Of a stretch of DNA of 64,000 nucleotides, positions 1 to 64,000 are shown in pieces. The DNA lies in assembly GCF_003967015.1 (NCBI RefSeq), contig NZ_AP017560.1, positions 2,604,001 through 2,668,000 on the forward strand. The letters run 5' to 3'. Position 1 is the first letter of the stretch; each line of letters starts with the position of its first letter. The notes under the pieces were generated by a model. That model worked only from the letters and a program-made list of their open reading frames with translations. It made no database searches and was not told the origin of the DNA. Source of the stretch: Pseudanabaena sp. ABRG5-3. Lineage in GTDB: Bacteria; Cyanobacteriota; Cyanobacteriia; Pseudanabaenales; Pseudanabaenaceae. A program made the position numbers and the translations under genes.

Positions 1-1288
1 TCTCTGCCTTCCTATCTTTGCGTCTTGGTAAGACAGCATAACGAAATATAGCTTGGATTAGATTTACGCGATCGCTATCTCTCTTCATAGCTTCATAAAT
101 AAAGTTCAGCCAATTTGGACATTGAGCCTTAAGGTCAAACTTATAAGGGCGTAGCTGTGTAATGCGATCAACTGGATTGTGAGAAGGTTTAAAGGTATCT
201 GATACTGCGTCGAAAGTACCATTGATAAACGAGATTTTACCAAATGGACTCCAGAGATTATCTTTAACCATCAAACGCGACTTTAACTGTCTAACTACAG
301 ATGTAATAATTCCAGAGTTACGTTTTTTCCAGTTCTGAGCATCCATAAATCGCATCAAAGCTTCTTCAAACTCTTCCAGCGTAGATAATTTCCAATGAGT
401 CCCTTGCCACTCATACCAACCGATCAGAGGTCTATAAGCCCATGCATCTTTAAGGACAGTAAAAGCCATAACTGCCTGCACATGAGGTTCAGGTTCGGAG
501 AGAGTAAGAGAATGCGTTGTTTTTTCTCCCGCTTCAGAGTCTTGTTGTTTCTTGACTTTATAAGGAGTGAGACAAGCCTCTTTTGCCAATAGTTTTAATG
601 CATCGATACCATGCCTAACTACAAAATCATCTAGTCCATTCTTAGAGCCATCAATTTCATTAGGTAACAGCACTAGATAAGGACTAGCGCCTTGTTGGGT
701 GAGTGTATAAGCTCTTTTAGCTAAAGCAACTTGAACAAGGCTTTTCTCAATAATGTCCGAATCGAAACATTGGTAAACTTTGCGATTTCTATAGTCAACG
801 ACATCAAGTTCAGGTAACTGGCGAGATGTTTGTAATTTTTTGTCTCCATTGCGATCGCAACTATCAACCCATCCGTCAACCCCACCGAAATCGATCACTG
901 CTAACCCATTAGCACAGCCACAATCACCTTTCTTTTCTCCCTCTGTTTCCCATAGATCTATCTTTGTCGATTTAGTTGCCTTTTCCCAATCAGGATATAG
1001 CCTTGAAAAATAGGGACGGCAACCTTCTCCCTTTGGACTTAGATACTTAGGGCTATCATCAGTTTTGCGATCGCCCCAATCAGGTTTAATTCGGTAAAAT
1101 CGCTGACCATCTTTCTTTAAATAAGGCTTACCAGAAGGATCGCAGTAATTTAGGATTAGTCCTGAAACAATGTATCCCGCAAGTTCTCTAGCCGTATCCT
1201 GATCAGCAGAGAAATGTCCAGCTATATCCATTTGTCTTGGAGTTAGACCTGAGCTTGTTAGATCGGCTTCGTGTTTTGGAGTCAGCAT
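1..1288 (-). CDS. DUF3854-type primase/replication protein of an integrated element (partial, C-terminus off window)
   Basis: I read an open frame without stops from the ATG at 1288 to the left edge (429 codons). The N-terminal part resembles the DUF3854 (TOPRIM-like) domain of cyanobacterial plasmid and integrative-element primases: FFRIKPDWG-like text (RFYRIKPDWGD), then ETEGEKKGDC and VIDFGGVDGW, which look like the metal-binding acidic loop and following strand. The last visible stretch (IFRYAVLPRRKDR) fits the start of a D5/P4-type helicase region that would lie outside the window. Its start codon overlaps the stop of the upstream HTH gene by one base (TAATG), so the two are translationally coupled. 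The role is inferred to be replication of the excised element. Family assignment is moderate; that it is coding is near certain. Confidence 0.75.
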   Translation of the reverse strand, partial: MLTPKHEADLTSSGLTPRQMDIAGHFSADQDTARELAGYIVSGLILNYCDPSGKPYLKKDGQRFYRIKPDWGDRKTDDSPKYLSPKGEGCRPYFSRLYPDWEKATKSTKIDLWETEGEKKGDCGCANGLAVIDFGGVDGWVDSCDRNGDKKLQTSRQLPELDVVDYRNRKVYQCFDSDIIEKSLVQVALAKRAYTLTQQGASPYLVLLPNEIDGSKNGLDDFVVRHGIDALKLLAKEACLTPYKVKKQQDSEAGEKTTHSLTLSEPEPHVQAVMAFTVLKDAWAYRPLIGWYEWQGTHWKLSTLEEFEEALMRFMDAQNWKKRNSGIITSVVRQLKSRLMVKDNLWSPFGKISFINGTFDAVSDTFKPSHNPVDRITQLRPYKFDLKAQCPNWLNFIYEAMKRDSDRVNLIQAIFRYAVLPRRKDRKAE

Positions 1289-1545
1289 TATGCTTTCCTC
1301 CTGCCTTGATTAGAAGGTAGCGATCGCATATAAAAATCAATCGCTTTTTGATGATGCTCAGGCTGACCACGATTTGCTAGCCAGTCCAAAATTAAAGACA
1401 GGTTATACAGCACACAGCGAGAGTTCACCCTTTGCCAGTGAATCCCCTCAATCCAATCACCCTGCAAGCGATATTTCTTAAATGTGGAGTTTGATAGTCC
1501 TGTTGCCTTACACAGAGACTTCTTTGTACAAAATTGGGTATCCAT
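1288..1545 (-). CDS. Small excisionase-like helix-turn-helix protein
   Basis: An 85-residue protein with an N-terminal HTH of the type seen in excisionases and small element-borne regulators: KKSLCKATGLSNSTFKKYR followed by a wing-like stretch (GIHWQRVNSRCVLYN) and LILDWLANRG. It lies between integrase and primase on the same strand and is coupled to the primase by a one-base overlap. By position it could be the directionality factor (Xis) or an activator of the replication gene. The sequence does not decide between them. One near copy of the GATAGTC motif found upstream of the integrase lies within its coding region (about 1490-1500). Confidence 0.7.
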   Translation of the reverse strand: MDTQFCTKKSLCKATGLSNSTFKKYRLQGDWIEGIHWQRVNSRCVLYNLSLILDWLANRGQPEHHQKAIDFYMRSLPSNQGRRKA

Positions 1546-1638
1546 AGACTTTTTAATCTATTTACAGATACCCATTTTTCAAACAAACTTCATAGCGGTC
1601 TATAAGACAGAACAAAGACAGGTAATGTAACAAAATCG

Positions 1639-2442
1639 TTACAATTTTATACCAAACCCTTTAGGAATTTTGATGTGTTTTCCCGTAGTGAATATTTCGC
1701 CGCTTGGCATTAGGTATCTAGACTGAATGCTAGGATTTTTCTCTACTAGACAATTAAAACTAGATAACTTTCTTAGATAAGGCTCCCAGTAGTCCATCCT
1801 AAAACGCTTATTTTGCTCAGCCAGACGATAAGCCCATGTGTGAATTAAATGATGAAAATCATGTTTAAAATCAAAATCTGCGGCTGGACTTTCTCTAAAT
1901 TTGACCTTGGGTATCTTAATACTGGGATCTTTTCTTTGATGTGCTAATGTCTTTGTTGATAGTGAATATTTTGAGATTGATGTAGATTGATACCGAACCT
2001 TGTCAGTTTTACTAACTATTTTGGGCGTACCATCTGGAATACCTCGATTCCTCAAATCCTCTAGACATGATGATGATTGTAAAAACAGCCATAGCCATAA
2101 GTGATTAAACTCACATATGGGGAACGTATTTTTACAACTTTGTGAGTACTGACTCAGTTGCAGACAGATACAAAGTTGATGAATTGAAATCTCTGCTTTT
2201 GCCTTGGATAGGCTTCTATCTCGATTACTTAGAGGGTTTCTATCAATAAACCAGTAATGAGCTAGCCATTTAGCTTCGTCTCTATATGCCAAATTTATAG
2301 ACTCTAATAATTCTTCCTCTGCTTTAGACGATGGAATATACCAAGAATAATAGTTGTGTAGTAGCGTATAAGGCATCTGATAGAAGAAATCTAAAGCAGC
2401 TTTTAGATTTATTTGTGGCGGAATCTCTGGATATATCAACAT
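1639..2442 (-). CDS. Hypothetical protein of the integrated element
   Basis: A 267-residue protein I do not recognise. It starts 14 bases after the integrase stop, on the same strand, so it is probably co-transcribed. It is rich in aromatic residues and Lys/Arg, and has no signal peptide, no clear membrane segment and no recognisable catalytic motif. The C-terminal half is basic (KIPKVKFRES, KHIKIPKGFGIKL), which would suit nucleic-acid or protein binding, but that is speculation. No Shine-Dalgarno sequence is evident. Location between integrase and excisionase-like gene argues for an element-specific role. Confidence 0.6.
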   Translation of the reverse strand: MLIYPEIPPQINLKAALDFFYQMPYTLLHNYYSWYIPSSKAEEELLESINLAYRDEAKWLAHYWFIDRNPLSNRDRSLSKAKAEISIHQLCICLQLSQYSQSCKNTFPICEFNHLWLWLFLQSSSCLEDLRNRGIPDGTPKIVSKTDKVRYQSTSISKYSLSTKTLAHQRKDPSIKIPKVKFRESPAADFDFKHDFHHLIHTWAYRLAEQNKRFRMDYWEPYLRKLSSFNCLVEKNPSIQSRYLMPSGEIFTTGKHIKIPKGFGIKL

Positions 2443-2456
2443 ATCAAATAAACTAG

Positions 2457-3617
2457 TTACAACTCTGGTACAGCAAGGCTACGCAAATGAGCAGCATAGT
2501 GACGGTAAATAATTTCTGGAGAGTTACCAACCCACTTAGCTACATCTTTAACTTCAATATGAGCATCAAGACACAGCGTAATAAATGAGTGTCTTGTTTG
2601 ATATGGCTTGCGATACTCAATCCCACAACTTTCTAAAACTCTTCGCCAAGCCACGTTTGCAAAGTTGTTAACCCGAATAAATCCACCTTCTTTCGCAGGG
2701 AAAACAAAGTCATTCGGTTTAGCCTCTTCTGGCTTGTGTACAGTCAGAATTTCTCGCAGTTGGTTGTTAATTGGGAAATCGCGTTTTTCTTGAGTCTTTA
2801 ATCCATCTTTGACTGTAGGCTGATAGCCTACACCAAATACAACAGCCTGTCTAAACTTAACGACACTGTTATCAAAATCAATATGTTTCCATTGCAGTCC
2901 GATCGCTTCACTCGGTCTACAACCTGTAAAAAAGCAAAACTGGACATAGGCTGTGTAATAGCGATAGTGAGGATGCTTTGCAAAAGCCTCAATAATCTGG
3001 TCGCGCTCTTCCCTTGTGAAAGGCGTAATATCATTCTCTTCACCACGCTGATTTTTAGGCAACTTTATTTCAGATGCCATATCTAAAAATAGGTTTTCAG
3101 TGATTAGTCCTGATTTCATACCCCATTTACAACAAGCGTTGATTTGTACGATCAAACGTTTAGCTGCATTAGGCGGCTTATTAGCAATGATCCAATCTCG
3201 AATCATTACGGAGTCTTTTAAATTTTGTGATGGCAAAAGTGCGATCGCACGGGTAAATCCTGCGTATTGATTGCCAATAGTACTAGGAGAGGCGATCGGC
3301 TTCTTGAAATCCATATATTTTTCCCATAGCTCACCAAGATTTAGCGCAGTTTGACTATCCTTGATAGTCAAAGGTTTTAAATGAGTGGGGCGATATTTGT
3401 CTAATGTGTAGTCAAATCTCTCAAGAACAATATCAGACTCGATCTCCTGAGCCTTAGCCTCTGCAATTTTACGATTAATCTTAGTATCGGCAAGTCCAAG
3501 AGCTAAGTACTTCTGCTTACCATCAAACACTTGTCTTGGTAATCTCAGCCTCAATCGTTCCCGAAATGACTCAACACTAACTGTACCCCAGCTTTGACGG
3601 GTTTTAGATGTGTACAT
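2457..3617 (-). CDS. Tyrosine recombinase/phage-type integrase with DUF3596-like arm-binding domain
   Basis: A 386-residue site-specific recombinase. The N-terminal ~70 residues (FRERLRLRLPRQVFDGKQKY, then ALGLADTKINRKIAEAKAQ) look like the arm-type DNA-binding domain of DUF3596 integrases. A SAM-like core-binding domain follows. The catalytic domain shows the first Arg in FTGCRPSEAIGLQWKHIDF, the second Arg box in YQTRHSFITL, and the Tyr box near the end (WVGNSPEIIYRHYAAH). All expected catalytic boxes are present, so the enzyme looks intact. It lies 150 bases from the 3' end of a tRNA, the usual attachment site of such enzymes, and heads an apparent four-gene minus-strand unit. An inverted pair of the GATAGTCAAA motif lies inside its coding region at 3350-3372. 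Confidence 0.92.
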   Translation of the reverse strand: MYTSKTRQSWGTVSVESFRERLRLRLPRQVFDGKQKYLALGLADTKINRKIAEAKAQEIESDIVLERFDYTLDKYRPTHLKPLTIKDSQTALNLGELWEKYMDFKKPIASPSTIGNQYAGFTRAIALLPSQNLKDSVMIRDWIIANKPPNAAKRLIVQINACCKWGMKSGLITENLFLDMASEIKLPKNQRGEENDITPFTREERDQIIEAFAKHPHYRYYTAYVQFCFFTGCRPSEAIGLQWKHIDFDNSVVKFRQAVVFGVGYQPTVKDGLKTQEKRDFPINNQLREILTVHKPEEAKPNDFVFPAKEGGFIRVNNFANVAWRRVLESCGIEYRKPYQTRHSFITLCLDAHIEVKDVAKWVGNSPEIIYRHYAAHLRSLAVPEL

Positions 3618-3766
3618 AATCTTGACTATCGAATCGTTTGCTTATGAATATCATAGCAATTTTGATAGTCATTTGATAGTCAAAAACTGGCTAAATGTGT
3701 CCAAAAGTGTCTAACCGTGTAAGTGTTTACACGGTGTAAGTTACTTGTGGCGGCTTGTGTTGCTTA
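3618..3766. promoter_or_regulatory. Integrase promoter and candidate attachment/arm-site region
   Basis: This 149-base gap between integrase start and tRNA 3' end is dense in repeats. TTTGATAGTCA occurs as a tandem pair at 3661-3671 and 3672-3682, and once inverted at 3622-3630. The same motif forms an inverted pair at 3350-3372 inside the integrase gene. GTGT occurs at 3697, 3707 and 3717, i.e. at 10-base steps. A 9-base inverted repeat (ACCGTGTAA...TTACACGGT) spans 3714-3735. Such arrays are expected for integrase arm sites, Xis sites or a repressor operator; which of these it is cannot be told from sequence. Confidence 0.55.
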
Positions 3767-3838
3767 TCCAAGGTGTCGGAATTGAACCGACATATCAACG
3801 ATTATGAGTCGTTTGCTTTACCAGTCAGCCAACCTTGG
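3767..3838 (-). tRNA. tRNA with CAU anticodon, probably tRNA-Ile2 (lysidine-modified)
   Basis: The minus strand folds as a complete 72-nt cloverleaf. The acceptor stem is CCAAGGT/ACCTTGG with discriminator A; the D arm contains TGGTAAAGC; the anticodon stem is AACGA/TCGTT around loop CTCATAA; the T arm is GTCGG-TTCAATT-CCGAC. CCA is not encoded. The CAU anticodon could be Met or Ile2. The TGGCTGA..TGGTAAAGC D-arm and ACTCATAAT anticodon loop resemble chloroplast trnI-CAU, so I favour tRNA-Ile2. The 3' end faces the integrase, making it the likely attachment site of the element to its left. Confidence 0.85.
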
Positions 3839-3930
3839 TAATATTGTGATTATAACCGTAAGTATTATATGCTATCAAATAAGCTACCTTGCAGGTTGCC
3901 TAATAGCAATTATTAGCTAAACAGTTTGTA

Positions 3931-4680
3931 ATGGCAACAACTCGCCCCGAAAAGCCTGAAAAGCGTCTCCGCAAGAAAAAAAAGCCACCTAAGAAATTTA
4001 GACTTAGTTATAGTCTGCTGCTGCTATTAGCCATGGTAGTTGTCGGATCTATCGCTGGACTAGTGGCATATAGATTTGGCAAACAAGCCTTAGAGGGAGT
4101 TAATCCATCTCCTGCGGGGATTAAGCTACCCAAAGTTAGCCCTTCTCCGAAGCCTAAAGATTCACCCAAATCACCATCCAGCCAAGATGGTAAGACTTCT
4201 TTTTTTTTAGATGAAAATGAAGTTATCGCTGACATGAAATCTCGATCGCAGCAGGAACTAGGTGGACTGACTCGCCCAACTTATGTGGCAAAAGCAAATA
4301 TTAGCGATCGCAAAAAAATCTATACCAGAGTTGATCGTGCATATAACGCAATTCGCGAACCTCTAGCAATTTCCGCAAATGCTGATGAGCGAATTGCCGA
4401 AAGAATTGCACTATTACGTAAAACGGTCTATAGCCGTACCCGTTCTTATGAATATGAAAGCGAGCTGGCGTTAAATCAGCCCATCGCAAATAATGCCAGC
4501 ACTAGTATGCCCTTATTATCTACGCCAGTAGAAATAGATTCTATTCGCAGTCGATGGGAAGATCGTTATACACCATCAGGCAGTTCCAGTAAAAACGATA
4601 TGCAAATATCACCTAAGTCCACAAGTAGAGTCTTTATTCCTGAACAACAGCCATATAGTGCTGGGGTTAATCGACGTTAG
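3931..4680 (+). CDS. Hypothetical single-pass membrane protein
   Basis: A 249-residue protein with a very basic N-terminus (EKRLRKKKKPPKK), one hydrophobic segment at about residues 27-47 (SLLLLLAMVVVGSIAGLVAY), a Pro/Ser/Lys-rich linker, and a soluble domain of about 150 residues. The charge pattern suggests a cytoplasmic N-terminus and the bulk of the protein outside the membrane. I do not recognise the soluble domain. It stands alone, read away from the element boundary, and is closed by a strong hairpin terminator. Confidence 0.75.
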   Translation: MATTRPEKPEKRLRKKKKPPKKFRLSYSLLLLLAMVVVGSIAGLVAYRFGKQALEGVNPSPAGIKLPKVSPSPKPKDSPKSPSSQDGKTSFFLDENEVIADMKSRSQQELGGLTRPTYVAKANISDRKKIYTRVDRAYNAIREPLAISANADERIAERIALLRKTVYSRTRSYEYESELALNQPIANNASTSMPLLSTPVEIDSIRSRWEDRYTPSGSSSKNDMQISPKSTSRVFIPEQQPYSAGVNRR

Positions 4681-4681
4681 C

Positions 4682-4716
4682 TAAAGGCGGTGCTTTGCAC
4701 CGCCTTTAAGTTTTTT
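4682..4716 (+). terminator. Rho-independent terminator after the 3931-4680 gene
   Basis: A perfect hairpin (AAAGGCGGTGC, loop TTT, GCACCGCCTTT) is followed by AAG and six T residues. It lies between two convergent genes, and its T run overlaps the leuB stop codon. Confidence 0.8.
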
Positions 4717-5797
4717 AGATTGCGGTTAGTAGCGCTTCGCCCATTGCCACACATCCCAATCTTTCACAACCATCAGCCATGATGTCGCCTGTCCGTTTAC
4801 CCGCATCAAGGACTTTATTTACTGCCGCCTCGATCGCATCCGCAGCAGCACCTTCATTAAAGGCATAGCGCAACATCATCGCCGCACTCAAAACCTGTGC
4901 CAAGGGATTTGCTAAATCTTTACCTGCAATGTCAGGTGCAGAACCATGCACAGGTTCAAATACCCCTGGTGTACCTGCAACTCCAAGGCTAGCCGAGGGC
5001 AACATGCCGATACTACCCGTCAGCATTGCCGCCGCATCGGAGAGGATATCGCCAAAGAGGTTGCTGGTGAGGATTACGTCAAATTGCTTAGGATTGCGGA
5101 TAATCTGCATTGTGGCGTTATCAACATACATATGCGATAGTTTCACATCAGGATAGTCGGCAGAAATAGCAGTTACACGCTCGCGCCATAGCTGCGACAC
5201 ATCCAATACGTTTGACTTATCAACAGAGACGACGGAACCACGACGTTTTTGAGCTGCTTCAAAGCCAACTTTGGCAATGCGATCGATTTCTGGCTCGGTA
5301 TAGACCATCGTATTGAAGCCACGACGCACACCATTTTCATCGGCGACAATTCCCTTGGGCTTACCAAAGTAAATGCCACCTGTGAGTTCACGCACTACTA
5401 AAATATCTACGCCTTCGACCACTTCACGCTTTAAAGTCGAAGCATCAATTAATTGAGGCAAAATTTGAGCAGGACGTAAGTTGGCGAATAATTCCATTCC
5501 ACCTCGTAAGCCTAGTAATGCTTGTTCAGGGCGTAAATGCGATGGCATTGAGTCCCACTTATCACCACCTACGGCTGCAAGCAAAACTGCATCGCTATTT
5601 TTACATGATTGCAGTGTTTCATCGGGCAGTGGGTGTCCCGTGGCATCGATCGCTGCTCCACCGATTAAAGCCGTCTCAAAGGAAAAAGTCAGATCAAATT
5701 TGGGAGCGATCGCCTGAAGCACCGCCACGGCAACCTTCATAATTTCAGGACCAATTCCGTCCCCAGGCAAAAGCGTAATCTTATAGTTTTTAGACAT
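4715..5797 (-). CDS. leuB: 3-isopropylmalate dehydrogenase
   Basis: A 360-residue enzyme of leucine biosynthesis that oxidatively decarboxylates 3-isopropylmalate with NAD. It begins with [15 protein letters not shown], the N-terminal signature of the isocitrate/isopropylmalate dehydrogenase family, and contains [19 protein letters not shown] and the metal/substrate signature [19 protein letters not shown] near residue 240. Length matches the family. No other leucine gene is adjacent, so it stands alone as is common in cyanobacteria. Confidence 0.96.
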
Positions 5798-5898
5798 TAC
5801 AACATCAAAATATCAAGACAGATTTCTTAAAATACCATTTTCGGTTTACCGATAACCGAAATCGTCAATGGCTCTGCCTCTTTACTTTCTAGCTATAA

Positions 5899-6018
5899 TT
5901 CAACGTCAGTTCGACGAATGCGGAAAATGGGGAAAATCGCTAAGCGATTTTCCCCATTTTCCGCTATTTGCGCGGCGCTTCGCGCCGCGCAAATAGCGTT
6001 ATCGAACTCACGTTAATT
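5899..6018. repeat. MITE-like element with two internal palindromes
   Basis: About 120 bases bounded by inverted ends (CAACGTCAGTTCG on the left; CGAACTCACGTTAATT on the right, same motif on the other strand). Inside are two long hairpins. One spans 5920-5964 with 21-base arms; the other spans 5963-5997 with a GC-rich stem and loop TTC. The end motif recurs at 30571-30720. There is no coding capacity, so any mobility would depend on a transposase elsewhere. Confidence 0.7.
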
Positions 6019-6028
6019 CAATACACAT

Positions 6029-6065
6029 AAAAAAGAGGGGGACGCGATGCGTCCCCCTCTTTTTT
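6029..6065 (-). terminator. Terminator of the DUF4912 gene
   Basis: A perfect 17-base hairpin (AAAAAAGAGGGGGACGC, loop GAT) ends in six T residues on the minus strand just after the stop codon at 6074. By symmetry it could also work on the plus strand. Confidence 0.8.
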
Positions 6066-6073
6066 ATAGTATT

Positions 6074-7354
6074 TTAGCTAATCCATTCAGGAATTGCTTC
6101 TTCTTTAGTGTTAGTACGACGCTCAAGGGTTTGACGCTCGAACTTCATGTGGATAGCGCGATTTTGTTCGCCATCTGCCGCCACAGCAAAGATTGGATAA
6201 TCTTGGATACCGTCTTGGAAAGAAGTGTGGAAGCGGAATGTACCGTCAGCATTGAGTTTGATTGGGCGACCACCAATGGTGACAGAGGCATCAGGCTCAG
6301 TTGCACCATAAACAATCAACTCAGCATCGGCAACTAACCAGAACTGGCGAGGACGTATGGGCGCTTCGCTAGAGAAGAAACTGTAGCTAGATTCCATACC
6401 AATGCCAGAGTAGTTGATACCGCTAGCACTGAGCGCACCTGCTGCACCCGCAAACAATCCTGCACCTGATGGGAAGATGTAGGAGCTAATGGATTCAGGA
6501 ACCATACCAATTCCAGACTCATGCTGCATAGAGCCATAGAGTGAACCAGAAATACGTTGAATTTCAGCTTCGCGAGCGATGTTGAAGATTTCGTCGTAGG
6601 AGGTATCGGTGGTAGTTGTTGTTTCTTCAGGAGCAGGTGCTGCTTTCTTCGCTGGAGGAACCAATGTGAAGAAGGTCTGACCTTTGAGGGTTTGATCCCA
6701 AGGCACGGTAATAAAGTTATCTTCCACCCATTCCGATGGGAATACAGGAGGAACATGGACAACCTTAGAGCGAGTTAGGACTAACCAACGACCATCGGCA
6801 CAACGGTAGCCAAGCTCAGCTACATAGTCGCGATCGCTAATGGGAATAGGCAAATACCATTCACGAGCAAGCTCGTCGCTATTGTATTCCTGTAAGTTGT
6901 TAGGAGTTTGGTAGTCTAAGTTCACATCAGTGGCATCGTATAGACGCAAAGCCAACTGTTGTCCACCTTGCTTTCTCAACTCTTCTTTATGAGCATTAGG
7001 CACATCCCAATATACATAAGCCCATTGGGGATCGCGTGGCAATAATACGATACGGCTCTCACCGTAACCTGTGGGGAGATCGCCAATGCTCTTATCAATA
7101 GCGGCAAGTGCCTCTAAGTTTTCCTCTGTTTCTTCACTACCCAAATTAAACTTTGATGCTTCCACGATTTCTTGTGTCTCCGAGTTACTGCTATCTGTGG
7201 TTGAGTCTGCGCCTTGAGCGGAAAGAATGGTTTGGATATCAGCTAGTAGCTGAGATTTTCGCATTCGACTATAGCGAGAAATCTCTAGCTCTGCTGCTAC
7301 TTTACGAAGTTGACGCAAGGTCATCTCTTCTAGGGGAGGACGTTCCCTCGCCAT
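6074..7354 (-). CDS. DUF4912 domain protein with N-terminal Rho-N/SAP-like segment
   Basis: A 426-residue cytoplasmic protein. Residues 1-45 (MTLRQLRKVAAELEISRYSR, RKSQLLADI) form the Rho N-terminal/SAP-like helix-extension-helix motif often linked to nucleic-acid binding. The middle holds the DUF4912 domain (LPRDPQWAYVYWDVPNAHKE, LRLYDATDV), with a second similar sandwich-like segment near the C-terminus (ELIVYGATEPDASVTIGGRP). I chose the ATG at 7354 because GGAGG lies 8 bases upstream; an upstream TTG at 7369 would place that ribosome site inside the gene. The function is unknown. It is divergent from psb27. Confidence 0.88.
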   Translation of the reverse strand: MARERPPLEEMTLRQLRKVAAELEISRYSRMRKSQLLADIQTILSAQGADSTTDSSNSETQEIVEASKFNLGSEETEENLEALAAIDKSIGDLPTGYGESRIVLLPRDPQWAYVYWDVPNAHKEELRKQGGQQLALRLYDATDVNLDYQTPNNLQEYNSDELAREWYLPIPISDRDYVAELGYRCADGRWLVLTRSKVVHVPPVFPSEWVEDNFITVPWDQTLKGQTFFTLVPPAKKAAPAPEETTTTTDTSYDEIFNIAREAEIQRISGSLYGSMQHESGIGMVPESISSYIFPSGAGLFAGAAGALSASGINYSGIGMESSYSFFSSEAPIRPRQFWLVADAELIVYGATEPDASVTIGGRPIKLNADGTFRFHTSFQDGIQDYPIFAVAADGEQNRAIHMKFERQTLERRTNTKEEAIPEWIS

Positions 7355-7698
7355 ACAATTAACCTCCAACTGCTGGTAATAATGTCTAACTCATGATCTA
7401 AATGAGTCTTTAGACTGTAGCTACATCCATTTTGCCAAAATTTTCTGAATGGTCAATGGCTGAAAAGTATATCTTCTGCTGGTTTTAGCTAATTTATTGA
7501 GGCTTTCAAGTACAAATACTTAGCTAAAACCAAATACCTGTCATTGTTGTGGCGATTATGGCAGTTAATTTGACAGGGGATCATAATGTTATGGTTTCAT
7601 AACATTATGATCCCCTCCTTTGGATACTGGGGGAGGTTGTCCCAAAAGCCATAAGATTAAATGGACAACAAAATGTGTAATTTCATAAACTTATTAAT
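7355..7698. promoter_or_regulatory. Divergent intergenic region with an 18-base inverted repeat
   Basis: This 344-base gap holds the promoters of the DUF4912 gene and psb27. A perfect inverted repeat, GGGGATCATAATGTTATG with loop GTTT, covers 7576-7615. It has no T run and is AT-rich in the middle, so it looks more like an operator or structured leader than a terminator. I see no coding sequence here. Confidence 0.5.
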
Positions 7699-8217
7699 AT
7701 GAAGGCAGAATACGGGTCTTTATTTGGTGCTTTAAATAAATCTTTAAAAGTTTACTTAAAGAGCTTTTGCCGCTCAGCGATCGCATTCGCGTTGGTAGCG
7801 TTAGTAGTAATCGGTAGTTTTGCGCCAGAAGCAAATGCAGGCTTGTTCTCTCGAAGTGATGTATTAACTACTAAGGAAATTAAAACCCTCGTTAATGCAG
7901 GTTTGACTGGCAATTATGTCGCTGATACGACGGATACAATCAAAACCCTCCGTGAAGCAATTAATTTGCCTGAAAATGCCGATAATCGTGCGGCAGTAAA
8001 GACATCCGCTAGATATAAGATCAATGCCTATGTGTCGCGTTATCGTGCTGATCGCGAAAAAAATGGGTTTTATTCCTATACAACGATGTTGACTGCTTTA
8101 AATACCTTGGCAGGCTATTACAATGGCACAACCAAACGTGCTGTTCCTGCAAAAGTACGCGATCGACTACTTCAAGAGTTTGATCGTGCTGAAGCTGCTC
8201 TTGCTCAAGGGCGTTAG
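7699..8217 (+). CDS. psb27: Photosystem II assembly protein Psb27-like
   Basis: A 172-residue protein. Psb27 binds CP43 on the lumenal side of photosystem II during assembly and repair. The C-terminal ~110 residues match the family pattern: LTGNYVADTTDTIKTLREAI, then INAYVSRYRADREKNGF, TTMLTALNTLAGYYN, and RLLQEFDRAEAALAQG. The N-terminus is a long signal peptide (hydrophobic 26-42, ending APEANA). Unlike the usual cyanobacterial protein there is no lipobox cysteine at the cleavage site; ANA-GLF looks like a signal peptidase I site. The mature protein would be soluble in the lumen. Confidence 0.88.
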   Translation: MKAEYGSLFGALNKSLKVYLKSFCRSAIAFALVALVVIGSFAPEANAGLFSRSDVLTTKEIKTLVNAGLTGNYVADTTDTIKTLREAINLPENADNRAAVKTSARYKINAYVSRYRADREKNGFYSYTTMLTALNTLAGYYNGTTKRAVPAKVRDRLLQEFDRAEAALAQGR

Positions 8218-8227
8218 TTTTATACCA

Positions 8228-8260
8228 TTTGAGAAACGATGCCTTGCGTCGTTTCTCAAA
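8228..8260 (+). terminator. Possible terminator after psb27
   Basis: A 12-base inverted repeat (TTTGAGAAACGA) with a 9-base loop lies 10 bases after the psb27 stop. No T run follows, so termination is uncertain. Confidence 0.4.
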
Positions 8261-8285
8261 ACTGATAGTGTAGGGGTGACAAACA

Positions 8286-9560
8286 TTGGCGACAGGATTG
8301 GCAACAATATACGAGGCATTGCTCCAAGACGCACAAACCCGTGAGTTTGTCGAAGAATTGCACCAAACTGACGCAAAGGAGTTTTGGCATCGGGCGATCG
8401 CTGTACTTCAGCAATTTTCGATGCAGATGTCCCTTAAAGGTTTTTTGCTCACCCATCATCCTTATATTTTCCCAAATGCTGCTTTTCGCCAACCTGATTT
8501 ACAAACTTGGGTCTTTACTACGAGCAAATCTTCGTTATTTCCTACAGGTTCTTTACCGATTGGCAATACACAGGTTATCTCCATCCCTAAATCCGATGTT
8601 CTAAATCAGGAATGGTTTTGCATTTTAGTCACTGAGACCTTTAGCATTTTGGTGTTATCTTCACCAAATAGCCATAGCTGCCTCTGGTCATTACATCCGC
8701 AGGCAATTCAGACAGCGATCGCGACTTTATCACCGCGTATCCGTCGGCAAGAACAACAGACTTTGTTCCAAACGAAATTACAACAGTTTCCGCTAACAAT
8801 GCCTCCCTATCAGATCATGGCAAGATTTGGCGCGATTTTGATGGCACAAAGTTCTATTCATCAAGAATTACCAATTCCTGAGATCCAAGAAGTAGATATT
8901 ATTAAGGCGATTACCCATGAGGTAAGGACTCCGCTTACAACAATCAGAATGTTGGTGCGATCTCTTAAACGGCGCAAAGATGTTTCTACCGAAGTTAAAA
9001 CTCGCCTAGATCGAGTGGATGCTGAATGTACAGAACAGATTGAAAGATTTAATTTAATTTTCGAGGCGGCGCAGTTGGATAGCTATCCAATTATGTTAGA
9101 GGCAACGCAAATTGAAGAGATTCTTGGTGATGGCTTTATGCGTTGGCAAGAACATGCAGGACGTAGACAAATTTCCTTGGAAATGATTTTACCAACGGAG
9201 ATTCCTGCAATTTATAGTAACGGGTTACTTCTATCACAGGTTCTCAATGGTTTAGTTGATCGCTTAGTTCGCAGTTTTCCACCTGATAGCCATATCCAAT
9301 TAATTCTCACCAGTGCAGGTGAGTATCTCAAATTACAATTCCAATCACAAGTTCCTCAACAAGGTGGTGGTGATTTACCACTCCTTAAAGCGGTGGGACA
9401 GTGGCTGATGCTACAACCTGAAACAGGTACATTGAGCCTGAGTTTACCAACGACAAAGACCTTGCTCAAGGCTCTAGGTGGTAAGCTTACCGTCAGAATG
9501 CACTCCAGTACTGCCGCCTACGACGGCGAAATTTTGACAATCTTTTTGCCATTCTATTAG
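8286..9560 (+). CDS. Sensor histidine kinase with degenerate ATP-binding domain
   Basis: A 424-residue protein. A 190-residue N-terminal sensor region of unknown fold precedes a clear dimerisation/phosphoacceptor motif at about residue 213 (ITHEVRTPLTTIRMLVRSLK, with the H box His). The C-terminal third has a recognisable N-box-like segment (LSQVLNGLVDRLV) but no DxGxG or GxGxG boxes where the HATPase G1/G2 motifs should be. It may be a pseudokinase or a phosphatase-type partner. There is no membrane segment. The start is TTG at 8286: AGGGG lies upstream at suitable spacing and an in-frame TGA at 8277 excludes earlier starts. Confidence 0.8.
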   Translation: MATGLATIYEALLQDAQTREFVEELHQTDAKEFWHRAIAVLQQFSMQMSLKGFLLTHHPYIFPNAAFRQPDLQTWVFTTSKSSLFPTGSLPIGNTQVISIPKSDVLNQEWFCILVTETFSILVLSSPNSHSCLWSLHPQAIQTAIATLSPRIRRQEQQTLFQTKLQQFPLTMPPYQIMARFGAILMAQSSIHQELPIPEIQEVDIIKAITHEVRTPLTTIRMLVRSLKRRKDVSTEVKTRLDRVDAECTEQIERFNLIFEAAQLDSYPIMLEATQIEEILGDGFMRWQEHAGRRQISLEMILPTEIPAIYSNGLLLSQVLNGLVDRLVRSFPPDSHIQLILTSAGEYLKLQFQSQVPQQGGGDLPLLKAVGQWLMLQPETGTLSLSLPTTKTLLKALGGKLTVRMHSSTAAYDGEILTIFLPFY

Positions 9561-9568
9561 CTTCTTTC

Positions 9569-9684
9569 TATAGCAATGTAAGGTTTTCTTAGGACATAAA
9601 ACCCAAATAAGTGAAGGCGGCACGAAGTGCCGCCTTCACTTATTTGGGTTTTGATTTGTCCTAGCTATCTCTTACATTGCTATA
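9569..9684. repeat. MITE-like palindromic element, 116 bases
   Basis: The ends are the 14-base inverted repeat TATAGCAATGTAAG / CTTACATTGCTATA. Inside, TAGGACATAAAACCC and its partner GGGTTTTGATTTGTCCTA flank a long hairpin with the centre GGCGGCAC GAA GTGCCGCC. The AGGACATAAAACC flank is also seen at 16283, 46455 (variant) and 47438 (inverted). It fills most of the gap between two convergent genes. Confidence 0.75.
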
Positions 9685-9737
9685 TCTGTCTTAATATTTT
9701 TTAGGATTTAGGTGCTACACACCTAAATCCTAAATCT

Positions 9738-10637
9738 TTATCTGCTATAACTCAAGGTTCCATTAACTGCATCAATTTCGGCATTACAGCCAACAGCTAA
9801 AGGAGCATTTTCGCCATCATGTCCGAAGGGTAAATTTATTACAATCGGAATTCCTAAATTGGATAGGCGATCGCGCCATACTTCTTCCATTTTAAAACTC
9901 GGTGTTGATACTTCGGATTGACTAAAACGACCGATCGCAATACCTTTAAGTTTTTGTAAATGACCAGACCAGCGCCAGTGGGTTAACATCCGATCAACAC
10001 GATAGGGGGCTTCACCCACATCTTCGATCGCTAAAATCACATTGTTAAGATCAGGACAGATGGGAGTACCGATGAAGTTAGTCGCGAGGGTGAGGTTGGC
10101 GGGAAGGAGAACACCTGTGGCTTTGCCATGTCCCCATCCTTCTCCTGTTAGGGTGATTTCGTCAACTTTGCCTTCTAGCCAATCAAATAATTGTTGTTGC
10201 GATCGCGCTGGTTCATTGCCCAAAGTTGTTAGGACAGGGGCATGTAAACCACCGATATTTTTATATTTTGCAAATCCCCAAAGTAAAGCTGTGATATCTG
10301 AGAAACCGATTAACCATTTGGGGCGATCGCTAAGCTGTTGCCAATCTAATTTTTCCAGTAGTCTCATGGAGCCATAACCACCCCGCGCACAGGCGATCGC
10401 CACACATTCAGGATCATTCCAAGCCTCAATCAACTGCTGGTAGCGTTGCTCATCGGTTCCTGCAAGATAGCCCCAAGGTTGGCTTAAATCCTCTGGAATT
10501 AGCAATTCATAGCCGCGATCGCGCCAAACTTTAACACCTTGCTCAAAACGTTCCCATTCCCGCAATGCTCCACTAGGGGCAATGACACGTACTTTTTGAG
10601 AAGAATTGATATTTGGTGGTAGTTGGGTTGATTTCAT
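9738..10637 (-). CDS. ldcA: LD-carboxypeptidase (peptidase family S66)
   Basis: A 299-residue cytoplasmic serine peptidase expected to trim the terminal D-Ala from L,D-linked tetrapeptides during murein recycling. Family landmarks are CARGGYGSMRLLEKLDW, the nucleophile elbow IGFSDITALLW (Ser), LAIEDVGEAPYRVDRML (catalytic Glu) and INLPFGHDGENAPLAVG (catalytic His). All three triad positions are present. The neighbouring gene on the same strand is a FemAB-type transferase, so both could act on peptidoglycan. The related MccF immunity subfamily cannot be fully excluded. Confidence 0.9.
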   Translation of the reverse strand: MKSTQLPPNINSSQKVRVIAPSGALREWERFEQGVKVWRDRGYELLIPEDLSQPWGYLAGTDEQRYQQLIEAWNDPECVAIACARGGYGSMRLLEKLDWQQLSDRPKWLIGFSDITALLWGFAKYKNIGGLHAPVLTTLGNEPARSQQQLFDWLEGKVDEITLTGEGWGHGKATGVLLPANLTLATNFIGTPICPDLNNVILAIEDVGEAPYRVDRMLTHWRWSGHLQKLKGIAIGRFSQSEVSTPSFKMEEVWRDRLSNLGIPIVINLPFGHDGENAPLAVGCNAEIDAVNGTLSYSR

Positions 10638-10682
10638 AGAGGATTGTTTTTTTACTGGGGCAAACTGTTATAGAAATATAGG

Positions 10683-11678
10683 CTATCGCAACAAGCGAAG
10701 AATAGTATCAGCTAGGCGATCATAAAAGAAGTAGTCATGAGCACCGATAGTTTTAACGACCTTGCCACCAAATTGGCGCTTGAATCGGGAAAACTTGTAA
10801 TAGGCATGGGTGGGATCATCACTGTAGCCATAAAAATCATAAATCTTGTGACCAAGTTGTTTGGCGCGTTGAATTGCTGCCCAATGCAAGGCATAGACAG
10901 GCATCACTTGATGATCGCTTTCACTACGTCCACCATAGAGATAGGTACAGCGATCGCCCCAGTAGATTAATAAAATCGTTGCGAGTATTTCGCCATTGTA
11001 TTTAGCAAAGCCAATTTCCGCCATTCCTGCACGAAATAGATTCTGACAGAGCTTAATAAAAAATCCGTAGGGTTCACTCAAAAAGCCTTGACGTTGAGCC
11101 GTTTCATAAAACAAATCATAAAAATGGGGAATTGCCGTATCTTCGCTAGTGAAAACTGTTTCAACTCCATGACGCTGACTGAGACGGATGTTATAGCGTC
11201 CTTTGGGGTGCATTTCGGCAAATAGTTCCGATTCACTTTTTTGGAGGTCGAGCCAGAGCGTTTCTGACGGCATGAGATCCGCAGGCGATCGCCCAAAATC
11301 TTGTCCCATCCATTCAGGATTTGCTGATAATAAAGGCTCAATGCGTAAGGCGATCGCGCCACCATCTGCACCCATACCTTGCGACAATTTTTCTGCTTGA
11401 TTTAATAAAAGCCTCATTCCTTCCGTTTCTAAATTTGGTGGTAATATGGGAGCCGCAGGGGCAAAAATTAGATTAGCAGCACTACGTTGAGGATAGAAGT
11501 AGAAAATACATCCCCCAATCAATTGATCTGAAAAAAGCCCATAGCGAAAGGTTTGATAGCCATCGAGTTCGCGAAAGTTTGCCCATGCCCAAGACTGCAT
11601 AAAACAGCCGTGATGATATGTTTGTGTGAGCTTGTCCCAAGCTATGCGATCGCAATCTGACAACTCCCTCAGAAACAC
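10683..11678 (-). CDS. FemAB/GNAT-type aminoacyl or acyl transferase
   Basis: A 331-residue protein with the double-GNAT pattern of the FemA/FemB and FemAB-like families: FMQSWAWANFRELDGYQTFR at the start, KGRYNIRLSQRHGVE in the middle (the KxRyNIR signature), and IYDFYGYSDDPTHAYYKFSR near the end. FemX enzymes add amino acids to the peptidoglycan stem peptide from aminoacyl-tRNA; other relatives act in exopolysaccharide pathways. It ends 45 bases before the LD-carboxypeptidase on the same strand, which favours a cell-wall role. Confidence 0.85.
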   Translation of the reverse strand: MFLRELSDCDRIAWDKLTQTYHHGCFMQSWAWANFRELDGYQTFRYGLFSDQLIGGCIFYFYPQRSAANLIFAPAAPILPPNLETEGMRLLLNQAEKLSQGMGADGGAIALRIEPLLSANPEWMGQDFGRSPADLMPSETLWLDLQKSESELFAEMHPKGRYNIRLSQRHGVETVFTSEDTAIPHFYDLFYETAQRQGFLSEPYGFFIKLCQNLFRAGMAEIGFAKYNGEILATILLIYWGDRCTYLYGGRSESDHQVMPVYALHWAAIQRAKQLGHKIYDFYGYSDDPTHAYYKFSRFKRQFGGKVVKTIGAHDYFFYDRLADTILRLLR

Positions 11679-11707
11679 TTTTTTCTCTTCCCTTTTTGCG
11701 CTGAATT

Positions 11708-11754
11708 AGAAATATTTACAAAATGCGGCTTCGCCGCACTTTGTAAATATTTCT
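11708..11754. repeat. Palindrome between FemAB gene and spermidine-synthase-like gene
   Basis: Arms AGAAATATTTACAAA...TTTGTAAATATTTCT enclose TGCGGC TTC GCCGCA, with one unpaired pair of bases between the two blocks. The core GCGGC TTC GCCGC is shared with the palindrome at 32521-32587. Confidence 0.7.
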
Positions 11755-11790
11755 CTGGTTTGCTTCAATAGTCCGTAGTAGGATACATGA

Positions 11791-13308
11791 TCATTTTTGC
11801 TTGTCATTGGCAAGGTTGATTAACCAGACAATACCGCCCACGGTCATCATCACTCCCAAAAATCCCAAGCCACTACCATCATCCGAACTGCTCATAAATC
11901 CTGAAGATGAGGTGGAACCCTTAGCAAATACAGCATCAGGAGCTGCTAAATTAGCAACTAGCAAGGTCAGGGAGACGATCGCAATTACCTTAGCTGTAGT
12001 CAGATTAAAAGAAAGTCCAGATTCAGAAGTAGTGGAAATTGCATGAGAATCCTGCTCATTAAGAGACTGAGACTGCTGGAATTTGATGATTTTATTTTGC
12101 AATTCCCGCAAATCATGAGCAATTTCATGGGGTAATTCTTGCGATCGCTCTAGGAGTTTGGCAATTAAACGGGGAAAATCGATTTGATTGAGTAGTTGCT
12201 TGGCTCTACCTAACCATTCCTGCGAAATTTCTGGCGTATGCGAGTGATGCTGTGCAGGAATTAAAAGACCATCAGGATTTGACTCTAATTGATTGAGCCA
12301 AGATTGAGCTAGAGTTTCTAGGCTCATGGGATCATGCAGTTGAAAATTATGATTGCTAGTAGCGATCGCTGTTGGCCCATCCTGAAAATCTAGAAAATTA
12401 ATTTGAGGATTTTCTAAAGAAACTGTTGAGGTATTGGGATGAGAGATATTTAAACGATTGAGTAAATAGAAAAGTAACTGCGACGAGTCTTTTTGGTGAA
12501 TAGTTACGGAATGTCTTGTCTGTGCGATCGCCGCATCAAAAATAAACACTGTTTGTAAAGTCTCTAAACTTAACTCTCGCAAATTAGATGGTAAATCTAG
12601 AGACGCAACTTCTGAGCAGATGATGGCTTTTTCGGAAGCAAGCAAGAATCCCCAATTGCCATAGTCATGATTGAGAAAAGAGGGAATTTGCAACTGCATC
12701 GGCTTTACAGCTAAACCTGCGGCTTGCATGGTTTGATAAATGCACCAGAAAGCTAACGTATTGCGATCAGGCGAAACTGCATTTGTGGCAATAATTCCCG
12801 AAGGCATAAGCACTTGTTTGAGCAGACTGAACCATTCCAAAGCATAAATTTGGGTTTCGGCAACTGAGGCGGGATAGGTGAAGTCACAAATAATAGCGTG
12901 ATATTTATAGTTCTGAATGCTTTCTGTGCAAAACTCTTGTACCAAGCGATTGAGAAAGGCAAAGGCTTCCTGAATATGAATCGCAACTTTAGGGCTAACT
13001 AAACTCCCTTGATTAAAACTCGCAAAGTCCTGTTTACCCAGATCAATTACTTCTTGAGAATAGTCCACTAGATCAATTTGATTGACCTGTGGAAATCTTA
13101 AGATATCCCTCGCGGCAAGCCCATCCCCGCCGCCGCAGATAATTACTCTGAGTAATTGATTAGGAAAGCGCTTAGCGGCTAATGCGATCGCAGGAATTGT
13201 CAAATATTCGTGATAGATCGCTTCATCAGCACTATGAAACTGCAATTCCCCATTGATATAAAAAGCAATTCCATCGGTGTGTTGCTCGACAAATAAAGAG
13301 GTTGCCAT
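11791..13308 (-). CDS. Spermidine-synthase-like protein with C-terminal membrane anchor
   Basis: A 505-residue protein. Residues 1-235 resemble spermidine/spermine synthases: DEAIYHEYLTIPAI, the SAM-binding loop IICGGGDGLAARDILRF, and DLVDYSQEVIDL. The usual catalytic D-x-x-DP region is changed to IICDFTYPASVAET, so substrate may differ. A ~190-residue variable region follows. The C-terminus has two hydrophobic segments (about 435-455 and 480-497) separated by a Gly/Ser stretch, which would anchor it in the membrane. It starts 3 bases after the stop of the DUF4178 gene, a clear two-gene operon. DUF4178 proteins are known to neighbour spermidine-synthase-like genes in other bacteria. The reaction here is unproven. 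Confidence 0.8.
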   Translation of the reverse strand: MATSLFVEQHTDGIAFYINGELQFHSADEAIYHEYLTIPAIALAAKRFPNQLLRVIICGGGDGLAARDILRFPQVNQIDLVDYSQEVIDLGKQDFASFNQGSLVSPKVAIHIQEAFAFLNRLVQEFCTESIQNYKYHAIICDFTYPASVAETQIYALEWFSLLKQVLMPSGIIATNAVSPDRNTLAFWCIYQTMQAAGLAVKPMQLQIPSFLNHDYGNWGFLLASEKAIICSEVASLDLPSNLRELSLETLQTVFIFDAAIAQTRHSVTIHQKDSSQLLFYLLNRLNISHPNTSTVSLENPQINFLDFQDGPTAIATSNHNFQLHDPMSLETLAQSWLNQLESNPDGLLIPAQHHSHTPEISQEWLGRAKQLLNQIDFPRLIAKLLERSQELPHEIAHDLRELQNKIIKFQQSQSLNEQDSHAISTTSESGLSFNLTTAKVIAIVSLTLLVANLAAPDAVFAKGSTSSSGFMSSSDDGSGLGFLGVMMTVGGIVWLINLANDKQK

Positions 13309-13311
13309 ACC

Positions 13312-13989
13312 TTACCAATCTCCAGAGGTCATCAAAATGAAGCCAATGATTACCAAGCCCCAAGCACAGACCCATTCCCAAGTGCGATCATTGGTTTTCT
13401 GATTATGGTTTGGAGAATTTTTTGAGGCAAAGCTTTGGATGGTGATCGATTTCTCTGCGATCGCAAAGTCCTCAGGGTTAACTTTCTTGGTGGAATATAC
13501 ATGCAGTTCCCGATCTTGCCAAGCCTCGATCGCTAAATTCCAAAGATGCTCCTCATCCCAATAATCCCATGTGATCCGATCTTCACTACTATCTGTACTT
13601 GTATAAATTCCTTCTGTTTGGGATTCAAAATAATAGAGCCTTCCTAAAGCTCTTAGTTTGAGATACGGCTCACGATGTTCTTGCATCGCATCCCATAGGG
13701 CAAAACGCACATCATCACCCACATGCTCCCCCGATACGCGATTAACACCAATCTCCTCTGATAAGTACCAATTAATCCGAGTTGTAGGATTCTCAGGATC
13801 AACTTCTCGCAATAGATAGTAACTAGATTTACCCGACTTCAGTAACCATTCCATTGTTTCGTAACCGTTAGCATCATCATAGGTGCTAAAGTCTTCGACT
13901 TCCCACTGTGTTCCCCCATAGGTAACGCGATCGCCTGCTCTAAGGCGCGTGAGGAAGCTGACATAATCAGTACCAAAAGAGGATTTCAT
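13312..13989 (-). CDS. DUF4178 domain protein with C-terminal membrane segment
   Basis: A 225-residue protein. The N-terminal 170 residues fit DUF4178: LRAGDRVTYGGTQWEVEDFS, ETMEWLLKSGKSSYYLLREV, INWYLSEEIG, and LKALGRLYYFES-like text (LRALGRLYYFESQTEGIY). A single hydrophobic segment closes the protein (VCAWGLVIIGFILMTSG). It is the first gene of a two-gene operon with the spermidine-synthase-like gene, 3 bases apart. Both proteins end in membrane segments, so they may form one membrane-associated complex. No enzymatic residues are recognised. Confidence 0.85.
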   Translation of the reverse strand: MKSSFGTDYVSFLTRLRAGDRVTYGGTQWEVEDFSTYDDANGYETMEWLLKSGKSSYYLLREVDPENPTTRINWYLSEEIGVNRVSGEHVGDDVRFALWDAMQEHREPYLKLRALGRLYYFESQTEGIYTSTDSSEDRITWDYWDEEHLWNLAIEAWQDRELHVYSTKKVNPEDFAIAEKSITIQSFASKNSPNHNQKTNDRTWEWVCAWGLVIIGFILMTSGDW

Positions 13990-14027
13990 GATATTCCTGC
14001 TATCAGTTCAGGGTTAATGAGCTAATT

Positions 14028-14186
14028 ATAACTGGTGTTACGTGGAAGTCTATAAAGCCCTCACCCCTAGCCCCTCTCCCCAAGGGAGAGGGGAACAAGA
14101 ATTTTCTGGGTTTTGCTCCCCCTCTCCTCTCTGGGAGAGGGGGCTGGGGGGTGAGGGCAATCTTCATTCCATGTAACATCAGTTAT
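14028..14186. repeat. MITE-like element, 159 bases
   Basis: The ends form an imperfect inverted repeat (ATAACTGGTGTTACGTGGAA / TTCCATGTAACATCAGTTAT). The interior is the CCCTCACCCCTAGCCCCTCT-type inverted repeat widespread in cyanobacterial genomes. It is non-coding and sits between the DUF4178 promoter and the psaJ terminator. Confidence 0.8.
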
Positions 14187-14190
14187 GATA

Positions 14191-14235
14191 AAAAAAAGAG
14201 AGTTGTAGCACTTTGTGCTACAACTCTCTTTTTTT
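14191..14235 (-). terminator. psaFJ operon terminator
   Basis: A perfect 21-base stem (AAAAAAAGAGAGTTGTAGCA + C) with loop TTT gives seven T residues at the 3' side on the minus strand, 21 bases after the psaJ stop. Confidence 0.85.
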
Positions 14236-14255
14236 AATGGAAAACCCTAACTAAT

Positions 14256-14372
14256 TTAGAAAGGGAAGGTGAGGGTGTCTGGGAAAAAGCGGTTAGCTTC
14301 AATCAAGATACCAGCAGTGATGGTAAGCCATACAGCAGCTACAACAGGAGCAGAAGATAAAAAGCCGTTCAA
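14256..14372 (-). CDS. psaJ: Photosystem I reaction centre subunit IX, PsaJ
   Basis: A 38-residue single-span membrane protein of photosystem I that helps position PsaF. The translation contains [20 protein letters not shown], then [15 protein letters not shown], the classic PsaJ sequence and C-terminus. The start is TTG at 14372, supported by AAGGAG 7 bases upstream and by the conserved N-terminus (NGFLSSAPV). It lies 108 bases downstream of psaF on the same strand with a terminator after it, the standard psaFJ arrangement. Confidence 0.95.
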
Positions 14373-14409
14373 TGGAGTTCTCCTTATTAGATAGTTAGTT
14401 TTTATAATC

Positions 14410-14448
14410 CTCCAAAGTGTTAAAAGATTTAATTAAAACACTTTGGAG
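14410..14448 (-). promoter_or_regulatory. Stem-loop between psaF and psaJ
   Basis: A perfect 12-base inverted repeat (CTCCAAAGTGTT / AACACTTTGGAG) with a 15-base AT-rich loop lies in the psaF-psaJ spacer. It may stabilise or partly attenuate the transcript; no T run follows on the minus strand. Confidence 0.5.
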
Positions 14449-14480
14449 CAGTTTGGTAAAGCGATCGCTAGATATCAAGA

Positions 14481-15050
14481 CTAGCGAGGCGAAACTGTAA
14501 CTTCATTTTCAGGAGCTACGAGTTCACCAGTGCCAAATTCTTTAAGAGCAAGAAGTGGCCATGCAAAGCCAGTTAGTGAGAACTTAACTGCAAGAGGAAG
14601 ATCGATGAGGATTTCCTTTTGAGCTGCGGTTGCAACATCTTTGCGAACTGCGATCAAGTAGCTACGACCAACCCAGCCGATCCAACCTGCGATGTATAGG
14701 AACAACAAGGAAGGAATGGTGAATTCGCCTGCGTGGCTCCAACGACCATCGCTGATCAAGTGAGGTAGACCATCGTCACCGCAAAGCAAGCCAGAGCTAG
14801 CATATTTAGCAAAGCGATCCTTGGTTTGAGCAACTTTAGCATTGAGGTAATCTGCTTGAGGAGTACCAGCTTTGAAATTAGCTAGACGTGCAGTGTAACC
14901 ATCAACTTCTGTTTGCAAGCGATCTTGGAAAGCAGCAGAAGAAGCACAAGGGGTCAAAGCTGAGAAATCTGCATATGCAGCAGGGGTTGAGGAAAGGCTA
15001 ACGCCAAACCACAAAGCAATAACTAGAATGAGAGCAAAAAGTCTTTTCAT
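14481..15050 (-). CDS. psaF: Photosystem I reaction centre subunit III, PsaF
   Basis: A 189-residue photosystem I subunit at the lumenal side, with a transmembrane helix. A signal peptide ([16 protein letters not shown]...AYA) is followed by [17 protein letters not shown] and [20 protein letters not shown], then [20 protein letters not shown], all diagnostic. The membrane helix [20 protein letters not shown] follows. Length matches cyanobacterial PsaF. It is the first gene of psaFJ. Confidence 0.97.
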
Positions 15051-15185
15051 AGACTGACCTTAACTTACCTTTGTTTAAGATTAGGCAAAAATAACGAGAT
15101 TTTCGTTTGGGAACTTGGTTTCAGATCGTATATCAGCGATCGCGCCTTGGTAAAGCAATCTTCACATCCTGTAAAGTAAATTATC

Positions 15186-15234
15186 AATTAAGATGATCTA
15201 GATGTCGCTTCGCGACATCTAGATCATCTTAATT
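15186..15234. repeat. Perfect palindrome between psaF and tsaD promoters
   Basis: Arms of 23 bases (AATTAAGATGATCTAGATGT + CGC) surround loop TTC. It ends 10 bases before the tsaD start codon, so it could fold in the tsaD leader and cover its ribosome site. Confidence 0.75.
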
Positions 15235-15244
15235 TTGTTTAGAA

Positions 15245-16285
15245 ATGCCAACTATTCTTGCGATCGAATCTAGCTGTGATGAAACGGCGGCGGCGGTAGT
15301 ATGCGATCGCCAAATTCTTAGTAGCGTGGTTTCGTCGCAAATTCAAACCCATGCGCTCTATGGTGGCGTTGTGCCTGAGATTGCCGCTCGCCAGCATGTA
15401 GAGACTATAAATCCTGCGATCGCTCAAGCATACCGCGAATCGGGTAAACCATGGTCAGAGATCGATGGAATTGCGGTCACGACTGCCCCCGGATTAATTG
15501 GCTCACTAATGATTGGGGTGACAGCAGCAAAAACCTTAGCAATGCTCCATAAGAAACCTTTAATTGCTGTGCATCATCTTGAGGGGCATATTTGCTCGGC
15601 TTTATTAGCTGATCCAACCTTAGAGCCACCATTTTTGTGCTTATTAGTCTCTGGTGGACATAGCAGCATTATTCTCGTTAAGGACTACACCGACTATCAG
15701 GTAATGGGGAAAACCCGTGATGATGCCGCAGGGGAAGCCTTTGATAAAGTGGCACGGTTACTGGGGTTAGGCTATCCGGGGGGGCCAGTCATCGATAAAA
15801 TCTCTAGCTCTGGCAATCCCAAGGCATACAAATTGCCACAAGGGCGAATTCCCGATTTTCCCTATGATTCTAGTTTCAGTGGATTAAAAACAGCCGTATT
15901 GCGCCTGACCCAAAAGCTAAGCCCCAATGGAGAAGAATTGCCGATCGCAGATATCGCCGCTAGTTTTCAAGAAACTGTGGCAGCAGCTCTAGCAACCCGC
16001 ACGATTAAATGCGCGATCGAGCATAATTTATCGACGATTGTGGCGGTTGGTGGTGTCGCTGCAAATAGCGCTTTGCGATCGCGTTTAGTCACTATGGCAG
16101 CCGAAAATCATATTCGAGCAATCTTTCCTCCCTTAAGTTTATGCACTGACAATGCGGCGATGATTGGCTGTGCAGGCGCAATCCACCTATCGCGAGGTGA
16201 AACATCATCGATGAGTATTGCCACGCGATCGCGCCTTAATCTCGAAGATTGTCAAAGTTTGTATACCAATAAAAGCCTTGCTTAG
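15245..16285 (+). CDS. tsaD: tRNA N6-threonylcarbamoyladenosine transferase, TsaD
   Basis: A 346-residue enzyme that transfers the threonylcarbamoyl group to A37 of ANN-decoding tRNAs together with TsaB/TsaE. It begins [16 protein letters not shown], has the metal-binding [10 protein letters not shown] motif (HxxxH), [32 protein letters not shown], and the late motif [13 protein letters not shown]. All family motifs are intact and length is normal. It reads divergently from psaF. Confidence 0.97.
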
Positions 16286-16290
16286 GACAT

Positions 16291-16345
16291 AAAACCTAAG
16301 AGATGAGTTGCGGCGCGAAGCGCCGCAACTCATCTCTTAGGTTTT
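16291..16345. repeat. Perfect palindrome after tsaD
   Basis: Arms of 26 bases (AAAACCTAAGAGATGAGTTG then CGGCGC) flank loop GAA. TTAGGACAT precedes it. The inner part (AGATGAGTTGCGGCGC) is identical to the palindrome at 35099-35137. It probably terminates tsaD and the convergent small gene. Confidence 0.8.
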
Positions 16346-16366
16346 GATTATCTCCTTTTTGCAAAA

Positions 16367-16576
16367 TCATACAGGCTCACCATCTTCTAAGCCGTAAAGG
16401 TCAGGTTCATGCTCTAAAAAATCGAAAGAACTACCAACCATAGCTAATTGTGAAATCTCCTTAGTTGATATATTTGATGTTTCGAGAAATAATTTCTCCT
16501 CAAGCAAAAAACGCTCTTCTGTAGAGAGTGTATGAATGACCTGTATGAGGGTCTCGACCAACTTTGTATTTACCAT
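16367..16576 (-). CDS. Small antitoxin-like protein (orphan)
   Basis: A 69-residue acidic protein. The N-terminal helix-rich part (LSTEERFLLEEKLF) and acidic tail (FDFLEHEPDLYGLEDGEPV) resemble small cyanobacterial proteins usually found just upstream of MazF- or PIN-type toxins. No toxin gene follows: after its stop there is only a palindrome and then the convergent tsaD. It lies 24 bases downstream of the acyltransferase gene on the same strand. It may be an orphan antitoxin. Family call is from memory of the pattern. Confidence 0.6.
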   Translation of the reverse strand: MVNTKLVETLIQVIHTLSTEERFLLEEKLFLETSNISTKEISQLAMVGSSFDFLEHEPDLYGLEDGEPV

Positions 16577-16600
16577 TGGATTAGCTCCGTGTTTACAAAA

Positions 16601-17986
16601 TTAAAGCGTTGATCGCACAATTAAGTTGTTTAGGGAATTGGAAATCTCTTCGGTGAGTTTACGAGTACATTCCTTGGCGGCAGTACGGCTAGATTGGTAT
16701 TCGGGTAAACGATCGGAGACTGACAGAGGCTCAGCGACAGAAATAATTACCTTACGATCTCCAAAACTAGGAGTTTCTTTAAAAACTGACTCTTGATCAC
16801 GCTCGGTGACACGCTGCAACACGCTCCACATTAATTTTAAAACTTCCACATAGCGGCTGGGGCTAGGATGTTGACGTACATAGTCACTGGTAACACCAAT
16901 AATACTTTCGGCGATTTTCATATGCCAATTGCTATAGTTAGCTTCGAGGGCAAGTTGATCGGCAAAGTTACGCTCTACCTGTGATAACTGGGCAATATCT
17001 TTGATGTCATTACGGAAAATACGATCCCATCCCGCTTGTTCAAGGCGACGACAGCGATCAATGGCAGTGCCCTTGGATTTAATGCCAAAATTCATTTCCG
17101 CCACGCGCAAAATGCGATCGGCTAAGTCCTGTACGCGAGTTGCTAAATCATCGGTATCCGTGATTTTTGTATCAGTACTAGCATAGCTGCTATAAAAAGT
17201 TTTGTAATAATCGCTGACCCACTGTACTAAATAACTTCCTAAGTCATAGAGGCGTTGATAGCGCGTATTGGGAGTAATTTCAGGTTTGGTAATACCACAT
17301 TCCTTTTCGATAGTGATAATCGTTTGATCGATCGCCCCCCAAGCCTTAGCTGAATATTCGTATTGAATCCCCACAGGAATAATCAGCATTTCTTCGGTGC
17401 GTCCTTCCTTTTGCAAGTCCTCCGCAGCCCAGAATCCAATTTGAGCAATGCCCGGTTCCAGTTCGGCAACCAGTTCACTTTTGCCATTAGTCCCCCCTTC
17501 GGGAGCCATAGAAAGCGGCTCTTTACCGTTGGTGATCTGTTTTCGCATCAGATTTAAAGCAGCGCGATCAAGTTTGCCCCGAAAGATGGAAATCCCCCCT
17601 AGTGCTGGGAATAGCCAATTAATATATTCTCCCGCCCAGAAAGAAATACCGCGATCATATACAAAACTGCTATGGGGAGTCTTCGTTAACTTAATGCCCA
17701 TTTCTCGTGCTTGTTCGGGGACAGCATAGGCGAGCAGATACAACATCGCAAAGGGATCATCTGTGGTGGGATGTCGAAAAGCTAGGAGATATCGCGACTT
17801 CCCATCCTGAAATTTTTTAGTGGCTTCCACAAGGCGATCGATATATCGGGTTTCAATCTGCTTAATTCCACATTGTCCCCTTAACCAAAAAGGCGTTACC
17901 AGCCGTATGAGTTTCAATAAAAATTGGTTGGGTTTGGGCGGATAAACCTTAAGAGGTGGTTGGACGCGAGTCAGATCTACTGCCAT
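16601..17986 (-). CDS. PlsC-like 1-acyl-sn-glycerol-3-phosphate acyltransferase family protein
   Basis: A 461-residue protein with the acyltransferase landmarks of the PlsC family: RHPTTDDPFAML (H-x4-D), GGISIFRGKLDRAAL (substrate-binding F-x-x-R), and MAPEGGTNGKSEL (the EGT block). The C-terminal ~230 residues are a mostly helical extension not found in short PlsC. It is likely to act at the membrane in phospholipid or glycolipid acylation; the exact acceptor is unknown. Confidence 0.8.
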   Translation of the reverse strand: MAVDLTRVQPPLKVYPPKPNQFLLKLIRLVTPFWLRGQCGIKQIETRYIDRLVEATKKFQDGKSRYLLAFRHPTTDDPFAMLYLLAYAVPEQAREMGIKLTKTPHSSFVYDRGISFWAGEYINWLFPALGGISIFRGKLDRAALNLMRKQITNGKEPLSMAPEGGTNGKSELVAELEPGIAQIGFWAAEDLQKEGRTEEMLIIPVGIQYEYSAKAWGAIDQTIITIEKECGITKPEITPNTRYQRLYDLGSYLVQWVSDYYKTFYSSYASTDTKITDTDDLATRVQDLADRILRVAEMNFGIKSKGTAIDRCRRLEQAGWDRIFRNDIKDIAQLSQVERNFADQLALEANYSNWHMKIAESIIGVTSDYVRQHPSPSRYVEVLKLMWSVLQRVTERDQESVFKETPSFGDRKVIISVAEPLSVSDRLPEYQSSRTAAKECTRKLTEEISNSLNNLIVRSTL

Positions 17987-18375
17987 GATTTCCTTTATTT
18001 GTATAGCAATACGAATTAAAACACGCCAAGCAAGAATTCACAATTTTGGGCTTAATTGAGTCAGAGCTACACAATGGGTTCAATTAAGCCTTATCAAATG
18101 TATGTGGCGTGGGCTTCGCCCACGCCACATACACTCAAAACCTAGTACAGCCTATTGATACATAGAAATTTTTGAAAGCACGGCTTCGCCGTGCTTTCAA
18201 AAATTTCTATGGGTATTCAAGTCAGCGCTTTGCGCTGTAAATTCGTTAGCATTGCGTAAGTCATATAAATATTGAACTAAATAGGGATTATGTGAGTCTT
18301 GTAGAGTATGGTACAATCGCGCCCAATTTCCCGAAACTTAATTTTTTATTTCGCTACCTTCGGCTGGCAAGCAAT
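17987..18375. repeat. Non-coding gap with two perfect palindromes
   Basis: This gap holds a 16-base-arm palindrome at 18099-18133 (TGTATGTGGCGTGGGC, loop TTC) and a 24-base-arm palindrome at 18161-18211 (CATAGAAATTTTTGAAAGCA + CGGC, loop TTC). The second shares AGAAATTTTTGAAAG with copies at 32521 and 35960. I see no gene. Confidence 0.75.
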
Positions 18376-19203
18376 ATGAGACTCCACACACACACACCTC
18401 TTTGTAGTTTTGCCATTGGTCTAGTATCTCTAATGAGTGTTAGTACCAATTTCAGTGCCTCTGCAAACGCTCAGTCTTTCCCAAATGATTCGTTACCACC
18501 AGCAACATCAAATACTGGCAGTACTCAGTACCTCGTATATTTGCCGAATGTGGCAAATATTAAACAAGCCAAAATATTAGCTCCTGATGCCTTTGTCAGT
18601 CGTCTGGACACAGGGGAGCAGGTTGTGCAATTAGGACGCTTTACTAATCTCAATCTTGCCCAGCGACGTGCTGCTCAATTTACCCAAGCAGGGCTAAATC
18701 CGCAAATTAAAACTGTTCAAAGTAAGTTTGCCTCTATGCCAGCACCTGCGACAATTCCGAATTCAATACCCCCAAACTCTGCGCCAATACCCGTAGACAC
18801 AATTCCGAATTCGACCCCAAGGGTAGATTCGTTACCAGGTGTGCCGAGCGCAGATTTTCCCAACTCCAATAATCCTCCATCAAACTCAATTGAGATTGTA
18901 CGATCGCCTCAGTCCATACCTCAGCAAAGCCAACCCATACCTATTCAATCAGCTTCTCAGCCCTTACCTCCAGCTAGCCAGCCCGTCGCAAATACTACAC
19001 AGCTACGCTATTTTGTAATCGTTCCTACGGGTTCTGTTTCAGAATTACAACGGGTGCAAACAGTTGCCCCTACTGCCCAATTGCGATCGTCCTATCGTGG
19101 TACTTATATCGAGGTTCAGGGCTATCCCGATCGCCCTAGCGCTGAGACTCTTAACTTGACTATGCGCCGCCAAGGTTTTGATAGTCGCGTTGTTTATTTT
19201 TAA
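18376..19203 (+). CDS. Secreted proline-rich protein with SPOR-like repeats
   Basis: A 275-residue protein with a signal peptide (LCSFAIGLVSLMS...SANAQS), then two similar ~70-residue modules. The first reads YLVYLPNVANIKQAKILAPD then FTNLNLAQRRAAQFTQAGL; the second reads RYFVIVPTGSVSELQRVQT then PDRPSAETLNLTMRRQGF. Both resemble SPOR domains, which bind denuded peptidoglycan. They are joined by a Pro/Ser/Asn linker. An upstream GTG at 18292 is in frame, but the ATG at 18376 gives a clean signal peptide, so I prefer it. The role is probably at the cell wall or envelope. Confidence 0.7.
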   Translation: MRLHTHTPLCSFAIGLVSLMSVSTNFSASANAQSFPNDSLPPATSNTGSTQYLVYLPNVANIKQAKILAPDAFVSRLDTGEQVVQLGRFTNLNLAQRRAAQFTQAGLNPQIKTVQSKFASMPAPATIPNSIPPNSAPIPVDTIPNSTPRVDSLPGVPSADFPNSNNPPSNSIEIVRSPQSIPQQSQPIPIQSASQPLPPASQPVANTTQLRYFVIVPTGSVSELQRVQTVAPTAQLRSSYRGTYIEVQGYPDRPSAETLNLTMRRQGFDSRVVYF

Positions 19204-19232
19204 AAAAAGCAGCGCTTCGCGCTGCTTTTTTT
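19202..19232 (+). terminator. Bidirectional terminator between SPOR-like gene and cruG
   Basis: A 14-base perfect stem (AAAAAAAGCAGCGC, loop TTC) gives runs of seven T on either strand, between two convergent genes. Confidence 0.8.
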
Positions 19233-19237
19233 AATTT

Positions 19238-20413
19238 TTAATATGTACGACCACGCCAACTTTTAGGTTTAGTGAGAGCCGAAATCCAAATCCGAATTAC
19301 AGCAAAGGGATCGGCGAGGGGGGAAAGCCAAAACCAGAAGCCTACTTCGGTATAACTAGTCCGAATACCAAATACCAGTAAGCATCGGATTAATACTAAA
19401 AAGGCATTGAGCCAGAATACAGTATTGATGAATATCGACGGTGCTGGTTGCCAGATCGATAGGGCAATTAATAAGGGAATAGGCAGCCCTTGCACCGCAG
19501 TAAGTAACAGGCAGTCTGCAAAGGTTTGACTAGACGTTGAGGCATCCTTGAGATCGAGCGATCGCCCCCATTCCTTCCATGTTTCCTGCATTGAGGTATA
19601 CATCCGTACCTGCATCAGCGCCACACCATCGAGAAATCCCACCTTTGCACCCTTTTGGGCGGCGGCTCTAGCGAGAGTCACATCATCGCAAAATGAAGAC
19701 TTGGCAAGCTCATAGCCATTGAGTTCGACTAGTTTGGCACGTTTTGATAAAAAGCATTGACCATTTGCCATCACCCGATCTTCGGTGAATTGAGTGCGAT
19801 CGCCCGTTGCCCCAAATCTAAAAATTAAGGTGATTAACAATGCAGGTTGTAGCCATTGTTCGCCTGCGGTCTTGAGAATAAATTTTGGTGACAGGGACAC
19901 AATATCAAAATTTTCAGCAGTGGCTTTCTGCACGAAACTAGCAACTAGCCCCTTTTGTGGAAAGGTATCGGCATCAATACCGAGAATCCATTCACTAGTC
20001 GGATCGCTATTTAAAAATCCTGTGTGCAAAGCCCAAGGGCGACCAACCCATCCCTCTGGCAAAGGATCATCGGTAATTAACTTTAAAGGAATCGGAAAAT
20101 CCTTTTGCAATTTCTGCACATACTCAGGTGTGCCATCCTGCGATCGGCTATCGACGACAATGATTTCCTTAGCCGCCTGATCGCGCAAACCTTCTAAACA
20201 AGTCGGTAAACGCTCAATTTCATTAAGCGTCGGTATCACAATCGAAACATTCGGATTTTGTTTCGCTAAGGCTTCGTCATTTGCTTCGAGGGGCAATAGC
20301 GGCGGCGTGCGATCGTGGGCAGTGCTAAGTCTTTTTAGGAGGACAAGGGTTGCAGGGACTTGCAACAACAAAAGAAATATGGAGAAGCCTGTCAAGAAAA
20401 GCGGATTATTCAA
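19238..20413 (-). CDS. cruG: GT2 family glycosyltransferase, CruG-like (myxol 2'-O-glycosyltransferase)
   Basis: A 391-residue membrane glycosyltransferase. An N-terminal membrane helix precedes the GT-A domain: NVSIVIPTLNEIERLPTCLE, VDSRSQDGTPEY, PEGWVGRPWALHTGF, GIDADTFPQ (DxD), and SFCDDVTLARAAAQKGAKV. Three or four C-terminal membrane helices follow. The PEGWVGRPWAL signature and topology match CruG, which glycosylates carotenoids to make myxoxanthophyll. The substrate is inferred from family resemblance only. Confidence 0.75.
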   Translation of the reverse strand: MNNPLFLTGFSIFLLLLQVPATLVLLKRLSTAHDRTPPLLPLEANDEALAKQNPNVSIVIPTLNEIERLPTCLEGLRDQAAKEIIVVDSRSQDGTPEYVQKLQKDFPIPLKLITDDPLPEGWVGRPWALHTGFLNSDPTSEWILGIDADTFPQKGLVASFVQKATAENFDIVSLSPKFILKTAGEQWLQPALLITLIFRFGATGDRTQFTEDRVMANGQCFLSKRAKLVELNGYELAKSSFCDDVTLARAAAQKGAKVGFLDGVALMQVRMYTSMQETWKEWGRSLDLKDASTSSQTFADCLLLTAVQGLPIPLLIALSIWQPAPSIFINTVFWLNAFLVLIRCLLVFGIRTSYTEVGFWFWLSPLADPFAVIRIWISALTKPKSWRGRTY

Positions 20414-20484
20414 CTTCGATAAATTTGATAAAAATTATTAGGAATCAGAAAAAATTACTCCCCTTTCCCATTGGGAGATAGCTT

Positions 20485-20638
20485 GTACACACAAGTTGTA
20501 AAACCCAGTTACGTCAACGATTATCAAGCCCCCTAGCCCCCAATTCTGGGGGAACAAGACAATTCCAGTCTTTCAAAGTCCCCCAGAATTGGGGGATTTA
20601 GGGGGCTTGATTACTTTAAACGCAGACAAATTGTGTAT
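20485..20638. repeat. Inverted-repeat element of the CCCCCTAGCCCCC type
   Basis: Outer ends (TTGTACACACAAGTTGT / ACAAATTGTGTATA) and the inner pair TCAAGCCCCCTA...TAGGGGGCTTGA, plus CCCCCAATTCTGGGGG-type arms, form one nested inverted repeat between cruG and the dps gene. It is non-coding. Confidence 0.75.
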
Positions 20639-20673
20639 AGGTAGACCAATGGAAGAAGTGAGTGTGAGCGAGA

Positions 20674-21186
20674 TTAGTCTTCTAGCAAACTTCTCAACAT
20701 CCATGCAGTTTTTTCATGGACTTGCAAGCGTTGGGTTAAAAGATCCGCCGTTGGTTCATCATTAGCTTTTTCCGCGATCGGGAAAATGGAACGCGCAGTC
20801 CTGACTACTGCCTCTTGTCCTTCCACAAGCAACTTGATCATTTCCGTCGCCTTGGGAACTCCCTCAGTTTCAGGAATCGAGGTGAGCTTGGCATAGGCGG
20901 AATATGTACCGGGGGCAGGAATGCCGAGAGAGCGAATCCGTTCAGCAATTAGGTCAACGGCGAGGGCTAGTTCAGTATATTGTGCCTCAAACATGAGGTG
21001 TAAGGTATTGAACATTGGACCTGTAACATTCCAATGGAAATTATGGGTTTTGAGGTAAAGGGTGTAGGTGTCAGCAAGTAACCTCGAAAGTCCATCAGCG
21101 ATCGCTGTCCGATCATCTTCAGAAATACCAATATTAATTGTGTTAGATAGCTCTTTATCGGCAGATTTTTCCTTGTTTTTGCCCAT
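20674..21186 (-). CDS. dps: Dps-family ferritin-like DNA-protecting protein
   Basis: A 170-residue mini-ferritin that oxidises and stores iron and protects DNA under stress. The intersubunit ferroxidase residues are present: [13 protein letters not shown] (His), then [20 protein letters not shown] (Asp and Glu). The late [14 protein letters not shown] helix also fits. A short charged N-terminal tail ([12 protein letters not shown]) could contact DNA. Its own promoter probably lies in the gap upstream, after a terminator. Confidence 0.92.
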
Positions 21187-21245
21187 GTTGATATATTTTC
21201 CTTAATAGTACTGATTGCATTATAGCTATTCCCAAAATCACAAAA

Positions 21246-21307
21246 AAGCACCCATTGGGTGCTTCTCTAGACACTATGATGGGCGACACGATGCGCCGCC
21301 CATCATA
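21246..21307 (-). terminator. Terminator plus palindrome downstream of the 21309 gene
   Basis: On the minus strand the hairpin AAGCACCC-ATT-GGGTGCTT (21246-21264) is followed by a T run and suits termination of the 21309-21653 gene. A second inverted repeat, TATGATGGGCG...CGCCCATCATA, covers 21275-21307 with an imperfect centre. Confidence 0.65.
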
Positions 21308-21308
21308 A

Positions 21309-21653
21309 TTAATACTCAATAGTCATACTTTCGTAGGTTACGCCGCGAGTTTTTTGGATGCGCTCGGTGGGTTTGGCTTTAATTTTATTTACAAATTGAG
21401 CTTCAGACATCTCGGCACTCACCGCATTATTCTCGACATCAAGATCCAGTTGCGCGAGATTGCGATCTAATTCAGCAAGGCGATCGATTATTTGTTGCTG
21501 GCGATCGCAGACTCTAACTAGCTCCTCCTGCAAACGCTCTTTCTCATTAGCAAGCTGGTGCATCTGGATATATATAGCTGAAGGTGTCTTTCGCAGAGGC
21601 ATAGAACGCAACTTGGGCTGGATCGGTCTGCGAGATGCACGAGAAATAGTCAT
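21309..21653 (-). CDS. Small coiled-coil protein, possibly GvpV-like
   Basis: A 114-residue protein. A basic N-terminus (RRPIQPKLRSMPLRKTPSA) is followed by a long heptad-rich helix (LANEKERLQEELVRVCDRQQ, then QIIDRLAELDRNLAQLDLDV) and a tail ending YESMTIEY. This layout, especially the RLQEEL...QQIIDRLAELD helix, recalls the cyanobacterial gas-vesicle protein GvpV, but no gvpA or other gas-vesicle gene is in the window. Gas-vesicle assignment is weak; a conserved coiled-coil protein is certain. Confidence 0.6.
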   Translation of the reverse strand: MTISRASRRPIQPKLRSMPLRKTPSAIYIQMHQLANEKERLQEELVRVCDRQQQIIDRLAELDRNLAQLDLDVENNAVSAEMSEAQFVNKIKAKPTERIQKTRGVTYESMTIEY

Positions 21654-21712
21654 AGGTTTAACCCTGATAGAAGCTTATTTGGGGCTATGGCTAGCAAAAA
21701 ATGCTGACCAAG

Positions 21713-22063
21713 CTATTTAGGATTAGGCTCAAAGAATACTTTATATAAAATAAATCCGACTAGCGCCAGAATGCCGATAGAAATTGCGGCTGTCACCAGT
21801 TTAAACACAAAATTTAGAATTGTAAATGCAACTAATCCGATTACAACAATCGCGGCAATTTTGGTTGCCCCAGTCAAGCTATTTACCCAATCGATGAGGC
21901 TACTTAAACTAGTTTTCGCGGCATCCACACCTTGGCTAACGGCAGCAAATTCTGGCTCAGCACGCTTATCAGGTTCGTGGGGTTGCTTATTTGCTTGTTG
22001 CTTGCCCATTACTTCGCGCTCTAGCTCACGAAAGCGCTCTTCTAGGTTATCGGTTTGACTCAT
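21713..22063 (-). CDS. Hypothetical cyanobacterial membrane protein
   Basis: A 116-residue protein with a charged N-terminus (LEERFRELEREVMGKQQ) and two hydrophobic segments at about residues 66-88 and 90-110 (AAIVVIGLVAFTILNFVF; AISIGILALVGFILYKVFF). I do not recognise a function. It lies 59 bases upstream of the coiled-coil gene on the same strand, so they may be co-transcribed. Confidence 0.75.
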   Translation of the reverse strand: MSQTDNLEERFRELEREVMGKQQANKQPHEPDKRAEPEFAAVSQGVDAAKTSLSSLIDWVNSLTGATKIAAIVVIGLVAFTILNFVFKLVTAAISIGILALVGFILYKVFFEPNPK

Positions 22064-22227
22064 AGCAGCAAAGAATAAAAAACTATGGCTTATTTTACTG
22101 CAAACCTTGAAAGCTGATGAGCTTGCTTAGGAAGTAATTACACTACTTTACTCACAGATTTAGTTAGATTTTGGTATCATTTGGCTATATCAGAATATCC
22201 AAACGCAATATAATCAGCGAGGTTTTA

Positions 22228-22719
22228 ATGGTTGGAATATTTCAACAAGAAAGAATTGTTAAAGCAGAAGAACAAATTGCAGAAAAAAGGCGGTACATCA
22301 ATTATGATACGAGAGAATTCACGATTGAAAGTATAGTCAAATACCTAGAAGAAGAAGAGACCTTTTTACCTGAATATCATAGAGACTTAGTATGGGATAG
22401 TACTCGTCAATCTAAGTTTATTGAATCTATTTTTCTTGGATTACCTATACTTCCGCTCTTTGTTGCCAAAATTCAAGAGCCATTTAGTTTAGAAATTATT
22501 GATGGTTCTCAAAGAGTCCTAACTCTTGCAGCATTCATGACTAATAAATTACAACTAATCCATTTAAAAACTTTGGACTCTTTGAATGGATTTAGCTTTA
22601 GTGATTTTTCACCTTCCCATCAACGAAAATTCAAAAACACTTCTATTAATGTAATTATTTTATTTGATGCTGATGAAATATCAAAAAAAGATATATCTAA
22701 TCGCATCAATACTTATTAA
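22228..22719 (+). CDS. DUF262 (ParB-like nuclease fold) protein, short form
   Basis: A 163-residue protein with the N-terminal DUF262 signatures: FLPEYHRDLVWD (for PxxQRxxVW) and LEIIDGSQRVLTLAAF (for DGQQRLxTL). It stops at SNRINTY, where longer relatives continue from RINT into the rest of the domain, so it is either a naturally short form or truncated. I start at ATG 22228 because GAGG lies 5 bases upstream. The stop is 8 bases before the HEPN gene. The region is AT-rich and lacks HIP1 sites, unlike neighbours, suggesting acquisition. DUF262 proteins pair with HEPN nucleases in defence or toxin-antitoxin modules. Confidence 0.8.
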   Translation: MVGIFQQERIVKAEEQIAEKRRYINYDTREFTIESIVKYLEEEETFLPEYHRDLVWDSTRQSKFIESIFLGLPILPLFVAKIQEPFSLEIIDGSQRVLTLAAFMTNKLQLIHLKTLDSLNGFSFSDFSPSHQRKFKNTSINVIILFDADEISKKDISNRINTY

Positions 22720-22727
22720 AATTTTTT

Positions 22728-23474
22728 ATGAAAGAATTTATACGAGACTTTCATAAGCGTGTAGTTGAAATTAACAAATATTTTAATTTGGTCGATAGGA
22801 TTGAAAATCTTGGAGGTTTTTCGACTGATTCGATTGTTTTCCCATCTGGTGATTACATAGTTGATAGTGATCTTCAGAAGATTTTGAAATCCAATTGTTA
22901 CTTGCTTTTATATAATTTGATTGAATCCTCCGTTAGGAATGGCATAATAGCTATCCATGATGCTATTTATCTTGATAAGCTGACCTATAAAGATTTGAGT
23001 CCAAAAATTAAAAGATTATGGCTGTTAAATGATCGTAGTAAAAGTTTTATAAATTCCAATATTAAAAGGGATACTATTGCAACAAACCTTCAGGAAATAA
23101 TTGGATTAATCCTTGATGAAGAGATAGTTGCTCTAGATGAAAGTAATATTCCAATATCTGGTAATCTTGATGCCAAAACTATCAATGAATTAATAAGTAT
23201 GTATGGTTTTAGTGGGAATTTGGGCATTTCAGCTAAGGAGATAGATAATGTTCTTAATTTTGTAGTTAAGATTAGGTGTGATTTAGCTCATGGCAATGTA
23301 TCATTTAGTGATGCATCAAATGAAGTTATTTGGAATAGATCAACTAGTGATCCTGATAGTAGTAATAGTGTTTATAGATACTTAGTTGATGATAAAGAGA
23401 AGATAGTTAAATATTTAACACATCTCCTAAAAAATATTGATGAATATATTGATAACAAAAAGTATAAAGTATAA
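22728..23474 (+). CDS. MAE_28990/MAE_18760-like HEPN nuclease
   Basis: A 248-residue protein. The segment ILKSNCYLLLYNLIESSVRN resembles the N-terminal helix of the MAE_28990 HEPN family, and KIRCDLAHGNVSF carries the HEPN active-site motif R-x4-H (RCDLAH). HEPN domains of this type cut RNA. The gene sits 8 bases after the DUF262 gene and shares its AT-rich, HIP1-free composition, so the pair looks like one acquired cassette. The likely role is abortive-infection or toxin activity. I infer it; only the motif is seen. Confidence 0.82.
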   Translation: MKEFIRDFHKRVVEINKYFNLVDRIENLGGFSTDSIVFPSGDYIVDSDLQKILKSNCYLLLYNLIESSVRNGIIAIHDAIYLDKLTYKDLSPKIKRLWLLNDRSKSFINSNIKRDTIATNLQEIIGLILDEEIVALDESNIPISGNLDAKTINELISMYGFSGNLGISAKEIDNVLNFVVKIRCDLAHGNVSFSDASNEVIWNRSTSDPDSSNSVYRYLVDDKEKIVKYLTHLLKNIDEYIDNKKYKV

Positions 23475-23546
23475 TCAAAGTTTTCCTTGTCTTTAGGTGT
23501 GTGAGATATAATTTGAGCTAGTTCATTATCTTTCCAAGAGTTATAT

Positions 23547-24149
23547 ATGCTAGACAAACGTGACTATACGCTGATTATCGACAAAAGCGGCAGTATGTCT
23601 AATACCGATAGAGGTACAAACAAAAGTCGATGGGAAATTGTTAAGGAATCTACGCTTGCCCTTGCTCGTAAATGTGATCAACTAGATCCTGATGGGATTA
23701 CGGTGTATTTGTTCTCAGGAAAATTCAAGAGATTTGATAATGTCTCTGCGGCAAGGGTTGAGCAAATCTTCCAAGAGAACGACCCAATGGGTGGGACAAA
23801 TTTGACCGCAGTTTTGCAGGATGCGATTAATAGTTTCTTTCAGCGCAAAAAAGCTGGGCAAATCAAGACAGGGGAAACAATTCTCGTAATTACCGATGGT
23901 GAACCCGACGATCGCCGTTCAGTGTTTGAAGTCATCATCGAAGCGACACGCCGCCTGAATAATGATGCTGAATTAGCACTTTCCTTTATTCAAGTTGGCA
24001 CTGATGCAAGTGCGACCGACTTTCTGAAAGCTCTAGATGATAAATTGCAAAGCATTGGTGCAAACTTCGATATTGTCGATACGATTACGCTGGCGGATAT
24101 GGAAGATATGACTCTCTCGGAAGTTTTATTAAGTGCAATTAATGATTGA
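23547..24149 (+). CDS. von Willebrand factor A domain protein
   Basis: A 200-residue protein made up of one vWA domain. The metal-ion adhesion site is complete: LIIDKSGSMS (DxSxS), MGGTNLTAVL (Thr) and ITDGEPDDRRS (Asp). There is no signal peptide or membrane segment, so it acts in the cytoplasm, as TerY-like vWA proteins do. It is 8 bases upstream of the Slr1339-like gene, and both are probably one stress-related operon. HIP1-rich composition returns here (CGATCG at 23909), separating it from the HEPN cassette. Confidence 0.88.
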   Translation: MLDKRDYTLIIDKSGSMSNTDRGTNKSRWEIVKESTLALARKCDQLDPDGITVYLFSGKFKRFDNVSAARVEQIFQENDPMGGTNLTAVLQDAINSFFQRKKAGQIKTGETILVITDGEPDDRRSVFEVIIEATRRLNNDAELALSFIQVGTDASATDFLKALDDKLQSIGANFDIVDTITLADMEDMTLSEVLLSAIND

Positions 24150-24157
24150 GGAAATAA

Positions 24158-24601
24158 ATGGAATCTCTTGAGTCCATTCTTACGGATCTTCAGAATAAAT
24201 ACACAGATCCTAATGTTAATCAGCAACCTAAGTCTCAGCTTAAATCTGAGCGATCGCAACAAGATTTACCCAGCCTAGATATTGAGGTCAAACCAGCAAT
24301 CACAACTAATCCTAGTTCCCTAGATCGCCTATTGGATGATTTACGCAATGGCGTTACTAAGCCTGTAGAACCAGAAATAAATGTCCAGCCAATACCATCT
24401 ACCAGTAGTGCTATTAATCATGATCTGCAACAGGTAGAGGATCTCCAAAAAGCTAAAGACCGTCAGATTTATGAGCAAAAGGCAAGGGAATGGCTAAAAA
24501 CGCTTGATCCTCTCTGTGGTGAGGGATTATGGTTCGAGGAATTTGCCAAGAACTATCCGTCCAAGCTAGAAGCAGCGATCGCCATAATACAATCCAAGTA
24601 A
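24158..24601 (+). CDS. Slr1339-family salt-stress protein (probable)
   Basis: A 147-residue hydrophilic protein with two copies of an LxxLLxDLxxxx-type motif (ESLESILTDLQNKYTD and SLDRLLDDLRNGVTK), a linker, and a conserved C-terminal region: KAREWLKTLDPLCGEGLWFE then EFAKNYPSKLEAAIAII. This pattern is that of the cyanobacterial Slr1339 salt-stress family as I recall it. GAGGAAA lies just upstream of the start. Operon with the vWA gene. Confidence 0.7.
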   Translation: MESLESILTDLQNKYTDPNVNQQPKSQLKSERSQQDLPSLDIEVKPAITTNPSSLDRLLDDLRNGVTKPVEPEINVQPIPSTSSAINHDLQQVEDLQKAKDRQIYEQKAREWLKTLDPLCGEGLWFEEFAKNYPSKLEAAIAIIQSK

Positions 24602-24705
24602 GCTGAGAATAGTCATTTCGCGACTATTCTCAGCTTTATTAGGGACGCGCAGTAAAATAAGGAACCGATTTTTTGTAGCGTGGCGAAGCCACGCTACAAA
24701 AAATC
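24602..24705. repeat. Two palindromes between the salt-stress gene and gloB
   Basis: The first (24602-24634) has 13-base arms GCTGAGAATAGTC. The second (24667-24705) has 18-base arms GATTTTTTGTAGCGTGGC around loop GAA, flanked by GGAACC/GGTTC. Either may end the upstream transcript. Confidence 0.7.
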
Positions 24706-24753
24706 TGGTTCTTGATAAAGAACCCTTAGTTTATTGAACATTTAATCAATCTT

Positions 24754-25530
24754 ATGCAAATCTATCGCCTGCCCGTCTTAAGTGACAATTACGTGTTTGT
24801 GTTACATGATCCTGCTAGTAAGACTGCCGCAGTCGTTGATCCTGCTGTTGCTGAGCCAGTCTTAGCCAAATTAGAAGAATTAGATGCAACTTTGGTAGCG
24901 ATTTTTAATACGCATCATCACGGTGATCATGTGGGTGGTAACTCCGCATTAATCAAAAAATTTCCTAAGGCAGTTGTCTACGGTGGCGAAAAAGATCGCG
25001 ATCGCATTCCCCATCAACAAGTATTTCTCAAGGGTGGCGATCGCGTAACTTTTGGAGATCGCGAAGCAGAGGTATTTTTTGTCCCTGGACATACCTATGC
25101 CCATATTGCCTATTACTTCCCCGCAGTGGGCGATGAAGGCGGTGAACTATTTTGTGGTGATACGGTGTTTGCTGGCGGCTGTGGCAGATTATTTGAAGGC
25201 ACTCCTGCCCAGATGCTTAGTTCCATTGACCAATTGCGGCAGCTACCCGACGATACTCGTGTTTGGTGCGCCCATGAATACACCCTAGGCAATCTCAAAT
25301 TTGCACTGACCGTTGATAGTGAAAATCCTGATTTACAGGAAAGGATGGTTACGGCTACTGAAATGCGCCAAAGGGGACAGGCAACTGTACCAAGTACGAT
25401 TGGTTTAGAAAAGCGGACTAATCCATTTCTGAGATGGGATATTCCCGCAATTCAGCGATCGGCAGGTATAGATATTCCCGATCGCGTATTTGCCAGAATT
25501 CGCGGACAAAAAGATAATTTTGCAGGTTAG
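24754..25530 (+). CDS. gloB: Hydroxyacylglutathione hydrolase (glyoxalase II)
   Basis: A 258-residue metallo-beta-lactamase-fold enzyme that hydrolyses S-lactoylglutathione in methylglyoxal detoxification. It shows [16 protein letters not shown] (THxHxDH), [13 protein letters not shown] (His), [19 protein letters not shown] (bridging Asp) and [15 protein letters not shown] (His), and ends with the substrate-domain sequence TNPFLRWD. Normal length and complete active site. Confidence 0.95.
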
Positions 25531-25532
25531 AC

Positions 25533-25567
25533 AATAAAAAAGCTCCTCTTTGAGGAGCTTTTTTATT
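25533..25567 (+). terminator. Terminator after gloB
   Basis: A perfect 16-base stem (AATAAAAAAGCTCCTC, loop TTT) with six T residues lies between gloB and the convergent tRNA-Gln. Confidence 0.85.
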
Positions 25568-25575
25568 TTTATTTA

Positions 25576-25647
25576 CTGGGGTGCAAGGATTCGAACCTCG
25601 GAATGGCTGGACCAAAACCAGCTGCCTTACCGCTTGGCGACACCCCA
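25576..25647 (-). tRNA. trnQ: tRNA-Gln (UUG)
   Basis: The minus strand folds into a 72-nt cloverleaf: acceptor TGGGGTG/CACCCCA with discriminator G, D arm with AAGCGGTAAGGC, anticodon loop TTTTGGT (anticodon TTG), and T arm GAGGTTCGAATCCTT. CCA is not encoded. Confidence 0.95.
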
Positions 25648-25782
25648 ATTTGGTAGCGCGTTTTTCAAATTTCTTTGATTGCGCGGTACTTACTATAGCA
25701 AATGGGTACGGTGTTTTGTCAACCTATTTGGCTAATTTTTTTTGCAGTCTGGAAAACCCACCCTAAATATTGCGATATTGCA

Positions 25783-28341
25783 TTAATTGTCGAGCAGAAC
25801 AGAGTCCTTAGATAAAGCTATTTGCAGCTTACAGAAGCCTTCAATGTGGCTGCATACCTCTTGGAGTTGATTATCTGCCCATGCCTGCCCATTACTCAAT
25901 GGGGTATCAAAGCCATTGGAAAATACATGGACGAGGGGATCGCCAGCATCGGGTAAAACTAGTACCCAATCGCGATCGCTATAAAAAATTTTTACCCCAT
26001 CAATTAACTCCATTCTTTCGCGCCCATAGGACTCAACTAAATGGCGCATGAGTGTACCTTTGATACTCCAAGGACAGCGCACCGTCTGCTGGCGAAAATG
26101 GCATCGGGGAAGATGAGTGCGTACCTGCGATAGCGATCGCTTTTGGAGCGTGATCCATTCCATGATTTTGGCAATGCTAAACATGGCATCAAAGCCGGGG
26201 TGAAGCTGCGGGAAAATAAAGCCCATTTCGGCAGAACCACCTAAAACCACACCCTCCGTACTATGACAAGTTGCCATCAAAGCTGTCGGGTTTGCCCTAG
26301 TACGGATGACTTTGCCACCATGTTTCTCGGCGATCAGTTCTACCATGCCTGATGCTGATACGGGGACAACTACGGTTCCCCCAGTTTTTGCCATTAGAGC
26401 CATTTCCACCATTAATCCCGTCAGCAGTTCATCACGAATTGGCTTGCCTAATTCATCGATCAAGATAAATTTTTCGCCATTGGCAAATACCTGTACCCCA
26501 AAGTTAGCTCTGACTGCTTTCACCACGTCAGTTAACTGGGTCAACATTTTTTCGCGATCAACTGGTGCAGGGGCAATCTCATTAAGACTGGCATTGAGAA
26601 CGACCACATCGGTACTAAATTTGCCTAAAATTCTTGGCAAAACTGCTCCCGAAACTGCGTAGACATAATCAATAACAATTTTTTTGCAATCGCTATAACG
26701 AATTGCTTCGACATCGATATTTTTCGCAAAGCCGCTATTGTAATAATCCAAGACACGGGTAGGATAGCTGATTTCGCCGATCTCTTCGATTCTAGCCCTG
26801 CGAAAATCTTCTTTAAAAAATGTCCCTTCAATCTTTTTCTCACCCGCCTTGTTGATATTGATCCCATTGGCATCGAGAAACTCGATCATTACGCAATCAT
26901 TGCGATCGGGATGGACGCGCACATGAATGCCGCCAACTACACCAAGACTAGGGGCAATAAATCGTGAGATCGGGATTGCTGTAGCCTCAAGGTTCTCCAC
27001 ATTAATTCCTACGGACATCAATCCAGAAATTAGCGATCGCGTTAGCATTCGGCAAATGGTGCGCTGATCCCGTGAGACCATCACATGGGAATTGGGGCGA
27101 AGGGTTGCGCCATAGGCAGCTCCTAGTTTCACCGCAAATTCGGGCGTAATATCGACATTGGCTAAGCCCGATACGCTATGTTGTCCAAATAAATTGCGTG
27201 AAGCCATTGCGCCCCAGATCAGATTAGTGGTCAGGGTTGCACCTGCCTCCACATGCTTACTGGGCCAAATTCGCACATTAGGGAAAACTCTCGCTTCTTC
27301 ACCAATAACTGAGTTGGAGCCAACGACCGCTCCCTCCATCACATGCACACGGCGACTGATGCGGGCATTGCGGGAAATGGTGCAAGCCCAGAGATGACAT
27401 TCCTCGCTAATCATGGCGCTATTGCCAATGATCGGGCGTTGTAAATCGCAATCATTTCCAATCGTGACGCGATCGCCAATGACTGTACCTGCGGAAATTT
27501 TCGTGCGATCGCCGATTGAGCAATTACTACCAATCAGCACAGGCGGCTCAATCTGCACCGTAGGCGAAATCACCGTATGCTTACCAATCCATAGCCCTGT
27601 ACGTAGCTGCACATAATCTAAGTCCAAATGGACGCGCCCCCTGATCGCGTCATACTGCGCCTGACGATAAGCCTCTAGGGAGCCAATATCACACCAGTAA
27701 CCACTAGCGATATAACCAAACATTGGCACACCCTTAGCTAGTAAAAGTGGGAATAGATCATTAGAAAAATCACTTGGCTCATTTGCTGGCAAAAAGCTCA
27801 GGACTTCAGGTTCCAAAATATAGATACCCGTATTGACCGTATCTGAAAAAATCTCGCTCGTTGATGGCTTTTCTAAAAATCTTTGAATGCGATCTTCTTC
27901 ATCGGTGATCACCACACCAAAAGCCATGGGATCGGTGACTCGTCTTAAGATCAGGGTTGCTTGTGATTTTTTAGCACGATGAAATTTGATAGCGGCAGTC
28001 AGATCAAAATCAGTAATACTATCGCCACTAATCACCATAAAGGTGCTATCTAATAGGCTTTCCACATTTTTGACACAACCTGCTGTCCCCAATGGTTGAT
28101 CTTCCTCAACCACGTACATCATATTCACGCCAAAATCTGAGCCATCGCCAAAATGTTCGCGAATAACATCGGGCAGATAGTGCAAGGTCGCAATTACTTC
28201 ACGGATGCCGTGACGCTTCAATAAGTTGAGAATATGTTCAGTAATTGGACGATTTAGCACCGATACCATCGGTTTTGGTAAATCACAAGTAAGAGGACGT
28301 AACCGCGTTCCCGATCCGCCTGCCATCAATACCGCTCGCAT
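25783..28341 (-). CDS. Sugar nucleotidyltransferase fused to left-handed beta helix and degenerate phosphomutase domain
   Basis: An 852-residue fusion. Residues 1-230 are a mannose-1-phosphate guanylyltransferase-like domain (MRAVLMAGGSGTRLRPLT, KPMVSVLNRP, FLEKP, NTGIYILEPEVL). About 245-370 is a hexapeptide-repeat beta helix (IGDRTKISAGTVIGDRVTIG). The C-terminal ~470 residues align in order with phosphoglucomutase/phosphomannomutase, but the catalytic serine loop (SHNP), metal loop (DGDxDR) and sugar loop (GEExG) are all replaced, so this part is probably non-catalytic. ATG 28341 is chosen because GGAGG lies 5 bases upstream; the upstream TTG at 28359 would cover it. The product is likely a nucleotide sugar for polysaccharide or glycoprotein synthesis. 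Confidence 0.88.
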   Translation of the reverse strand: MRAVLMAGGSGTRLRPLTCDLPKPMVSVLNRPITEHILNLLKRHGIREVIATLHYLPDVIREHFGDGSDFGVNMMYVVEEDQPLGTAGCVKNVESLLDSTFMVISGDSITDFDLTAAIKFHRAKKSQATLILRRVTDPMAFGVVITDEEDRIQRFLEKPSTSEIFSDTVNTGIYILEPEVLSFLPANEPSDFSNDLFPLLLAKGVPMFGYIASGYWCDIGSLEAYRQAQYDAIRGRVHLDLDYVQLRTGLWIGKHTVISPTVQIEPPVLIGSNCSIGDRTKISAGTVIGDRVTIGNDCDLQRPIIGNSAMISEECHLWACTISRNARISRRVHVMEGAVVGSNSVIGEEARVFPNVRIWPSKHVEAGATLTTNLIWGAMASRNLFGQHSVSGLANVDITPEFAVKLGAAYGATLRPNSHVMVSRDQRTICRMLTRSLISGLMSVGINVENLEATAIPISRFIAPSLGVVGGIHVRVHPDRNDCVMIEFLDANGININKAGEKKIEGTFFKEDFRRARIEEIGEISYPTRVLDYYNSGFAKNIDVEAIRYSDCKKIVIDYVYAVSGAVLPRILGKFSTDVVVLNASLNEIAPAPVDREKMLTQLTDVVKAVRANFGVQVFANGEKFILIDELGKPIRDELLTGLMVEMALMAKTGGTVVVPVSASGMVELIAEKHGGKVIRTRANPTALMATCHSTEGVVLGGSAEMGFIFPQLHPGFDAMFSIAKIMEWITLQKRSLSQVRTHLPRCHFRQQTVRCPWSIKGTLMRHLVESYGRERMELIDGVKIFYSDRDWVLVLPDAGDPLVHVFSNGFDTPLSNGQAWADNQLQEVCSHIEGFCKLQIALSKDSVLLDN

Positions 28342-28407
28342 AGATCCTCCGAACGACAATACGTAATAGGATTAGGCTCTAGTATCGTTTAAATTTGCGA
28401 TAAAGCA

Positions 28408-29133
28408 ATGAAAATAAACCTTAATCCTGTAGCCGATCCCCAAACCCAAATTATTGTGGCGCTAGATTTTCCTTCGGCGCGTGAAGCTATAGATTTATGC
28501 GATCGCCTACCTCAAGTAGGTTTCTGGAAAGTCGGACTAGAGCTATTTATCGCCGATGGTAGTACGGTTTTACGGGAATTAAAAGCACGTAATAAAAAGA
28601 TTTTTCTCGATTTAAAGCTCCACGATATCCCCAATACTGTCGCCTCAGCTACTCGTGTTGCCACAAAATATGGTGCTGATTTCCTCACAATTCATGCTTC
28701 TGGGGGCAGAGCGATGATGCAAGCTGCACAAGCTGAAGTAGCGGGATCATCAACACAACTTCTAGCAGTGTCGCTATTAACCAGTATTTCTGCCGAGGCT
28801 CTAAAGTCAGATTTACAAGTCCCCCTCGAAGTCCCTGACTATGTTTCTAAATTGGTGTTACTAGCCCAAGCAAGTGGTCTCAGTGGTGCTGTTTGTTCAC
28901 CCCATGAGGTTGCCAAGTTGCGATCGCTCCTGAAGTCAACTGGAGGGGATGAATTCTGTTTTGTGACTCCGGGGGTACGTCCCGCAGGCTCAGCAGTTGG
29001 TGATCAAAGTCGGGTAATGACACCCAAAGAAGCGATCGCCGCAGGGGCAAATTATTTAGTAATTGGTAGACCAATTAACGCCGCACCTGATCCCGTTGTA
29101 GCTTGGGAACAGATTTGCCAAGATTTGACTTAA
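28408..29133 (+). CDS. pyrF: Orotidine 5'-phosphate decarboxylase
   Basis: A 241-residue enzyme converting OMP to UMP, the last step of pyrimidine synthesis. It has IIVALDFPSAREAIDLC, the catalytic tetrad loop FLDLKLHDIPNT (Asp-x-Lys-x-x-Asp), LTIHASGG, and the phosphate-binding end VTPGVRPAGSA...DYLVIGRPI-like text (NYLVIGRPINAAPDP). Group I/bacterial size. It reads divergently from the fusion gene. Confidence 0.96.
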   Translation: MKINLNPVADPQTQIIVALDFPSAREAIDLCDRLPQVGFWKVGLELFIADGSTVLRELKARNKKIFLDLKLHDIPNTVASATRVATKYGADFLTIHASGGRAMMQAAQAEVAGSSTQLLAVSLLTSISAEALKSDLQVPLEVPDYVSKLVLLAQASGLSGAVCSPHEVAKLRSLLKSTGGDEFCFVTPGVRPAGSAVGDQSRVMTPKEAIAAGANYLVIGRPINAAPDPVVAWEQICQDLT

Positions 29134-29162
29134 CCAAAATGCTCGCTATGCGAGCATTTTGG
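29134..29162 (+). terminator. Convergent terminator of pyrF and the DUF2237 gene
   Basis: A perfect 13-base stem (CCAAAATGCTCGC, loop TAT) lies immediately after pyrF. The internal TTTT on each side allows weak termination in both directions. Confidence 0.6.
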
Positions 29163-29164
29163 GT

Positions 29165-29527
29165 TTAAATTGCATGTTTTTTTAATTCGTCTAGAGACAC
29201 ATACTTTAACGCTGCTTCGTGGGTGGCGGCGAGATCTACGGGTGGCGCGACACCTGCATCTAGTGCTTCTTTCCACCGTGATGCACATAAACACCAGCGA
29301 TCGCCTGCCTTTAATCCCACAAAATTAAATATGGGTGCGGGTGTGCTTAAATCATTGCCTTGAGCTTTGGTATAGGCAAGAAATTCCTCAGTGACTTGGG
29401 CGCACACTACATGGACACCTAAATCGCGATCGCCTGTTTGACAAAAGCCATCCCGATAAAATCCTGTGACTGGCGATGAACAACAGAGCGCCAGATTTTC
29501 ACCTAAAACATTTTTGACTACAGCCAT
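29165..29527 (-). CDS. DUF2237 family protein
   Basis: A 120-residue protein of the DUF2237 family: NVLGENLALCCSSPVTGFYR, DGFCQTGDRDLGVHVVCAQV, and GLKAGDRWCLCASRWKEALD carry the conserved Cys residues. I start at ATG 29527, since upstream codons run through a palindrome. The function is unknown; the Cys pattern could bind metal or be redox-active. It follows def on the same strand. Confidence 0.88.
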   Translation of the reverse strand: MAVVKNVLGENLALCCSSPVTGFYRDGFCQTGDRDLGVHVVCAQVTEEFLAYTKAQGNDLSTPAPIFNFVGLKAGDRWCLCASRWKEALDAGVAPPVDLAATHEAALKYVSLDELKKHAI

Positions 29528-29543
29528 AATTTTTGATTCTGTA

Positions 29544-29580
29544 TGAGAAAACAAGTTGGCTAAGCAAACTTGTTTTCTCA
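29544..29580. repeat. Palindrome spanning the def stop codon
   Basis: Arms of 14 bases (TGAGAAAACAAGTT / AACTTGTTTTCTCA) flank a 9-base loop. The def TGA stop is within the right arm. It separates def from the DUF2237 gene. Confidence 0.65.
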
Positions 29581-30129
29581 CTTATTTAACTTGTGATACT
29601 CAGATTCTGTAACTAGATCTAAATTTGTTTCCACACGATCTAAAAAGACTTTTCCTTCTAAATGATCATACTCATGTTGGAAGATACGAGCGACGAAATC
29701 AGTGAGCTTTGCAACTTGGCGATCGCCTTGACGATCTAGATATTCCAATTCGATCTCACGATAACGGGGTACAAGCCCACGAATCATCGGTACTGAGAGG
29801 CAGCCTTCCCACCCTTTCTCGGTTTCTAATGAATAGGAAATAATCTTGGGGTTAATCATGGCTGTTGGTTCCATTTGGGGCGCATTGGGATAACGCTCAT
29901 TGGGGTGGGAAGCAACGATGATTAACTGAAGCGATCGTCCAACCTGTGGAGCTGCTAAACCCACGCCCTTGCTCTCTTTGAGAGTGACTAGCATCTCATC
30001 AATTAATTGCTGAATTTCGCGATCACGCACATTAGCGATCGGTTGAGCAGTCTCGCGTAATGCAGGATCACCAAGCTGATGAATCGTTAATTTTTTGGTA
30101 AATATTTTGTCAAGGGACGGGATTAACAT
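29578..30129 (-). CDS. def: Peptide deformylase
   Basis: A 183-residue metalloenzyme that removes the N-formyl group from nascent proteins. All three motifs are intact: GVGLAAPQVG (motif 1), WEGCLSVPMIRG (EGCLS, metal Cys) and IFQHEYDHLEGKVF (HExxH). Normal length. The extension to RVETNLDLVTESEYHKLNK is typical of cyanobacterial forms. Confidence 0.96.
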   Translation of the reverse strand: MLIPSLDKIFTKKLTIHQLGDPALRETAQPIANVRDREIQQLIDEMLVTLKESKGVGLAAPQVGRSLQLIIVASHPNERYPNAPQMEPTAMINPKIISYSLETEKGWEGCLSVPMIRGLVPRYREIELEYLDRQGDRQVAKLTDFVARIFQHEYDHLEGKVFLDRVETNLDLVTESEYHKLNK

Positions 30130-30210
30130 AATTTAGTCTGAATTAATGGATCTTGAGACAGCCAGAACCTATTCGCAAAAATTAGGAAGACTTGTTATTC
30201 ATCCATCTCT

Positions 30211-30441
30211 TTACAAAGCTTTGGGATTAGCTTCGTAGGCAAGAATATCGATCAAAGCATCGGCTTCAGCAACGGCTAGACGCGCTTTTTGATAATCATC
30301 TTCAAACTTGATATTAGAGTTTGTATATCCCTGCATTAGCATAATCGCAAAGTATTCGCGCTTGGTTAATCCTTCAACCAAACTGTCAGTATCGCGGTTA
30401 TAACTTACAGGAAATGCGCTATCAGTACGTCTAGTCGTCAT
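30211..30441 (-). CDS. Small phage-like hypothetical protein
   Basis: A 76-residue protein: FPVSYNRDTDSLVEGLTKRE then YFAIMLMQGYTNSN and KARLAVAEADALIDILAYE. The G-(L/M)-T-x-R-(E/D)-Y-F-A pattern followed by a helix with AVAEADALI resembles short proteins common in phages and prophages. No other phage gene is adjacent. ATG 30441 is preferred over an upstream TTG at 30459 because AGGA lies 9 bases before it. Function unknown. Confidence 0.65.
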   Translation of the reverse strand: MTTRRTDSAFPVSYNRDTDSLVEGLTKREYFAIMLMQGYTNSNIKFEDDYQKARLAVAEADALIDILAYEANPKAL

Positions 30442-30459
30442 AGATTGTTTTCCTAACAA

Positions 30460-30794
30460 AATATCAAGGCATATTTTAGCACCAACAATAAGTAGCTAAG
30501 CATAAGTCAACTTAAAACCTAGAAGCTTATGCTGCCCACGTAGCAGGCAGCATAAGCTTCTAGGTTTTAAGTAACGCGAGTTCGGGATAATTTGAAACGG
30601 GCTTTGAGAGAGGGTTTGCTACGCAAACCCTCTCTCAAAGCAAAAGTAAAAGCCTTGCGTAGCAAGGCTTTTACTTTTGGGCTTTTAAGATTTGCCAGCT
30701 TAACCCGAACTGACGTTAAGTATGCTGAAATACTTGTCAGGTCAGCATTTTGTAGCCTAGCTAGAAAGCTAGCGGCGCACCGCGCCGCTAGCTT
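30460..30794. repeat. Non-coding gap with four palindromes, two inside a MITE-like element
   Basis: Palindromes: 30511-30571 (26-base arms, CTTAAAACCTAGAAGCTTAT...), 30601-30641 (19-base arms GCTTTGAGAGAGGGTTTGC, loop TAC), 30641-30679 (18-base arms CAAAAGTAAAAGCCTTGC, loop GTA), and 30765-30795 (14-base arms AAAGCTAGCGGCGC). The middle two lie between inverted ends TAACGCGAGTTCGGGATAA and TTAACCCGAACTGACGTTA at 30571-30720, the same ends as at 5899-6018. The last probably terminates the flavoprotein gene. Confidence 0.8.
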
Positions 30795-32048
30795 TTATAG
30801 GACAGTTAACCCCTGTGCGGCAATCCATGATGTTGTCCAAGCGTTTTGGAAATTAAAACCACCTGTCACACCATCAATATCTAATATTTCTCCCGCAAAA
30901 AATAAACCCTGACAAATCTTACTTTCCATCGTCTGAAAGTTGACATCTTGCAAGCGAATACCGCCACAGGTGACAAATTCTTCTTTAAATACACCTTTAC
31001 CTGCGATCGCATATTCACTCGCACTTAATACATTCACAATTTGCTGAATCGCTTTATTAGAAATATCCGCCCAACGTTTTTCTAGTTCCACTTCCGCTTT
31101 ATCTAGAAGATATTCCCAGAGTCGCAGGGAAATCTCTAAGGGACAATAGTTAGAAATAAACTTTTTGGGTTGATCTCCCTTTGCGGTTAGGAGAATTTGC
31201 TTAATCGCTTCCATTTTTAAAGATGGAATCCAATTAACTGCTAATTTTGCTTGATAATTGCATTCATGGAGTTCTCGTGCCGCCCATGCAGATAGCTTCA
31301 GGATTGCGGGACCACTCAAGCCCCAATGGGTGATTAATAAAGCGCCTGATTGTTCTAAGGGATTGCGGCTCGATTTTTTCTTCTCAGGACTAGCGGAACT
31401 AATTAATTTCACGGTGGCAGGATTGACGCTGACCCCTGCAAGTTCGTGAAGTTTAGAATCCTTGATATTAAAGGTAAATAGAGAAGGTACAGGTGGCTCA
31501 AGTTCGTGACCTAGAGATCGCGCGATCGCATAGCCCGATGGACTGCTACCTGTGGTAAGTAATAGGCGATCGCAGATTATATTCTCACCATTTTTAAGAA
31601 TTACATCAAATTTGCGATCGCCGAGATGTTCAATTTTTTGGACTAAAACATTATTACGAAGATTAACACCTGCCTTTTTTGCGGCAAACATCAAGGCTTC
31701 CACAATTGTTTCCGAATCATCGGTAATGGGAAACATTCTGCCATCGGCTTCAGTTTTTAGCTTCACTCCTTCATGATTAAACCAGCGCACGACATCTAAG
31801 GGTTGAAATTTGGAGAATGCTCCTCGTAAGGCTTTACCCCCTCTAGGATAGTTCTGGACTAATTGCGAAGGTTCAAAACAATGGTGGGTTACATTACAAC
31901 GTCCTCCCCCTGAAACTCTGACTTTTGCCAGAGGTTGTCGCCCCGCCTCCAAGAGGGTGACGCGAGTGTGGGCAGCTTGCGCCGCATGGATTGCACCAAA
32001 AAATCCTGCGGCTCCACCACCGATTACCACCACTTCTGTACTTGCCAT
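30795..32048 (-). CDS. BaiN/HI0933-family NAD(P)/FAD-dependent oxidoreductase
   Basis: A 417-residue flavoprotein. It has the Rossmann dinucleotide site VVIGGGAAGFFGAIHAA, the family signature KVRVSGGGRCNVTHHC, TTGSSPSGYAIARSLGHE, and the C-terminal FAD-binding end CQGLFFAGEILDIDGVTGGF then NFQNAWTTSWIAAQ. Complete and normal in length. The physiological substrate of this family is mostly unknown. Confidence 0.93.
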   Translation of the reverse strand: MASTEVVVIGGGAAGFFGAIHAAQAAHTRVTLLEAGRQPLAKVRVSGGGRCNVTHHCFEPSQLVQNYPRGGKALRGAFSKFQPLDVVRWFNHEGVKLKTEADGRMFPITDDSETIVEALMFAAKKAGVNLRNNVLVQKIEHLGDRKFDVILKNGENIICDRLLLTTGSSPSGYAIARSLGHELEPPVPSLFTFNIKDSKLHELAGVSVNPATVKLISSASPEKKKSSRNPLEQSGALLITHWGLSGPAILKLSAWAARELHECNYQAKLAVNWIPSLKMEAIKQILLTAKGDQPKKFISNYCPLEISLRLWEYLLDKAEVELEKRWADISNKAIQQIVNVLSASEYAIAGKGVFKEEFVTCGGIRLQDVNFQTMESKICQGLFFAGEILDIDGVTGGFNFQNAWTTSWIAAQGLTVL

Positions 32049-32069
32049 ATTGTTTGTTTTGTCTCCAAA

Positions 32070-32116
32070 GCAAATGATTTAAAAGTCTTGCAAAGCAAGA
32101 CTTTTAAATCATTTGC
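32070..32116. repeat. Perfect palindrome overlapping the end of the 32109 gene
   Basis: Arms of 22 bases (GCAAATGATTTAAAAGTCTT + GC) flank loop AAA. The right arm encodes the last two codons and stop of the adjacent secreted-protein gene. Confidence 0.75.
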
Positions 32117-32435
32117 TCGTTGGGTTTCCTATTTGGGGACGGCAAGATTGAAATAGCTGAATTACTTCTGGAGGAACTTGCTTAGTTTCCCTAGCAGCAG
32201 TATCGATTTTGAGAAATTCGGCAAAGGTATATTGCGATCGCAATTTATCTAAACTACAAGTACAGAACTCTTTGCTATTAGTAAATCCACAACCTTTCAT
32301 AAAAGTTCGCGTTACTTCCTGTGGATACTCATTTTTCTCTTGCTTAGCAGGTTTATTCTCCTCTGCATAGGTTGCAGAAATTCCACTACTAATTAGGAAA
32401 AAAGTACTTAGTGAGAGAAACAGACGATGACGCAT
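32109..32435 (-). CDS. Small secreted cysteine-containing protein
   Basis: A 108-residue protein with a signal peptide (FLSLSTFFLISSGISATYA) and a domain with four Cys (FMKGCGFTNSKEFCTCSLDK and FQSCRPQIG). The C-x-C-x4-L...F pattern occurs in small periplasmic proteins of unknown role, probably with two disulfides. The last codons lie within a palindrome. Confidence 0.7.
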   Translation of the reverse strand: MRHRLFLSLSTFFLISSGISATYAEENKPAKQEKNEYPQEVTRTFMKGCGFTNSKEFCTCSLDKLRSQYTFAEFLKIDTAARETKQVPPEVIQLFQSCRPQIGNPTSK

Positions 32436-32486
32436 AGTTAAGTATTAGTAGCTTAATCCGTAAGCTATTATATAGTGTTTCTAAAT

Positions 32487-32587
32487 AAAGGCGGTGCTTC
32501 GCGCCGCCTTTACAGGCTATTGAAACCCAGAGAAATTTTTGAAAGTGCGGCTTCGCCGCACTTTCAAAAATTTCTCTGGGTTTCAAG
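32487..32587. repeat. Two palindromes upstream of the REC-kinase gene
   Basis: 32487-32513 has 12-base arms (TAAAGGCGGTGC) with one mismatch. 32521-32587 has perfect 32-base arms beginning TTGAAACCCAGAGAAATTTT and ending TGAAAGTGCGGC, loop TTC: the longest perfect palindrome I found here. It shares its middle with 18161-18211 and 35960-36010. Confidence 0.85.
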
Positions 32588-32692
32588 TCAGCGCAAAGCG
32601 CTATATTGTAATTTCTATCATCAGGATGACTGCATAGATCGCAATTTCGTGACAACATCTATATAGCCATCCTGTTTTGCCTGAGCGTTTGA

Positions 32693-33784
32693 ATGAAATC
32701 TCCTGACCGTTTACTAATTGTTGATGATGTGCCAGACAATCTGTTTCTTGTTCGCACAATTCTCGAAGAAGAGGGATACGAGATCATCACAGCATCGAAT
32801 GGTTATGAGGCATTAAAAATTATTGAATCTGAGCCAATTGACTTAGTATTGCTAGATGTGATGATGCCCCTCATGGATGGCTATGAGGTGACACGCCGCA
32901 TCAGAGCGATGAAGGACTTGCCATTCATTCCGATCTTGTTGATTACTGCCTATGATCGCGCTAATGCTGTCAAAGGTTTAGACCTCGGTGCAGATGAATT
33001 TATTCGGAAACCAATTGAGGCGGATGAACTCTTGGCAAGGGTGCGATCGCTGCTGCGTTTAAAACATAGTATTGCGGAACGTGATCGCATTGATCGCCAG
33101 CGACAGGATTTTGTATCGCGCTTGACCCATGACTTGCGGACTCCACTTGTGGCGGCGGATCGAATGTTAGGACTATTGCAGGATGGCGTATTGGGGGAAA
33201 TTTCGCCACAAATTGGGGAAGCTCTAACAATCATGGGGCGCAGCAATCGCAATTTGCTGGAAATGGTGAATAAGCTCCTTGATGTCTATCGCTACGAATC
33301 AGGCAGTAAAACCATTAATTTACAGCCATTAAATTTGCAGGAATTGCTCGATCAGGTGGTAGAGGAACTTAAGCCGATCGCCATTTCTAAAAATCTGGAA
33401 CTTACCGCCGAGCTAGATCAAACAGCTACGGTAAAGGGCGATCGCCTAGAGCTATTGCGGGTATTTAATAATTTAATCGGTAATGCCCTGAAATTTACCG
33501 AAGTGGGAAAAGTTCATGTTAGCCTAAAGCTAGCTCAAAATGAGGCGCATCAATCCGAGGCAATTATTGCGATCGCAGATACTGGTGCGGGTATTCCGAT
33601 TGACGAGCAACCATTCCTGTTCCAAAGATTTCGCCAAGGCAACCATCAAAAACAAGGTAGCGGCTTAGGTCTATACCTATCACACTATATTATTAGTGCC
33701 CATGATGGCAAAATTCTAGTCAAATCGCCCAATCTTGACACTCAGCAAGGTTCTACTTTCTTCGTGCATTTACCCATCATTTAA
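32693..33784 (+). CDS. Response regulator-histidine kinase hybrid (REC-HisKA-HATPase)
   Basis: A 363-residue cytoplasmic protein with receiver domain first: LLIVDDVPDNLFLVRTILEE, phosphoacceptor Asp in VLLDVMMPLMDGYEV, and Lys in FIRKPIEADELL. The kinase follows, with H box SRLTHDLRTPLVAADRM, N box NNLIGNALKFTE, G1 IADTGAGIPID and G2 GSGLGLYLSH. All catalytic boxes are intact. It likely takes a phosphoryl signal from another kinase and passes it on. No cognate regulator is adjacent. Confidence 0.93.
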   Translation: MKSPDRLLIVDDVPDNLFLVRTILEEEGYEIITASNGYEALKIIESEPIDLVLLDVMMPLMDGYEVTRRIRAMKDLPFIPILLITAYDRANAVKGLDLGADEFIRKPIEADELLARVRSLLRLKHSIAERDRIDRQRQDFVSRLTHDLRTPLVAADRMLGLLQDGVLGEISPQIGEALTIMGRSNRNLLEMVNKLLDVYRYESGSKTINLQPLNLQELLDQVVEELKPIAISKNLELTAELDQTATVKGDRLELLRVFNNLIGNALKFTEVGKVHVSLKLAQNEAHQSEAIIAIADTGAGIPIDEQPFLFQRFRQGNHQKQGSGLGLYLSHYIISAHDGKILVKSPNLDTQQGSTFFVHLPII

Positions 33785-33854
33785 AAATTAAAATTTCAAA
33801 ATCAAAAGTTTTGGTAAAGCTGAAATTCTTTGGTTTTATATTTACCGATCAATC

Positions 33855-34421
33855 ATGAGTACCCATCAAATTCAGTACGACACTCTCCTTAGCCATTACA
33901 GCAATCCTCTTGAATCAATTACGCTTTTACGGCAGTATCGCCCATATTTCGAGCTAATTCCTAGTCTGCGTCGTCCCATTGATAGTTTAATTTCAATTCC
34001 ATTTCCAGTAGTCCAGATTACTAGTCCCAACCTGACCCAAAATCATGTTCGCTTAGAATGCGATCTTGCTTTGATCATGTGTGACCCTGACTGGAAAGTA
34101 AAAACTGGTCAAGAAATTTTTGTCTTCATCCATCGCCCTAACGAAGACTACTCATCACTCCTAAAACGTTGGCGACAAGTGGAAGTCATGCTAGGGGAAG
34201 AATATTATTGGCTTTTGCCTTGGAAACATCGCAGTATTATTAGCGATCGCGGCGAATCTCACTATCCATTATTTGTAACCCTCGACTATTCTCCAAGTCG
34301 AATTAGTAAAGGTTTAGAAGGTGCATCTCTACCCCATGTGAAGGTATCCACTCCCGCGATCGAACTGCCTCCTGACACTGAAGAAAATCAAGAAGATCCT
34401 ATTTGCGATCCAACCGAATAA
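33855..34421 (+). CDS. Hypothetical protein
   Basis: A 188-residue soluble protein I do not recognise. It contains HVRLECDLALIMCDPDWKVK and FIHRPNEDYSSLLKRWRQV then VMLGEEYYWLLPWKHRS, with an acidic C-terminal tail. No signal peptide or membrane segment. It follows the REC-kinase gene by 70 bases on the same strand and ends in a strong terminator, so the two may share a transcript. Confidence 0.7.
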   Translation: MSTHQIQYDTLLSHYSNPLESITLLRQYRPYFELIPSLRRPIDSLISIPFPVVQITSPNLTQNHVRLECDLALIMCDPDWKVKTGQEIFVFIHRPNEDYSSLLKRWRQVEVMLGEEYYWLLPWKHRSIISDRGESHYPLFVTLDYSPSRISKGLEGASLPHVKVSTPAIELPPDTEENQEDPICDPTE

Positions 34422-34457
34422 AAAAGGTGGAGTGCAAAGCACTCCACCTTTTTTATT
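34417..34457 (+). terminator. Bidirectional terminator
   Basis: A perfect 19-base stem (AATAAAAAAGGTGGAGTGC, loop AAA) with six T residues lies between convergent genes and overlaps the stop of the 33855 gene. Confidence 0.85.
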
Positions 34458-34460
34458 TGA

Positions 34461-35000
34461 TTATTTCAAGTTAATTGCAGGGGTTTTACAAACATCGATC
34501 GGATCTAACTCGGCACTCTTACCATCATCATATTCAGCTCTCACGTCAAATACACATCCTGCATCAGCACCCTTAAAATCTGAACGCTTCCACTCAAAAT
34601 CAACTTTTTCGCGATCGGCAAGTGGTGCATCAAGCTCATTGGGTCCCCAATCCTGTTTGCTTGGTGCAGACATGTAAATTGCTTTTAAAACTTTGCCACT
34701 GTTGTTAACAACGGCAATGCGTACTGTATCAGGAGCCTTTTCAGTTTTAGAGTCTGCGGCTTTGGGGCTAGCCGATGCGGAGGGGGAAGCTGTAGGAGAT
34801 GTCGAGGCGGTTGCAGTGCTGGATGGGGAAGCCGAGGGAGATGCAGAGGGCTTAGCACTGGCACTACTACTAGGAGTAGCTGATACCGATGGGGAAGCAG
34901 CAGTAGATGTGGTGGTGGTTGTAGTTGTAGGAGTACAAGAAACGGCAGCAACAGAGATACTTGCAGCGATCGCTAGATTATACAATGAGAATTTTTTCAT
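34461..35000 (-). CDS. Lipoprotein with Ser/Pro/Ala-rich linker
   Basis: A 179-residue protein. The signal peptide ends in a lipobox (ISVAAVSC, Cys at residue 22), followed by about 65 residues of Thr/Ser/Ala/Pro repeats and a ~90-residue folded domain (VRIAVVNNSGKVLKAIYMSA, DWGPNELDAPLADREKVDFE, CVFDVRAEYDDGKSAELD) with two Cys. I start at MKKF (35000), which gives a normal signal peptide. The folded domain resembles small extracytoplasmic domains sensing or binding ligands; function unknown. Confidence 0.75.
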   Translation of the reverse strand: MKKFSLYNLAIAASISVAAVSCTPTTTTTTTSTAASPSVSATPSSSASAKPSASPSASPSSTATASTSPTASPSASASPKAADSKTEKAPDTVRIAVVNNSGKVLKAIYMSAPSKQDWGPNELDAPLADREKVDFEWKRSDFKGADAGCVFDVRAEYDDGKSAELDPIDVCKTPAINLK

Positions 35001-35098
35001 AAATATCATCAAATCTTAAACGGACAAACTATGTTAACAGGCGTAGAGCCAATCATGGATAAGAATTAATGTTTATCCATAGATCTATGAACTTTTTC

Positions 35099-35137
35099 AA
35101 AGATGAGTTGCGGCGCGAAGCGCCGCAACTCATCTTT
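35099..35137. repeat. Perfect palindrome upstream of upp
   Basis: Arms of 18 bases (AAAGATGAGTTGCGGCGC) flank loop GAA. The inner 16 bases are identical to those of the palindrome at 16291-16345. Confidence 0.8.
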
Positions 35138-35279
35138 TGGTTTTTGATTCGTTGTTATATAGCTGGTTTTTATCGCGATCGCCATAAACTACAAACCAAA
35201 TCATCGTAGGATGTTAAGACTAATGGTGCTTTGCACTACTTTAATTTATTCAAGTTTATTCAAGTACTAGAACAAATTC

Positions 35280-35930
35280 ATGGCTCCTCAATTGCGCGTA
35301 TATGTTCCTCCCCATCCCATCATCCGCCACTGGCTCACGATTGCGCGGGAGAAGCATACACCTGTTCCACTATTTCGCACAGCAATGAGCGAACTTGGGA
35401 AATGGCTGACCTATGAGGCAATTCGTGAATTTTTGCCAGTGCAGGAAGTCGATATTGAAACGCCCATAGGAACCGCATCAGGACAGTTAATTGATGCTTC
35501 TATCCCTTTAGCGCTTGTGCCAATTTTGCGGGCAGGATTAGCAATGCTCGAAGGGAGTCAAACTCTCTTACCAACTGCTAATGTTTACCATTTGGGACTA
35601 GTGCGTAATGAGGAAACCCTTGAGGCTAGCTGCTATCTCAATCGTTTGCCAGAGAGATTTGAACCACAAACTCGTATTTTCATTGTTGAACCGATGATGG
35701 CAACGGGGGGATCGATTATCGCTACTTTGAAATTACTGACGGAGCGAGGAGCCGATCCTGCTTTCATACGGATTATTAATGCTCTATGTGCGCCACCAGC
35801 TTTGCAGCTAATCAATCAACAGTTCCCATCAGTCCAAATCTATTCGGCATGTATTGATGAAGTTGTTAACGAACAAGGATGGATTGTTCCCGGACTCGGC
35901 GATGCTGGCGATCGCTCTTTTGGCACATGA
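35280..35930 (+). CDS. upp: Uracil phosphoribosyltransferase
   Basis: A 216-residue salvage enzyme converting uracil and PRPP to UMP. It has HPIIRHWLTIAREKHTP, the PRPP site FIVEPMMATGGSIIATLKLL, RILRAGLAMLEG-like text (VPILRAGLAMLEG), and the uracil-binding C-terminus GWIVPGLGDAGDRSFGT. Complete and of normal length. Confidence 0.95.
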   Translation: MAPQLRVYVPPHPIIRHWLTIAREKHTPVPLFRTAMSELGKWLTYEAIREFLPVQEVDIETPIGTASGQLIDASIPLALVPILRAGLAMLEGSQTLLPTANVYHLGLVRNEETLEASCYLNRLPERFEPQTRIFIVEPMMATGGSIIATLKLLTERGADPAFIRIINALCAPPALQLINQQFPSVQIYSACIDEVVNEQGWIVPGLGDAGDRSFGT

Positions 35931-35959
35931 TTTACAGCGCTTTGCGCCCAAACCCAAAC

Positions 35960-36010
35960 CAAAGAAATTTTTGAAAGCGTTGCTTCGCAACGCTTTCAAA
36001 AATTTCTTTG
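35960..36010. repeat. Perfect palindrome after upp
   Basis: Arms of 24 bases (CAAAGAAATTTTTGAAAGCG + TTGC) flank loop TTC, with AACC/GGTT flanks. It is related to the palindromes at 18161 and 32521 in the AGAAATTTTTGAAAG block. Confidence 0.8.
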
Positions 36011-36036
36011 TGGTTCGATTGAGAGCATCTCAATAT

Positions 36037-36071
36037 GGTATAAAGCATCCCCTGCGGGGATGCTTTATACC
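36037..36071 (-). terminator. Hairpin at the end of the diguanylate cyclase gene
   Basis: A perfect 16-base stem (GGTATAAAGCATCCCC, loop TGC) contains the cyclase stop codon. It probably ends the EVE-phytochrome-cyclase operon, though no long T run follows. Confidence 0.55.
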
Positions 36072-37627
36072 TGAAATATCCATTGACGATTTCTGCCATG
36101 TTCTTTGGCTTGATATAGAGCTTGATCTGCCCTATCAATTAATTCCTGTGGTAATTCGGAAGCTTGGGGAATAGTGCAGGCAATTCCAAAACTAAGGGTG
36201 ACATAATCAGCTACCTTACTATTGCCATGATGAATATTTAAAGTTGTTAGCTCTTGACGAATATCTTCAACAATTTGCGAAGCACCTGCCTCATTGGTAT
36301 TGGGAAGAATAATCACAAATTCCTCTCCACCGTAGCGTGCCACCATATCCGCAGGACGCTTAACTTGACAGCGCAGCAACCCAGCTACCTGAAAAAGACA
36401 GCGATCGCCTGCGGGATGTCCATAGGTATCATTGTAATTTTTGAAATAGTCAATATCGCAGAGAATCAAGGAAATGGGATTTTGCTCTCTTAACATTCTC
36501 TGCCATTCTTTATGGAAATATTGATCAAACCCTCGACGATTAACTATATGGGTTAGAGGATCGGTAATCGCAATTTTCTCTAACTCCTGATTTGCTTTTT
36601 GCAATTGTTGGTACAGATGAGATTGCTGAAGAGCGATCGCTACTTGATTGGCTAACTGTTGAATTAATTCAATTTCTGACTGCTCCCATTCCCTCGCTGC
36701 AAAACATTGATGAAAAACGAGTAATCCCCATAGCTCATCTTGACTACTCACTTGGTTCTCAGAATGTCCATGAAAATTAGTCACAATGGGAACGACTAGT
36801 TTGGACTTCACGCCTAACCACTTCAAAGTATCAATTAAACAAGCTGCCATATGGTCTTGGTCAATATCTACGACACTGCGAATTCGTCCTTGGAGATATA
36901 GATCATGGTGCGATCGCGGAAAAATATCTTCAGGTAATGTATATTGCTGGAGGTTTACCACATTGGGGGCATCGGACTCACTCACAATTGTTCCTGCGGT
37001 ATCTGGCTCTGCCTTGTAGATGAGTGCGCGATCGCTTTGTAAAATTTGCCGCGCCTCAGTGACAGTAGTCAACAAAATTTCATCGAGATCAAGGGATTGC
37101 CGAATATGTTGAATTACCCCTGCCAATAGCTTTTCTCGCTCTATTTGTTTTTTTAGATTTAACTCCGCCTGTTGCCTACCTACAATCTCTGCTTGGAGAA
37201 GTTGATTTTGCTCAATGAGTTTCTGTTTCTGTTGTTGGATCAGTAATTGATTCCTAACCCGTATCAGTACTTCTTGCTCTTGAAATGGTTTGGTAATATA
37301 GTCAACTCCCCCCACCTCAAAGGCTTGGACTTTATTACCTAAACGATCAAGTGCGCTGATAAACACCACTGGAATATCACAGCTTTTGGGAGAATTTTTC
37401 AACTGTTTACATATCTGATAGCCATTTAAATCAGGCATATTAATGTCTAACAAAATGAGATCTGGAAGCATTACTTCCACAAACTTTAGCGCCATTTTGC
37501 CACTGGTTGTCTTACGAACTAAATATCCCTCAGTTGTCAGCATACTTGCCAACAACTGCAAATTTTCGAGCGTATCATCAACGATCAAAATATTAGAATA
37601 AGTAGTTTGAGCTAGCTGTGGAGACAT
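36065..37627 (-). CDS. Response regulator diguanylate cyclase (REC-GAF-GGDEF)
   Basis: A 520-residue cytoplasmic protein that should make c-di-GMP when phosphorylated. The receiver has ILIVDDTLENLQLL, LILLDINMPDLNGYQI (Asp) and DYITKPFQEQEVL (Lys). A GAF domain (about 190-345) follows a coiled linker. The GGDEF domain begins ITDPLTHIVNRRGFDQYF and has the active site RYGGEEFVIILP. An RxxD inhibitory site (RPAD) lies five residues before GGEEF, so product feedback is likely. I start at ATG 37627, 19 bases after the phytochrome stop; an in-frame ATG at 37678 would overlap that gene. The operon suggests the upstream phytochrome phosphorylates it. Confidence 0.92.
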   Translation of the reverse strand: MSPQLAQTTYSNILIVDDTLENLQLLASMLTTEGYLVRKTTSGKMALKFVEVMLPDLILLDINMPDLNGYQICKQLKNSPKSCDIPVVFISALDRLGNKVQAFEVGGVDYITKPFQEQEVLIRVRNQLLIQQQKQKLIEQNQLLQAEIVGRQQAELNLKKQIEREKLLAGVIQHIRQSLDLDEILLTTVTEARQILQSDRALIYKAEPDTAGTIVSESDAPNVVNLQQYTLPEDIFPRSHHDLYLQGRIRSVVDIDQDHMAACLIDTLKWLGVKSKLVVPIVTNFHGHSENQVSSQDELWGLLVFHQCFAAREWEQSEIELIQQLANQVAIALQQSHLYQQLQKANQELEKIAITDPLTHIVNRRGFDQYFHKEWQRMLREQNPISLILCDIDYFKNYNDTYGHPAGDRCLFQVAGLLRCQVKRPADMVARYGGEEFVIILPNTNEAGASQIVEDIRQELTTLNIHHGNSKVADYVTLSFGIACTIPQASELPQELIDRADQALYQAKEHGRNRQWIFQV

Positions 37628-37646
37628 TTGTTTATCATCATGCTCT

Positions 37647-40600
37647 TTAAGTTTGTGTAAGTTCCAAAATAGATTCAAATTGAAGATTGTTAACCATCAT
37701 TTTGAGTGCTTGAGCAATTAACTTATGGTCAGGTGGTATATAAGAAATAAGTTCATATAAGGTTTCCTCATCAAGTAATAATGCTGCTTGATTTAAAGAC
37801 TTAAGAAATTCTTCGCCTAAATCCCCTAATTCATGTTTTTGTAATGGTTTAACTACATGGCTTGGTTGAGAAGTTCCATATTGATTCAATGGCAAGGTTT
37901 CTGCATAGATATATTCTAATCCTAAAAAATTAGCGATCTTTTCAAAAACCGTTGCCTCTGTAAAGGGTTTGGCGACAAAGTCATCACAACCAGCGTCAAG
38001 GCTAGCTAGACGATCTGCTTCAAAAGCACTGGCAGTTAAAGCAATGATTTTAGTATTCTGCCCCTCAGGCATCGCGCGAATTTGCCGAGTAGCCTCATAT
38101 CCATCCATTATAGGCATACATATATCCATCCAAATCAGATGTGGTAAACATTCTTGATAAATGGCGATCGCCTCTTGTCCGTTTTCCGCAGCATATACAT
38201 CTAAACCAATAGACTCTAGTAAATTAACCAGCAGTTGGCGGATCTCTAGGACATCTTCGACTATGAGAATACGGTAGTTGGGTTGTCCTGATTTGAGAGA
38301 AATTACCAGTTGAGGTTCTTTTAGATTGGTAACAACATTTGCTTCAACCTCTACAAGCTGAACCTGACATAAAAAGATTGAGCCTTTTCCAAATTTACTG
38401 CGAACAGTGACATCACCTGCCATCAACCTTGCAAACTGACGGCTAATCGATAGTCCTAAGCCTGAACCTTGTAAAAACCGACCTTGCGTGGTTTGTTTAA
38501 AGGTGTCAAAAATTATTTTTAAATCATCATCAGAAATTCCACTACCAGTATCTTCCACTTCAAAGCTAAGTTTCCATACTTGAGTATTACTAGCTATGTT
38601 ATTAATGTTCGGTAAGATAGGTTCTGCGGATACTCGCATTTGTACATATCCTACTAACGTAAACTTAATCGCGTTACCGACGATATTGAGTAGAATTTGG
38701 CGTAGTTTTGCCGCATCCCCGTAAACATATTGAGGGACTTTAGAGACTATATCGAGGTGTAGCTCAATACCCTTATTGCTAGCTTTTACAACAAACATAT
38801 CGCGAATTGAATATAGTAAACGATACAAGTCGAAGGAGCTTTCCGTAAGATCAACCTGTCCTGATTCAATTTTGGATATTTCTAAAACATCATTAATCAA
38901 TGACAGAAGATGTTCACCACTACGGCTAATGATGTCGAGATGTTCTTGATGGGTTTTTACTAAGGAATGATCCCGAGAAATCAGATGGGTGAAGCCCAGA
39001 ATTGCTGTTAGAGGAGTCCGTAACTCATGGCTCATTTTGGCAAGAAATTCACTCTTGGCACGATTCGCGATTTCTGCTTCGGTGACAGTTTTTTCTAGCT
39101 CTGCATTGCGTTCCAAAACTAGTTGAGCGCTATCTAATATTGCCTGCATTAGAATTCTCCGCATTTCTAATGCAGCTTCAATTTCTAATGGTTGCCAAGG
39201 TAGAGATTTGTAGCGTACAGTTTCAATCCATAGCTTGAATGATTGCCTTGGTGTATACCTACGTTCACCATTTTCAGCAATCGAGATCGGATTGTGTGAT
39301 GCCCCAGCCCAATTCACAGTTTGGGACTGTTCAGGTCGAAACCAAATAATATGATGGCATTTTTGTTTGATGACAATTGAAGCGATCGCGATACCACTAG
39401 CACTATCAATCATTTGTAAAGCATGAGGATAGATATCTGGTAATGCATTGGTAACGAAAATTTCTGGCGGTTGGGGATTTTGCTCAATGAACCAGTTAAT
39501 TAGAGCTTTTACTTGATGTCTGGAGGGAGTTTTACCAATTAGGGTCAGGCAGTCGTCTAGTAAGATTGCGGCTCCTTGGGCGCAGACTAGATCTAGTAAC
39601 TTATTTCTATTGTGTTCGAGGGCTTGTTGCACAAAACCGAGTTCGCCTGAAAAAGCTTGACATAATTCTTCTTGAATTGATTTCACATGAACTTGATAGC
39701 GTGTAGTCTCGATTTCCTGTTGGCGCAATAGTTCAATTGAGGCAAATTGTCCGAAAAATTCACAGGCTTTACGAGTTTTATAATCTATATATTTAGGTGT
39801 GTAATTGTGACAAGCAATCAGTCCCCATAGCCGATGTTCGTTGCGGATGGAAATGGACATCGCTCCCCCAACTTCCATATTTTCTAAATACTCAATATGT
39901 CCAGCCGCAACACTGCGTAGCACCGCATAGGTTAGATCTAATGGCTCACCTGTAATTGGATGATTAGAAGGAATAATCGGCACGTCTTGATAGCTGACAT
40001 TGGGAATGAATCTCACCCAATTTTGGGAAAAGATTTGACGAGCTTTTTGAGGAATATCCGATGCAGGGTAATGCAAGCCAAGATAACTATCTAGCTGTGG
40101 TTCTTTGTCTTCAGCAATGACAATGCCGACTTGAGTAATGGGATCAAATCGATAGACCATCACACGGTCAAAACCATTGATTTCTTTGACTTTAGATGCT
40201 AATAGTTGAGCGAATTCTGCAAGAGTATTGATCTGTCGCAGCCGAGCCATAAACCCTTGCAATAGATGGTAAATTTCTATGGATTTGTGACTATGGGAAT
40301 TATGACTGTGGCTAGCGTTGACATAAGGCTCTAGCTCTAAAATTAAAATATTGGATTTGTTACGATGTAAAATCCCATGAAATTTTTGGAAATGAAATGT
40401 GGAATTCTGTTCCGAATGATTGATCCGTACTTTTAGCTCAAAGGGATTATTTACATCAAGGTTTTCTTGCTGACTATAGTCAAAAATACGCTTTGTCTGA
40501 TTTTTAGAAAATAATGCGCTGAGATTTTTCCCTAATAATGACTCAGGCGTAAATCCAAAATAGCTATCCACATTGGCGCTTATCTGCAAGATTTTGAGAT

Positions 40601-40703
40601 CTGACTCTTGCAAGGCAATCAATATGCCATGGGGTTGGATATGCCCAGACAGATGAATTGGTTCGCGATCGCATTCAATTGGCTCTAATTCAGGGCGACT
40701 CAT
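37647..40703 (-). CDS. Phytochrome hybrid histidine kinase, bacteriophytochrome-type (PAS-GAF-PHY-HisKA-HATPase-REC)
   Basis: A 1018-residue red/far-red photoreceptor. The N-terminus has the bilin-binding Cys of biliverdin phytochromes (IECDREPIHLSGHIQPHG, Cys11). The GAF domain has LHYPASDIPQKARQIF (D216-I-P) and His269, but Gly268 where plant/Cph1-type phytochromes carry their chromophore Cys. The PHY tongue motif is PRQSFKLW. The kinase has MSHELRTPLTAILGF, NIVGNAIKFT, DTGSGISDD and GSGLGLSISRQF. A receiver follows (WMDICMPIMDGYEATRQI), then a ~90-residue tail. It lies 16 bases after the EVE gene and 19 before a REC-GGDEF gene, all one operon. Confidence 0.95.
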   Translation of the reverse strand: MSRPELEPIECDREPIHLSGHIQPHGILIALQESDLKILQISANVDSYFGFTPESLLGKNLSALFSKNQTKRIFDYSQQENLDVNNPFELKVRINHSEQNSTFHFQKFHGILHRNKSNILILELEPYVNASHSHNSHSHKSIEIYHLLQGFMARLRQINTLAEFAQLLASKVKEINGFDRVMVYRFDPITQVGIVIAEDKEPQLDSYLGLHYPASDIPQKARQIFSQNWVRFIPNVSYQDVPIIPSNHPITGEPLDLTYAVLRSVAAGHIEYLENMEVGGAMSISIRNEHRLWGLIACHNYTPKYIDYKTRKACEFFGQFASIELLRQQEIETTRYQVHVKSIQEELCQAFSGELGFVQQALEHNRNKLLDLVCAQGAAILLDDCLTLIGKTPSRHQVKALINWFIEQNPQPPEIFVTNALPDIYPHALQMIDSASGIAIASIVIKQKCHHIIWFRPEQSQTVNWAGASHNPISIAENGERRYTPRQSFKLWIETVRYKSLPWQPLEIEAALEMRRILMQAILDSAQLVLERNAELEKTVTEAEIANRAKSEFLAKMSHELRTPLTAILGFTHLISRDHSLVKTHQEHLDIISRSGEHLLSLINDVLEISKIESGQVDLTESSFDLYRLLYSIRDMFVVKASNKGIELHLDIVSKVPQYVYGDAAKLRQILLNIVGNAIKFTLVGYVQMRVSAEPILPNINNIASNTQVWKLSFEVEDTGSGISDDDLKIIFDTFKQTTQGRFLQGSGLGLSISRQFARLMAGDVTVRSKFGKGSIFLCQVQLVEVEANVVTNLKEPQLVISLKSGQPNYRILIVEDVLEIRQLLVNLLESIGLDVYAAENGQEAIAIYQECLPHLIWMDICMPIMDGYEATRQIRAMPEGQNTKIIALTASAFEADRLASLDAGCDDFVAKPFTEATVFEKIANFLGLEYIYAETLPLNQYGTSQPSHVVKPLQKHELGDLGEEFLKSLNQAALLLDEETLYELISYIPPDHKLIAQALKMMVNNLQFESILELTQT

Positions 40704-40719
40704 CTCTTCATTTTCATCG

Positions 40720-41127
40720 CTACAGTTCAGCTAGTTTCAAAATTTTTTGCCAATGTACTTCTGATACAGGCACAACTGAGAGACGACTGATGCGAATGAG
40801 GTCAAAACCTTCAAAATCAGGGTCTTGTTTGATTTGGGCAAGGGTGACGGGTTGTGGTAGCGATCGCACTGCCTTGACATCAACGACAGCTCGTTTGGGA
40901 TCATCTAATTTGGGATCAACATAGGGAAGACTAATCACTTCAGCAATACCTATAGCGCGACGCTCATCACCTGTGTGATAGATCAAGGCTAAATCCTTGG
41001 GCTGCATGGTGCGGATATATTTGAGCGCCAAATTATTATTTACGCCATCCCAAATTGTTTGGCGATCGCGTTCGAGGTCGGCGTAGGAATAGACGTGAGG
41101 TTCACTTTTGAGAAGCCAATAAGCCAT
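40720..41127 (-). CDS. EVE domain-containing protein
   Basis: A 135-residue protein of the EVE/PUA-like family: YWLLKSEPHVYSYADLERD, TIWDGVNNNLALKYIRTM, DLALIYHTGDERRAIGIAEV. EVE domains bind modified bases such as 5-methyl- or hydroxymethylcytosine in DNA or modified RNA, and the aromatic-cage residues (W of TIWDGV, the SEP and YHTG loops) are present. It is the first gene of the operon with the phytochrome. The link between nucleic-acid binding and light signalling is unexplained. Confidence 0.93.
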   Translation of the reverse strand: MAYWLLKSEPHVYSYADLERDRQTIWDGVNNNLALKYIRTMQPKDLALIYHTGDERRAIGIAEVISLPYVDPKLDDPKRAVVDVKAVRSLPQPVTLAQIKQDPDFEGFDLIRISRLSVVPVSEVHWQKILKLAEL

Positions 41128-41688
41128 GATGCCAGTGTTTGAAACTCTATCGTCATTATAAAGCCCTCAAAACCAAAGAGAATGGTGTTGCAAAGCAACA
41201 CCATTCTCTTTGGTCAGCCATTTACGGTAAGCTGCGCCACCAAAGTGTATTTAGTAAAACACAAGTAAAAGTTGTGTCGCTTATAATCAGGGATGCCCCA
41301 TTTAAAATGTTTGATCTAAAACTTGGCATAAAATATTTGCTTAGCCCCTATGCACTGAGCTAAGTAAAGAGTTATGCTTTTAGGTCTGCCTTCATGAAAA
41401 AAACTGAATAGCAAGCTTAAATTTATGTAATCAGCGAAATTCTATCAAGCAGATATTAGCAGTTATCCCACTGTTACTAAAAAGCTTTATTTAGAATTAA
41501 CAATATAGCGTTTTTCAAGTAAGCGAGTTACAAAGGTTTGCTTTCCCGCCTTCGGTGGGAAAACGAACCTTTACTTCACTAGACTGGTAAACCCTATATG
41601 CTGAAGCAGTTATGAGGCAGTGATCGCTTCGTAAATCCTAAAAATTTCATAATTTCAACCCATTTTTTTGATAGCAATAAATAATCCG
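41128..41688. repeat. 561-base non-coding region upstream of glutamate synthase
   Basis: It holds a perfect palindrome at 41172-41214 (20-base arms ACCAAAGAGAATGGTGTTGC, loop AAA) and an imperfect one at 41532-41571 (AAAGGTT...TTCCCGCC TTC GGTGGGAA...AACCTTT). The promoters of the EVE operon and glutamate synthase must lie here. I see no credible gene and no clear NtcA site. Confidence 0.6.
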
Positions 41689-44600
41689 ATGGAAGTGAGC
41701 CGCGTGAATACAAGTCAGTCTAATCAGTCCAATCAGTCTGTTCAGTCTGGAACTGCTAATCTTATCCAAGGTCCATCTTGGCTAGTGGAAGAGCGTGATG
41801 CCTGCGGAGTGGGCTTTATTGCTGACAAGGAAGGGCGGGCTAGTCATAAAATTCTCAGCAATGCGCTCAAAGCTTTGACTTGTATGGAACATCGTGGCGG
41901 CTGTAGTGCAGACCAAGATTCGGGAGATGGCGCAGGGATTATGACCGCAATTCCTTGGAGCCTCTTACAAAAGGAAATTCCCGAAATCGATCCTGCCCAT
42001 ACCGCAGTGGGGATGTTTTTCTTTCCTCAGGAACGCGATCGCACCGCTATTTGTCGCGAAATTACTGAAAGAATTGCAGAGGAAGAAGGGCTGAAGCTCT
42101 TAAAATGGCGTGTTGTACCTGTTAATCCAGAGGTGTTAGGAGTTCAGGCCCGCGAAAATCAGCCCCATATTGAGCAAGCTGCATTTATAGCCGATGCTGA
42201 TCATCAAAATACCGATCAGATCGAACGCGCCATTTATATCACTCGTCGGCGGATTAAGTTAGAAATTGAAAAGCTCTTTCCCACTGGCGGTAGTAACTTC
42301 TACATCGCGTCGCTATCAAATACCACGATTATCTATAAGGGCATGGTGCGATCGGCAATTCTGGATGCCTTTTATGCTGATCTCCAAAATCCTGATTATG
42401 TATCGGCTTACGCGATCTATCACCGTCGCTTTAGCACCAATACTTTACCCAAATGGCCCCTTGCTCAGCCAATGCGTTTCCTTGGTCATAATGGCGAAAT
42501 TAACACGATGCAGGGGAATACCAATTGGTTCTTGGCGCGTCAAGGCGATCTCTCCCATCCTAATTGGGTTGATGCTAAAGGCGATCGCATTAAGGATCTA
42601 TTGCCAGTTCTCAAGCCCAATGAGAGCGATTCCGCAACCTTAGATCACGTCTTTGAATTGCTGATTGAAACAGGGCATAGTCCTCTCGAAGCAATCATGA
42701 TCCTTGTACCAGAAGCCTATGAGAACCAACCAGATTTAAGCGATCGCCCCGAAATTGTCGATTTCTATGAATATTACAGTGGCTTGCAAGAGGCCTGGGA
42801 TGGTCCCGCCTTGCTTGCCTTTAGCGATGGCAAAATCGTTGGTGCGGCGCTAGATCGCAATGGCTTACGTCCTGCGCGTTATGTGATTACTAACGATGGC
42901 ATGGTAATTGTTAGCTCTGAGGCAGGCACAGTCGATATTCCTGAAGCGGATATCGTCGAGAAGGGTCGTCTTGGTCCCGGCCAAACGATCGCCGTTGATC
43001 TGCAAACCCATGAAATTTTGCATAACTGGGACATTAAGCAACGGGTGGCGACTACCCATCCCTACGGTGAATGGATTAAGCAGTACCGCAAGCATCTGGA
43101 ATCCAAGCCCTTTGCGGAATCCCCCGCCCTTGATGAGCAAACTGTGCTGACTCACCAAACCGCCTTCGGTTACACCCTTGAAGATGTGGAAATGGTGATC
43201 GAAGCGATGGCTCAAGATGGTAAGGAGCCAGTGTTCTGTATGGGTGATGATGTGCCACTTGCCTTTCTATCCCAACGTCCGCACCTGCTCTATGACTACT
43301 TCAAGCAGCGCTTTGCACAGGTGACAAATCCGCCGATCGATCCTCTGCGGGAAGGAACGGTCATGTCCTTATCCATGTATTTGGGCGAAAGAGCGAATTT
43401 ACTGCTTGCCACTCCTGAAGCCGCCAACCAAATTAAGATCAGCAGTCCTGTCATTAATGAAACCGAGTTAGAGGAATTGCAAAACTTAGGTTTTGATAAT
43501 GCCAAACTGGATATGCTCTTTCCTGTCTCTGCGGGGGCAAATGGACTCAAAGAGGCGATCGCTAAGTTAACGAATAGTGCTGTTGCCGCAGTGCGTAGTG
43601 GCGCAAAGCTACTGATTTTAAGCGATCGCAACTTGAGTACGGAAAACGCCTATATTCCACCATTGCTAGCCGTGGGAGCCGTGCATCATCGCCTCTGCGC
43701 CGAAGGCATCCGCATGAAGGCTTCGATTGTGGTGGATACGGCTCAATGTTGGAGTACTCATCATTTTGCTTGTCTGATTGGTTACGGAGCCAGTGCGATC
43801 TGTCCTTACATGGCTCTGGAAACTACGCGCCAATGGTGGGGCAAAGCCAAGACCCAAACCCAGATGCAAACTGGCAAAATCAAGTCTTTGACAATTACTC
43901 AAGTCCAAGACAGCTACCGCAAGGCAGTTGAAGGTGGCTTGTTGAAGATTCTCTCGAAAATGGGAATTTCACTGCTGTCTAGTTATAGTGGCGCACAAAT
44001 TTTTGAAGCGATCGGTATTGGCGCAGAAGTGATCGAAACTTCCTTTAAGGGAACGGTTTCCCGTGTCGGTGGAGTCAATTTTGCAGATATTGCCTCAGAA
44101 CTTCTCAACTTCCATGCTCAAGCCTTCCCTGAATTAAAACAGAAGAAGCTAGAGAACTATGGCTTTGTGCAGTATCGCCCCACGGGTGAATACCACATGA
44201 ATAGCCCTGAAATGGCGAAGGCTTTACACAAAGCGGTTGCTGGTGATGGTTATGACCATTACGAGGTCTACAGAACTCAGCTACAAAATCGCACTCCTAC
44301 AGCATTGCGTGATCTGCTCGAATTTAAGAGCGATCGCCCTAGCATTCCCCTCGAAGAAGTAGAAGATGTTTCCGAAATCCTGAAACGATTCTGTACGGGA
44401 GCTATGTCCCTCGGAGCCTTGAGCCGAGAAGCCCATGAGGTATTAGCGATCGCGATGAATCGTGTCGGTGGTAAATCTAATTGTGGTGAAGGCGGCGAAG
44501 ATCCAATCCGTTATCTGCCAATCAACGATGTCGATGCTAACGGCATTTCGGCAACATTCCCTCACCTCAAAGGTTTGAAGAACGGTGATACAGCGAACTC

Positions 44601-46338
44601 AGCGATTAAACAAATTGCATCGGGACGTTTTGGTGTCACTCCTTCCTATTTAGTCAGTTCCAATCAATTAGAAATTAAGGTTGCCCAAGGTGCGAAACCA
44701 GGAGAAGGTGGACAGCTTCCCGGACCTAAGGTCAGCAGCTACATTGCAATGTTGCGAAATTCCAAAGCAGGGGTTTCTCTAATTTCGCCTCCTCCCCATC
44801 ACGATATCTATTCCATCGAAGATCTCGCACAGCTAATCTACGATTTGCACCAGATCAATCCCACCGCTAAGGTTTCCGTCAAACTAGTATCGGAAATTGG
44901 TATCGGCACGATCGCTGCGGGTGTGGCTAAAGCTAATGCCGACATCATCCAAATCTCTGGCTACGATGGTGGTACAGGTGCATCACCATTAAGCTCGATT
45001 AAGCACGCTGGTTCACCTTGGGAACTAGGTTTAGCGGAAGTACATACATCGCTAATGGTGAACAAATTGCGCGATCGCGTATTACTGCGCGTCGATGGCG
45101 GCTTTAAAACTGGTTGGGATGTGGCGATCGCGGCTCTCCTCGGTGGTGAAGAATATGGCTTTGGTACGGCGGCGATGATTGCTGAAGGTTGCATCATGGC
45201 TCGCGTTTGCCATACAAACAAATGTCCCGTCGGTGTAACTTCCCAATTAGAACAGTTCCGCAAGCGCTTCCCTGGTACTCCTGAACACGTTGTCAACTTC
45301 CTCTATTTCGTTGCCGAAGAAGTACGCCAAATCCTTGCCAAACTTGGTTATAAATCCCTCAAAGAGATCATCGGACGCTCTGATCTCTTAGCTAAGCGTC
45401 AAGACTTGAAGTTGGCGAAACTCGATCTCCAACAAGTGAATCTCGACTGCTTGATTAATCTGCCTGATACCAAGAGCGATCGCAGTTGGTTAGAGCATTC
45501 TCCAACTTCTCACAGCAATGGTGCAGTGCTTGATGACGCAATCCTAGCGGATCTCGAAGTACAACAGGCGATCGCTAATCAAACTGACCTCAACAAAACC
45601 TACAAGATTGTCAATACTGATCGCTCCGTCGGTGCAAGGGTATCAGGAGCGATCGCGAAGAAATACGGTAATTCTGGTCTGGCAAGTCACCTCTATCTTG
45701 AATTTGTGGGTGCAGCAGGTCAGAGCTTTGGTGCATTCAACATCAATGGCGTAAATCTGTCAGTCATTGGTGAAGCCAACGACTATATCGGCAAAGGAAT
45801 TAACGGCGGTACGATTAGCATCAAGCCCAGCCCTGAAAGCACCTTCAATCCTGCCGATAATTCCATTGTTGGTAATACCTGTCTCTATGGTGCGACGGGT
45901 GGTTATCTATTCGTAAATGGACGTGCTGGCGAACGCTTTGGTGTCCGTAACTCTGGTGCAAAAGCAGTTGTCGAAGGCACAGGCGATCACTGTTGCGAAT
46001 ACATGACTGGTGGCGTAATCGTGGTTCTTGGAACTACAGGTCGTAACGTTGGTGCAGGTATGACAGGCGGTATTGCCTACTTCCTCGATATCGATGGCAA
46101 ATTCAAAGAGCGCCTCAGCCAAGAAGTTCTCAAAGTCCAAAGAGTTAGCACCGCCGCAGGTGAGAATCAGCTTAAGGAATTGATTCAGTCTAGCTATGAG
46201 CATACTGGTAGTTCTAGAGCCAAGGAAATTCTCAATAACTGGTCAACCTATTTGCCTAAGTTCTGGCAAGTTGTCCCTCCTTCGGAACAGAATAGCCCAG
46301 AGGCAACAGATGCATTTGCTGTAGCTGCAACAGTCTAA
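41689..46338 (+). CDS. gltB: Glutamate synthase large subunit (GltB or ferredoxin-dependent GlsF)
   Basis: A 1549-residue enzyme of ammonium assimilation. A 38-residue propeptide precedes the class II amidotransferase nucleophile Cys ([12 protein letters not shown]). The FMN/synthase domain includes [22 protein letters not shown] and [14 protein letters not shown], and the 3Fe-4S cluster motif is [13 protein letters not shown]. The C-terminal GXGXG beta-helix contains GGTISIKP and [20 protein letters not shown]. No small subunit gene (gltD) is adjacent, which leans towards the ferredoxin-dependent form, but I cannot decide by eye. ATG 41689 is chosen; an in-frame TTG at 41668 is an alternative. 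Confidence 0.95.
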
Positions 46339-46362
46339 ATTTATTCTCAATATTTAGTTTTC

Positions 46363-46390
46363 AAAGAGGGCATCTGCCCTCTTTTTATTT
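46363..46390 (+). terminator. Terminator after glutamate synthase
   Basis: A perfect 10-base stem (AAAGAGGGCA, loop TC) is followed by TTATTTTG, 24 bases after the stop. Confidence 0.8.
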
Positions 46391-46466
46391 TGTTATGCTT
46401 AGATAGTGAAGAAGGAACTAACTCAGCATAGATATAGCAGTAGCCAGTTATGTTAGGACAAAACCA

Positions 46467-46517
46467 AAACCCAGAAGAGAATTGCGGCGCTTCGCGCCGC
46501 AATTCTCTTCTGGGTTT
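46467..46517. repeat. Perfect palindrome upstream of the M28 peptidase gene
   Basis: Arms of 24 bases (AAACCCAGAAGAGAATTGCG + GCGC) flank loop TTC. TTAGGACAAAACC lies just before it. The inner AGAGAATTGCGG is shared with the palindrome at 47393-47447, on the other side of the same gene. Confidence 0.8.
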
Positions 46518-46551
46518 AACTACTTATTGGCGCAAATCACTGAGGTAAATC

Positions 46552-47394
46552 ATGGAAAATCTCCAAGCGCGATTAATTCAATATTTGGAAAAAATTGTCA
46601 TCGAGCGCAATCCCTACTATGCTTCGGCTGGACATTTATTTGCACGAGAATATATCCGATCGCATTTTGCCAAATTCGGTGAAGTAATCACCCATGAGTT
46701 TGAAGTTAATGGGAATAAGCATCAAAACTTGATTTTACAAATTGGGTCTAAAGATGGCAAACAGCGATCGCCTTTGATTATTGGCGCACATTACGATACG
46801 GTTGCGGCTTGTGTGGGCGCAGATGATAATGGCTCAGGGGTGGCAGTACTTCTAGAACTGGCGGAATCTATATCTAAAAATCCAATTAAATATCCCGTTC
46901 AGTTAATTGCCTTTGATATGGAGGAATATGGGTTGTCGGGAAGTCGTGCCTATGCAGCAAAACTTAAGAGTGACAAGCAAAAAATCCGCCTGATGATTTC
47001 CTTAGAGATGTTAGGATATTGTGATCGCAAGCCCAATTCACAACATTATCCCGCAGGTTTAGATAAGTTCTATCCAAATACTGGCGACTTCATTGGCTTA
47101 ATTGGCAGTATTCCCACGATTCCCGATCTGATCCATTTTCAACATCATATGAAACCAATCGTTCCTTGTGAATGGCTCCCCGCAGGTTGGCGTGGTTTAG
47201 CAATACCTGACACTCGCCGTAGTGATCATGCGCCGTTTTGGGATGCTGGCTACAAAGCGCTGATGATTACTGATACTGCCGATATGCGAAATCCTCATTA
47301 TCACAAAAGTAGTGATCGCCTAGAGACTCTCGATTTAGAATTTCTCACTCATGTCTGCCAAGGCTTAATCACAGGAATCGCGAATCTATATTAA
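46552..47394 (+). CDS. M28 family zinc aminopeptidase
   Basis: A 280-residue peptidase without signal peptide. Zinc ligands and catalytic residues are visible: IIGAHYDTVAACVGADDNGS (His, Asp), FDMEEYGLSGSRAYA (catalytic Glu-Glu), RRSDHAPFWDAGYKALMITD (Asp), NPHYHKSSDRLETLD (His). Complete fold. Flanked on both sides by related palindromes. Substrate unknown. Confidence 0.92.
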   Translation: MENLQARLIQYLEKIVIERNPYYASAGHLFAREYIRSHFAKFGEVITHEFEVNGNKHQNLILQIGSKDGKQRSPLIIGAHYDTVAACVGADDNGSGVAVLLELAESISKNPIKYPVQLIAFDMEEYGLSGSRAYAAKLKSDKQKIRLMISLEMLGYCDRKPNSQHYPAGLDKFYPNTGDFIGLIGSIPTIPDLIHFQHHMKPIVPCEWLPAGWRGLAIPDTRRSDHAPFWDAGYKALMITDTADMRNPHYHKSSDRLETLDLEFLTHVCQGLITGIANLY

Positions 47395-47447
47395 AACCCA
47401 ATAAGAGAATTGCGGTGCGAAGCGCCGCAATTCTCTTATTGGGTTTT
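47393..47447. repeat. Palindrome after the M28 peptidase gene
   Basis: Arms of 26 bases (AAAACCCAATAAGAGAATTG + CGGTGC) flank loop GAA with one mismatch. GGTTTTATGTCC follows, the inverse of the AGGACATAAAACC flank at 9591 and 16283. Confidence 0.8.
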
Positions 47448-47509
47448 ATGTCCCATGCGGGAGTTGATATATAATCAAGTTAGCTATTTACAAATCTTAA
47501 AGATTATTT

Positions 47510-49594
47510 ATGAGTGAAGTTAACAACCCTCTTTTAATTGGCAAAGGGCTACCACCATTTCCAGATATTAAGCCTGAACATGTCATTCCTGCGATTACCC
47601 AATTGCTTGAAGAAACTAGCGCAGGACTAACCCATCTCGAAGCCAATGTTGAGCCTACATGGTCAGGACTAGTCGAGCCGCTAGAACGTCTTACGGAACG
47701 GATTGGTTGGGCATGGGGTGCTATCGAGCATCTACTTAGTGTCAAAAACAGTGCCGAATTGCGCGAAGCTCATAAAGTTGTGCAACCCAAGGTTATTGAA
47801 TTCTTTAACCGTTTTAGCCAAAGCCAACCAGTCTATAAGGCTTATAAAGCAATCTATGGCTCATCGGTATGGGATAGCCTTGAACCTGCCCAAAAACGCA
47901 TTGTCGAAGCTGCTATTCGTGATGCCGAACTTTCGGGCGTTGGTTTAGAAGGTGAAGACAAAGAGAAGTTCAATGCGATCCAAATGGAACTTGCCGAACT
48001 CTCCACCAACTTCTCAAATCATGTCCTAGATGCCACTAAAGCCTTTAGCATGACTCTAACCTTGCCCGAAGAGATTGACGGGTTGCCTCCTAGTCTATTG
48101 GCTCAAGCTGCTCAAGCAGCCCGTCTTGACGGTGACAACAAAGCCACCCCTGAAAATGGATCTTGGTGCATTACCCTCGACTATCCTAGCTATGTTCCCT
48201 TTATGCAGCATAGTCGTCGTCGTGATTTACGTGAGAAACTCTATCGCGCCTTTGTCAGCCGTGCCGCCAGTGGTGAGTTTGATAATTCGCCATTGATCGA
48301 TCGCATTCTGGAATTGCGTCAGCAAAAGGCAAACTTGCTCGGCTATCCCACCTATGCGGAATTGAGTCTCGCTCGAAAGATGGCTCCCAATGTCGATGCT
48401 GTTGAGAAATTGCTGGAAGAATTGCGCCAGTCAAGCTACACTGCCGCCGTTGCAGAATTTGCCGAATTAAAGGAATTTGCAAAGTCTCAAGGTGAAACGG
48501 AAGAACTGAAGCATTGGGATACTGCTTACTGGGCAGAACGTCAACGCGAAACCAAGTTCAACTTTACCGTTGAAGAATTGCGTCCCTATTTCCCCTTGCC
48601 CAAGGTTCTTGAAGGTCTCTTTGCCCTTGTAAAGCGCTTGTTTGGAGTGACCGTCGTTCCTGCGGATGGCAAAGCTCCAATTTGGCATGAGAGTGTCTGC
48701 TTCTTTGAAATTCAAGATGAGCAAAATCAAGCGATCGCCTATTTCTACCTTGACCCCTACAGTCGTCCTGCCGAAAAGCGTGGTGGTGCATGGATGAATG
48801 ACTGCATCGGACGCGCCAAGGTGATCGAAGATGGTAAACCAATCACCCGTTTACCCGTTGCCTATCTCATTTGTAATCAGTCTCCCCCCGTTGATGGCAA
48901 ACCTAGCCTGATGACCTTTGGTGAAGTGGAAACTCTCTTCCATGAGTTTGGACATGGCTTGCAGCATATGCTTACTAAGGTTGACTATTCGGGTGCTTCG
49001 GGAATCAACAATGTGGAATGGGATGCAGTAGAATTGCCCAGTCAATTCATGGAAAACTGGTGCTACGATCGCGCTACCTTGTTTGGCATGGCAAAGCATT
49101 ATGAAACAGGCGAAACTCTGCCTGAATCCTATTACCAAAAGCTCGTTGATTCCAAAAACTACATGAGTGGTTCAGGAATGTTGCGTCAGTTACATTTCAG
49201 TCTCGTGGATATAGAACTTCATCATCGCTATCAAGTCGGTGGTGGCGAAACTCCCCTTCAAGTGCGATCGCGCCTTGCGAAAACCACAATGATCATCCCA
49301 CCCTTGCCTGAAGATAACTTCCTCTGCTCCTTTGGTCATATTTTTGCAGGAGGCTATGCCGCAGGTTACTATAGCTACAAGTGGGCAGAAGTTCTTAGTG
49401 CTGATGCCTTTGCCGCCTTTGAGGAAGCTGGGCTAGAGGATGAAGATGCGATCGCTTCGACTGGTAGACTCTATCGCGATACAGTTTTGGCTCTCGGTGG
49501 TAGTAAACATCCGATGGAAGTCTTTAAAACCTTCCGAGGACGCGAACCCAGCACAGCTCCTTTGCTGCGTCATAGTGGTTTAGCAAAAGTCTAA
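47510..49594 (+). CDS. prlC: M3 family oligopeptidase A-like metallopeptidase
   Basis: A 694-residue cytoplasmic zinc peptidase that degrades short peptides. The zinc site is ETLFHEFGHGLQHMLT (HExxH near residue 478) with the third ligand Glu further on (EWDAVELPSQFMENWCYD). Other family blocks are YFYLDPYSRPAEKRGGAWM and HIFAGGYAAGYYSYKWAEVL. Length matches oligopeptidase A. Confidence 0.95.
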   Translation: MSEVNNPLLIGKGLPPFPDIKPEHVIPAITQLLEETSAGLTHLEANVEPTWSGLVEPLERLTERIGWAWGAIEHLLSVKNSAELREAHKVVQPKVIEFFNRFSQSQPVYKAYKAIYGSSVWDSLEPAQKRIVEAAIRDAELSGVGLEGEDKEKFNAIQMELAELSTNFSNHVLDATKAFSMTLTLPEEIDGLPPSLLAQAAQAARLDGDNKATPENGSWCITLDYPSYVPFMQHSRRRDLREKLYRAFVSRAASGEFDNSPLIDRILELRQQKANLLGYPTYAELSLARKMAPNVDAVEKLLEELRQSSYTAAVAEFAELKEFAKSQGETEELKHWDTAYWAERQRETKFNFTVEELRPYFPLPKVLEGLFALVKRLFGVTVVPADGKAPIWHESVCFFEIQDEQNQAIAYFYLDPYSRPAEKRGGAWMNDCIGRAKVIEDGKPITRLPVAYLICNQSPPVDGKPSLMTFGEVETLFHEFGHGLQHMLTKVDYSGASGINNVEWDAVELPSQFMENWCYDRATLFGMAKHYETGETLPESYYQKLVDSKNYMSGSGMLRQLHFSLVDIELHHRYQVGGGETPLQVRSRLAKTTMIIPPLPEDNFLCSFGHIFAGGYAAGYYSYKWAEVLSADAFAAFEEAGLEDEDAIASTGRLYRDTVLALGGSKHPMEVFKTFRGREPSTAPLLRHSGLAKV

Positions 49595-49636
49595 TTTACA
49601 ATAAAGGCGTTGCAATGCAACGCCTTTATTGTAAAT
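49594..49636 (+). terminator. Palindromic terminator after prlC
   Basis: A perfect 20-base stem (ATTTACAATAAAGGCGTTGC, loop AAT) begins at the prlC stop codon. No T run follows, so termination strength is uncertain. Confidence 0.55.
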
Positions 49637-49643
49637 CGATATT

Positions 49644-49976
49644 ATGCTCACAGTTATTTTGTTAATCTGTTCTAATGTGTTCATGACCCTTGCATGGTAT
49701 GGACATCTAAAGTTTTTTCAAAATCAATCTCTCTTATTTGTGATTTTGGCGAGTTGGGGAATTGCCTTTTTTGAATACTGTTTTCAAGTTCCTGCAAATC
49801 GATTTGGCTATGGAGAATTTACCGCTACGCAATTAAAACTCATCCAAGAAGCAATCTCAATTCTCACCTTCATTGCTTTTGCCATAATCGTTTTGGGTGA
49901 GAGTATGAAATGGAATTATGTTGTCGCATTTGGGCTAATGATGTTGGCAGTATGGTTTGCAGTTGCGATTAAGTAA
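49644..49976 (+). CDS. DUF486/DMT family small membrane protein
   Basis: A 110-residue protein with four hydrophobic segments and the DUF486 pattern: ICSNVFMTLAWYGHLKF, WGIAFFEYCFQVPANRFGY, FTATQLKLIQEAISILTF, AFIVLGE-like text (AIIVLGESMKWNYVVAFGLM). It belongs with the drug/metabolite transporter superfamily but is half-sized, so it probably dimerises. Substrate unknown. Confidence 0.92.
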   Translation: MLTVILLICSNVFMTLAWYGHLKFFQNQSLLFVILASWGIAFFEYCFQVPANRFGYGEFTATQLKLIQEAISILTFIAFAIIVLGESMKWNYVVAFGLMMLAVWFAVAIK

Positions 49977-50058
49977 ATAGTGGTTGATAGAAATAATTAA
50001 ATAACGCCTTAAAATACGATAAAATTTCATTTGAACAATGATTTTCTGAAAAACTGCT

Positions 50059-53000
50059 GTGCAGATTACTGATATTCCTACAGGTTGGCTACTTTTAGAT
50101 ATAGAGAGAAAGAAAAAGGCTAATGGTAAATGGAAAATATCAGAGATTGCTTTGGTAGATTGTACTGAGAAGTATCACAATAAAGCATTAGAAAGATCGA
50201 CAGCAGATTTAACGCTAGAGAAAATCAAAAAATCAACAGTTGTTTTAGGACATAATATCCGTCGGCATGACTTAGCGACACTCTTTACAAATATTCCCTC
50301 ATGGCTCAACTTGAGAATTTGCGATACTCTCGAATTATCAGCATTTTTTTTAGTTGGACAGCAAACGTATAAACTTAGCAAACTATATCGTCAAGAGCTT
50401 GGATTTTCAGATCCCTTAGAAGATGCTTGGGAGAGTTTTGAGCTTTACGAAAAGGTTAAAGAAGTAGGCAAAAATTTACCGCCTTTAGTTTGCTATTGGG
50501 CTTGGCAACTTTTACCAGATAGATATCCTTTACGTCTAATCCCTGAAGGGGAATGGCTAAACGATTGGAAAAATCTTGAAGAAAAATTTCCTGATGCTGA
50601 GATAAAGGCACTGCAAAAATATGTGGAAACTATTCCTAAAAAGCCAAATATCAATAATTTAGGAATAATTATATTTTTAAATTGGCTATACCATCTTGAT
50701 AAGCCTCTAGCCCATCGCCCTAAATGGGTTGAAGAAACTTTTCCTCAATTTCGAGAAGCTGAAGCTATCACTTTCCCTTTTCTATCACAAGACTACTTCT
50801 CAGATGTCAAGTTGGATAAAGAACTAAAATTCTTTTTTGGTGATAGTTATTCTTTTCGAGATAATCAGTTAGAACTTGTCAAAGCATTTTTGAGTAAAGA
50901 AGTAACTCCATTGGGAATTTTACCAACTGGTGGGGGTAAGAGTTTGACATTCCAGTTTCCTGCGTTGCTTTTTTCAAAATATCAAAGAGGACTATCCGTC
51001 ATCATTTCGCCTTTACAAGCTTTGATGATGGATCAAGTTCAAAATTTGCAGGAACAATTAAAGGAAAGGCATCCTAACTATGTTGACAGAGTTGCTTTGC
51101 TATCAGGTACACAAAGTCTCAGTGAGCAGAAAGAGATTATTGATAACTTATGGCAAGGGAAAGTAGATATTCTTTATTTATCTCCTGAAAGATTGCGTCA
51201 GCCAACTATTCAAAGGCTTTTAAAGCATCGTTTACCAGTTTTATGGGTGCTAGATGAGGCGCATACTCTTTCGCAATGGGGACATGATTTTCGTCCTGAT
51301 TTTATGCGGATTGCGGGAATTATCAAGAAAATTTATCAAGATAAAATGCATGATTGTCGTTGGGGATTTGTGACAGCGACTGCAACAGATAAGGTAGTCG
51401 AAGATTTACAAGAAAAAGTAGAAACAATTAATTCAGATCAGCAAAGTGGAAAGCTTTTTACTGGGAAATTGGAGATTCTTCCTAGAGACAAAGAATATTT
51501 TCAATGGCGCAAAGAAATTACGACTTATGTTGAGAGCATTCCTGAAGATGACAGACAGGATAAGATGCTATCGATTTTAGAGACTGAACATAATCAACAT
51601 CCTCATGGAGTTGCAATTGTTTATGTACGTTTTAGGAAAGAAACTGAAAGATATGCAAAGATTATTTGCGATCGCACAAATTTGAGAGCTGAAGCTTTTC
51701 ACGGTCGGGTTACCGCACAGAAAAAGCAAGAGATACTGCAAAAGTTTAAGGATAAACAATTAGATGTTGTAGTTGCGACAAATGCTTTTGGTATGGGTAT
51801 AGATCGTGAAGGCATTCATACTGTGATCCACATTGCACCGCCAGCGACTCCTGAAGCATATCAGCAAGAGATTGGGAGATTGGCTCGTAAGCAAGGAGAA
51901 CAAGGCAAAGCATATCTATTTCAAGATAATGAAGACTTTGAGCGTACATTTAATCAAGAAAATAAATCCCAAATTAGTTCTCAGGCAATGCAAGGTTGTT
52001 GGGGTGTAATTAAAGAAAAATTAAAGAAAGGAAATGGAGATGCTTGGGTAAGTACCTTAGATCTGGAAAAGCATCTTGAGTCTGATGATCCAGAGATTCT
52101 TGCGACTCAGACAAGAACCGTACTTTATCAATTGGAAGAGGGGAATCTGCTCAGGGAAGAAGAATCATGTCCTTGCATTTTGTATATCCAGTTAAATAAC
52201 CATATGGCATTAGCCAGCCATATTCCATCATCATCAAAAAATCTAGTTCAGTATCTTAAAGAAATTGGGATTAAGCAAAAAGATAACGCTATCAACTTGG
52301 ATGTTCAAGAAGCCGCTTTGTCTATACCAATGTACCCTACTAAAATAATTAATAGTGTACGTCAGTTAGCAAAATCTGGAATAATTTCTTGGCATTACGA
52401 GATTACTTTTAAGTATTCCGAAAAGAAAGTCAAAAAAAGAATTGATGAGATTTTCACCAGAACACAAGCTTTTTTACAAGACTTGCAGGAAAAGGAAATC
52501 TTTGTTGAAGAGGAAAATCTGATCCGTCTTAACAATATTGAATCTCTGGAAAAAGAAATTTCATCTAAAAACAAAAACCTTAATTTCAAACTAAATGATG
52601 CTTTAAAACTGCTGACAAAATTAAAGCTTGCTAAGTACGAAAAAAAGAGTCGCAGCACTATTAATTTTTATTTTAATGATAATCAATCCTTTAGTCATTG
52701 GATAAAAATAAGTTTAGAAGCTTGTAAGATTCATATCAAGAATATTCAGACAGTAGAAACTGCACTAAGTCAAGTTTTTGAACTAAGAAACTGGAATAGG
52801 ACAGATAGTCAACTTGTAGACATAGCAGAAATTGAGTTGCAATTAGAAAATACTTATCTTGTAGGTACAAATCCTCTTTCTATTCTGAACCTGATGCAAG
52901 GTTTATGTCTAATTATGTTGGGTAGGGGTGATTCTAATTACGATAGGCTTTATCATGTTGTTAAAGGTAGTAAAACAAACTTTATCAAATCTATATATGA

Positions 53001-55023
53001 ACCTCTTCGCAAACATTATGAACAAAGATTTCAGCGTATCCATGCAATCAAAGAAGTTTTAAAATATGAAGATGAGCAAAAGAGAATAGCAGTTCTAAGA
53101 GATTATTTCTTAATGAATTTAGATGGTTTTAATGAGAAATATTTTCCTAATATAGATATTAATAGCCCGCCGATAATTAGTGACATACTTAACAATCTTA
53201 GTGATGCTCAAAAGGAAATTGTCAAAGACGATACCAGTAGAGCTTTGCTAGTTTTGGCAGGGCCGGGTTCTGGGAAAACGAGAACTATTGTTTATCGAGT
53301 TGCTCATTTAATAGCAGTCAGTGGTGTATCACCATCAAGGATTTTAGTCTTGTCACATACACGCACTGCGGCAGCAGAAGTACGAAAACGGCTATACCAA
53401 CTTTTAGGAGCGAGGGGGGCGCAAGTTGATGCACTTACTTTTCATGCTTTAGCTTCTAAGCTAACAGGATTGAGACATAATGATGCTCCAGATAACATTG
53501 GTAGAAATGCAAGTACAGATATAAAGTTTGATTGGTTACTAACAGAACTATTTACCTACCTTCAGGAAAATAGTTCTGATTATCAATACATACTGATCGA
53601 TGAATATCAGGATATTAATGAACTGCAATATCAGATCGTGAAGCTATTAGGCAATTTCCGAAGAGATGAAGACCAAGATGAACAACAGGATAGCTTTTTA
53701 GTTGCTGTGGGTGATCCCAATCAAAATCTATTTGAGTTTTCTGGAAGTAGTAATAAATTTATTAACGAATTTCGTAGAGATTGGTCTATAGAGGATCAAC
53801 CAGAAAGATGTCTCTTGGCGAATTATCGATCTCTTCCTGCCATAGTTGATTTTACAAATGTGTTCATCAGCCAAGCAATTCCTAATAATCAAATTAATCA
53901 AACAGGTGGAAAAATTTATGCTCACCGTGCTGATGGTATTGGCGAAATATTATGGGGAGAATATTCTCATCTATACCATGCTGCGAAATGGATAGCAGAT
54001 AGGATTAAAGAATTAATTTTTGACAGACAAATTAGGCCCAATGAGATCACAATATTAGCTCATAGATGGAAAGATCTCCGTTTTCTTCAGCATTTCTTGC
54101 AAGAGATTGGTGTTCCTTATCAGTTCTATGATAACTCTGAGAAACTACGTCCTTCTAATAGTCTGATTGGTCAAAAAATCTTAGAATATCTTAGAAAAGA
54201 TCCAGATCTAAAAGTTGATAATCCAACAGACTACTTGGAGAAAGTTCGCCTAATGCTTGGCTATAGCGATCAAGATGTTGCATGGCAATCTCTGTTAGCA
54301 ACCTTGGATAACTGTAAGAGTATTACTCAAGAAGAAATTTGTTATCTCTTAGAAGAAGCAAAAACTATTAGACCAGAAGAAGTTGTACTCTCTACATTCC
54401 ACAGTGCAAAGGGTTCAGAATTTGCTCATGTATTTGTACTTGAAGATGGCGATAGATTTGATCTGAGTAACAATTATGAGAGTTGTACTCGAAAACTTTA
54501 TGTGGGATTTACAAGAGCAAAAGATTCTCTATCTATTCTTTTTAAGCAAGGTACAAGGCAAAATGATCCTGCTTTAGTTGCGATGTCTATTTTAAAAAAT
54601 AGCGAATTAAATTCAGGTGTATCTAAAATCGAAATACCAACGATTTCTTTGAATCATCAATCTATTCGTTACCAACTTATATTAGAGCCTAAGGATTTAT
54701 TTTTGAGTCATCAATCTGTTCTTATAGCATCTGGTCGTAATAGGATAGACTACTATGGACGTAATTGGGGAAGTATAAGCATTGAAGGTAGATCTTTTTA
54801 CTATGAATATGGTTCCTCAGATAAATCAGGTAATGTGGCTTTTCTATCTACAGTAGGGAACACAATATTGCAAAATCACCCAAATCATAGAGTTACAGCA
54901 AAAGGATATACAATATTTCGTGTCGAACGTGATGATGAATGGTATGAGAGGGTAAGGTATTCAGGCACTGAAGATCATCATTATGTGGTTTTGCCTTGCT
55001 TAGAAATAGAAGAAAGACTGTAA
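50059..55023 (+). CDS. Exonuclease-like/RecQ-type/UvrD-type helicase fusion
   Basis: A 1654-residue protein. Residues 1-150 look like a DEDD 3'-5' exonuclease (LLLDIER with D14/E16, LGHNIRRHD, DPLEDAWESFELY). About 265-640 is a RecQ-type helicase: LPTGGGKSLTFQFP, LDEAHTLSQWGHDFRPDF, ATNAFGMGIDREGI, QEIGRLARKQG. The cysteine zinc-binding set of classic RecQ is not evident. About 1050-1560 is a UvrD/Rep helicase: VLAGPGSGKTRTIVYR, ILIDEYQDINELQYQI, LSTFHSAKGSEFAHV, LYVGFTRAKDSL. The gene is AT-rich with a single HIP1 site (51669), unlike its neighbours. Start is GTG with no clear ribosome site. It likely acts in DNA repair or anti-phage defence. Confidence 0.92.
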   Translation: MQITDIPTGWLLLDIERKKKANGKWKISEIALVDCTEKYHNKALERSTADLTLEKIKKSTVVLGHNIRRHDLATLFTNIPSWLNLRICDTLELSAFFLVGQQTYKLSKLYRQELGFSDPLEDAWESFELYEKVKEVGKNLPPLVCYWAWQLLPDRYPLRLIPEGEWLNDWKNLEEKFPDAEIKALQKYVETIPKKPNINNLGIIIFLNWLYHLDKPLAHRPKWVEETFPQFREAEAITFPFLSQDYFSDVKLDKELKFFFGDSYSFRDNQLELVKAFLSKEVTPLGILPTGGGKSLTFQFPALLFSKYQRGLSVIISPLQALMMDQVQNLQEQLKERHPNYVDRVALLSGTQSLSEQKEIIDNLWQGKVDILYLSPERLRQPTIQRLLKHRLPVLWVLDEAHTLSQWGHDFRPDFMRIAGIIKKIYQDKMHDCRWGFVTATATDKVVEDLQEKVETINSDQQSGKLFTGKLEILPRDKEYFQWRKEITTYVESIPEDDRQDKMLSILETEHNQHPHGVAIVYVRFRKETERYAKIICDRTNLRAEAFHGRVTAQKKQEILQKFKDKQLDVVVATNAFGMGIDREGIHTVIHIAPPATPEAYQQEIGRLARKQGEQGKAYLFQDNEDFERTFNQENKSQISSQAMQGCWGVIKEKLKKGNGDAWVSTLDLEKHLESDDPEILATQTRTVLYQLEEGNLLREEESCPCILYIQLNNHMALASHIPSSSKNLVQYLKEIGIKQKDNAINLDVQEAALSIPMYPTKIINSVRQLAKSGIISWHYEITFKYSEKKVKKRIDEIFTRTQAFLQDLQEKEIFVEEENLIRLNNIESLEKEISSKNKNLNFKLNDALKLLTKLKLAKYEKKSRSTINFYFNDNQSFSHWIKISLEACKIHIKNIQTVETALSQVFELRNWNRTDSQLVDIAEIELQLENTYLVGTNPLSILNLMQGLCLIMLGRGDSNYDRLYHVVKGSKTNFIKSIYEPLRKHYEQRFQRIHAIKEVLKYEDEQKRIAVLRDYFLMNLDGFNEKYFPNIDINSPPIISDILNNLSDAQKEIVKDDTSRALLVLAGPGSGKTRTIVYRVAHLIAVSGVSPSRILVLSHTRTAAAEVRKRLYQLLGARGAQVDALTFHALASKLTGLRHNDAPDNIGRNASTDIKFDWLLTELFTYLQENSSDYQYILIDEYQDINELQYQIVKLLGNFRRDEDQDEQQDSFLVAVGDPNQNLFEFSGSSNKFINEFRRDWSIEDQPERCLLANYRSLPAIVDFTNVFISQAIPNNQINQTGGKIYAHRADGIGEILWGEYSHLYHAAKWIADRIKELIFDRQIRPNEITILAHRWKDLRFLQHFLQEIGVPYQFYDNSEKLRPSNSLIGQKILEYLRKDPDLKVDNPTDYLEKVRLMLGYSDQDVAWQSLLATLDNCKSITQEEICYLLEEAKTIRPEEVVLSTFHSAKGSEFAHVFVLEDGDRFDLSNNYESCTRKLYVGFTRAKDSLSILFKQGTRQNDPALVAMSILKNSELNSGVSKIEIPTISLNHQSIRYQLILEPKDLFLSHQSVLIASGRNRIDYYGRNWGSISIEGRSFYYEYGSSDKSGNVAFLSTVGNTILQNHPNHRVTAKGYTIFRVERDDEWYERVRYSGTEDHHYVVLPCLEIEERL

Positions 55024-55088
55024 ATCGAACCTATAAATATTGTGTAAAGGCTGTTTATAAATTCCTTCCTCGAAATATTTCAAAGTAA

Positions 55089-55307
55089 TTACCTCATTAA
55101 ATAAGGCGATCGCTTATCTTGATCTTTATTTGTTTGATTGCAGATATTCGTTTCTGAGTAGTAGACAAGCTCTATCTCTTCTTGAGAGAGGATAAATTCT
55201 AAATATAACTCTCCTAACCAATCGCGCATTTTGCTTAATCTAAAAAATAGTCGAAACTGAGATTCTGTTAACATTTTTTGAACTCTCTCTAACTGCACCG
55301 AGGTCAT
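55089..55307 (-). CDS. Small hypothetical protein
   Basis: A 72-residue protein (LERVQKMLTESQFRLFFRLS, RDWLGELYLEFILSQEEIE). GGGAGG lies 9 bases upstream of the ATG, which supports translation. No recognised family. It lies convergent to the helicase fusion gene. Confidence 0.6.
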   Translation of the reverse strand: MTSVQLERVQKMLTESQFRLFFRLSKMRDWLGELYLEFILSQEEIELVYYSETNICNQTNKDQDKRSPYLMR

Positions 55308-55661
55308 AGGTTTATCCCTCCCTTAAACCGACTCCTATATTGTGCATCTAGTTCCCAATTTCTCCTGTGATATGAAAAGCCCTAAGTTCGCGATCCTTAT
55401 CGCAGTAAATAGGCGATCTCCATCACTAATATGTACTACCGAAATCACAAAAAAAGAGCGCAAGACGCTCTTTTTTTGATTTTTGTTGAAAGGCTTAGAG
55501 CCTGTTTGAGAAGTCTCATGTCTAGCATAAATTTCTGCTTTTACCCCCCTTAATCCCCCCTTTCAAGAGGGGAACCTGAATTCTCCCCCTTTCAAGGGGG
55601 AGTTAGAGGGGGTAAAAAACTTCTCAAATACGCTCTTAACCTTCGATAAAAATGTAGGAAG
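55308..55661. repeat. Non-coding gap with hairpin and MITE-like element
   Basis: A hairpin with AAAAAAAGAGCG arms lies at 55449-55477 and could terminate in either direction. A 138-base element at 55498-55635 has inverted ends (GAGCCTGTTTGAGAAGT / ACTTCTCAAATACGCTC) around TTTTACCCCCCT...AGAGGGGGTAAAA and CCCCCCTTTCAAGAGGGG-type arms. No gene is seen. Confidence 0.75.
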
Positions 55662-56468
55662 CTATTGCCACATCCAGAGAGGCATTCCGCTTGTTTCGGC
55701 TTCAAATTGCAGACGACTGAACGCCATTTCGGAGCCACTGGGTAAAAACTTACTCGCAAAGGTTTTGGGAGGCTTGATCGTAAATACTTTGGTGTTTTTA
55801 GGATCGAGTCCTGCTAGCTCCGAAGCCCAGATTCTGGCATCTTCTTCAGTGCCGAGGCGATCGACTAAACCAAGCGCAAGAGCTTGCTCACCCGTAAACA
55901 CCCGTCCATCAGCAAACGATCGCACAGTGGCAGGGCTAAGCTTGCGACCTTCAGCAACGGTTTCCACAAATTGGTGATAGCTAGAGTCAATCAGTGATTG
56001 GAGAATGGCTCTTTCTTCGGTAGTGATTTCGCGATCGAAGGAAAGAATATCTTTGTAAGTACCTGATTTGATGACTTTGAAGGAAACACCAATTTTGTCG
56101 AGCAATTTTTCGATATTGTTACCGCGCAAAATTACACCAATGCTGCCTGTAATTGTCCCAGGATTAGAAACGATGTAATCTGCACCTACACCAATATAAA
56201 CACCGCCACTAGCGGAAATATTGCCAAAACTTGCAACAACTTTAGTTTTTGACTTTTCTCTAAGGCGCTTGAGGGCTGCATAGATTTCTTGAGAGTCGCC
56301 AACGGTTCCCCCCGGGCTATCGATGCGAAGTAGGAGGGCAGGAAATTTTTGTTCTTCAACAAATTCGAGGGCTTCGAGGACGCGAGTTCTGGTACTTGAC
56401 CCGATCGCCCCTGTAATTTCAATGCGTGCGATTTTTTTGCGAAATTTGCGTTTTAGAAAGCCGAACAT
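55662..56468 (-). CDS. sppA: Signal peptide peptidase SppA (S49, short form)
   Basis: A 268-residue serine peptidase of family S49. It has LLLRIDSPGGTVGDSQEIYA, SFGNISASGGVYIGVGADYI with the nucleophile Ser (SASGG), PGTITGSIGVI and the general-base Lys region KSGTYKDILSF. It lacks the long N-terminal domain of E. coli SppA, as in short bacterial forms. The hydrophobic N-terminus is weak, so it may be peripheral. Confidence 0.93.
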   Translation of the reverse strand: MFGFLKRKFRKKIARIEITGAIGSSTRTRVLEALEFVEEQKFPALLLRIDSPGGTVGDSQEIYAALKRLREKSKTKVVASFGNISASGGVYIGVGADYIVSNPGTITGSIGVILRGNNIEKLLDKIGVSFKVIKSGTYKDILSFDREITTEERAILQSLIDSSYHQFVETVAEGRKLSPATVRSFADGRVFTGEQALALGLVDRLGTEEDARIWASELAGLDPKNTKVFTIKPPKTFASKFLPSGSEMAFSRLQFEAETSGMPLWMWQ

Positions 56469-56725
56469 TCAGTTATAGGTCTTAGATTTACTGTTTGAGT
56501 GAATGAGCGACGCAAAGCGTTACCCTTCCACACTATATTAGCGATTTAGCGCAAATGGTTGTCCATCCTTGATTTCGGAAAATAAATGTAGCTTAAAATA
56601 CAAAATATGAAAATTAAAGCTTAAGCGATCGCCTATTTTGGGATTTTGAGAATTGCAAAAACCTTTGATGAAAAGCGGTATCCTGAGTATGTTCAGCTAA
56701 ACATTTCGTAATATATAAACCGCAA

Positions 56726-58081
56726 ATGCACGAGACCGACATTCGTAGCAGCCTTCAGTCAGGAGGCGATCGCCGTAGACTCAAGACGATCATTGTCTTA
56801 ATCATTGTTTATGGATTGACATTTGGTTTACATTTTGCCCCTTGGGGTCGCTGGGTGCTACTGGGATTATTTGGTATCCATGCTTTGCGGTTAATCTTTG
56901 CGCCGCCCCTGCCTGCACCACTACCTGAACAATCTCAATTAACGGAGCCAACTCAAGAATTACCATTTTTCTCTCTCTTAGCTTCCGCCAAAAATGAAGA
57001 GGCAGTCATTGGGAATTTGGTCAAAAACCTCTGTCAAATCGATTATCCCAGCGATCGCTTTGAAGTGTGGATTGTCGATGACAATAGTAGCGATCGCACT
57101 TCTGATGTGTTGAATCTGCTCAAACAAAAATACCCACAGCTCAAGACCCTGCGTCGTGGCGATGAGGCTCAAGGCGGAAAATCAGGAGCCTTAAACCAAG
57201 TTTTGGCTTTAACTAAGGGCGATATTATTGGCGTATTTGATGCCGATGCTCAGGTTCCTCCCGATGTGTTGCGATCGCTAGTACCTGTATTCCAGCAATC
57301 CAAAATTGGGGCAGTGCAATTACGCAAGGCGATCGCGAATGCAACCGATAACTGGTGGACAGCAGGACAATCGGCAGAAATGGCATTAGATCTGTGCTTA
57401 CAAGACTTGCGAGTGCGCGTTGGTGGTGTCGGTGAATTGCGCGGTAATGGTCAATTTGTGCGTCGGACAGCCCTCAACGATTGTGGTGGATGGAATGAGC
57501 AAACAATTACCGATGATCTTGACCTCACCATTCGTCTGCATTTGACCCAATGGGATATCGCTTGTCTCAACTTCCCTGCGGTACAAGAGGAAGGCGTATT
57601 AACATTTAAGCAACTATGGCATCAGCGCAACCGTTGGGCAGAAGGTGGATTTCAACGCTATCTCGACTATGGCAGTTTGTTGCTAAGCGGTCGAATGGGT
57701 TTCCTCAAAACCTTTGATGCATCTCTGTTTTATATCAATCAATACTTACTCACAGTCGCCTTTATTCCTGACACAATCGCCGCGATCGCCCTCAAACATA
57801 ATCCGATGTTACCCCCCATTGCAGGATTCTCGCTTGCCCTTACTGCTGTGACCATGGCGACAGGATTACGCCAATCTTATAAAGTTTCATGGACTCAAGC
57901 GATCGGACAGACTATCTCTGGGATGATCTATATGTTGCATTGGATTCCTGTGATTGCCAGTGTCACCTTACGGATGTGTATCCAGCCTAAGCGCTTGAAA
58001 TGGGTGAAGACTCAACATCAAGGTGCTGGCGATAATTTGCTGGAAGAGATAGAACTGCAAGAGGTAAACAATAATGCGTGA
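56726..58081 (+). CDS. GT2 glycosyltransferase, possibly monoglucosyldiacylglycerol synthase
   Basis: A 451-residue membrane glycosyltransferase. After a basic N-terminus and a membrane segment (TIIVLIIVYGLTFGLHFAPW), the GT-A domain shows LLASAKNEEAVIGNLVKNLC, WIVDDNSSDRT, GVFDADAQVPPDV (DxD), ITDDLDLTIRLH and HQRNRWAEGGFQRY (Q-x-x-RW). Two or more C-terminal membrane helices follow. N-terminal topology and motifs recall the cyanobacterial MGlcDG synthase (Sll1377), which begins galactolipid synthesis, so that role is plausible. It overlaps the next gene by 8 bases. Confidence 0.82.
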   Translation: MHETDIRSSLQSGGDRRRLKTIIVLIIVYGLTFGLHFAPWGRWVLLGLFGIHALRLIFAPPLPAPLPEQSQLTEPTQELPFFSLLASAKNEEAVIGNLVKNLCQIDYPSDRFEVWIVDDNSSDRTSDVLNLLKQKYPQLKTLRRGDEAQGGKSGALNQVLALTKGDIIGVFDADAQVPPDVLRSLVPVFQQSKIGAVQLRKAIANATDNWWTAGQSAEMALDLCLQDLRVRVGGVGELRGNGQFVRRTALNDCGGWNEQTITDDLDLTIRLHLTQWDIACLNFPAVQEEGVLTFKQLWHQRNRWAEGGFQRYLDYGSLLLSGRMGFLKTFDASLFYINQYLLTVAFIPDTIAAIALKHNPMLPPIAGFSLALTAVTMATGLRQSYKVSWTQAIGQTISGMIYMLHWIPVIASVTLRMCIQPKRLKWVKTQHQGAGDNLLEEIELQEVNNNA

Positions 58082-59240
58082 TTGGATCGTCATCGGTGGT
58101 GGAATTACAGGTTTAGCTCTGAGTTATGAACTGCAAAAAGTGGGATGCTCGGTATTACTGATTGAGCAGCATCAGCAACTACAAGGCTCAAGTAGCCTTG
58201 GCTATGGTGGTATTTCCTATTGGGGGGCGACAACTGCGATTACTCGTACCCTCAGTGTCGAAGGGATTGCCCGTCAAAGGAATCTATCCAATGAATTGGG
58301 AATGGATACAGAATTCCGTGAACTCGATCTCCTGTTAACTCTCGAACCCGATGCCGATCCTAGAGAAATTCTTGCTCAATACTCCCGTTGTGCGATCGCC
58401 CCGACTTTACTCAATCCTCAGGAGGCGCAGGAGCGCGAACCTTTACTCAATCCCCAAGGAATTGGGGGAGCCTTACTTTTTCCCCATGCTCATCTCAATC
58501 TGGATTGTTTTGTGCAGGCTTCTACCCAAGTTTTCCAAAGCTTGGGTGGAGAAATTGTCTATGCCAAAGTTGAAAACCTCTTAATTTCGGGCGATCGGGT
58601 TACAGGTGTAGCCACAGCACAGGGAGATTTCGATGCTGCTCAGATTTGTGTTTGTGCAGGGGGCATATCTCGCGCTTTACTCAAAGCATCAGGTATTAAC
58701 GCCAGAATCTACTTCACCCATGCAGAAGCGATCGATACAGCACCTGTGGAACTGGAATTGCGAGCAATGGTGATGCCTGCGGATACTAAACGCTATGCGT
58801 TAGAAGCGACTACGACCGATGCCGAAAAAGATAAAGTTTGGGATCTAGCAGGGCAGGAGCTTTTGCCACCTTCTATCGATGCTGGGGCGATTCAATTTCG
58901 CGATCGCCGCATTAGATTTGGACAACTCAGCCGTATTTTGACTGACCCCTACGCTGCGATCGATCCTGTTGAAGGTGAAGCCAATATTCGTGCTTCTGTA
59001 AGTAAAATCTTGCCGAAAGTAGGAGAACTCAAGGGTAAATGGCGGCATTGTCTGGTTGCCTTTAGCAATGACAGCTTACCCCTCATTGGTGCAGTCAAGG
59101 AATATGAGAATCTCCATTTGTTCTCAGGCTTCACCAGTCCTACTGTCTATGCTTTACCATTGGCAAAAAGATTTGCGGCTCATGTGACAGGTTCGCCCGA
59201 TGAGATTATTAGCCAACTATCTCCCAATCGTTTTTTATAG
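58074..59240 (+). CDS. FAD-dependent amino-acid-oxidase-like oxidoreductase
   Basis: A 388-residue flavoprotein of the DAO family: WIVIGGGITGLALSYELQKV (Rossmann), GSSSLGYGGISYWG, and a C-terminal FAD-contact region CLVAFSNDSLPLIGAVKEYE then LFSGFTSPTVYALPLAKRFA. Start codon lies within the end of the glycosyltransferase gene, so they are translationally coupled. Substrate unknown; the overlap suggests a shared pathway or simply compact packing. Confidence 0.88.
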   Translation: MRDWIVIGGGITGLALSYELQKVGCSVLLIEQHQQLQGSSSLGYGGISYWGATTAITRTLSVEGIARQRNLSNELGMDTEFRELDLLLTLEPDADPREILAQYSRCAIAPTLLNPQEAQEREPLLNPQGIGGALLFPHAHLNLDCFVQASTQVFQSLGGEIVYAKVENLLISGDRVTGVATAQGDFDAAQICVCAGGISRALLKASGINARIYFTHAEAIDTAPVELELRAMVMPADTKRYALEATTTDAEKDKVWDLAGQELLPPSIDAGAIQFRDRRIRFGQLSRILTDPYAAIDPVEGEANIRASVSKILPKVGELKGKWRHCLVAFSNDSLPLIGAVKEYENLHLFSGFTSPTVYALPLAKRFAAHVTGSPDEIISQLSPNRFL

Positions 59241-59312
59241 ATTAGGAGTTCCAATTCAAAGGAGATCCATTGGGCTAGTCTCCGCAGTCATCAAAGGAGA
59301 CTGTTAGGCTAG

Positions 59313-62249
59313 TTATGAAACTGATGAGGATTGAAGCTGGGCGATCGCATTATCAGTATTTACGTAGATACTGAAATGGAATGTTGCCCCTTGTGTATTT
59401 ACTGAGATCTGCCAATCTAGTGGCGGATTGCCACCAACCTGACCAAAACTCTCCACCCAAATTGTGCCATCCATTAGCTCAATCAGTCGTTTGCTGATGG
59501 CTAAGCCCAGTCCAGTCCCACCATATTTACGATTGATGGAAGCATCCGCTTGGGTAAAGGGTTGAAATAACTTGACAATCTGTTCACTTTTGATGCCAAT
59601 ACCTGTATCAGCGATCGCAAACTTTAATTCATATTTATTTGATGCCTGAGGCAATCCTAAGTTCATGGCTTGAACTATAGGGCTACCACTGACGGAAACC
59701 GTAACTTGACCATTCTCAGTAAATTTAATCCCATTGCCAATCAGATTTAAAAGGATTTGCCGCAGACGGGCGCTATCACCAATTAAGTTTTGGGGAATGT
59801 CAGGGGCGATCTCATATTGCAGTTGAATTCTTTTATCTTGGGCTTGACTATATAGCAATTGACAAATAGAACTGATTACTTCTGTTATGACAAAGTCTCT
59901 ATTTTCAAGCTCTAACATGCCTGACTCAATTTTTGAGAAGTCAAGAATATCATTGATGACTATCAACAACGCATCACCACTTTCTTTGATCGTCTTTACA
60001 AAATCATACTGCTCAGCATCAAGGGTTGTGGTTTCTAAGAGTTGCGCCATTCCCAACACACCATTCATCGGGGTGCGGATTTCATGACTCATGTTGGCAA
60101 GAAATTCGCTTTTGGCTTTAGTTGCTGCTTCTGCTTTGTTTTTAGCCTTTTCTAATTCGATTTCTATTTGCTTGCGTTCTGTGATATCTGTACAAATGGC
60201 TGTAACAATCCAAGCATTTTGGCTTTCATCCCAACGCGAGTGATTTGCTTGAGAAATCCAGCACCAAGTTCTATTTTTGTGGCGGAACCGATAAATATAT
60301 TCTCCCGAACGTTGAGCAAAGATATCAGCAAAAATCAGATACTCTATCGTTTTTCTATCTTTGGAGTTAATCCGACTTCTCCACAGTGATTGATTGGCAT
60401 AGAGTTCTGCTGCGGTATAGCCAGAGATTGCTTCACAACCATTAGAAATATAATCGGTTATTAATGTCCGATCTTCTCTGATAATCAAGCGTGAAATCAA
60501 TGCTGTGGTATTGTTTAAAATATCATTGAGTTTGCTTTCAAAGATCTGGAGATCGAGTTCTAATTGTTTGCGATCGCTAATATCCGTAATTGTGCCAATC
60601 AGTTTAACTACTTTACCTTTGTCATCTCGAACAGCCTCACCTCGACTGATAATGTGACAGATGGAGCCATCAGGACGAATGATTCCATGCTCTACTTGGT
60701 AAGGTGTACCATGAGCGATCGCTTCTTCCACGGCTGTACGCATTTGGGGATGGTCATTTTTGGGAACGATATCCAAAAAGTCTACATAATTTGGTAATGG
60801 TACATTAGGATCAAATCCTAAAATACGAAATTGTTGAGCCGACCAAGTACTCTCACCAGTTGCCACATCAAATTCCCAACTTCCCATTTTAGCAATGCGT
60901 TGAGCCTCAGTTAGATCTGCGGTTTTGTCGGCAACCTGTTGTTCCAAATGCTGCTCGTAGTTTAAGCGCAATTGATCCGCAACTTGAAGTTCACTAACCA
61001 TCTCTCGAAAAGATGCTGTTAAAGTTTCCACTTCGGTAATGCGTGTTTTAGGTAGATCTATCTCGACTCTATTCTTAGTAAAAGCTTGGGTCGATTGAGT
61101 CAGGCGAGAAAGCGATCGCCCAATTCGTTTAGATATCCAAATACCGATACTAATCGAACTTACTAAAGTTAATCCACATAATAGCAAGGTATAGTGGATG
61201 TTCTCTTGGATTTCCGCAGTAAAATCAGTTTTGGGAACCACCACCACCGTTAACCAGTCTAGCCCGAAATCATCATGGATTCGCGAAACCCTGACTAGTT
61301 GCTGATCACCATTAAGATCAATGGCGAAATAGGTATCCCCTTTAATCTCCGCAAAGTCACTAAAGCGTTCCATTAGATGCTTAGTAGTCAAAGTAATTAA
61401 TGGATTTTGGCTATTGAGAGCTGAAACTCTTTGACTCTGTTTACTATTAGAATTATTAACAAATAGCGGTTCAGATTTTGAAGAAGCTACAAGTAATCCT
61501 GATCTTTCAATGATAAATACCTCTCCCCTTTTACTAATTTGCATCGTTTTCAGAAAGTCATTAATCGCATTAAGAGTGAGATCGCTGGATAGGACTCCCT
61601 GAAGTTGATTTGCGTCATCGTAAATGGGATAGCTCGCAGAAATTCCTAATCCTTGGGAATTTGGGACATAGACAAAAACTGGAACCCAAATTTTTTTGCC
61701 AGCCTTGATTGCTTCTTGATAGAAGGGACGCTGACGTGCATCATAGTCTTTTCGTTCGACAAATAGAGTTGTGTAGTTGCCAAGACTATCAACTCCATAG
61801 ACCAACAACGTACCTTTATTAAAGTCTTTGGTAAAGGCAATAGTATTTCCACGATCATCTTTTCCCGCAGATATCAGTCCTCCCTGTGGATTGCTAAAGT
61901 ATATACGGCTTGCATCAAATTCTTGAATTTGCTGGATGAAATGACGCTCTAGGGCTTTGGGGCTATTAATATCTAACTGTTTCAGCCGAATAGCGTTGAC
62001 ATTAAGCTGGTTGATTAATTGAGGAGTTTTTAGATAATTGTTGAGATATAGGTCAACATGATCTGCTACTTTTTGGGTCAACTGATTTGCCAGTTTATCG
62101 ATCGCAATATCGCCACTTCGATAGGATAGATAGCCTACCAATCCAACCGCACCAACGATTTGCATTACAAATGGAACAATAAGTACGAATCTAAGTGGGA
62201 TATTGGGGCATAACCTAAAAAATAGCGATCGCTGGCGAGAAATATTCAT
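59313..62249 (-). CDS. Membrane sensor histidine kinase (dCache-HAMP-PAS-PAS-HisKA-HATPase)
   Basis: A 978-residue receptor kinase. A membrane helix near residue 25-45 precedes a ~290-residue extracytoplasmic double-Cache-like sensor ([40 protein letters not shown]). A second helix, a HAMP segment ([19 protein letters not shown]), and two PAS domains with PAC ends ([31 protein letters not shown]) follow. The kinase has [40 protein letters not shown] and [12 protein letters not shown], all intact. No receiver domain. It ends the window's plus-strand operon region convergently. Confidence 0.94.
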
Positions 62250-62326
62250 TAAGCTGAAGTTAAAATCTTAATCATATTTAAATACATAGTATTCATTTAG
62301 CTTATAACACTGAGGAAGTTTGTACC

Positions 62327-64000
62327 TTAATTAACTTGATGGCTTGCATTAGCTTGATCGGCTGGTTCTTCATCAAGATCGATAATTTGCCCATTAAAGA
62401 AGTCTGCCATATTTCTCACGATTCTCTCTTCTTCCGATAAACCAACATATCCTTTAGGCTGTGTAGGAATTGCTGGTTGATTTACAGGTGCATTTACAGA
62501 TGTATTGACAGATGGAACTGGTGGTGTATTTACAGATGGAACTGTGATCGGTGGAGAAGTTGGAATGACTGGACTGGGTGCTGGTGTAGTTGGTGGTGAA
62601 TTTTGGATAGGAGGTGTGGCGATCGCTGGCGAATGGGGTAAAGGAGCATGAATCTGTACCTGTGTTTGCTCTGGTTGAGAAGAAGGTGCAATAAACTTAA
62701 ACATTACCTTAATCGGACGTTGCAGCAACTTAGAACAGGCACTTTCTAGTTCAGGACGCTTTTGAACAGCAATATTTTTAGTGGTTTCATCCCGCTTGCC
62801 ACCTAAGCCGATTTTGACACTATTAGTATCAATTTCTAAAAAACGAGCTTCCATCTGGACAAAAATTGCTCTAGTTGGTGATGGCAACATTGGTAAAATA
62901 CCTTGCCATAGCTGATCGAGGTCATATCCCACCGAGGCAAAACTCTCAAAATCATCATCATGCCCAGAAGCAATAGGAGTTTCAACTATTGGTGTAGAGA
63001 CAGAGTTAGTTAATACTTTAGGGGTAGGTTCGGCAATTGGTTGAGAAATAGGTTGATGGGAAATCTGCTCTTGGACAATCGGTAAATCTTGTTTGGGAGG
63101 TGCTGATACCTGTGGAATAGGATTATGTTTCGGAGGTTGAGTATTCGGTTGAGGTGTTGCAGGAATATTCCGCGATGGGGTAAATGCTTGAGGTTGCGAT
63201 TGGGCGATCGCTCCTTGGGCAGAAGGCAGCAAACCCATCAGGGTAACTTCCAACCACAGACGCGGCTGGGTGGAATTACGAATTTGGAGTTCAGCCGATC
63301 GCAAATGTTGTTGCCCAAGCAAAATATTGGGAACTGGCAAAGTTTGAGCTAGCTGCACTAGTCTTTGCCAACCTGAGCTAGTCATGGCAACTAAATCACT
63401 GCGATCGCTTGCTGTTTTCGCGATCAACAAATCCCGATATACATTTGCCAAATTCTGTAACACAATCAATGGTTCGCGACCTCGATCCATAATCCGCCGC
63501 ACATAGTCAATTAATTGTGTGGAATGATCCGTAGCGATCGCTTCAATTAATGACAGCAAATCCTGTTCTGGAACCGACCCCACTAAATCCCAAACTGCCT
63601 CAACCGTAATCTCTCCATCTAATAAACTCAACTGGTCAAGTAGAGATTCGGCATCCCGTAGTCCTCCCTGTGCAATTTGGGCAACGAGCGTGAGGGCTTC
63701 AATATGAATATTAATATTCTCATTGGCGGCGATCTTCCCTAAATGCTTGACCATCGAATCAAGAGGAATCCGCCGAAAGTCAAAGCGCTGACAACGCGAA
63801 ATAATTGTTGGTAATACGCGCTGTGGGTCAGTTGTAGCAAGTATAAATGTAACGCGATCGGGCGGTTCTTCTAGGGTTTTGAGCAGTGCGTTAAACGCTG
63901 CGGTGCTTAACATATGACATTCGTCAATGATATAAACCTTAAACCGAGCCTTAACTGGCGCAAACTGGGCACGTTCGATTAATTCGCGAATATTATCGAC
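62327..64000 (-). CDS. dnaX: DNA polymerase III subunit gamma/tau (partial, N-terminus off window)
   Basis: The frame is open to the right edge. Visible are VDNIRELIERAQFAPVKARF, Walker B IIDECHMLS, LEEPPDRVTFILATTDPQRV and SRCQRFDFRRIP (sensor and Arg finger region), then domain III (GGLRDAESLLDQLSLLDG). A long Pro/Thr/Gln-rich tail (about 340-530 of the visible part) precedes a short conserved C-terminus (EERIVRNMADFFNGQIIDLD). DnaX is the clamp-loader ATPase. The Walker A region lies outside, so the presence of an intein there, as in some cyanobacteria, cannot be judged. Confidence 0.95.
   Translation of the reverse strand, partial: VDNIRELIERAQFAPVKARFKVYIIDECHMLSTAAFNALLKTLEEPPDRVTFILATTDPQRVLPTIISRCQRFDFRRIPLDSMVKHLGKIAANENINIHIEALTLVAQIAQGGLRDAESLLDQLSLLDGEITVEAVWDLVGSVPEQDLLSLIEAIATDHSTQLIDYVRRIMDRGREPLIVLQNLANVYRDLLIAKTASDRSDLVAMTSSGWQRLVQLAQTLPVPNILLGQQHLRSAELQIRNSTQPRLWLEVTLMGLLPSAQGAIAQSQPQAFTPSRNIPATPQPNTQPPKHNPIPQVSAPPKQDLPIVQEQISHQPISQPIAEPTPKVLTNSVSTPIVETPIASGHDDDFESFASVGYDLDQLWQGILPMLPSPTRAIFVQMEARFLEIDTNSVKIGLGGKRDETTKNIAVQKRPELESACSKLLQRPIKVMFKFIAPSSQPEQTQVQIHAPLPHSPAIATPPIQNSPPTTPAPSPVIPTSPPITVPSVNTPPVPSVNTSVNAPVNQPAIPTQPKGYVGLSEEERIVRNMADFFNGQIIDLDEEPADQANASHQVN

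Follow-up and report, generated by a model that had tools for sequence, protein, structure and literature searches.

The window analysed in this work is a stretch of 64,000 nucleotides from Pseudanabaena sp. ABRG5-3. It carries an uninterrupted open reading frame of 1654 amino acids on the forward strand (50059-55023, +) that starts with GTG. The start position is common to the window protein and its two orthologues in the alignment, and the P. galeata copy starts with ATG. The ORF, the Pfam matches and the alignment describe a complete gene with the order DEDD exonuclease, RecQ-like motor, linker, UvrD-like motor and C-terminal tail. An earlier note on this DNA had read the gene as a fusion of exonuclease-like, RecQ-type and UvrD-type parts, and all three parts are present in the one chain. 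Two inverted repeats lie near the gene. A perfect 21-bp inverted repeat, likely a terminator, directly follows the oligopeptidase gene (49594-49636) and has partial matches elsewhere in the genus genomes. The other (55539-55617), 33 bp long and imperfect, lies in the interval from the gene to sppA and contains two copies of CCCCCTTTCAAGxGGG.

The DEDD exonuclease-fold domain was assigned to residues 7-150 (50077-50508, +) from the alignment, the profile and the model. No Pfam model matches residues 1-255 of the window protein. The 25-row profile of the N-terminal region exhibits DinG as its best match in PDB (E 2.3e-6), followed by a TREX1-like exodeoxyribonuclease (2.6e-4) and then by T7-type and PolC polymerases. 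Of its 14 matches with E no higher than 1, two are Ceg4 (0.11), which is not known to be related. A smaller 13-row profile returned six PDB matches that are named DEDDh, exodeoxyribonuclease or polymerase gamma chains, with E of only 0.16-0.39. The AF2 model of residues 6-255 has a mean pLDDT of only 53.9, with core blocks at 63-84 in model residues 1-90, and its order of strands and helices appears to be that of a DEDD fold. The best Foldseek match of this model is a TREX1 homologue (9mrc, 4.6e-5; also 1.6e-4), and Cap18 and TREX2 are among the best matches. The VIA matches include ISG20 (1wlj; Z 12.1, rmsd 3.3, 132 residues), E. coli ExoI (Z 11.8, rmsd 3.3, 136 residues) and DinG (Z 11.6). 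The earlier note had called the N-terminus exonuclease-like and had named the absence of a DEDD fold as what would weaken that idea. The profile match to DinG and the matches of the AF2 model bear the call out, and structure prediction gave a DEDD fold.

The family alignment consists of 35 members from Cyanobacteria, Deinococcus, Proteobacteria, Campylobacterota, Bacteroidota and IMG/VR contigs. The gene of L007 lies in two frames and was excluded, and L060, which has no DEDD match, is also absent from the alignment. The profile match of L083 starts at position 134, so this member is without the DEDD core and was counted as a gap, hence 34 members with the domain. All 34 members have the metal-ligand acids D14, E16 and D71, and D122 is found in 33 of them; the last Asp of the set is lost in L092. 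H65 and N66 are also kept in 34/34. Five residues ahead of the last Asp, where DEDDh enzymes have their His, 30 members have Asn, three have Ser (the Pseudanabaena orthologues, S117 in the window protein) and one has Lys, and none of the 34 has His. The His of DinG aligns with this Asn column in the profile alignment. The position of the DEDDy Tyr, four residues before the last Asp, is occupied by Asp in 17 members, Asn in 16 and Cys in one, and again Tyr is found in none of the 34. The nuclease may therefore be weak or dead. The Asn or Ser in place of the catalytic His suggests that the nuclease is slow or acts only under certain conditions, a property that would help to spare the cell's own DNA. 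One member of genome G085 (L060) has the two motors and no exonuclease profile match within its 8.9-kb contig. This member and L092 indicate that the DEDD domain is not indispensable to the family.

Both motor sets are complete. The RecQ-like SF2 core was delimited by profiles and motifs at residues 256-640 (50824-51978, +) and has TGGGKS (290-295), DEAH (399-402) and QxxGRxxR (603-610). The UvrD-like SF1A core, delimited in the same way at residues 1045-1500 (53191-54558, +), has AGPGSGKT (1067-1074), DEYQD (1181-1185) and TRAK (1485-1488). The two Walker A motifs thus agree with the positions of about 290 and 1068 that had been noted before. Pfam places DEAD/Helicase_C at residues 268-611 and UvrD-helicase/UvrD_C at residues 1048-1495, each with a score above cut-off. 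The window protein matches RecQ-type SF2 models (TIGR01389 2.5e-70, TIGR00614 2e-63) and misses the curated cut-off of TIGR00614 (214.8 bits vs 219.8). The UvrD-like motor exhibits the SF1A motifs and scores above cut-off for PF00580 (114.1 bits) and PF13361 (60.7 bits), and it misses the UvrD/PcrA/Rep equivalog cut-offs of TIGR01075 (130.7 vs 1144.45), TIGR01073 (133.3 vs 911.2) and TIGR01074 (101.4 vs 951.45). The RecQ residues K294, D399, E400, H402, T439, Q603, R607 and R610 are found in 35/35 aligned members, as are the UvrD residues K1073, D1181, E1182, Q1222, R1257 and G1452; R1486 is found in 34, with one gap. The same genome also encodes RecQ-like proteins (741- and 482-aa frames) and a UvrD-like protein (801 aa), so the fusion protein is not the sole copy of either motor.

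The linker between the motors, residues 641-1044 (51979-53190, +), may hold winged-helix elements, with a best VIA Z of 6.5 and winged-helix proteins among the top rows for a model whose pLDDT is only 55. The Pfam search of the window protein gave no match for the RecQ zinc-binding/RQC and HRDC regions. The cysteine set of the RecQ zinc module is absent from all members, with at most three Cys at positions 620-800 in 35/35. The C-terminal tail, residues 1501-1654 (54559-55020, +), is the least constrained part of the protein. The dN/dS of the window gene against L005 (84% protein identity) is 0.19 for the whole gene, 0.115 for the exonuclease, 0.123 for the RecQ part, 0.139 for the UvrD part and 0.42 for the tail. 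The low value in each of the three modules indicates that all of them have been kept under purifying selection.

The gene lies within an exchanged segment of the chromosome (49979-55087, no strand) that was identified by flank comparison and scan. The genome with the most similar flanks (G029) exhibits 95.3-97.5% identity over five flank stretches, and its flanks are continuous up to both points. Between them lies a different insert, about 2.35 kb long, whose genes for PtuA (1.8e-157) and PtuB (2.8e-92) identify it as Septu. The slot is empty in G021, another species, with about 51 bp between the flanking genes. The slot of G011 holds a photolyase-related gene (DPRP 6.2e-53), and its right flank differs beyond a small 72-aa ORF. 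The slot of G020 holds a gene that by appearance resembles the photolyase-related gene of G011. Both flanking genes occur together in 4 of 22 genus stretches besides the window, some of the stretches being cut by contig ends. These contents show that the gene sits in an exchange site that can hold a known defence system in its stead. In G018 the same slot also holds a gene for a DUF4253 protein (1.3e-17; L053:14687-15619), and a look-alike of it is found in G020 (L077:12536-13465).

An orthologue was found in only 3 of the 26 genus genomes (G000, G018 and G012), some of the other 23 being incomplete. The gene has a GC content of 35.3%, the remainder of the window one of 43.1%, and the single HIP1 site of the gene compares with an expectation of 9.1 derived from that remainder (Poisson P 0.001). 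The gene had been noted as AT-rich with a single HIP1 site, and both counts agree. The orthologue of G012 is located on a contig of 225,631 bases that agrees with the P. galeata plasmid pPg_01 in its length and in where the match lies, and it is interrupted near the C-terminus. In a quick tree that carries a long-branch warning, a Deinococcus plasmid protein groups with the three Pseudanabaena orthologues, and the second copy in the own genome (contig C2) falls into another clade, with other cyanobacteria. On this sequence evidence the gene is accessory: it is patchy in the genus, low in GC and poor in HIP1, and its nearest outside kin is on a Deinococcus plasmid. The horizontal acquisition or mobility that the earlier note proposed is supported by the patchiness, the slot exchange, the tree and the composition, and the universal vertical inheritance across the genus that it had set against this idea does not agree with orthologues in 3/26 genomes. 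The orthologue in G018 is at the same place, and the gene (86.7%) is as diverged as the near flanks (86.0% and 88.6%), with the next two right-hand genes at 79.6 and 77.2%. In this lineage the gene therefore did not reach the site recently.

Relatives were found on plasmids, on IMG/VR contigs and in cyanobacterial genomes, where the phyla outside Cyanobacteria were sampled through plasmids and IMG/VR only. IMG/VR contributed 12 frames of 1467-1782 aa, and one scan of genome_contigs gave a single relative. Searching the phylum with the full protein matched at least 3 of 386 genomes, a count that may be too low as the best two candidates per genome were scored. The N-terminal profile matched at least 5 of the 386, with at most six candidates per genome and the same possible undercount; two of these five (G311 and G342, of one genus) look like T7-type polymerases, judged on G311. 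The same profile was found in 7 of the 26 genus genomes, two of them as short remnants. Phage records gave 24 matches, none of which covers 80% of the query, and the best 20 of the 24 match only about residues 250-641. Public annotations label the members as 'RecQ family ATP-dependent DNA helicase' or 'UvrD-helicase domain-containing protein'.

Several variants of the gene were also observed. A four-part variant in G013 (L057:5664-11390, -) encodes 1909 aa with a NERD nuclease domain (1.5e-11) before the DEDD-RecQ-UvrD order. Its NERD-bearing stretch recurs at the start of the gene region in G027 and in a G009 remnant, and NERD is also found in a G008 remnant (2.6e-12). The decayed N-terminal remnants (L197 and L198) belong to two other genus genomes. 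A 2490-aa frame in G051 (L196:2883-10355, +) exhibits a DEDD match, both helicase sets (DEAD-type and UvrD-type) and a long extra N-terminal region, and a transposase-like frame is nearby. The own genome has a second, divergent family member on contig C2 (215 kb, perhaps a plasmid; L055:8487-16267), which is cut by a transposase-like ORF and adjoins a WYL-type regulator (PADLOC WYL/Csx1 9.1e-52; Pfam WYL below cut-off). Contig C6 of the same genome holds a 76-aa 5' remnant close to the window gene (L056:6062-6292, -), beside a transposase-like frame.

The protein can be compared with several known systems. RecBCD and AddAB are large helicase-nucleases with two motor modules, and the window protein is similar in this respect. 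However, it is a single polypeptide of accessory distribution in which both motors belong to 3'-5' families, as RecQ and UvrD/Rep/PcrA both do. The earlier note had expected opposite polarity of the two motors, which is wrong on general knowledge, and a RecBCD-like motor working on two strands with opposite polarity was rejected for the same reason. The test for a full-length AddA/RecB match with a C-terminal nuclease domain failed (addA_alphas 61.7 bits vs 860.75; RecB-like helicase 74 vs 650), and no nuclease Pfam match was found in the window protein. The proposed likeness to RecBCD/AddAB processors is thus unsupported, since the motors share one direction and Pfam matched no RecB-type nuclease domain.

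In WRN a single chain carries a DEDD-type exonuclease and, after it, a RecQ motor. The window protein has the same order, and its RecQ half matches WRN chains in PDB. It differs from WRN in that it is without an RQC zinc or HRDC match and without the DEDDy Tyr, has a second motor of UvrD type, and is bacterial and mobile. Septu, Gabija, DISARM and Dpd are multi-gene systems. Profiles of Gabija (GajB, UvrD-like) and Dpd (DpdF, RecQ-like) match the two motor halves. Among the best 25 of 70 matching families in PADLOC-DB 2.0.0, DpdF is the best (5.9e-75), over residues 254-636 only, and PsyrT and GajB likewise match one motor; unlike the window protein, the best stretches among these listed matches cover one helicase each. 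The likeness to Septu is that of a shared slot position, in G029. The domains of Hna and Nhi differ from DEDD-RecQ-UvrD, and the likeness to them, drawn from their descriptions, is that of a nuclease and an ATPase/helicase in one defence protein. Hna is reported to be one polypeptide with 3'-5' ssDNA exonuclease, ATP-controlled activity and an abortive anti-phage role (PMC13381803), and Nhi is described as a single-gene nuclease-helicase (PMC12904381). DinG of Staphylococcus/Bacillus also fuses an N-terminal DEDD exonuclease to a helicase, and it is the best N-terminal profile match; it is described as a DEDD-helicase fusion that degrades ssDNA 3'-5' (PMC12525004). However, DinG has one XPD-like motor (same paper) and His in the column where the window family has Asn, and the window family has RecQ and UvrD motors. 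No exonuclease-RecQ-UvrD fusion is described in the titles and abstract openings of the literature among the matches listed. The parts are known. The family stands out by the way in which they are combined, by a DEDD site that has no His and by its spread on mobile DNA, and its proteins already exist as annotated records.

The gene neighbourhoods of the relatives were surveyed on 18 plasmid relatives, 16 of them with gene annotation, over flanks of 8-12 kb a side. The controls were 16 kb stretches on nine of these plasmids, positioned by hand in advance of any look at the genes in them. Over 35 loci, no other gene family is shared by more than three (ORFs of at least 110 aa, BLAST E 1e-8, with contig ends truncating some of the flanks), which agrees with the self-containment that had been proposed. 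Upstream of the Scytonema relative, on its strand and separated from it by two genes, are DISARM DrmA, DrmB and DrmC; the Allochromatium relative has a type I R-M one gene away, and the Thiothrix relative has a type I-D CRISPR about 4 kb away. DNA methylases are near the IMG/VR relatives L083 and L088, and L089 and L092 adjoin large serine recombinases. The strict count of defence systems, named from annotation except for DISARM and R-M, which were scanned, is 3/16 annotated plasmid relatives (type I-D CRISPR, type I R-M and DISARM) vs 1/9 controls (type I-D CRISPR). All three positives are among the nine plasmids from which a control was taken, and a paired 3/9 is therefore biased upward. Toxin-antitoxin genes are found on both sides of the comparison. 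The strict count left out a helicase with partial BrxHI/DruE likeness beside the Nostoc relative, an AAA protein with NsnB/AriA likeness near the Deinococcus relative L008, and a DUF262-UvrD pair in one control. The survey for defence islands thus gave some defence neighbours and no excess of them over the controls. The anti-phage role that the earlier note proposed has circumstantial support from Septu in the G029 slot and from DISARM two genes upstream of one relative, and this lack of an excess speaks against it.

We consider that the gene probably encodes a movable DNA-attack or DNA-processing enzyme. The reading ranked first, to which we give a probability of about 0.47, is a stand-alone, mobile enzyme in which a single protein acts as a 3'-5' helicase-exonuclease on DNA ends, likely in defence against phages. 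The enzyme part of this reading is fairly safe, and the defence role is no more than suggested. The protein would bind a 3' end or a ss/ds junction, one or both motors would translocate on and unwind the DNA, and the exonuclease domain may trim the 3'-ended strand by analogy with WRN, DinG or Hna within one polypeptide. DEDD exonucleases degrade 3'-5', as the two motor families move. A shared direction on one strand with 3'-end trimming is the simplest model, and not a RecBCD-like division of strands. The target might be ends or forks in the DNA of phages that invade the cell, or in other mobile DNA, and the gene could be carried as a single-gene cassette on plasmids, other mobile DNA and swap-prone chromosomal slots; these two steps are less sure. 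A bolder form of this reading, which we offer tentatively as about a one-in-three conjecture, is an undescribed and widespread anti-phage machine, a dual-motor 3'-end helicase-exonuclease with a His-less 'DEDD-N' site that would be restrained until it is licensed, either by the ends of phage DNA or by the inhibition of a host enzyme that processes ends. It would be a one-gene cassette that crosses phyla and swaps with Septu-like systems, to which some Pseudanabaena add NERD.

The main rival is replicon repair or maintenance. The gene would encode an accessory DNA-repair or replication-restart enzyme on mobile DNA, a WRN-like exonuclease-RecQ with an extra motor that resolves forks or ends for its replicon and has no defence role. 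Relatives are located beside plasmid partition genes (ParAB; Aliarcobacter L164) and a replication initiator (Deinococcus L008), which fits a maintenance role too; SSB and ParA genes lie within 10 kb of L011, and a topoisomerase adjoins L163. The WRN order of domains and the defence neighbours that do not exceed the controls also favour this explanation. We nevertheless regard it as somewhat unlikely, since the chromosomal copy occupies an exchange slot whose content in G029 is Septu, the distribution in the genus is very patchy, no partner gene recurs, and the genome has separate RecQ-like and UvrD-like proteins. A clearly less probable alternative is that the N-terminal domain is a catalytically dead module for binding DNA ends and that a dual-motor translocase remodels DNA or strips proteins from it without degradation. 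The replacement of the DEDDh His by Asn, Ser or Lys and the existence of a member without the domain agree with this alternative, but a mere binding module would not need the four metal-binding acids that 33/34 members keep, and the exonuclease part has the lowest dN/dS. An ordinary, vertically inherited housekeeping gene of the genus is very improbable. The equal divergence of gene and near flanks between G000 and G018 at the same site favours it, and the plasmid copy in P. galeata and the 23/26 genomes (some incomplete) where no orthologue was found speak against it; for the genus as a whole it is refuted by the 3/26 distribution and the Septu content of the G029 slot.

If the preferred reading of a helicase-exonuclease that processes DNA ends is right, the family would add a two-motor, one-gene design to the bacterial helicase-nuclease enzymes that act at DNA ends. 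That the DEDD domain is conserved and yet has no catalytic His raises a direct question of enzymology, namely whether the site is active and what replaces the general base. Since the members are labelled as plain helicases, a family that is defined by its motifs becomes searchable and testable.
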